This document shows, in pieces, positions 1 through 33,307 of a stretch of 33,307 bases of DNA. This DNA is from an uncultured Clostridia bacterium (GTDB taxonomy: Bacteria > Bacillota > Clostridia > Christensenellales > Pumilibacteraceae). The notes beneath the pieces are model-generated. The model was given only the letters and a program-made list of their open reading frames with translations, did not search any database and was not told the origin of the DNA. The first letter of the stretch is position 1. The number at the start of each line of letters is the position of its first letter. The DNA lies in assembly GCA_947588325.1 (NCBI GenBank), contig CANPYH010000002.1, positions 1-33,307 of the forward strand. Reading direction: 5' to 3'. A program made the position numbers and the translations under genes.

Positions 1-2
1 AT

Positions 3-146
3 AAGAATAAGCCGAGTAATCCGACAGACCCGAACGAGGGAGATGAGGGCACGGGCAACCCCGCTCTTTGGCTGCTCACCCTGCTTGTTATCCCCGCCGT
101 GGGCATACCCGTAGGTGCGGTTATGTGGGTGAGAAAGAGGCGATAA
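3..146 (+). CDS. C-terminal fragment of a surface/membrane-anchored protein (partial at window edge)
   Basis: Frame 3 reads ..NKPSNPTDPNEGDEGTGNPALWLLTLLVIPAVGIPVGAVMWVRKRR* : low-complexity linker, one TM helix, then a basic tail, as in a C-terminal membrane anchor. Confidence 0.6.
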   Translation, partial: KNKPSNPTDPNEGDEGTGNPALWLLTLLVIPAVGIPVGAVMWVRKRR

Positions 147-308
147 GAGAAGGCGCGGTACTCTTCGCCGCGCTTGAGCTTCGGAGCGGGAAAAAGGTTT
201 TGATTGATATATTCTCGCTTGATAGGTAGATAATTTCTACTCGTGCCTTGGGAAAATGACAATCCCCGCTTTTCGAGTAAACCATTGCTTTTCGAGTAAC
301 TAACATTG

Positions 309-508
309 ACAATCCCCTCAGGCGGACTTCGTCCGCCAGCCCCCCTCGACTTCGGGCGGCCCACCTGCTACCCAAGTTTTCGTGTTTATATCCAACAATC
401 TTGTAACGCTACAAGTTAGGTAACATATTCCCCCGAATAGCGGGGCGCGAACGTGGCCGCCCTTAGTAAGAGGGGCTGGCACGGCGTAGCCGTGACTGAG
501 GGGATTGT
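309..508. repeat. Composite MITE-like element: inverted pair of 'ACAATCCCCTCAG..GGGCGGCCAC' units
   Basis: Forward unit 309-363 and inverted unit 453-508 flank a core (CTGCTACCC..CAACAATCTTGTAA..ACAAGTTAGGTAAC..ATTCCCC) that recurs at 24865-25114. Confidence 0.75.
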
Positions 509-579
509 CATATAATCAATACACGTTAAGTAATATATTATCCGATAAGCAAAAATCGTAATATCAAACTATCCTATTG

Positions 580-613
580 AAAAGGCACGCGTTGCAAAAT
601 TGCAACGCGTGCC
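580..613 (-). terminator. Rho-independent terminator of the xylanase operon
   Basis: Perfect 14-bp stem GGCACGCGTTGCAA/TTGCAACGCGTGCC followed by TTTT on the minus strand. Confidence 0.75.
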
Positions 614-712
614 TTGATGTTTAATTTATCCTTTTGCACAAGCCCGAAACGAACCGATATGAGAGCGGCGGAGAGGTGCGCGACATGCCCACCTATTATG
701 CTCCCAGCCAAG

Positions 713-767
713 ACAATCCCCTCAGTCACCTTCGGTGACAGCCCCCCCCTCGACTTCGAGCGGCCCA
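713..767 (+). repeat. ACAATCCCCTCAG-family hairpin repeat unit
   Basis: ACAATCCCCTCAG TCACC-TTC-GGTGA CAGCCCCCCC..CGGCCCAC; same layout as the other units. Confidence 0.7.
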
Positions 768-862
768 CATCTTGCGCCTGACTTGTCGCGCTATTCTATC
801 TTTCGGGGCGGCCAGACATAAAATAAATCTTCTTACACAAGCCTGGAACGAGCCGATATGTA

Positions 863-987
863 GAAGGCACAGAGTACCGCTCAGACGTGCGGGAGAGGTT
901 ATTTCGACACAGGAGTTTACTAAAAACGTAAATGACTGTGTCGAAAATGTTCTCGGCTCGCGCGTATCAGCGGGGCTATGTGACTTC
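863..987 (-). repeat. ~125-bp structured repeat, copy 1 (RNA-like), directly after the xylanase stop codon
   Basis: About 97% identical by eye to 9769-9892 (3 substitutions, 1 indel); contains the hairpin CGACACAG..TTTAC..GTAAA..CTGTGTCG. Confidence 0.8.
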
Positions 988-2154
988 TTACAAAGAGATT
1001 ATCTCATAATACGCTCTCTTCGGCTGCAAATCGCGGGAGAAGATGAGGGGGTACTCGGTATGAATGGAGGTGGAGGCGTAGGTGTGATCGTCGGCGACGC
1101 CCCAGGTGGTTACGTTGGAAACGCGGCCGTGGCCCGCTGCGGTGGGCGCGGAGTACTTGCGGCAAACGCGGAAGATATCGGCGTACATCTCCCCCTGCGC
1201 AATCTCGACTTCGAGGGGGAGTCCGTCAAACGCCTGCGTGGAGCCATTGTAGGGATAGACCTGAATGTCCAGCTCGGTTATGTGCACGTCCAGCCCCATA
1301 TCGGTAAAGGTACGCACGGAGTCCTCAAAGTCCGCCATAAACGCGTCCCTGTCCGCCTCGTATTGCGGCAGACGGTAGTGCGCTTGCATGCCTATGCCGT
1401 CGATAGCGATACCGTCGGCACGCAGCATTTCAACGAGCTTGACGACAGCCTGTCTTTTGAGCGGGTTATTGAGCGTGTAGTCGTTATAGAACAGTTTAAC
1501 GTCGTCGCCGAGGGACTTACGCACCTGATCTGCCGTGCGGAACGCCTCTTTGATAAAGTCCACGCCGCACAGCCCGTACCAATCGAGGGAGTTGTCCCCG
1601 CTCGCCTCGCTGCCCCTGCGCCATATGTCCCCCGAATCGAGCTGGGCCTGGCTGATATTGCCGTGCAAAGCCTCGTTGCATACGTCCCAAACGTACAACT
1701 CGCCCTTAAAGTGCGTCATAACGTCGGTAATGTGCTTTCTTAATATCTCCAGCGCCGACTCTTTGGTCAGCTCTTTTTGCGTGAGCCAGGGCGGCAGAGA
1801 CTTGTACCACACAAGGCAATGCCCGCGCACTTCGGTGTTGTGCTCCTTCGCCCAGGATACCAGACTGTCCCCCGCGCCGAAGGAATATTGCCCCTCTTCG
1901 GGCTCGACAAACCGCCACTTCATCTCGTTTTCGGCGGTGATACTGTTAAAGTGGTGCATAAGCCCCGCTTTGTCGTACCGATTGATATTGCCCGTCAATA
2001 CCGCCGCGCCGACCGAAAAGTTATCCTTGTACTCGTCGCATATGTAGCCGTTATCCGTAAACGTCTCAGGCGAACAAGCCGTTGCGCCCGCCCCGATAAC
2101 GAAGCAAAGCACAACGGCTATTACGCAAACTATTGTTTTTAAGGCTCGCCGCAC
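988..2154 (-). CDS. GH10 endo-1,4-beta-xylanase, lipoprotein
   Basis: Signal peptide with Cys (VIGAGATAC); GH10 motifs VWDVCNEALHG (acid/base Glu) and HITELDIQV (nucleophile Glu). Start codon is GTG with RBS AGAGGTGG. Confidence 0.93.
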   Translation of the reverse strand: MRRALKTIVCVIAVVLCFVIGAGATACSPETFTDNGYICDEYKDNFSVGAAVLTGNINRYDKAGLMHHFNSITAENEMKWRFVEPEEGQYSFGAGDSLVSWAKEHNTEVRGHCLVWYKSLPPWLTQKELTKESALEILRKHITDVMTHFKGELYVWDVCNEALHGNISQAQLDSGDIWRRGSEASGDNSLDWYGLCGVDFIKEAFRTADQVRKSLGDDVKLFYNDYTLNNPLKRQAVVKLVEMLRADGIAIDGIGMQAHYRLPQYEADRDAFMADFEDSVRTFTDMGLDVHITELDIQVYPYNGSTQAFDGLPLEVEIAQGEMYADIFRVCRKYSAPTAAGHGRVSNVTTWGVADDHTYASTSIHTEYPLIFSRDLQPKRAYYEIISL

Positions 2155-2157
2155 TAA

Positions 2158-5100
2158 TTAAACCACCTCTGTAAAGGATATGTCGGTAATTGTTACGGTG
2201 AAGGGCTCCTCAACAGAAGCGGTATATCCCTTGAGTTGTAAATTGAACGGATTTCCGTCTTGTACCGTACCTGTATAAGTCAAAGTTCTGGTCAATTCGT
2301 CGGCTGTAAAATCAGTAAGGCGTTGATTACTTGTAGAATAAACTATTCTGAAGTTCGAAGGGAACGAGGATATAGTTATTTTCATCGAAACCTTATACTT
2401 CTTGCCAATCGCAAAATGAGGTTGAATTTTAAGTCGCGTTTTACCGTCATCGGAACCATTTTCCGAAGTATACGATATAGTCAATGTGCCGTTGTCGAAT
2501 TTAGGCGTTTCGGCATAATTGACGCCGCCCGGATCTGCATAGTACCATTTCCCGGGATTTGCACAAGCAATACCGTCATTATTATAAGATTGTTCGAGAT
2601 CATATGTGGTCGGTATCTCGACTACGCGTTTCTCAACCTTAATATTCTCAATAAGTATGCTTACGCCGTTATAGTCTGTGGTCGGATCAGTAACCTTATG
2701 GGATCTGATAGCAAACGTCTCTTTGTATGTCATTGTGCCTTCGTAGGTCACGCTCTTTTTTGAATTTGCCGTAAGCGAGATATATGCCAAATAAGGTTTA
2801 TCCCAAATAAGATTTGACGAAGACGCCTTAAGTCCGGGTTCCCCAATGCGAAGTTGTATATTTGCAGAAGCCGTAATGTCCATTGTTATCTTGTACGTCG
2901 TCGTGCCGTCGTCAAAGCCAGGCTGATAGCGGAAGTAGAAGTAGTTATCCGTTGCGGGCACTCCATACTCGTTAAAGGTTACACCAATGGAATCACCCTT
3001 TGTCGCACTCTTCTTGATCCAAGGCTCGGTGGTATAGGAGACGACCGTCTTGCTGTCCGTGCCGTAAGTCCATACTCCAGGCGTTTTCCTTGTGTCCGTG
3101 GCACTTTTATTCTCAAGCGGGGTAGCTTCGGGCTCGGGCTCAACTACGCGCTTTTCAAACTTAATATTCTCAACAAGTATGCTTGCTCCGTTTAAGGTTG
3201 TCGTATCTCCTTTAAGCGTATGGGTCTTGATGGAGAATGGATCCTGATTATTCATAGTGCCTTCATACGTTATTGTCAAGGGCTGGTTTGCCGTGAGGTT
3301 CTTGTATAACATATAGGTGCCACTGTAATCAAGGTCTACCCCGTCAGCCTTAAACCCAGGTTCGCCAACGCGAATTTGCATGTCTACGGAAGCGGTGACT
3401 GTTACGGTCGCGGTGTAAGTCGTTGTGCCGTCGTCAAACTTGGGTTGATAGCGGAAGTAGAAGTATTTTTGTGCGGTAATAGCACTTCCCTCATAAGTGT
3501 CAAATGTTACGCCGAGGGAATCGCCCTTTTCGGGATCTGTTTTAATCCAAGGCAATACGGAGTAAGTTATATACGTTACCTCACCTTGTGTTTCATCTGC
3601 GGAATAAACCCATGTTCCAGCCGCGCTTATTGCGCCCGCTCTATCTGTTTTCTTAAGCGGGGTCGCTTCGGGCTCGGGCTCTATGGTGCGCTCGGTAATC
3701 GAGATATCCGTCAAAACTATGCTTGCGCCGTTGAGGTTCTTAACCCCCTCGCCGAGCGCGTCGATTCTGATCGAGAACGGCTCTTTAGTCGATATTGTAC
3801 CGTCATAGTTAATCGCCGTCGCATTGCCTGCGGTTACAGTCTGTTTGGTGATATACTTGTCGCCGTATCCGTCCGTGCCCTCTGCAGGCTGACCGAAACG
3901 AACGGTAGCGTCAACGCTGACTGTGAGCATGAAGCTGATATTATAAGTAGCGGTCTCGGATTCGAACTTCGGCTGAATGCGGAAGTAGAAGTAATTATCC
4001 GTAGCGGGTACGGCGCCCTTGTTAAACATTACGCCCAAGGAATTATCCTTGCTCCAAGGCGCTATAATGAAGTTAATATTGGAGCCGTCGCCGTCGGCGT
4101 GGTAGAACCACTGTCCCGCATTGTCCATAGTTTGACCGTTCTGTTTATCTTCGAGCGGCGCGGTGCCGGGAATAGTTGCCGTAAAGGTTATGTTTTCTAT
4201 TTTGATTTCCAGACCGTCGAGGACTTCGACGCCTGCCGCGGCATGGTTAATGCCGATGGACAGAGGCTCGGTCGGGGTAACCTTGCCGCTGAACTTAACG
4301 GTCTGCGCCTCGTTCGCGGTAATGTGGGGATAGATATAATTGCTTCCGCCGTAGTCCGCGCTGCCGTCCGCCTTAACCCCCGCCTGTCCTACGCGAAGAT
4401 CCAGATCCTCGGTGGCGGTGATGGTAAAGGATACGGTGTAAGTCGCTCCCTCTCCGAATGCGGGTTGCATACGGAAGGAGAATTTGTTGTCTATGATGGG
4501 TCCCTTGTATTGGTAGGTTTTGAAGGTAACGCCAAGGCTGTCCTCCTTAAACCACGGCTTGGTGGAGTATTCAACCGCCGTCTCCTCATTACTTACCATG
4601 TAGTGCCAATTGCCCGCGTCTGCCATAATGGTGTCGCGGTCGGCAAGGGTTATCGCCTCGCTTCCCTCGGGAACAGTAGGCTCCTCGGGCTCGGGCTCAA
4701 CCGTTCTTGCGGTGATCGTGAACTCCTCGACAAGAATGGATACGCCGTTAAGGTTTGCCGTGCCTTCGCCGAGAGACTGTATTCTGATCGAGAAGGGCTC
4801 ACGGGTGGATATCGTACCGTCATAGTTTATCGCGGTTTTCTCGCCCGCTACAACGTCCTGGGTAGACATGTATGCGGCGCCGTATCCGTCCGCGCCCTCT
4901 GCGGGCTGACCGAAACGAATGGTAACGTTCGCGCTCACGGTCACCATAAAGCTGACGTGATAGGTGGTCGTGCCGTCGTCAAACTTGGGCTGGTAACGGA
5001 AATAGAAGTATTTGCCGTCGGCGGGTGCGCTGTATTGGTTAAACGTAGCGCCCATAGATTCGGCGTTATCGCCCATCTTCCAAGGCTCTATGTCAAAGGA

Positions 5101-8100
5101 TATGCCGCCGTCCACATGATAGAACCACTGCCCTGCTGCCCCCATTACGTCCGCATTGCCCTTCTTTTCGAGAGGAACACTGCCCTCTGGTGCGGAAGGC
5201 TTGGGAGCGACGGTGCGCTTTTCGAACTTGATGTTCTGAACAAGTATGGTTGCGCCGTCAAAGGTCTGCGCGCCGTTCTGAAGCGTGTTGGTGCGGATTG
5301 TAAACGGCTCCTGATCGCCGATCGTTCCCTCGAATGTTACGTCCATGGGCACATTGGCTTTGAGCACAGGATATTGCATTCCGTATGCGCCGCCGTATTG
5401 CCATTTACCGTCGGCATATATAGGTGCGCCGACGCGGAGCTGTATGTCAACGGTGGAGGTAATCGTCAGGGTTGCGGTGTAAGTCGTCGTGCCGTCGTCA
5501 AAGCTCGGCTGATAGCTGAAGTAGAAGAAGTTATTCGTCGCGGGTACGCCGTACTTGTCGAAGGTAACGCCGAGGCTGTCGCCCTTAACCCAAGGTTCGG
5601 TGGCGAAAGTCATGGTCGTTCCCTCGTTATCCGCCTCATAAGTCCAGACGCCCGAAGTGTTTACCGCCGTCTTTCTGTTTTGCGCTTCGAGCTTGGTGCT
5701 GCCCTCGGGCGCTTCGGGATCGGGGGGAGCTACGACTTCGACCTTGGTGAAGGAGATATCCGAAACGGTGATAGTGAAAGGCTGTTCCTTCATAAAGCCT
5801 TTGGGCTGTACATAGAAGGGCGTTTCGCCGTCGACTTCGGTCTCATAGTCTATGGTAGCGGAGAGGTTTTCGCCGAAGGAGAGGGTCTTGCCTTCCACGC
5901 CGTATATTACTCTGAAGCCCTTTTCCGTGTTCTCGGTCGCGACGCTCGAGACGGTAACGGTCATGTGCGCCTTATACTTGGTACCGACGGGGAACGCGGG
6001 CTGATAGCGAAGCTGGATAGTGTTGCTTTCGGTGTCCGCTACGGAGGTGAAGGACAAACTTGCCGCACCGTCCGCATATTTGGGCGTTTCCGCCAAGGTG
6101 TACGCCTCGCCCGCGGTGCCGTCAGCGGTGTAATACCACTTGCCGGGATCGCCGCAAACGGTTTTCTTGTCAGCCTTTGTAAGGTCATATCCCGTGGTAG
6201 GCTCGGGCTCGGGCGTGACGGTGCGCTCCTCGAACTCAATACCCGTTACAAGGAACTCGACGCCATCGAGGCTCTCGACGCCTTCGCCGAGCGCGTCGAT
6301 CTTGATCGAGAAGGGCTCGTTTGTCGAGGTTGTGCCGTCGTACGACACTTCGGCGGGCTCGTCTGCCGTAAGGTCGGTGGACTTAAAGCCCTCGCCCGGC
6401 TGACCGTAACGAACGGTTACGTTCGCGCCGACCTTAACCGTGAAGGTCGCGGTGTAGTTCTGGAATTCGGGCTGGTAGCGGAAGTAGAAATCATTCATGC
6501 TTTCATCACCCTGGTCACCGGGTTTGCCGTAAGTGCCGAAGGTTACACCGACGGTGTCGCCCTCGCCCCAGGGACGCTCGGAATATGCCGCCGAGACATC
6601 CTTATCCGCGAAGTAGTACCAAACGCCGGGATCATTGATGGTCTCGCTGTTAGTTCTCTTTTCGAGGGAGTGCTTAACATTGGGGTCGACTTCGGTCTTT
6701 TCGTAGCTGAACTCGCTGACCGAAACGGTTATGGGCGCGCCCTCTGTCGCAAATATTTCGATATGGAAAGGATCCGATCCGGACAATACGCTGCTTGCCG
6801 TTATGGATATATCCTCGTTTGCCGCAAGCTCGTTAAATCTCGTCCTTACCGCGTCGGTGCCTACGTCAATGTTGGCAGGTGCGGTGAGACGAATCTTGAA
6901 GGTTGCGGTGTAGTGCGTGCCGTAACCGTCCTCGAGCCAAGGCTGATAGCGGAGCTGATAGTGCTTGCCCGCGGTTATATTGTTAAGTTCGAGAGTTGCC
7001 GTGCCGTCGGCGTATGCCGCGCTTACAACTTCTCCCTGACCCTTGCCTTCGCCGCTGTCCACCATGTAGAACCACTTATCGGGGTGCTTGACGGTATCCG
7101 CCTTGCCCGCCCAGGTCATTTCATACTCGTCGCCGGGCTGTTCGGGCTCGGGCTGTTCGGGCTCGGGCTCGGGTTCGGGCTGAGGCTCAACGTCACCCGG
7201 CTGGCGGGGACGGAAGGAGATATCCGACATCTCGAAGGACGCGCCCGCAAGACCGGGATCTGCTGTGCGGGGTCCGATATGGAAGGGCTCTGCGTCGGTG
7301 ATCGTACCGAAGTAGGTTACTTCTTTGGACTGACCTGCCGTGACGGTGGTGGATCTGAGCGTGGAGGTGTCTTTGTTCGTGGTGTTATTACCCTCGGCGT
7401 CCTTCTTCCAAGCGGGCTGACCGTAGTTGATTTGTCCGCCGACGCTCATGGTAAGCGTGAAGGTCATGACATATTGACCCTCGTCGTTAGCCTGATCCGC
7501 CGTCGGCTGGTAACGGAAGTAGAAGTATTGATTCCGCTCAAGCGTGTTATATGCGTCGAAGGTTACGCCGACAGCATTGCCGCCGTACCAAGGCGACTGC
7601 TTGAAGCTGATGTTGCTGACGGAGCCGTCGTTGAAGTAGTACCAAACACCGGGAGACTGCATAACTGCGGCATTTTGCGCCTTCTCGAGTTTGCACCAGT
7701 CCTCGGGCCTTGACGGCGAGATGACGTGGACGGTGCAGGTGGCGGTCGTCGCGCCGCGCTGTGCGGTTATGATGACGTCGCCGATATTATCCCCGACCGC
7801 GGTGACTACGCCGCCAGATACCGTCGCAATGGTGACGTCGGAGGACTTCCAGGTCACGGTTCCGCCGTCCGATGATGTCGCCGTCAGCGTTATCTGCTGC
7901 TCGCCCTCGTCGAGGTTAATAGTCGCCTCTGTCTGGGAGATTGTTATCGTTCGGGTAAGTACCGTGATTTCGCAAGTAGCGGACTCGCCGTTCGAGGTCG
8001 TCGCGGTTATGGTAGCCGAGCCTTCGCCTACCGCCGTGACTGTGCCGTTACGAACGGTGGCGACTTTACTGTCGCTCGTATCCCACGTTACCTCTACCCC

Positions 8101-8268
8101 CCCCCCTACGTTTGCGGTGAGGCGGTATGTGTCGCCTACGTACATCGTGCGCTCGGTCTGGTTCAATGTTATCCCGCCGCCGCATGCAGAAAAAGTAGCA
8201 AGCACCAGCGAGAATGACAGGAGAACAGCGAGTACGATGACAATTGCCGATTTTTTGGAAACTCTCAT
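2158..8268 (-). CDS. Giant lipoprotein: two BIG2-like Ig domains plus ~11 tandem ~150-aa beta-rich modules, putative polysaccharide-binding protein
   Basis: Lipobox-like LVLATFSAC; two BIG2-type repeats (VTWDTSDSKVATVRNGTVTAVGEGSATITATT; VTWKSSDVTIATVSGGVVTAVG); recurrent W(F/Y)Y..PW..GDSLGVTF..Y..YFYFRYQP..Y.ATFT..R.GQP modules with PEPEPE linkers. RBS AGGAGG upstream. Confidence 0.88.
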   Translation of the reverse strand: MRVSKKSAIVIVLAVLLSFSLVLATFSACGGGITLNQTERTMYVGDTYRLTANVGGGVEVTWDTSDSKVATVRNGTVTAVGEGSATITATTSNGESATCEITVLTRTITISQTEATINLDEGEQQITLTATSSDGGTVTWKSSDVTIATVSGGVVTAVGDNIGDVIITAQRGATTATCTVHVISPSRPEDWCKLEKAQNAAVMQSPGVWYYFNDGSVSNISFKQSPWYGGNAVGVTFDAYNTLERNQYFYFRYQPTADQANDEGQYVMTFTLTMSVGGQINYGQPAWKKDAEGNNTTNKDTSTLRSTTVTAGQSKEVTYFGTITDAEPFHIGPRTADPGLAGASFEMSDISFRPRQPGDVEPQPEPEPEPEQPEPEQPGDEYEMTWAGKADTVKHPDKWFYMVDSGEGKGQGEVVSAAYADGTATLELNNITAGKHYQLRYQPWLEDGYGTHYTATFKIRLTAPANIDVGTDAVRTRFNELAANEDISITASSVLSGSDPFHIEIFATEGAPITVSVSEFSYEKTEVDPNVKHSLEKRTNSETINDPGVWYYFADKDVSAAYSERPWGEGDTVGVTFGTYGKPGDQGDESMNDFYFRYQPEFQNYTATFTVKVGANVTVRYGQPGEGFKSTDLTADEPAEVSYDGTTSTNEPFSIKIDALGEGVESLDGVEFLVTGIEFEERTVTPEPEPTTGYDLTKADKKTVCGDPGKWYYTADGTAGEAYTLAETPKYADGAASLSFTSVADTESNTIQLRYQPAFPVGTKYKAHMTVTVSSVATENTEKGFRVIYGVEGKTLSFGENLSATIDYETEVDGETPFYVQPKGFMKEQPFTITVSDISFTKVEVVAPPDPEAPEGSTKLEAQNRKTAVNTSGVWTYEADNEGTTMTFATEPWVKGDSLGVTFDKYGVPATNNFFYFSYQPSFDDGTTTYTATLTITSTVDIQLRVGAPIYADGKWQYGGAYGMQYPVLKANVPMDVTFEGTIGDQEPFTIRTNTLQNGAQTFDGATILVQNIKFEKRTVAPKPSAPEGSVPLEKKGNADVMGAAGQWFYHVDGGISFDIEPWKMGDNAESMGATFNQYSAPADGKYFYFRYQPKFDDGTTTYHVSFMVTVSANVTIRFGQPAEGADGYGAAYMSTQDVVAGEKTAINYDGTISTREPFSIRIQSLGEGTANLNGVSILVEEFTITARTVEPEPEEPTVPEGSEAITLADRDTIMADAGNWHYMVSNEETAVEYSTKPWFKEDSLGVTFKTYQYKGPIIDNKFSFRMQPAFGEGATYTVSFTITATEDLDLRVGQAGVKADGSADYGGSNYIYPHITANEAQTVKFSGKVTPTEPLSIGINHAAAGVEVLDGLEIKIENITFTATIPGTAPLEDKQNGQTMDNAGQWFYHADGDGSNINFIIAPWSKDNSLGVMFNKGAVPATDNYFYFRIQPKFESETATYNISFMLTVSVDATVRFGQPAEGTDGYGDKYITKQTVTAGNATAINYDGTISTKEPFSIRIDALGEGVKNLNGASIVLTDISITERTIEPEPEATPLKKTDRAGAISAAGTWVYSADETQGEVTYITYSVLPWIKTDPEKGDSLGVTFDTYEGSAITAQKYFYFRYQPKFDDGTTTYTATVTVTASVDMQIRVGEPGFKADGVDLDYSGTYMLYKNLTANQPLTITYEGTMNNQDPFSIKTHTLKGDTTTLNGASILVENIKFEKRVVEPEPEATPLENKSATDTRKTPGVWTYGTDSKTVVSYTTEPWIKKSATKGDSIGVTFNEYGVPATDNYFYFRYQPGFDDGTTTYKITMDITASANIQLRIGEPGLKASSSNLIWDKPYLAYISLTANSKKSVTYEGTMTYKETFAIRSHKVTDPTTDYNGVSILIENIKVEKRVVEIPTTYDLEQSYNNDGIACANPGKWYYADPGGVNYAETPKFDNGTLTISYTSENGSDDGKTRLKIQPHFAIGKKYKVSMKITISSFPSNFRIVYSTSNQRLTDFTADELTRTLTYTGTVQDGNPFNLQLKGYTASVEEPFTVTITDISFTEVV

Positions 8269-8624
8269 ACTTTCCTCCTTTTATAGGGCGCTCCGCCTTC
8301 TGTTTTTCGCCGCTTTTCGCGGCAATTGCGGATTTTACCCCAATCTACGTATACATTATAACACATATTTTTCTTCTGTGTTTTGCAATTTTTACTTTGT
8401 TATATTGCAATGTTTATTTAGTTGCGGATAGACTTTCCATAAAGTATTTTACCGCAAAGTGAGTTAATATAAAATAGGTTATTGTATTTTATAGTAGTTG
8501 CAGCAATTCGCCCTTTGGTTGCCCGCAAACCACTCGCCGCGCTGGAGCTATGGGGTCGGAAAAAAGGATTTCATTCGGCATATCCTGCTATAGATAAATA
8601 ATTACTTTTCGAGTATTTAACATT

Positions 8625-8668
8625 GACAATCCCCTCAGGCGCAACAAGTTGCGCCTGAGGGGATTGTC
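8625..8668. repeat. Minimal 44-bp perfect palindrome form of the ACAATCCCCTCAG element
   Basis: GACAATCCCCTCAGGCGCAAC-AA-GTTGCGCCTGAGGGGATTGTC: 21-bp perfect arms, 2-nt loop. Confidence 0.85.
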
Positions 8669-8725
8669 TTGTTTGTTACCCGAAAAATAATTATTTGCTT
8701 TCGGGGATTGTCCCTTACCTATTGC

Positions 8726-8753
8726 AAAAGGCACTCTTGTGATGCAGAGTGCC
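8726..8753 (-). terminator. Rho-independent terminator downstream of tmk
   Basis: Minus strand GGCACTCT-gcatcaca-AGAGTGCC-TTTT, ~30 nt past the tmk stop. Confidence 0.75.
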
Positions 8754-8784
8754 CTGAATGCGCGGATATATATATAATGATATT

Positions 8785-9399
8785 TTATAATAACTTACTT
8801 ACAGCAGACCTAATCAGCTTTGCCGTCTCTTCGGGTTCTTCCTTGCTCTCGATTACCGCGACGGACTGCTCGTCGGAGAGCAGATTAAACGCCTCGAAGT
8901 ATTTGGCGCGGACTTTTTCGAGGGTGGCGAGTTCCTCGTACCGCTCGCGGTTGGCACGACGGGAGAGCCTGCCGAAGGCACGGGCGGGGTCGAGATCGAT
9001 GTAGATGTTTAAGTCGGGCTTGAGCGTTTCGGCGGCGGCACGGTTTATCTCAATAACCCACTTGAGCGGGAGCTGCGTGCCCTGATAGGCATAGGACGAG
9101 AACAGGTATCTGTCCGTTATTACCCAATACCCTTCCTCTAACTTACCGAGTATGCCGTCCGTCGCGTTCCGTAAGTGGTCCACTCTGTCCGCAGCACAAA
9201 GTAACGCTATCGTCGCGTCATCAGTCGCTACCCTGCCCGTCATACATGAGTGTACCAACGCACCCATCGGACTGTCCGTCGGCTCCCGCGTAATGTATAC
9301 CCGCTTGCCCTCGCCCTCAAGGTATTTCTGTAACAACTTCATTTGCGTGCTCTTGCCACTGCCGTCTATCCCTTCAAACGCTATAAATTTTCCTTTCAT
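8785..9399 (-). CDS. tmk: dTMP (thymidylate) kinase
   Basis: KGKFIAFEGIDGSGKSTQMKLL P-loop, TREPT DRY motif (TREPTDSP), DRYLFSSYAYQG. Confidence 0.96.
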   Translation of the reverse strand: MKGKFIAFEGIDGSGKSTQMKLLQKYLEGEGKRVYITREPTDSPMGALVHSCMTGRVATDDATIALLCAADRVDHLRNATDGILGKLEEGYWVITDRYLFSSYAYQGTQLPLKWVIEINRAAAETLKPDLNIYIDLDPARAFGRLSRRANRERYEELATLEKVRAKYFEAFNLLSDEQSVAVIESKEEPEETAKLIRSAVSKLL

Positions 9400-9412
9400 G
9401 TGCGTGTGCTTT

Positions 9413-9456
9413 GCAGGGGGAAAACCTTTTTGTGTACAAAAAGGTTTTCCCCCTGC
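9413..9456. repeat. Perfect inverted repeat hairpin (21-bp arms), GGGGGAAAACC family
   Basis: GCAGGGGGAAAACCTTTTTGT-GT-ACAAAAAGGTTTTCCCCCTGC. Confidence 0.9.
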
Positions 9457-9506
9457 ACCCCCTTTCCAAAAAACTGTAAATCTTTTTATTTTTATTGTAA
9501 GTGTTT

Positions 9507-9548
9507 GCGGGGGGAACCCCCTTTGTGTACAAAGGGGGTTCCCCCCGC
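9507..9548. repeat. Perfect inverted repeat hairpin (20-bp arms), same family
   Basis: GCGGGGGGAACCCCCTTTGT-GT-ACAAAGGGGGTTCCCCCCGC. Confidence 0.9.
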
Positions 9549-9637
9549 TCCCCCTTCCCCTAAAAACTAAAAATCTTTTTTAGTTTTTGGTTATGGGAGT
9601 TGTACACTCTTGAATAACTAACTTTTTATGGAGCTTT

Positions 9638-9689
9638 ACAATCCCCTCAGGCGGCTTCGCCGCCAGCCCCCCTTGCTAAGGGCGGCCAC
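9638..9689 (+). repeat. ACAATCCCCTCAG-family hairpin repeat unit
   Basis: ACAATCCCCTCAG GCGGC-TTC-GCCGC CAGCCCCCCTTGCTAAGGGCGGCCAC. Confidence 0.75.
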
Positions 9690-9768
9690 CCCTTGTCCCC
9701 AACTATTCGGGTAAATAATTACTTAAAATGTATCTTCTTGCACAACCCCCATAACGAACCGAGTTTTG

Positions 9769-9892
9769 GAAGGCACAGAGTGCCGCTCAGACGTGCGAGA
9801 GAGGTTATTTCGACACAGGAGTTTACTAAAAACGTAAATGACTGTGTCGAAATGTTCTCGGCTCGCGCGTATCAGCGGTGCTATGTGACTTC
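9769..9892 (-). repeat. ~125-bp structured repeat, copy 2; overlaps the 3' end of the histidine kinase gene
   Basis: Near-identical to 863-987; minus strand starts GAAGTCACATAGCACCGCTGAT and encodes the kinase C-terminal EVT and stop. Confidence 0.8.
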
Positions 9893-11449
9893 CAACGGTA
9901 AAGTGAACCAGAAAGTACTGCCAACATTCTTCTCACTTGCCACTCCGTATGTGACGCCGTGGAGATCTAAGATCGACTTGACTATGGAGAGGCCGAGGCC
10001 GCTGCCGATGACGTTGCGCTTGTCCTGCGCGAGGCGGTAATACTTCTCCCAGACGGTGGCAAGCTCCTCTTCGGTCATGCCTTTGCCGGTGTCGGAGATC
10101 TCGACGCGGGCGAGGTTGCCGTCGGCGTAGCAGCGGACTTTGACCTTCTTGTCGGCGCCCGTGTAGTTCATGGCGTTGCCGATGAGGTTGTATATTACGC
10201 GGTCGATGCGCTCGCTATCCGCGCGAACGGACAGTTCCTTGGGCACGTCGAGGTCGAAGTCGTAACCCTTGGTCTCTTCCATTATGCGGAAGCGCCCAAC
10301 GGTCTCGCGGAGACGGACGGAGATGTCGAATACGCTGTAGTTAAGCTCGATTATGCCGCTTTCGAGCTTGGACAACTCCACCACTTCGCCGATAAGCGCG
10401 GTTAGCCTGTCCGTCTCGTCGATAATTATCTGTGCCTGTCTGGCGCACTTCTCCTTGTTTCCGCCCGAAATGTCGCGAATCATCTCGCTGTACGCGCGTA
10501 TCATGGTCAGCGGCGTTTTCATGTCGTGCGAGACGTTGGCGAGCAGGTCGCGGCGGAACCTGTTATTATTCTCCACGTCCTCAAACGCCTTGTTAATCGC
10601 CGAGGACAGCTCGTTTATCTCCGTAATGCGGGTGTCCGTCGCGAGGGGTTCGCGCTTCCCGCCGCCCGCGCCGCCGACGACTTTTTGCGTCAGAGTGCGT
10701 ATGGGCCGCGCCGCCACGCTCGAGGCAAAGAACGCCACGACGACGGCTATTACGAGGAAGGCGCCGCTTATTATCAGCAGCTGATATCCGATAGTGTTCT
10801 GCGCCGAAGTGAAGGCGGGGAGGGTTGCGGACATGTATATATAGTACGGCTCGGAGTTATGGACGAGCCTGATACCGTAAACGACCAGTGCGTCGTCGGT
10901 AAAGCCCGCGTCCACGGTGTTAAACACCCGCCCCTCGGCGTAAGACGTACCGAGACTTTGCATGTAGTATGACAGCATTCTGCCCTCGGGAGCCGTCGCC
11001 GCCGTACCCGTTACCGAGGACTGCGCCTGCAATACTTCGGTGGTATACCCGCCGCTTTCGCTGATATCGACGGAGAATACCACGATATTGACCTGGTGGG
11101 CGCGGGCAAAGGAATTGACGTACCCGAGCGGGTCGCTCCCGCTCTCGATCAGGTCTGTATAAGAGGCGGAAAACTCCCGACCTTCCTTCATCAGCTCGTT
11201 TTGCGCGTTGGCGGTGTAGGAAGCGGAGTAGAAAATAAACTCGTATACCCACAATATCGCAAGCATCACGACGGTCATGAGTATGAATATTATCCACAGG
11301 TTGAAGCGAATGGACTTAAACCACCTGCCTCCGCGGCTTATCGGCTTAATCTCGGGGCGCTGCGCCGTTTTTTCGTTCGGCAAAAATACAAGCTCGTGCT
11401 TGCCCCCCGTCTCGCCCTTTTCGGGCGCCTTGTTAGCCTCGTCGCTCAC
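9881..11449 (-). CDS. Sensor histidine kinase (two-component system)
   Basis: N-terminal TM, extracytoplasmic region, second TM, HisKA (LANVSHDMKTPLTMIRAYSEMI), HATPase_c (DRVIYNLIGNAMNYTG; GSGLGLSIVKSILDLHG). Confidence 0.95.
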   Translation of the reverse strand: MSDEANKAPEKGETGGKHELVFLPNEKTAQRPEIKPISRGGRWFKSIRFNLWIIFILMTVVMLAILWVYEFIFYSASYTANAQNELMKEGREFSASYTDLIESGSDPLGYVNSFARAHQVNIVVFSVDISESGGYTTEVLQAQSSVTGTAATAPEGRMLSYYMQSLGTSYAEGRVFNTVDAGFTDDALVVYGIRLVHNSEPYYIYMSATLPAFTSAQNTIGYQLLIISGAFLVIAVVVAFFASSVAARPIRTLTQKVVGGAGGGKREPLATDTRITEINELSSAINKAFEDVENNNRFRRDLLANVSHDMKTPLTMIRAYSEMIRDISGGNKEKCARQAQIIIDETDRLTALIGEVVELSKLESGIIELNYSVFDISVRLRETVGRFRIMEETKGYDFDLDVPKELSVRADSERIDRVIYNLIGNAMNYTGADKKVKVRCYADGNLARVEISDTGKGMTEEELATVWEKYYRLAQDKRNVIGSGLGLSIVKSILDLHGVTYGVASEKNVGSTFWFTLPLEVT

Positions 11450-11468
11450 CCCGCTTTCCCCTTCCGCG

Positions 11469-12128
11469 TCAGAGTACCAGCTTGTAACCGACGCCGCGAA
11501 GCGTCATGATCTTGTCTCTGTACGGGCCGAGATTGGCGCGTAACATCTTAATGTGCGTGTCGACGGTGCGATCCTCGCCATAGAAATCATAGCCCCAGAC
11601 GTCGGCAAGCAATTGCTCGCGGGGTATGGCTATGCCCTCGTTCTTAACCAGATAGAACAGCAGGTCGTATTCGCGGGGGGTGAGAAAGACCTTCTTCCCG
11701 TCCACGCAAACGCTCCTGCCCATTATGTCTATTTCCAGCCCGTCGGATACTATCTTCTTGGGAGCGGTCTTGCCGCGGCGAAGTACCGCGCTTATACGCG
11801 CAACTACCTCTTTGGGCGAGAAGGGCTTGGTAACATAGTCGTCTATCCCGATCTCGAACCCGAAAAGTTTGTCGTACTCCTCGCTCCTCGCCGAAAGCAT
11901 GATGACGGGAACGTCTTTGTCCTTCTTAATCTCCTTGACGGCGCTGTAACCGTCGAGTTTGGGCATCATAACGTCCATGATTATGAGGTCGTAGTCCGTC
12001 TCTTTCGCCTTCTTTATGGCGTCCATTCCGTCTACCGCCTCGCCCACTTCGTAATCGTCCAACTCGAGATATTCGCGGAGTACTTCGCGTATACCCGGTT
12101 CGTCGTCCACTATAAGGATCTTCGGCAT
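11469..12128 (-). CDS. OmpR/PhoB-family response regulator
   Basis: MPKILIVDDEPGIREVL receiver, DLIIMDVMMPKLDG, wHTH C-terminus (LTPREYDLLFYLVKNEG..VDTHIKMLR). ATG at 12128 preceded by GGAGGAGATAT. Confidence 0.95.
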   Translation of the reverse strand: MPKILIVDDEPGIREVLREYLELDDYEVGEAVDGMDAIKKAKETDYDLIIMDVMMPKLDGYSAVKEIKKDKDVPVIMLSARSEEYDKLFGFEIGIDDYVTKPFSPKEVVARISAVLRRGKTAPKKIVSDGLEIDIMGRSVCVDGKKVFLTPREYDLLFYLVKNEGIAIPREQLLADVWGYDFYGEDRTVDTHIKMLRANLGPYRDKIMTLRGVGYKLVL

Positions 12129-12252
12129 ATATCTCCTCCTTCGGCTCTCCCCGCTCACGGGAAGGCCCGTCTCTCTTTTCTTTATAGATTATACTGCTTG
12201 TTTATAAATATGTCGTAAACTATTTAACCTTTTTCGTCATTATCCCGCCGCC

Positions 12253-13248
12253 CTACACCGCGCCCGCGAGCGCCTGTATCATCGTGACCAGATATCCCAC
12301 CGCAAGGGCAAAGGCGACCAGCCCGCCGAGTATGGCGAAGTTATTGCCCAAACGCTTGTTCTCTTTGAACAGCACGGCTATTCCCAACCCCGCATTGACG
12401 GCAAGCCCCGCCACCGCCGCGCCGAGGGAGAGGGATCCCCCGATAAACAACTCGCTTATCATGACGCTCGCCGCGCAATTGGGTATCAGCCCGATAAGTA
12501 CGGCGGCAAGCGGTTGGAGCCAGACGTACGCCGACATGAAGGCGTTGAAGTTCGCCTCGCCCACCCCGAAAATAAGGGAGCCGAGCGCGAAGTTAACAAT
12601 AAACACAAAGAGCGTCATCGTCGCCGTGTGAATGAGCGGGTGCTTGAAGTATACGTCGAATATCCGCCTCGCCTTGCTCCGCTCCTTTCCCTGCCCGCGC
12701 TCGTGATCGTCGCCGTGCTCGTGGTCGTCGCGGTCGGCTTCGTGATGATGTTCGGCGTTATCCTCGTCATGGTCGAGGGAGTGCCCGCAGCAGCCGTGGC
12801 CGAAGGAGTGCTCGAGTTCCTTTTTGTCGGCGTTAAGCTCCCGCCGCCTGCCGAATATGAGGTTGAGCAGATATCCCGCGGCAAGCGCCATAACGATCTT
12901 TATCCCGATAATCTCGAGCAGTCCTATCCACACCGACGGATCGGTTATAGCCGAGCCGAAGAGTATGGGGATTGCTTCGTCGCTGGTGGCGATAAACACG
13001 GCGACGAGGGTTCCGACATAGATATACCTGCCCGCATACAGTTCGCTTGCGACGACGGAGAACCCGCATTGCGGCAAAAGCCCGACGCCCGTACCTATCA
13101 GCGGAGCGCACTTGCCTTTCAGCACCTTGCCCGTTTTGAGCTTGTCGAGTTGTTTCGCCTCGAAAAGCCCTATGAGAAGATGCACGCCGAGCAGCCAAGG
13201 GATAAGCAGCGCGGTATCTTTTAACGATTCGAGGAAAACGTTTAACAT
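12253..13248 (-). CDS. Putative 10-TM heavy-metal exporter / manganese transporter-like permease (ArsP_2-type), with His-rich loop
   Basis: Two similar hydrophobic halves (GTGVGLLPQCGFSVVASELYAG; LIGLIPNCAASVMISELFIGG) separated by HGCCGHSLDHDEDNAEHHHEADRDDHEHGDDHERG. Confidence 0.75.
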   Translation of the reverse strand: MLNVFLESLKDTALLIPWLLGVHLLIGLFEAKQLDKLKTGKVLKGKCAPLIGTGVGLLPQCGFSVVASELYAGRYIYVGTLVAVFIATSDEAIPILFGSAITDPSVWIGLLEIIGIKIVMALAAGYLLNLIFGRRRELNADKKELEHSFGHGCCGHSLDHDEDNAEHHHEADRDDHEHGDDHERGQGKERSKARRIFDVYFKHPLIHTATMTLFVFIVNFALGSLIFGVGEANFNAFMSAYVWLQPLAAVLIGLIPNCAASVMISELFIGGSLSLGAAVAGLAVNAGLGIAVLFKENKRLGNNFAILGGLVAFALAVGYLVTMIQALAGAV

Positions 13249-13363
13249 TATTCGTGTTATTTATTTTAATATATTTATCCGCTTATGTCAAGAATATAAC
13301 GGTCGGTGATTATTTGGTGTTTAACCTGCGTAAGTATTGTGGAAACGCATTTGCAAAAAAATG

Positions 13364-13392
13364 TTTACATTGCGAGGAAAAAGTGATAATAT
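13364..13392 (+). promoter_or_regulatory. Candidate sigma-A-like promoter for the M3 peptidase lipoprotein
   Basis: TTTACA, 17 nt, TAATAT; about 70 nt upstream of the ATG. Confidence 0.4.
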
Positions 13393-13462
13393 TATTGTAT
13401 AAGGGCGTCGGGCGCCTACGCTGTTTTGCGGCGAGGTTTCGCTTTTGCCAAAGGAGAAACAC

Positions 13463-15154
13463 ATGAAGGGAAAGAAAGCAATTAAAGGAGTGCTTGCCGC
13501 GATTTTTGCGGCGATACTCGCGCTTATATGCGTTTTCGCGACGGCTTGCGACACGGTCAACTACCAAGGGCAGGTGGCGCGGTTCAAGCCCTATGATTAC
13601 AGCAGAATGGAGAGGGCGTACGAGCGGGCGGAGAGCGCCATTGCCGATGGCCGCGATCCGTTTGCCATGGTTATGAGGATTAACGACGTCACGAACGAGC
13701 TTAACGACATATTGTCGAACTATATCATAACCAATATCGAGTATCACAAGGACAATCGGGGGCCGTTCGCCGAGCAGTACCAACTGCACCGCGGATATTA
13801 CGACGACGCATATACCAAGTATATCACGGTGCTTCACGACGCAATGGCGTCCCCTCTCGGCGAGGATCTCTTCGAAGGTTGGTCGAAAGAGGATATCGAT
13901 ATGGTGGAAGAGCAATATGCCCGCCGTCGGGACAGCCGCTATCTCGAGCTGCAATCACAGCTTACCGAGCTTCAGATGCAATACGACTCCCTCGCCGTTG
14001 AAACGACGGCGACTTACGCCAACGCGGCGCAGGCAATATTGCTTAAAATCGTAGACGTCAATAACTCCCTTGCCGAGCTTGCGGGTTATTCCTCCTATGT
14101 CAACTATGCTTACGCCGACTATGGTCGCACATACGTTTTCGACGAGGCGGTCAATCTTTCCGCCTATATTAAGGAGTACATTTCGCCCATACTCGACGGT
14201 ATTGCCGAGGTGCGTAGCCGCGAGAAAGCGGCGGTGTCCGATAAACTCTCCGAGGACGCGAAGTACGGCAACGAGATCGAGAGGTGCGGATCTTATATAC
14301 GCGACTACACCAAGGAGATCGGGCAGTATATGGTCAATGCGTACAACTTCATGCGGGACAACGACTTGCATTACTCGGCGACGAAGCGGGATAATCCCAA
14401 CGGGACGCGGGGAGCGTTCACTACCTACCTTTACGGCAGCAACGCGCCCTATGTCTATCAATATTGCGACGGCGGCTACCGTGATCTTCTGACGTATATA
14501 CACGAGTTCGGGCACTTCACCTCCTTCTATAACAACGGGTCGTCGGGCGGCTCCGAACTCGACGTTGCCGAGATACAGTCGCAGGCGAACGAGATGTTGT
14601 TCCTGCCCTATCTTTCGAAGATATACGGCGAGGAAGTCGGAGCCTATCTCGAGTGCGATCAGATCTATAACATACTGACTTCGGCGGTGATTATGGGCTG
14701 TCTGTTCGACGAGTTTCAGCGGGATATCTACGCCGCGCCCGAGAATTACACCCAATCGGGGGCTATGACCGCCCACTTCGACGAGCTGGTCACGGAGTAC
14801 GGCGCTACAAGTATCGCGGAGACCTGGGATAACCCCGAGGAGTTCAAGTATTGGTGGGCGCAGGTTTCCCACACCTTCGACACTCCCTTCTATTATATCA
14901 GCTACGCTGTTTCCGCCGTGCCCGCTCTGGTAATATACGAGTATGCCAACACGCCGTCGGTGGGGCGCGATATCGCCATCGGGAAATATAAAGACATTCA
15001 GGCGCACGGTCATTCGGGCGTTGGCGGAAAGAATCTGTTGGATTTGCTGAAGTACACGGGAGTAGGCTCCCCCTTCGAAGAGACTACTATCAAAGATCTT
15101 GCGAACTTCTTAAATAACAGGTTTTCCCCTACCTCTCTTGCCGCCGCGGCGTAA
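13463..15154 (+). CDS. M3-family metallopeptidase (oligoendopeptidase-like), lipoprotein
   Basis: RBS AAAGGAG then ATG at 13463; signal with Cys (LICVFATAC); zinc motif YIHEFGHFTSFYNN and downstream E (ELDVAEIQSQANEM). Confidence 0.85.
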   Translation: MKGKKAIKGVLAAIFAAILALICVFATACDTVNYQGQVARFKPYDYSRMERAYERAESAIADGRDPFAMVMRINDVTNELNDILSNYIITNIEYHKDNRGPFAEQYQLHRGYYDDAYTKYITVLHDAMASPLGEDLFEGWSKEDIDMVEEQYARRRDSRYLELQSQLTELQMQYDSLAVETTATYANAAQAILLKIVDVNNSLAELAGYSSYVNYAYADYGRTYVFDEAVNLSAYIKEYISPILDGIAEVRSREKAAVSDKLSEDAKYGNEIERCGSYIRDYTKEIGQYMVNAYNFMRDNDLHYSATKRDNPNGTRGAFTTYLYGSNAPYVYQYCDGGYRDLLTYIHEFGHFTSFYNNGSSGGSELDVAEIQSQANEMLFLPYLSKIYGEEVGAYLECDQIYNILTSAVIMGCLFDEFQRDIYAAPENYTQSGAMTAHFDELVTEYGATSIAETWDNPEEFKYWWAQVSHTFDTPFYYISYAVSAVPALVIYEYANTPSVGRDIAIGKYKDIQAHGHSGVGGKNLLDLLKYTGVGSPFEETTIKDLANFLNNRFSPTSLAAAA

Positions 15155-15202
15155 TATGCGGGGGGCAAGCGCGGGGATTTACGCGGAAGTCGGATAAAAC
15201 AC

Positions 15203-15240
15203 AAAGGCGGTCGGGAGTTGTTCCGACCGCCTTTGCTTTT
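15203..15240. terminator. Bidirectional terminator between convergent genes
   Basis: AAAGGCGGTCGG-GAGTTGTT-CCGACCGCCTTTGCTTTT. Confidence 0.8.
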
Positions 15241-15255
15241 ACCTTGCGATTTTTA

Positions 15256-15750
15256 TTATTTCTTTTCGAAGGAGCTTCTCACTATCTCGCCGAAGAAGAG
15301 GGTGTGATATTCCCGTCCGACGTACATATCCCGCGCTATTGTGGCGTTGAGTTTGCTCGAGCGCATTTCGGACGTGCATATTACCTTGCACTCAATCTGC
15401 ACGGCGCACTGGCTTATTCCCACAGAATGGACGAGCTTGGCGGGGACGGGATCGAACCCGAACTCCTTGAACTTATCCACGTCGTGGCCCGAGATTTTGG
15501 AGCACTTCTGAAGCGCCGCCATCATGTCGGGGGTGGGGATATTTATAACGAAACTCTTATACTTGCTTATGAGTTCGTGCGAATATTTCTTCTTGCGGAC
15601 GGGGAGAACGAAAACGTCCCTGTTCCACATTCTGCCCACGGTGCCCCAGGAAGTATTCATAATGTTTATTTCGTCACCGCTGCCGCAGGTCACGAACAGT
15701 CCGCCCATTTTAAGGGCATTCATTACCATGTTTCTCTGTCTGTCAGTCAT
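15256..15750 (-). CDS. Flavin reductase-like domain protein (flavoredoxin-type)
   Basis: NALKMGGLFVTCGSGDEINIMNTSWGTVGRMWNRDVFVLPVRKKKYSHELI..FVINIP. Confidence 0.8.
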   Translation of the reverse strand: MTDRQRNMVMNALKMGGLFVTCGSGDEINIMNTSWGTVGRMWNRDVFVLPVRKKKYSHELISKYKSFVINIPTPDMMAALQKCSKISGHDVDKFKEFGFDPVPAKLVHSVGISQCAVQIECKVICTSEMRSSKLNATIARDMYVGREYHTLFFGEIVRSSFEKK

Positions 15751-15828
15751 TCAATTTTCCTCTCTCGCCTTAAATTTTACCACTATGGAGTACTTTTGTC
15801 AATCCCATACGGTATATTTCAAGGCGTT

Positions 15829-17046
15829 TCAACCATTATTTTTCACTCCGAGGGAGAATATTTGTTTAACCGTCTGCGCCCTGTCCCCCTCTCCTTCGTC
15901 CGTCGCGGTTATCTCCACCTGATAAGCCCCGACCAATTGGGGAATGCCGCTAATCCTTCCCGACTTCGAAATGGTCAGTCCGACGGGCAGGTTATCCGCG
16001 GAAAAAGAGTAGTCCCCCGTTCCGCCGCAAACGTACACCCTCGCCGAGTAATTCTCCCCCACCGCGGCGAGGGGCAGGCTCTCGGTCTCAAAGGCGAGCG
16101 GAGGCACGGCGGATATCTCTTTATACGCCTCTCCCGTCGCCGCTATCTCGTCGTTTTCGTCGTACAGCGCGGTGTATACCGCCTCATACGGTCGATCGTC
16201 CCCGAGATTATCGAGGAACCAGGAGTAACGCATAACATAATCTTTCCCTTCGAGCATAGCCGCGGATTTTTGTATAAACTCCACCGCCTTCTCCTCTGTG
16301 CAATCGGAAGAGAGATGTCCCCAATGCTGTTCTCTCGCAATCGTGTCTATCGCGCCGAACTCCGTTACCCATATCGGCTTATGATATCTTTCGTACAATT
16401 TATCCAGCGTATCTTCGGCGAGAGATCTTACCATATCATCAACGTAGTAAAAGGGCAGGTAGGAATGTACGGTTATAAAGTCCACGCGATATTCCCGCTC
16501 TTCCGCCTTTTTCATAAAGTCGTCCAGCCACGCGTTCCCGTCGCCTATATACCAGCTGACGGCGGGACTTGAAAGGGGTATTCCTATCGACTCGAGTTTC
16601 TCCCAATATGACAGCGCCTCGTCCACCGACATATTTGCCTGGTCGGGCAGGTCGGGTTCGTTAAAGGTCAGAAGGTACTTGAACTTTCCGCTCTCGTAGT
16701 TTTCCTTTACATACGCGATATTTTCGTCCGTAACGCTCCACTTACCCCACATCATGGGCACAAACTCGGCGTCTATATACTCGTTTTCGGGTTTAAGTCC
16801 CCAATTGTAGTACCAGGAGCAACCGAGGTCGTTGACTTTATCCGCCGCCGCCTTTCCGCCCTTGTTGTATTTGGATACGCACAACCCCTTTTTGACGGCA
16901 TAGTCCGACCTCTCGCGGTGGGGCGCAAGGGAATTTACGTCCTCGGGCGGATCGGGATTTTGCTCCCTTCCGCACGCCGTGAAACAGAGCACCGCCATAA
17001 CCAATATTGCGGCTATAATCGCCGTTATCTTTTTCAACGCTTTCAT
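15829..17046 (-). CDS. GH128-like (Asl1-type) glycosyl hydrolase lipoprotein with C-terminal putative-Ig domain
   Basis: Lipobox AVLCFTAC; CSWYYNWGLKPE, FVPMMWG, LLTFNEPDLPDQANMSVDEAL, VDFITVHSY, PIWVTEFGA; C-terminal SFSADNLPVGLTISKSGRISGIPQLVGAYQVEITATD is He_PIG-like. Confidence 0.85.
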   Translation of the reverse strand: MKALKKITAIIAAILVMAVLCFTACGREQNPDPPEDVNSLAPHRERSDYAVKKGLCVSKYNKGGKAAADKVNDLGCSWYYNWGLKPENEYIDAEFVPMMWGKWSVTDENIAYVKENYESGKFKYLLTFNEPDLPDQANMSVDEALSYWEKLESIGIPLSSPAVSWYIGDGNAWLDDFMKKAEEREYRVDFITVHSYLPFYYVDDMVRSLAEDTLDKLYERYHKPIWVTEFGAIDTIAREQHWGHLSSDCTEEKAVEFIQKSAAMLEGKDYVMRYSWFLDNLGDDRPYEAVYTALYDENDEIAATGEAYKEISAVPPLAFETESLPLAAVGENYSARVYVCGGTGDYSFSADNLPVGLTISKSGRISGIPQLVGAYQVEITATDEGEGDRAQTVKQIFSLGVKNNG

Positions 17047-17093
17047 TTTCCCTATGACTTCTTTGTTATCTCCGTTTATTACCCGCCGCTCGG

Positions 17094-17732
17094 TTATGTT
17101 ATGGGATCGGTTCGCGGTTTGTTGCCCTTTCGCGGATAGTTTCCGCGCGTTTTGCCTATTTTGCGGATAATAACCAGCTTTCTCGTTATGTCGTCGCCGA
17201 GTTTTTTTTCGGCTACCCTCTCGATCTTCCCGCCGAGCAATGTTATTGCCTTCTCCGCCTCGGCTATTTCCACGTCGATATTTTCGGACTTATATGCGAC
17301 AAACGCCCCGCCCACCCTGACGAAGGGCAGCGCGTACTCGGCAAGCACATTCAGCCTTGCCACCGCCCGAGCCGTCACGGTGTCGAAACTCTCGCATTCG
17401 GGAAAGTCCTCGATCCTCGTGTGGATAGCCCGCGCTCCGTCAAGTCCGAACCGCTCTATCACGGCGGAGAGAAAGTCCGTCTTTTTCCGAACGCTGTCCG
17501 TCATTGTCACATCCGTTTCGGGCAGCTCGTTTTTTATTACCAAGGCGGGAAAGCCCGCGCCGCTACCTATATCCAGCACTCTTCCGCTTATGAATTCCAA
17601 ACCGAGACGGCTGTCCTCGACATGCTTAACCATAAACTCCTCGAAGGACGTTATCGCCGTGAGGTTAAACCGTGAGTTATATTCCGAAAGCATATCGAAC
17701 AGCTCGGTGTAATTTATTTTTCGCACATACAT
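17094..17732 (-). CDS. rsmG: 16S rRNA (guanine527-N7)-methyltransferase RsmG (GidB)
   Basis: YNSRFNLTAI, FMVKHVEDS, VLDIGSGAGFPALVI, RKKTDFL, FDTVTARAVARLNVLAEYALPFV. Confidence 0.96.
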   Translation of the reverse strand: MYVRKINYTELFDMLSEYNSRFNLTAITSFEEFMVKHVEDSRLGLEFISGRVLDIGSGAGFPALVIKNELPETDVTMTDSVRKKTDFLSAVIERFGLDGARAIHTRIEDFPECESFDTVTARAVARLNVLAEYALPFVRVGGAFVAYKSENIDVEIAEAEKAITLLGGKIERVAEKKLGDDITRKLVIIRKIGKTRGNYPRKGNKPRTDPIT

Positions 17733-17790
17733 ATTTACAGTTATATTGTATTTTATTTATAAAAATAGTATTTATTATAGGCGGTGGATT

Positions 17791-18007
17791 AGTGGATAAC
17801 TCAAAAAAGCACAAAATGTTGTAGTACGGCGGTGAGTTAACACCGAAATATTCGATTTTTTATGCACAACATCGTCCACAATGCTTCAACGTTTTCACTT
17901 TTTTTCGGTGTATAACCCATTTTGACGGATATTGTCGAAAGGGCGGTTTTGCCCGAAAACGGACGTTTTATCCACATGTTATAAACAGGGTGAAAAAGTT
18001 ATACACA
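17791..18007. promoter_or_regulatory. DnaA-box cluster in the rsmG-mnmA intergenic region
   Basis: TTATGCACA 17860-17868, TTATCCACA 17968-17976, TTATACACA 17999-18007 (all match TTATNCACA), plus AGTGGATAA 17791-17799 (one mismatch, minus). Confidence 0.6.
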
Positions 18008-18069
18008 TAATGTTGTTTAGGTCGGATAAATCGGGTTTTTCGACATATTCCGCCGCGGGGTGAGGCGGG

Positions 18070-19230
<1,161 letters not shown>

Positions 19231-19427
19231 TCAAGCGCAAACAGGCTTTACAAGCAATCAAGCCTTATATGAACGTTACTTAAAACAAACGGGTCGCACC
19301 TTGCGGAATACGCCTTTTAATGAGTTGCAAAAACGACGGAGAACTTTCCCTGCCGTGTTTTCTCGGAAATATTACCTTAAAAACACCGCGGCAAAAGGAG
19401 CTCCTCGCCGACGGCGCAATACCGACG

Positions 19428-19757
19428 CTATAATCTGTTCTTATCCCCCCATTCGCACATCATATCGAGAATGGGCATAAGCGATCTTCCTCGCTCGGAA
19501 AGGCTATACTCCACTTTCGGCGGAATTTGCGGATATTCTTTACGAACGATCAGCTTGTCCGCTTCAAGTTCTTTCAGCATTACGCTCAACGTCTTGTAAG
19601 AAATTCCCTTGATATATCTTTGCAATTCATTAAAGCGCACTACGGAAAACTCCATGAGCGTATAAAGAATAGTCATTTTGTATTTTCCGTTGATGAGGGA
19701 TAATGTGTACGAAAAACCCGTGTCCGCAAGTTTTTCATTGGCAATACACCGTTCCAT
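19428..19757 (-). CDS. HxlR-family transcriptional regulator
   Basis: MERCIANEKLADTGFSYTLSLINGKYKMTILYTLMEFSVVRFNELQRYIKGISYKTLSVMLKELEADKLIVRKEYPQIPPKVEYSLSERGRSLMPIL. Confidence 0.93.
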   Translation of the reverse strand: MERCIANEKLADTGFSYTLSLINGKYKMTILYTLMEFSVVRFNELQRYIKGISYKTLSVMLKELEADKLIVRKEYPQIPPKVEYSLSERGRSLMPILDMMCEWGDKNRL

Positions 19758-19784
19758 AATACTCTCCTTCACTTTCCAAATAGT

Positions 19785-19838
19785 AAGTACCATACATAAA
19801 TGTGCGTACTTGACAAAAGAATTATACCATGATAAAAT
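19785..19838 (+). promoter_or_regulatory. Promoter with overlapping inverted-repeat operator candidate in the HxlR divergent region
   Basis: AAGTAC-n15-GTACTT (19785-19811) overlaps -35 TTGACA (19810-19815), 17-nt spacer, TAAAAT (19833-19838). Confidence 0.6.
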
Positions 19839-19873
19839 CCACTTGTCAATAAATTTTTAAGGAGGCTCATATT

Positions 19874-20257
19874 ATGAGAGCAACATTGAAAGACTACAGG
19901 GACGTTGAAAAAGCGGCAATGAATTTCGTCAAGAGTGTAGCCGAGGGAAACAGCAAATATGCCAGACAGCTTTTTACCGACGAAGCCGTCTTGTTCGGGA
20001 TTCTCAACGGCGAACTCGAACACGGTTCTATCGAACAGTTCTACCGTAATGTGGATACGGTAGGCGCGGACGAAAATTTCAAAGCAAGAGTTGACGTTAT
20101 TACCGTCGAGGAAACGCTTGCCGTCGTTCGCGTTTTGGAAGAAGGCTGGGGCGGCAGTATTGATTTTACCGACTATCTGCTTCTTCTGAAACTGAACGGC
20201 GAATGGAAATGCGTAGCCAAAGCCTACAACCAAAATTCAAACACCGTTAAAAAATAA
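19874..20257 (+). CDS. Nuclear transport factor 2-like / putative lumazine-binding-fold protein
   Basis: 127 aa, RBS AAGGAGG; DYRDVEKAAMNFVKSVAEGNSKYARQLFTDEAVLFG..SIEQFYRNVD..DYLLLLKLNGEWKCVAKAYNQN is NTF2-like. Confidence 0.75.
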   Translation: MRATLKDYRDVEKAAMNFVKSVAEGNSKYARQLFTDEAVLFGILNGELEHGSIEQFYRNVDTVGADENFKARVDVITVEETLAVVRVLEEGWGGSIDFTDYLLLLKLNGEWKCVAKAYNQNSNTVKK

Positions 20258-20271
20258 TCTGCGAGGCAATT

Positions 20272-20820
20272 ATGGGCAAAAAAATACTTATTTTGAACGG
20301 CAGTCCGAGAAAGAGCGGCAATACGAGCGCGCTTGTTTCCGAATTTACGCGCGGGGCAACGGAAAGCGGGAATGACGTTACCGAATTTTTCCTGCAATCC
20401 ATGAACATTCACGGCTGTTTGGGATGCTTTGGCGGCGGAAAGGACAGAAACAGTCCGTGTGTGCAGAAAGACGATATGCAAAAAATCTATCCCGTTTACA
20501 GAGAAGCCGAAATTGTGGTTCTTGCTACTCCTTTGTATTATTGGACGATAAGCGGACAGCTTAAAACTTGTTTTGACCGCCTTTTTGCCGTTGCGGAGTG
20601 CAATAAAGATTACCAAAACCCGCACAAAGAAACCGTTCTTCTCATGGCGGCGGAAGGTCACGATTTTGAAGAAAGTTTGTATTGGTACGACCGCTTGGAA
20701 AAACATCTCGGTTGGAAAAGCCTCGGCAAAGTTCTTTGCGGCGAAGTCGTAGGCCTTGGCGATATTAAAGGACGAAAAGAACTTATCAAAGCCTATGAAT
20801 TGGGAAAATCAATATCATAA
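20272..20820 (+). CDS. Flavodoxin-fold NAD(P)H-dependent FMN reductase / iron-sulfur flavoprotein-like
   Basis: KKILILNGSPRKSGNTSALVSEF, GCLGCFGGG, EIVVLATPLYYWTISGQLKTCFDRLF. Confidence 0.85.
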   Translation: MGKKILILNGSPRKSGNTSALVSEFTRGATESGNDVTEFFLQSMNIHGCLGCFGGGKDRNSPCVQKDDMQKIYPVYREAEIVVLATPLYYWTISGQLKTCFDRLFAVAECNKDYQNPHKETVLLMAAEGHDFEESLYWYDRLEKHLGWKSLGKVLCGEVVGLGDIKGRKELIKAYELGKSIS

Positions 20821-20842
20821 TATAATACCTATTATTGATAGA

Positions 20843-20874
20843 AAAACAGCGGGGAACGTGTTCCCCGCTGTTTT
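20843..20874 (+). terminator. Rho-independent terminator
   Basis: AAAACAGCGGGGAAC-GT-GTTCCCCGCTGTTTT, ~20 nt after the flavoprotein stop. Confidence 0.85.
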
Positions 20875-20890
20875 CGCCTTGTCCAAAGGT

Positions 20891-20926
20891 GAGTTCCGAT
20901 ATAAAATTGAGTTCCGATATAAAATT
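20891..20926. repeat. Perfect 18-bp tandem duplication
   Basis: GAGTTCCGATATAAAATT x2. Confidence 0.85.
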
Positions 20927-21024
20927 AAGACTTTTCTTGATTACCTATAGCCTGCACTATATGCGGGGGACATTTGTTACGGAAAGAGGCGACGACTTCC
21001 TTGATTTGTCAAAGACCGCATTGT

Positions 21025-21537
21025 TTATTTTACAGATTTCATAGCCCACGCTGCGACTTTGGCTTCCGACTGCGGAGCTTCTGCGCCGTGGATCGAAAGC
21101 CCCGCTACGATGACCGCGCCTTTGCAAACGCTTTTCAGTTGTCTCTCGCTCGAACCCATTCCGCTCCCCTCGTTCGTGCAGAAGGGCGCTATTTTCTTAC
21201 CCGAAAGATCATAGTGTTCGAGAAAGGTACACATACACATCGGCATCTGTCCCCACCAATTGGGATAGCCGACGAAGATCGTATCATATTTTGAAATGTC
21301 CCCGACGTATCCTTTGATAGCGGGGCGGGCGTTCGCGCGAAGCTCCGCTTGCGCTTCTTCGATACACGCATAATAGTCCTTTGCATAAGGCTTTACCGTA
21401 TCGGCCTCAAACAGGTCGCCGCCGACCGCCTTTTGGATAAACTCTGCGACGCGCTCGGTGTTGCCTTTTTCGAGTGTTTTGATTGCTCCGCTGACATAGT
21501 TCTCGCCTTTGTGAGAGAAGTACGCGATCAAATTCAT
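21025..21537 (-). CDS. Flavodoxin
   Basis: MNLIAYFSHKGENYVSG..GNTERVAEFI..YDTIFVGYPNWWGQMPMCMCTFLEHYDLSGKKIAPFCTNEGSGMGSSERQL. Confidence 0.88.
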   Translation of the reverse strand: MNLIAYFSHKGENYVSGAIKTLEKGNTERVAEFIQKAVGGDLFEADTVKPYAKDYYACIEEAQAELRANARPAIKGYVGDISKYDTIFVGYPNWWGQMPMCMCTFLEHYDLSGKKIAPFCTNEGSGMGSSERQLKSVCKGAVIVAGLSIHGAEAPQSEAKVAAWAMKSVK

Positions 21538-21553
21538 AAATATCACCTCTTGA

Positions 21554-22657
21554 TTATTTTTCCAGCAGCGCCGCGCAGTCTTTCAGGTGCTTTGTTATGG
21601 GTAAGTGTTGCGGACAAGCGCGCTCGCATTGTTTGCACCCTATGCAATCCGACGCGAGGCCGCCGTTTGCCGTCGCCTGTTTATAGGCTTCTATTGCCTG
21701 CGCCGTCTGACCGTTGCCGAGGTGCCTGTTCGCCGCCGAGAAGATGGCGGGAATGTCTATCTTTTTCGGGCACCCGCTCACGCAATATCGACAAGCCGTG
21801 CAAGGAATGGCGGCAGAACTGCCCATAATGCGCTGCGCTTTGCGGATAATCTCCTGCTCCTCGTCATTAAGCGGGCGGAAGTCCTTCATAAAGGAAATGT
21901 TATCCCGCATTTGCTCGGTGGTAGACATGCCCGAGAGTACGGTCAATACGCCGTCGAGAGAGGCGGCAAAGCGGATTGCCCAGCTTGCAAAGGAGGCGTC
22001 GGGGTTATATTCCTTAAACAGCTTCTGCACCTTTTTGGGCGGGTTGGCGAGGGCGCCGCCCTTGACGGGCTCCATAATTACAATGGGCTTGTTGTGCTTT
22101 CTTGCTACCTCGTAGTTCCCGCGGGAAGCCACCGACGGGTTTTCCCAATCGGCATAGTTGATTTGAAGCTGAACAAAATCCTCTTCGGGGTGGATGGTCA
22201 ACAGCTTATCGAGCAGTTCGGGATCGGCGTGATAGGAGAAACCGAAGTTCTTTATAAGCCCCTTCGCCTTTTGCTCTTTGACGAAATCCCAGATATGGTA
22301 TTTATCGTATTTGGTGTAGTTATTGGTCATAAGCGCGTGGAGAAGATAGTAGTCGAAATATCCCGCTCCCGTGCGCTCCAAGCTCTTGTAGAATTGGCTC
22401 TTTGCCGCCTGTTCGCTTCCCGCCATCATGAATGCGTTCAGCTTTGTGGTCAGGGTGTATCTGCCGCGGGGGTAGCGATCCACGAGGGCTTGTTTTATAT
22501 CTTCCTCGCTCGAGCCGTAAACAAACGCCGTGTCGAAGTATGTAAACCCCGCCGCCATAAACAGGTCCACCATTTCCTTAACCTGCTCGATGTCGGTATG
22601 AAATCCTTTCTTGGGCAGCCGCATAAGTCCGAAGCCCAATTTTTTAATCTCGCTCAT
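21554..22657 (-). CDS. Aldo/keto reductase with C-terminal 4Fe-4S-type cluster domain
   Basis: LGFGLMRLPKKG, YFDTAFVYGSSEEDIKQAL, YYLLHAL, IVIMEPVKGG, C-terminal CTACRYCVSGCPKKIDIP and CIGCKQCERACPQHLPI. RBS GGAGGAAATGACT. Confidence 0.92.
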   Translation of the reverse strand: MSEIKKLGFGLMRLPKKGFHTDIEQVKEMVDLFMAAGFTYFDTAFVYGSSEEDIKQALVDRYPRGRYTLTTKLNAFMMAGSEQAAKSQFYKSLERTGAGYFDYYLLHALMTNNYTKYDKYHIWDFVKEQKAKGLIKNFGFSYHADPELLDKLLTIHPEEDFVQLQINYADWENPSVASRGNYEVARKHNKPIVIMEPVKGGALANPPKKVQKLFKEYNPDASFASWAIRFAASLDGVLTVLSGMSTTEQMRDNISFMKDFRPLNDEEQEIIRKAQRIMGSSAAIPCTACRYCVSGCPKKIDIPAIFSAANRHLGNGQTAQAIEAYKQATANGGLASDCIGCKQCERACPQHLPITKHLKDCAALLEK

Positions 22658-22673
22658 AGTCATTTCCTCCTTT

Positions 22674-23297
22674 TTATTCGGCATTGCCGATCAAGTACGG
22701 TTTAATTATTGCGGGTAAAAACAACTCGCAAAACTTTTCGGTGCGCTCCTTAAAGCTGTACGCCCCGCCCGACATATCCCAGCAGAGCATTTCGCCGTAA
22801 ATAACGTCGGTCAAAGCATCGGCGAGTTCGCCCGTCGGCGTATTTTCTTTCAGCTCGCCTAACTCTATCCCTCTTTGTATCATGCCCTTCATGGAGCCAA
22901 GGTCCATGCGGAGTTTTTCCTTGTCGTAGGGATTCTCCACAAGGTCGGGATCTACGGTATTACGCACCCATTCCTGGCAGAGTTTAAGCCCGTCCCGTTC
23001 AATATGTCCCGAGAACGTTACCATATAATACGCCAGCCGTTCCATAAACGGTCCGTCGTATCTTTGCGCATCCTCGTAAATCTCGCCGAAAATATCGTGG
23101 CTTATCGCGAACACAATGTCCTCTTTGCGCTTGAAGTAGGTATAGAAGGTGCCATTGGAAACGCCGCAAGCCTTGGTAATCTCCTCAATCGAGGTGTTTA
23201 CAAGCCCCTTTTCGCGAATGATGGCCTCTGCCGTCTCCATTAGTTTTCTCTTTGTCTCCAAAGCGGCTATCTTTCTGTTAGTCATTTTTTCGGACAT
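22674..23297 (-). CDS. TetR/AcrR-family transcriptional regulator
   Basis: ETKRKLMETAEAIIREKGLVNTSIEEITKACGVSNGTFYTYFKRKEDIVFAI. Confidence 0.93.
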   Translation of the reverse strand: MSEKMTNRKIAALETKRKLMETAEAIIREKGLVNTSIEEITKACGVSNGTFYTYFKRKEDIVFAISHDIFGEIYEDAQRYDGPFMERLAYYMVTFSGHIERDGLKLCQEWVRNTVDPDLVENPYDKEKLRMDLGSMKGMIQRGIELGELKENTPTGELADALTDVIYGEMLCWDMSGGAYSFKERTEKFCELFLPAIIKPYLIGNAE

Positions 23298-23478
23298 AAT
23301 TCCTCCGGCGGTATTGCTCCGTAAGTTTGGTTGTTAGTATTTGCGCCGAGCGTGCGCAGTTTGCATGTATGGGTCGTCTGTGTGGTTGGTGTTGTTCTTC
23401 GTGACTTGTGCGGATGGCGTTGATCTTCGCGGCTGGCGAAACGCTGTTAATGTGCGTCGTTTGCAACGCGCGGTTGGG

Positions 23479-23919
23479 TTATTGTTTTCCCGTTCGCAGT
23501 TGTTCGGCTTTCCGCACGAGCGCCGTATAGGCGGCGGACGGGTCGTCTATTTCGAGGACGGTTTGCTCCATCGGGCAAAGTCCCGTGCCGTCGCGGCTCT
23601 GCACCCGGGGCGTAAGCGTCGCGTACTCCGCGTACACACCGTGATTTTTTAGCGTGGCAAGTCCGCTTTCCGAGAGCACTTCGGCAAACACGCCGCGAGC
23701 GCCCATTTTGACGTATAGCAGGGCGGCGGCTTTACCTACTATCCTGTCTGCCGCGCATGCTCCGTCGAGGTCTGTCCCCTGCCTTATAAGGTCCAACAGG
23801 GGACGTATTCCCCGCTGTCGGCTTATCATGGTGCGGTCGTCCTTTTGCACAATGCAGGTCAGGTTTTCGGCGTACAGCCGCTCGCGAAGGCGGGCAAGTA
23901 ATGTCGCTGTTTCGGACAT
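23479..23919 (-). CDS. DUF1893 domain protein
   Basis: LTCIVQKDDRTMISRQRGIRPLLDLIRQGTDLDGACAADRIVGKAAALLYVKMGARGVFAEVLSESGLATLKNHGVYAEYATLTPRVQSRDGTGLCPMEQTV. Confidence 0.85.
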   Translation of the reverse strand: MSETATLLARLRERLYAENLTCIVQKDDRTMISRQRGIRPLLDLIRQGTDLDGACAADRIVGKAAALLYVKMGARGVFAEVLSESGLATLKNHGVYAEYATLTPRVQSRDGTGLCPMEQTVLEIDDPSAAYTALVRKAEQLRTGKQ

Positions 23920-23925
23920 AATCTT

Positions 23926-24504
23926 TTATTCCTTGTCTTTAATGAGGAGCAGGCGCAACCCCATGACAATGAAGGGAATAATAACGGCTTGCAAAATCAT
24001 GCCCAAAAGCCCCGTCTGTATTTGCGACCAGGCTACCGCCGCCGTTATCGGAGAAACGCCCTGGAAAATGGCGGCTATGGCGAGGAAGGTGAGCCTGCCC
24101 GCTACCTGAGCAAGGAGTACGGCGGGGAAGGCCATCCAACCGTTTCTCGCAATGCTGCGCGAAAACAGTCCCGAAATCGCGCCGAATACCGCAAGCTCCG
24201 CGACCATATACGGCAGCCGCGCCAATGCGGGCATGGGGCTACCGAACATTGAGGTTATGGCAAAACTTATGAGGGGCGATACAATGCCGACGCCAAGGCC
24301 CCACTTCCAACCGAGTAAGCACCCGCCGAGAAGTATGGGCAGGTACATGGGCAGCCACTGCGCCCCGCCCTCCGCGCCGAGTGCGAGGTGTACGAGTTGC
24401 GGAAGTGCTACCGCAAGCACGATAATGCCAAGCGAGATAAGCGATTTGACCGTGACCTTAACGCGTAAAGTCGCACCACGTCTCGCAAGAACCTGTTCAA
24501 TCAT
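23926..24504 (-). CDS. ECF transporter S component-like membrane protein
   Basis: Multi-TM protein (LPMYLPILLGGCLLGWKWGLGVGIVSPLISFAITSMFGSPMPALARLPYMVAELAVFGAISGLF); start MIEQV with upstream GGAGGA. Confidence 0.8.
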   Translation of the reverse strand: MIEQVLARRGATLRVKVTVKSLISLGIIVLAVALPQLVHLALGAEGGAQWLPMYLPILLGGCLLGWKWGLGVGIVSPLISFAITSMFGSPMPALARLPYMVAELAVFGAISGLFSRSIARNGWMAFPAVLLAQVAGRLTFLAIAAIFQGVSPITAAVAWSQIQTGLLGMILQAVIIPFIVMGLRLLLIKDKE

Positions 24505-24654
24505 CGCAAAGTTCCTCCTGTTTTTCTGTTCTTTTACACATTTTATCACATTCGTTGAATACAAGTCAATGAATTTTAATCAATAAAATCAGATTTCGGA
24601 AAGATTTGGTGATTATATAAAGCGTTCTGCGAGTTCGCCGAGCGCTTGCTACAA

Positions 24655-24780
24655 GCGCGTCGCATAGCACCGCTGATGGACGACGAGAAATCGCGGCTTC
24701 TGCTCGGTCATTTACGCTGTTATAGTAAACTCCCTCGCGAAGCCTTGATTTTCGCGCCCCTGAGCGGCACTCTCCGCCGC
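24655..24780 (+). repeat. Diverged third member of the ~125-bp structured repeat
   Basis: Shares ATAGCACCGCTGAT, TCATTTAC..AGTAAACTC and TGAGCGGCACTCT in the same order as 863-987 and 9769-9892 (reverse complement). Confidence 0.65.
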
Positions 24781-24864
24781 GCTCGGGTCGGTTCGTTGTT
24801 AAAAGGTTTCATTGAAGAACAATATCTTTACAGGTTAATTATTTCTTTACGGGTATTTGACAAG

Positions 24865-25114
24865 ACAATCCCCTCAGGCGCAACAAGTTGCGCCAGCTCC
24901 CCTCCCCTTATTAAGGGCGGCCACACCTTGCACCTGACTTCTCGCGCTTTTCAATCTTTTGGTCTGGCACAACCTGCTACCCGAGTTTAGGCCATAACCA
25001 ACAATCTTGTAATGAAACAAGTTATGTAACTATATTCCCCGAAAAGCGGGGAACGAATGTGACCGCCCGAAGTCGAGGGGGGCTGTCTGCTGTCAGGCAA
25101 ACTGAGGGGATTGT
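24865..25114. repeat. Composite MITE-like element (inverted pair plus core), second copy
   Basis: Forward unit 24865-24924 and inverted unit 25059-25114; core ACCTGCTACCCGAGTTT..AACCAACAATCTTGTAAT..ACAAGTTATGTAAC..TATTCCCCGAAAAGCGGGG matches the 309-508 core. Confidence 0.75.
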
Positions 25115-25202
25115 AACGCACCATACAAAGTTTGTTGCTCAAACACACAAAGTATCACAACCAAAAATTAAACGAAGATTTTTAAGTTTTTTTGGAAAGG
25201 GG

Positions 25203-25250
25203 TTTAAAGGGGGAAACCTTTTTGTTCACAAAAAGGTTTCCCCCTTTAAA
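25203..25250. repeat. Perfect inverted repeat hairpin (23-bp arms), GGGGGAAACC family
   Basis: TTTAAAGGGGGAAACCTTTTTGT-TC-ACAAAAAGGTTTCCCCCTTTAAA. Confidence 0.9.
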
Positions 25251-25343
25251 GCACACTTCTACAAAAACACCTGACGAGTTATGCACAAGTTATCAACAAT
25301 GATTGCGCGATACCGTACCTTACTATTCTTTGCTAAACTTTGG

Positions 25344-27050
25344 CTATATTTTCGCGTGAATACGGGCGCGGAGCGCACCGAGTAGCTCGTCGATTTTCTT
25401 CGTAGTCTCGGCAAGCGCATTGGGACGCAGCGGGTTTTTAAGCCCCTCGCTCTCGACCAGCTCCCCAAACGGCAACTCCCCGCCCTTCTTAACCAAACGC
25501 ATGTATCGAGCGAAGGCGGAATCGAAGTCGGATTGCGCCTCGAGCAGGAATTGATGCGCCACCGACTGCGAAAGACAGTAGTCTATATAATACATGGGGT
25601 TCTCGTATATGTGCATCTGGTACTGCCAACGCGTCCCTTTTTCGAAATATGGCAAACCCTCGACGGAAAGATATGGACGATAATAGATGTCCAATTTTTT
25701 CCATTCCTCATTGCGTTCGGAAGGGGTCATATCGGGGTGCTCGTAGCAGATCTGCTGGAACTGGTCCACCTCGGCGCCGTAAGGGATAAAGGCCAGCGAC
25801 GAGAGCAGGTGCGCATATCTGTACTCCTTCGCCCGTGCGCCGAAGAACTTATCCATATACTTCCAGGCGAGAAACTCCATTGCCATCGAGTGAATCTCTG
25901 CGACGGACATTGTGCCGAGGTTAAGTTCATAGTCGTGGCCGGGCTTAAACATCTCATAGAAGGCGAGCGCGTGTCCCGCCTCATGCGTGAGTACGTCCAC
26001 GTCGCCGCTTGAGCCGTTGAAGTTGGCGAGTATAAAGGGCTGACCGTAGTCGTCGACCGAGGTGCAATATCCCCCGCCCCACTTCCCCTTTCGCGCGAAC
26101 ACGTCGAAGGCGTCGGCGGCGAGCATAGCGTCTATAAACTCGGCGGTGTCGGCGCCCATGTCGCGGTACATGTCGCGAGCGGCGCGCATCATAGCGGCTG
26201 TGCCTATGGTCGGTTCGGGATTGCCGTTAGCGAAACAGACCTCGTTATCGTACAGCATAATTTTGTCTATGCCGAGAGCGTCGGCGCACTCCCTTCTACG
26301 CGCGGAAACTACGGGCACTACGTCCTTTTTAACGCTATCGCGGAACCGCTCGATCTCCTTGCGGCCGTAGGAATAGCGCCCCATCAGGCAGTCGCCCATC
26401 TCGGCGTAGGAAGCAAACCCCATCTTTTCGGCCATGCGCGCGCGGACCTTAACCAAAGAATCGAACAGCCCGTCGAGCTGCTCGGCGTGCTTTTGCAGTG
26501 TTTTTCCCGCCGTTTCCATCGCTTTTCTGCGCACGGTGCGGTCGGCGTCGTCGAAGTACTTGCGCAGCACGGATAGCGGCATGCTCTCGCCGCAGAAACG
26601 GAAGGTTGTCTCGGACATCAGGCGATCGTACTCGGTTATCAGGCGGTTTTCCTCGGCAAGGTCGGCGACTATGCGCTCGTCGGTTACGCGTAGCGCCGTT
26701 TCGTACACCTTCGCGACGTTGGGGTTCATCAGTTCCAGCGCTTGAGGAAGGTGCGGGTTATGCAAAAACGCGCGGTTAGTCTCGATCGCGGCGGCTGACA
26801 GGCGGGGCAGATTGGCGTCGTAGTACTCCTTTTCGCGCAGGTAGTAGGCGTCTTGGGTGTTCAGGGTGAAGCGGATGTTGCACAGCGAGACCATAGTCTG
26901 GATGTGTTTGCTGCGCACTATCCCCTCTTTGCGTATCTCCGCCATATCGCGTCCGTTTGGCGCGCGGCGCATTCTCTCCGCCAGCTGGCGGAAGTACCGA
27001 CATTCGGCGTCGATATCGATTCGCTCGTATTTCATTTCGCTTATCTTCAT
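25344..27050 (-). CDS. M3-family oligoendopeptidase F-like metallopeptidase (cytoplasmic)
   Basis: No signal peptide; VDVLTHEAGHALAFYEMF (HExxH) and MSVAEIHSMAMEFL; RYSYGRKEIE; start taken at MKISEMKYERID. Confidence 0.92.
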   Translation of the reverse strand: MKISEMKYERIDIDAECRYFRQLAERMRRAPNGRDMAEIRKEGIVRSKHIQTMVSLCNIRFTLNTQDAYYLREKEYYDANLPRLSAAAIETNRAFLHNPHLPQALELMNPNVAKVYETALRVTDERIVADLAEENRLITEYDRLMSETTFRFCGESMPLSVLRKYFDDADRTVRRKAMETAGKTLQKHAEQLDGLFDSLVKVRARMAEKMGFASYAEMGDCLMGRYSYGRKEIERFRDSVKKDVVPVVSARRRECADALGIDKIMLYDNEVCFANGNPEPTIGTAAMMRAARDMYRDMGADTAEFIDAMLAADAFDVFARKGKWGGGYCTSVDDYGQPFILANFNGSSGDVDVLTHEAGHALAFYEMFKPGHDYELNLGTMSVAEIHSMAMEFLAWKYMDKFFGARAKEYRYAHLLSSLAFIPYGAEVDQFQQICYEHPDMTPSERNEEWKKLDIYYRPYLSVEGLPYFEKGTRWQYQMHIYENPMYYIDYCLSQSVAHQFLLEAQSDFDSAFARYMRLVKKGGELPFGELVESEGLKNPLRPNALAETTKKIDELLGALRARIHAKI

Positions 27051-27863
27051 GTTTGTAATTGTACTCCCCCTTGCGCCTTTTGTCAAGACGTGTAATGCGA
27101 GGAATTTTGCAAGAGTGCGCGAAATTGTTGTGTTGTTGTGCCGTGTAGGAGATGCGGTGGCAGCGTGATAGGGCGGTTGGGTTAGCTCTTTGGCAAGGTG
27201 CGGTGGTGTTAGTGTTGGGTTAGGTGCGGTTGGGTTATGTGGAGATTTGGGGCGATGTTAAATAAATATCTTTTCGGTTTGCGTTGGAGCATGTACCGAG
27301 CAAAGTACGACGCGTTGTTGCGAGGGTGCAGGAGAGATTGGGGCGGGTTTGTTCTTGTGCGAGCAATTCGCGCGAATATGTGCAATCAGTGCCGGAGAGG
27401 TTAGTTTGGGTTGTGCGGGAGATTTTGGGCGATGACAGTGTTAGTTGGGTTAGTGGGTTGAGCTTGTCGGACAGTCAATGTGCGAGGTTGTGTCGCAAGT
27501 TGTATTTGGTTTGTACAGTAAGTACATATAGCCGTCGGAGCAAATAGTGTTTTGATTGCGCGACAACTCGTCTCGGGAAGGGCGAGGGATCGCCGTAATA
27601 ATAATTCGGTTAGCGGTTGCATATGTGCGTGGCTGCGATGTAGCTTGTCTGCCTGGCCGCAAGCATTGTTATTTTTGTGTGCGTCCTGTTACGGCTGTAG
27701 TTGATTTGCGAATTGGGAGAAAGCTGCAGTGGCAATACGTTCGGAATCGCTGCGGTATGTTTATTATCAACGATTACGGCGGGCATATCGACATGGTAAA
27801 TTATTGTCCGATTATTTTCGACAGAAAATAACATTTTGCCCACATTTTTATAACTTAAATTAA

Positions 27864-28104
27864 GAGTTATCCACAAGTTATCAACAGATATTATAATGAT
27901 ATCTATTTGCTATTATATCATTATGATATCATTATGCAAGATATTAAATCATAACAATCAAGTTATGAAGTAATATGTATCGCAAAATTTTGGGGCGAAC
28001 TCTAAAAACAAGAAGTACGACTCGGGATAATTATATGGAGACAATAAGCGGCATAGATGGGAAGCGCTTGAGGCCAAGCGTTGTTGATAATTTGTGGATA
28101 ACTC
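27864..28104. promoter_or_regulatory. oriC-like module: inverted pair of DnaA-box doublets flanking AT-rich DNA
   Basis: GAGTTATCCACAAGTTATCAACA (27864-27886) and its near-perfect inverted copy TGTTGATAATTTGTGGATAACTC (28082-28104), 22/23 identity. Confidence 0.6.
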
Positions 28105-28895
28105 GAAAAGTAAATTTATGAAAATCTATAAAAAACGGCAGAAGAGCAAATTATATGTTAAAAATATACGTAAAAACTATTATATATGTTAAATTAACAT
28201 CGTCATGTCGCCGAATTGTCCTCGGTTGTTTTGATATTTATTAAAATCTATCGCATTTATTTTTGTTTTTGTTAAATTCTCGCCGTTTTATTTGCTTTTT
28301 TACTGAATTTTCCTCGGTTTTTAACGAAATTTCCCCAAATCCTATATATCCTTTACGTTTGTTCGCAAGATCCTTTGATCTTTTGCGTCCAGAGTGGGTA
28401 TTTTGTTCTACTGATTATTGAATTTTTCCGCGGAAATTATGAAATTTTTTTCGCAGTTTTTGAAATTATGTTATGATTTAATAATTAAGATTTATAGTAA
28501 TTCCATCCTTTGTGATCTCGCCGTGTTTTGCGCTTGTATCTTCAGTGCCCGCTTGTAACGCACTCATAATCCTTCCTTCCGAAGAATGATTTTGCCTTAT
28601 GAGTACTCCAAGAAATGCCGTTTTTACGCCGAATTTTTCCTTGTTTTGCCGCGCATTTTTTCAATTTTATTTTCCCGAGACAAATAAAGTTATGATATAA
28701 TATCAGTATATCATTTATCCCAATGCGCCGCCTGCTAATTTTGCGATTTTCTTGAATTTAATCAGCTTTTTATGTCCTGATTCCTACTTGTGCGTGGTCT
28801 TTGGCTCACCGTATGTCTTTATGCATATTTCCGTTGTCGTCGATTTCCTTTTGTTGAAAATATTCCTTATCTCTTGCGACTTGCTTTCCTTCGGT

Positions 28896-28911
28896 TGTTT
28901 CACGTGAAACA
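28896..28911. promoter_or_regulatory. parS: parS site
   Basis: TGTTTCACGTGAAACA, perfect 16-bp bacterial parS palindrome. Confidence 0.95.
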
Positions 28912-29142
28912 TTTATAATTATTTGCGGGCATATTGTTGCTTTACTTTTACGGAACATCGTGACGAGAAGCAATTGAGAAGTCGCTTCAATATCAAATGC
29001 TCTCAATAAGCATTAAGATTACTCGGCAGTTACCCGAAAAGCGATCACGGTCGGCGATTGGCAATGATTATAAGCCTGTTATTTATCGTTCCGTTTCGAA
29101 TTTGCCTTGGCAAGCGGTTTTGTCTTTGCGCTAATTTGTAAT

Positions 29143-29158
29143 TGTTTCACGTGAAACA
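29143..29158. promoter_or_regulatory. parS: parS site
   Basis: TGTTTCACGTGAAACA, perfect; extended to TTGTTTCACGTGAAACAA. Confidence 0.95.
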
Positions 29159-30404
29159 AATTCCGACTTGTTGTTGATGTGATAGCTGGACTTGGCAAAA
29201 TTGAATCTCCAACCGCGTCAAAAGATCTATGGGGGTTAAAAAAATAAATTATTTTGTGGGAAATATCCTTGATCAATCATTGAGTTTGGCGTTAACTCGG
29301 GGTTTCAATATCTTTTACAAAGTTGTTAACAAGTTCCAAAATAAATAATTGCGGAGCTGTGCAACAAGGCGAGCGCAGGTATAAGTTCGCGGTTTCGAAA
29401 CGACACAGTCGCGTTATCTGAGCGACGGCAAAAAATAGTGCCAAGGTAGTCGCGCCATAGTTACCGATTAAAACGGAAGTATGCTCAGTCGATATGATGA
29501 GTAAAATAATTTTGGACTGCCTTGCGCGAGAGGGATTATCGGTAGACGTTGGCGTATTTACTTGTTCTGGGCTGCGGCGAAATCCGCGTGTTTCTCTCCT
29601 GAACACTCTATATTGTCCTTTTATCCGCGGTGCCTGATCGGATGTTTACGTTTCTAATGTGTTTTTTGCCCTAACATCGCGTAGCGCAACATCTTGCGTT
29701 GTTTCTTTCGCCGTATAGCTTCGCGCCACCGATTGCGTTCAGATCGTTTCACGGTTTATTTTCACTCGCGCACGCTGCATGCAAAAAGCCGTTCGGGCTG
29801 TTGGCCTCGGACGACTTTCGGTTATTTGTATTTAATTAGTGGTGTATGCTGCTAATAATTTAGTCACAATTGAATAGCTAAAGTGCCGACGGCGCTGATG
29901 CTTCTACCGCTTGGCCAACATCGCAACAGTAGTCGGAGTTTAATTGTCTCTCCGACCTCGAAAGGGAACAGTATATGTTGCCCGCACAAAGCGCTACCTT
30001 GAGAGATATCAAACTTCCGACTGACTATCGGGCAAAACTTTACAGGCACAACACACATTGCGGCGAATAAACGCAAGGCACCAAGAAACGACGGCAGCAA
30101 CAGCGCTATCGTATAGCGCCAATCTGCGAACCTCGCCGCCAAGTCTCTCCGCAAAATGAACCTGGGTGGTATCCGCAGGGATAACGGCTTACAAGCACGA
30201 TTCCGAGTGCGCGCTTTTCGAGGCGTCGACTTGCGGGATTAAACCAAAACCTTTTGGCGAATCTGCCCAACCGCTCACCGCACCTCGGGCGATTGCTTAA
30301 ATCCCGCGCCGCGCCACTGCCCGCGTGCGTAACCACCGACACCGCACCACTGCCTACCTACATAATCCACACCGCACCTCGGCGCGCCTGTTAAACCCAA
30401 ACGC

Positions 30405-31268
30405 TTACTTTTTCTTGCTCTTCTCGAGGATTTCGAGCAATTCGTGCAAGCGGTTCAGGTCGTCGGTGGAGTAGTAGTCGATATAAATTCTACCCTTGCG
30501 GTCATTGCCGTACACCGAGACCTTGGTCGCAAACACGCGCTGCATGCGCTCGACCATATCTTTAAGCTCGAGGGAAGGCTCGGGCGGTTTAGGCTTCGAG
30601 GCAGGGGGCGCGGTAAGCGCCTTAACAATCTTTTCAAGCTCACGAACGGTAATCTTGCCGCCGACAGCCTTTTTAGCCAGCTCGAGTTGCTTCTCGTCGG
30701 AAATGCCCACCAGGCACCGCGCGTGACCTTCGGACAGCTTGCCCGCCGCGACAAGATCGATAACGGGTGCGGAGAGGGTAAGCAGACGGAGCGTGTTGGC
30801 GACAGAGGGGCGCGACTTGCCGATTCTGTCCGCGACTTGCTCCTGAGTATATGAGTAGTCAGTCATCAGCTGTTTAATCGCCGCAGCCACCTCGATGGGG
30901 TTAAGGTCCTCGCGTTGCAGGTTTTCGATCAGGGAGATCTCCTTGATTTCCTTCTCCGAGTAGTCGCGTACTATCGCGGGAATGGTCGAAAGCCCCGCCT
31001 TCTTTGCTGCGCGCCATCGACGCTCTCCGGCTATAATCATGTAGCCGTCGCCGCGCTTAACAAGGATAATGGGGGAGATAACGCCGTGCACGCGAATGCT
31101 GTTAGCGAGTTCGAGCAGCGCCGCCTCGTCGAAAGACTTGCGGGGCTGGTTCTCGTTAGGTCGGATTTGCGCGATGGGGATCTCCTTAGCGGTGTTATCG
31201 TCGTCGTCCAGGGTCAAGTCTCCGAAAAGGGCGCCCAGACCCTTTCCTAAACCGTGTTTAACTGCCAT
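30405..31268 (-). CDS. parB: ParB/Spo0J chromosome-partitioning protein
   Basis: MAVKHGLGKGLGALFGDL; QIRPNENQPRKSFDEAALLELANSI; IIAGERRWRAAKKAGLSTIPAIVRDYSEKEIKEISLIENLQREDLNPIEVA; C-terminal basic tail. Confidence 0.97.
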   Translation of the reverse strand: MAVKHGLGKGLGALFGDLTLDDDDNTAKEIPIAQIRPNENQPRKSFDEAALLELANSIRVHGVISPIILVKRGDGYMIIAGERRWRAAKKAGLSTIPAIVRDYSEKEIKEISLIENLQREDLNPIEVAAAIKQLMTDYSYTQEQVADRIGKSRPSVANTLRLLTLSAPVIDLVAAGKLSEGHARCLVGISDEKQLELAKKAVGGKITVRELEKIVKALTAPPASKPKPPEPSLELKDMVERMQRVFATKVSVYGNDRKGRIYIDYYSTDDLNRLHELLEILEKSKKK

Positions 31269-31921
31269 ATGTCATCCTCCGTTTTTATTTATTATAGTAT
31301 GCGCCCGTGCGTTTTGTCAAGATGTAGCGCGGAAATTCCCCGATTTTTTCTCTGGGCAAGTATGGTAATTATTAACTCATAACTTTGTGCGTTTCACCCA
31401 AGCTTCTTTCCCCCCGCGTTGTGCGCTTTTACGCGCTGTCGCTTGGGTCGTCAGGGGGAACAAGCGCGAGAGGGTCGGGTAGATGCGAGTTTGCGGGCCG
31501 CGGGGAACAGACAAACTGCAAAAAGAGGTGAAAGAGCCGCATAGATATGATATCATAACTTTATTTGTAAAGGGAGTGGAATAACAGGGTGTTATACGAG
31601 GTCATTTAGCGGGGTGACATAATGCTCGCGGCGCGCGGAGGATCTTATGCGTGGGTGGTCGAGGATCGAGGGTTTTTCGCTGCGAAGAAGTCGTTTCGGC
31701 GCGCGGCAGAATCAATACAGAAGTAGACGGTATGGCGGGTTTTGCATTGCGGGTGAAGGGTGGAGAGACAGAGCGCGTGTGTGGCGGTTGGTGGGTTTTT
31801 CGAGTCGGCGCGGAAAGGCGGAGACGGAACACGGAGGAGCGAGTTTTCGCACACTTGCCATAGCTGCGCGGATTGGCTTGGCGGCAAAGTTTTTCAGAGG
31901 GCATACAGGTATGCGAGTATG

Positions 31922-32134
31922 TTTTACGTGTGCCTTGCGTTTAGCGAACAATTGGCGACGAACAGATTATTACTGTTCTGCGGGCTGGTGGTTTATAAAG
32001 GGTAGAGTGAGGATATTGTTTACGCACGCCTTGCGTTTGCGATCGATTGACGACGAACAGATTATTACTGTTCTGCGGGCCGGTAGTTTATAAGGGGTGG
32101 AGTGAGGATATTGTTTACGCACGCCTTGATTTTG
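31922..32134. repeat. ~95-bp tandem repeat, about 2 units
   Basis: CGACGAACAGATTATTACTGTTCTGCGGGCYGGTRGTTTATAARGGGTRGAGTGAGGATATTGTTTACGCACGCCTTG at 31956 and 32051; includes GAACAG-attatta-CTGTTC. Confidence 0.85.
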
Positions 32135-32319
32135 TTGTTGAGTGGAATTTTCGATCACATTCAAATCGTTCGCACAGTGTCCGACAACGCGCCAACAGGA
32201 AAAATAAGGACAAAGGTATGAAATCATAACTTTGTATATTGGAGAGCAGAAAATAGAGGGGTGTTTATATATAGATATTAAGGTTTGCACATTGGTGGTC
32301 AGCAAATATGGCGGTAGAA

Positions 32320-32470
32320 TGGAAAATCAAGATATGGTGGGGTTGATCGGCGGGGTAAAGCGCGGGTGTTTGTGCGTGCGTGGCACGTGGCGCAGGGTTG
32401 AGTCTGCGTAGAGATAATAAAAAGGGCGATAGATAATACATAGATATTAAATCATAACTTTGAACATTAG
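32320..32470. repeat. ~150-bp direct repeat, copy 1 (305-bp offset)
   Basis: ATGGTGGGGTTGATCGGCGGGGTAAAGCGCGGGTGTTTGTGCGTGCGTGGCACGTGGCGC..TTAAATCATAACTTTGAACATTAG. Confidence 0.9.
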
Positions 32471-32624
32471 AGATTGTGAACAATAAAGAATGGGTGGAAT
32501 TTGTGTAGTAATCTTTTGTGATAGAAGGGGAGACATGAAGCGAGCATTTGTTTAGATTAGGGGGATCTTTTAGTGGGATATTAGGGGCTTGCAAATCAGG
32601 AGTTAGTGGATATAACCATGAGGG

Positions 32625-32775
32625 TGGAAAACCAAGACATGGTGGGGTTGATCGGCAGGGTAAAGCGCGGGTATTTGTGCGTGCGTGGCACGTGGCGCAG
32701 GGTTGAGTCTGCGTAGAGATAATAAAAAGGGCGATAGATAACACATAGATATTAAATCATAACTTTGAACATTAG
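32625..32775. repeat. ~150-bp direct repeat, copy 2
   Basis: Near-identical to 32320-32470; the core differs at only a few positions. Confidence 0.9.
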
Positions 32776-33028
32776 GGACGTGAAAGATTATTATGGTGGA
32801 GGGTTGTTTATATATAGATTCAAGATGTTGTTTATATATAGATATATTAAGAGTTTGCAAATAAGAGTCGGTTGATATAGACGAGAGAGCGGGAAATGTT
32901 GTAAGATCACTGTTACGCCGCAATTTGGGTAGAATTATTATGCGTTGGTTTGTTGGTGGGAAAGGTTATATTTTGAAATATTAAGCAACGCTATTCGAGT
33001 AATAATTACTTTTGGGTAGCGAACATTA

Positions 33029-33086
33029 ACAATCCCCTCAGTCGTCCCGTTGGGACGCCAGCCCCCCCTTACTAAGGGCGGCCCAC
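33029..33086 (+). repeat. ACAATCCCCTCAG-family hairpin repeat unit
   Basis: ACAATCCCCTCAGT CGTCCC-GTT-GGGACG CCAGCCCCCCCTTACTAAGGGCGGCCCAC. Confidence 0.75.
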
Positions 33087-33153
33087 AGTTTGTTTCAGAC
33101 TTTCTGGGGAATAAATACTTAACCAATATTGTGAAACCACTGCTTTATACCGC

Positions 33154-33220
33154 AAACCCCATGCATTAAATACATAAACTCCCTGCATTAAATACGTAAA
33201 CCCCTTTGATTATTTACAAT
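33154..33220. repeat. ~22-bp degenerate tandem repeat, 3 units
   Basis: AAACCCCATGCATTAAATACAT / AAACTCCCTGCATTAAATACGT / AAACCCCTTTGATTATTTACAAT. Confidence 0.75.
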
Positions 33221-33274
33221 AACCCCCCCATTTTGTCGCAATTTTATGACAGAGATATAAAATTTATAAAAATT

Positions 33275-33302
33275 TGTCAGGAAAAGTATACTTTTCCTGA
33301 CA
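33275..33302. promoter_or_regulatory. 28-bp perfect palindrome, candidate operator
   Basis: TGTCAGGAAAAGTATACTTTTCCTGACA, no loop, at the right window edge. Confidence 0.5.
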
Positions 33303-33307
33303 CCATA

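Follow-up and report, generated by a model that had tools for sequence, protein, structure and literature searches.

SGBP-B of Bacteroides thetaiotaomicron is a non-catalytic lipoprotein that carries glycan-binding domains and lies beside enzymes, and Sas20 of Ruminococcus bromii reportedly has a starch ligand, other domains and far fewer repeats than the protein described here. Like our protein, Sas20 is a non-catalytic glycan-binding protein of a surface system, from a Bacillota gut bacterium (PMC9112005). Tandem CBM4-type modules serving a GH10 are also found in the Xyn10C-like GH10 enzymes BiXyn10A and Pm25; in Pm25, a xylanase from the termite gut, CBM4s in tandem have a higher affinity for xylan than single modules and are of benefit on wheat bran, and a Y-to-A change in the CBM4 motif W/Y-x-x-Q-L abolished binding (PMC7848910). 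Whereas these Bacteroidota enzymes have two CBMs inserted in the enzyme (PMC7848910), here eleven CBM4-like modules are carried by a separate lipoprotein of a member of Clostridia. We found no description of such an array in the literature searched, with most subscription papers outside its coverage.

The window, that is, the whole stretch of DNA analysed, comprises 33,307 nucleotides from an uncultured, gut-type Clostridia bacterium (assembly GCA_947588325.1). It encodes a giant lipoprotein and a neighbouring GH10 xylanase (Table 1). The frame of the array protein starts with an ATG that is preceded by AAAAGGAGGAAAGTATG, and the lipobox LATFSAC with Cys29 was read directly from the translation. 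The two BIG2-like domains that the initial annotation had placed ahead of the repeats were recovered as two Pfam Big_2 stretches (2.6e-12), and aBig_2 was weakly matched at aa 123-174. An antisense ORF of 1445 aa (3376-7713, plus strand) was judged to be a shadow of the coding strand, probably arising from codon bias. The Rfam scan gave nothing.

Table 1. Features of the array locus, in window positions.
Feature	Position	Strand	Evidence or remark
2036-aa lipoprotein gene	2158..8268	(-)	signal peptide/lipobox, 2 Big_2, 11 CBM4-like modules
Big_2 domain 1 (aa 33-100)	7969..8172	(-)	Pfam PF02368
Big_2 domain 2 (about aa 108-182, limits approximate)	7723..7947	(-)	second Pfam Big_2 stretch
Module 1, type A	7207..7701	(-)	held-out profile E 5.9e-33
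Module 2, type B	6697..7131	(-)	held-out profile E 2.9e-32
Module 3, type A	6223..6669	(-)	held-out profile E 1.1e-28
Module 4, type B	5740..6192	(-)	held-out profile E 1.8e-39
Module 5, type A	5215..5694	(-)	held-out profile E 2e-22; AlphaFold model on 5215-5703
Module 6, type A	4705..5175	(-)	held-out profile E 8.6e-29
Module 7, type A	4177..4656	(-)	held-out profile E 1.8e-24
Module 8, type A	3688..4158	(-)	held-out profile E 9.6e-30
Module 9, type A	3148..3660	(-)	held-out profile E 1.2e-21
Module 10, type A	2626..3120	(-)	held-out profile E 5.2e-19
Module 11, type B	2164..2604	(-)	held-out profile E 1.1e-26; AlphaFold model on 2161-2607
GH10 xylanase lipoprotein	988..2154	(-)	Pfam PF00331 6.5e-82

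As circularity was to be avoided, the modules were counted with a held-out profile trained on 17 modules taken from three further genomes, with the window modules left out. The profile returned exactly 11 domains in the array protein (E 5e-19 to 2e-39), each about 145-171 aa long, which bears out the earlier estimate of about eleven tandem copies of about 150 aa; reversed and 20 shuffled versions of the protein gave no match. Each module has a W-x-Y anchor (aa 209, 399, 550, 711, 875, 1048, 1221, 1387, 1553, 1733 and 1908). The motif set that the initial annotation assigned to all copies proved to be strong in the eight type A modules (1, 3 and 5-10; PW..GDSLGVTF, FYFRYQP and EPFSI), but modules 2, 4 and 11 constitute a second type B, which is shorter and YQLRYQP-like. 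Similarly, the PEPE-type linkers, said to join the modules often, are present after modules 1, 3, 6, 8 and 9, but the other junctions are short.

Modelling of single modules for comparison with CBM folds, as had been proposed, gave beta-jelly-rolls with CBM4 foremost. The AlphaFold model of module 5, based on an alignment of 28 modules, reached a pLDDT of 93.3 and a pTM of 0.89. Its top Foldseek match in the PDB was the CBM4 1gui (E 1.2e-6, prob 1.0, TM 0.56/0.59), SGBP-B (7kwc/7kwb) came second, and later matches were mostly CBM4, SGBP-B, CBM16, CBM11, CBM22, CBM29 and the CBM of BiXyn10A; carbohydrate-binding modules and glycan-binding proteins formed the majority among the 50 PDB matches listed. 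A TM of about 0.56 to CBM4 is modest, and the modules share about 17% of their residues with CBM4 sequences. The input for the model of module 11, of type B (pLDDT 91.6), was an alignment headed by another sequence but overlapping the one used for module 5; with rows in common, the two predictions are only partly independent of each other. Foldseek placed the hyaluronan-binding module 4d0q first and CBM4s next, with jelly-roll domains of other proteins also listed. A CBM4-type beta-jelly-roll of about 150 aa is thus predicted by two models, with a Foldseek E to CBM4 of about 1e-6.

In sequence, no family of Pfam or NCBIfam was matched by the modules, and CBM_4_9 (PF02018) had no match above its curated cut-off in the array protein. 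Sub-threshold CBM_4_9 matches reached 4.4e-4 at best in the 28-module set, among other weak matches, and 21.0 bits against a cut-off of 25.9 in locus L025. When searched against PDB sequences, the window-only profile (A1) gave no match, the core profile matched 1gui best (E 0.19, near full length), and a bridging profile of core modules and divergent relatives (A6) had the CBM of the GH10 enzyme BiXyn10A as its best match (E 0.0013), along with other CBM4 chains. Antibody light chains also appeared among the low-E matches of A6 and were taken as beta-sandwich noise. In a stronger test, A6 was run blind over 391 genomes of the class (390 besides its own) at a threshold of 1e-6. Outside its own genome it hit five loci in five genomes, where six of six ORFs carried Pfam CBM_4_9 above cut-off, GH9 and GH16 proteins among them; reversed ORFs from the five matched loci gave no matches. 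In a small set of ORFs chosen beforehand, A1 matched the CBM_4_9 linked to a GH9 at 1.5e-9. The A6 matches outside the own genome and the A1 match indicate common ancestry with CBM_4_9. On the other hand, hhalign aligned profile A3 only weakly with the CBM_4_9 domains found in the order itself (prob 4.9%, E 0.008; the Big_2 negative control was lower), so the relation is remote, and hhalign was not used as proof.

The module is a remote, divergent member (subfamily) of the CBM4/9 jelly-roll superfamily. The initial annotation did not recognise it as a named CBM and suggested a possibly new CBM-like family; it does lie outside Pfam and NCBIfam, but it is not wholly unrelated to known CBMs. The best reading is a divergent subfamily of the CBM4/9 superfamily, here strung into a non-catalytic array of unusual length. 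With CBM4 (PF02018; T. maritima Lam16A CBM4-2 1gui, R. marinus Xyn10A CBM4-2) it shares the predicted fold, remote homology and linkage to GH10, GH16 and GH9 enzymes. Unlike CBM4, the modules score below the Pfam gathering score and are without the usual N-G-x-F-E start, and the module is repeated 11 times with no enzyme in the same chain. Since profile libraries miss this CBM4-like subfamily, the glycan-degrading capacity of these lineages is probably under-annotated.

We consider it probable that the protein has no catalytic role and captures glycans as a lipoprotein anchored in the membrane, its CBM4-like modules binding plant beta-glycan, most likely xylan, in the service of the GH10. Carbohydrate binding by the modules is supported by the predicted fold, the distant sequence relation, the domain fusions and synteny, as is the role first predicted from the sequence, a surface carbohydrate-binding array coupled to a GH10 xylanase; what we infer is the sugar binding itself, a xylan ligand, avidity and a shared transcript with the GH10. 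The GH10 starts 4 nt past the array stop codon and keeps both catalytic Glu motifs (WDVCNEAL and ITELDI), and the genome has 14 GH3 matches. Neither the core module nor a GH10 was found in 13 same-genus genomes (0/13 each); these drafts are 73-95% complete, so that a single absence is weak but thirteen together are not. The array and the GH10 thus seem to have arrived as a pair, or to have been lost jointly by the relatives. A scan of 396 genomes of the order gave 15 with a match at 1e-3, three of them strong, the own genome included. No match was found by tblastn against phages and plasmids, and no mobile-element record supports the array. Among the window neighbours named (thymidylate kinase, a two-component system, transporter-like and housekeeping genes) there was no SusC/SusD pair; in this the locus is unlike SGBP-B, as it is in having many homologous repeats rather than few distinct domains. 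Another glycan-active protein, with Pfam Glyco_hydro_cc (1e-49) and He_PIG domains, is encoded at 15829-17046 (minus strand).

A profile scan of genome contigs found three Clostridia MAG loci, each with a Big_2 lipoprotein of 4-6 modules. Two of them, L019 and L020, have the gene order GH3-array-GH10-GH3; the downstream GH3 and a second, module-fused GH10 of L020 were confirmed by Pfam, and the remaining enzymes of the two loci, among them all those of L019 and the upstream GH3 of L020, were identified by eye from their translations. The fused GH10 (L020:10118-12346) is a lipoprotein whose single chain combines one Big_2 and one module with the catalytic domain, and L021:5048-6616 is a SASA carbohydrate esterase that has a module as its C-terminal part; the module thus shares a polypeptide with a carbohydrate-active enzyme in these two proteins, though not in the window protein itself. 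A CBM array whose main ligand is another glycan, be it beta-1,3- or mixed-linkage glucan, mannan, or a host glycan such as hyaluronan or mucin, appears unlikely. CBM4-like folds span many ligands, the best match of the type B model binds hyaluronan, 1gui is a laminarinase CBM, and paralogous lipoproteins flank a GH16 on contig C44 of the same genome. However, core-type modules are tied to GH10 in the window, L019 and L020 and to SASA esterases in L021, one is fused to a GH10, and the only GH10 of the assembly adjoins the array.

The ligand-cleft motif W-x-x-Q-L/I is present in divergent relatives and its Q is kept in most type B modules, but it is replaced in type A, where the W/Y-x-x-Q-L strand is altered to FYFRYQP. 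Because this strand holds ligand residues in Pm25, specificity may have shifted. The same alteration, the wide variation among the 11 modules (pairwise identity 17-60%, median 31%) and the Big_2 and PEPE linkers typical of stalks would also fit an adhesin or structural stalk, in which the repeats serve chiefly as spacers or for adhesion to proteins or to the host, most copies having lost sugar binding. We regard this as improbable, as the W-x-Y and R-x-Q-P positions are kept across 28 modules from four genomes and spacers rarely explain single modules fused to enzymes. The conserved columns of alignment A3 include W20, Y22, R63 and Q65, with Ser at the R63 column in module 5. That the module has a wholly new carbohydrate-binding fold without kinship to known CBMs, as the lack of a Pfam or NCBIfam match might suggest, is scarcely credible and already disfavoured by the confident jelly-roll models, with CBM4 as the nearest fold, and the sequence links to CBM_4_9.

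If the protein is a glycan-capture lipoprotein, the lipid anchor and two Big_2 spacers would hold the eleven modules outside the membrane, where they would bind plant beta-glycan, most likely (acetylated, decorated) xylan. Avidity of the array, for which the tighter binding by the tandem CBM4s of Pm25 is a precedent, would keep the polymer at the cell surface; the co-encoded lipoprotein GH10 would then cut it, and the cell may import the oligosaccharides or degrade them with enzymes such as GH3. A bolder version, which we put a little short of even, is that of a new CBM family or subfamily, patchy in uncultured gut Clostridia, forming an eleven-valent decorated-xylan array that serves a xylanase on a lipoprotein of its own. 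Such an array would be the Gram-positive equivalent of the surface glycan-binding proteins of Bacteroidota, enlarged through recent duplication and shuffling of modules. The locus provides a testable hypothesis of how a small-genome uncultured Clostridia species may hold xylan, with one long multivalent binder and one xylanase, apparently gained together.

In the module tree, modules 1 and 2 group with the first two modules of L019 (99/95 each), and modules 5-10 form a window-specific group; the middle of the array therefore expanded in this lineage. Further copies occur on contigs C10, C116 and, more divergent, C44 of the own genome. A 367-bp block of module 7 (window 4325-4691) is 98.1% identical to L001:12763-13129 on contig C10, which points to recent module shuffling or transfer within the genome. 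The C10 gene (L001:9516-15044, minus strand) encodes an otherwise dissimilar 1842-aa lipoprotein of another repeat family, with many repeats of about 100 aa (DUF4369-like, Pfam 3.1e-15) and a single module; its neighbours were read as Cas9 (4837-9102) and Cas1 (3957-4835). On contig C44 (L017:487-8998), the two lipoproteins that flank the GH16 lipoprotein have Big_2-like N termini and divergent modules, in parallel to the array-GH10 pair, so the copies may vary in ligand. Repeats of about 50-240 bp are dispersed over intergenic stretches (window 267-540, 710-987, 8595-8694, 9638-9893, 24649-25115 and 32989-33087) and have copies on contigs C10 and C44 as well. AT-rich repeats at 31539-32785, near a ParB gene (30405-31268), are possibly origin-proximal.
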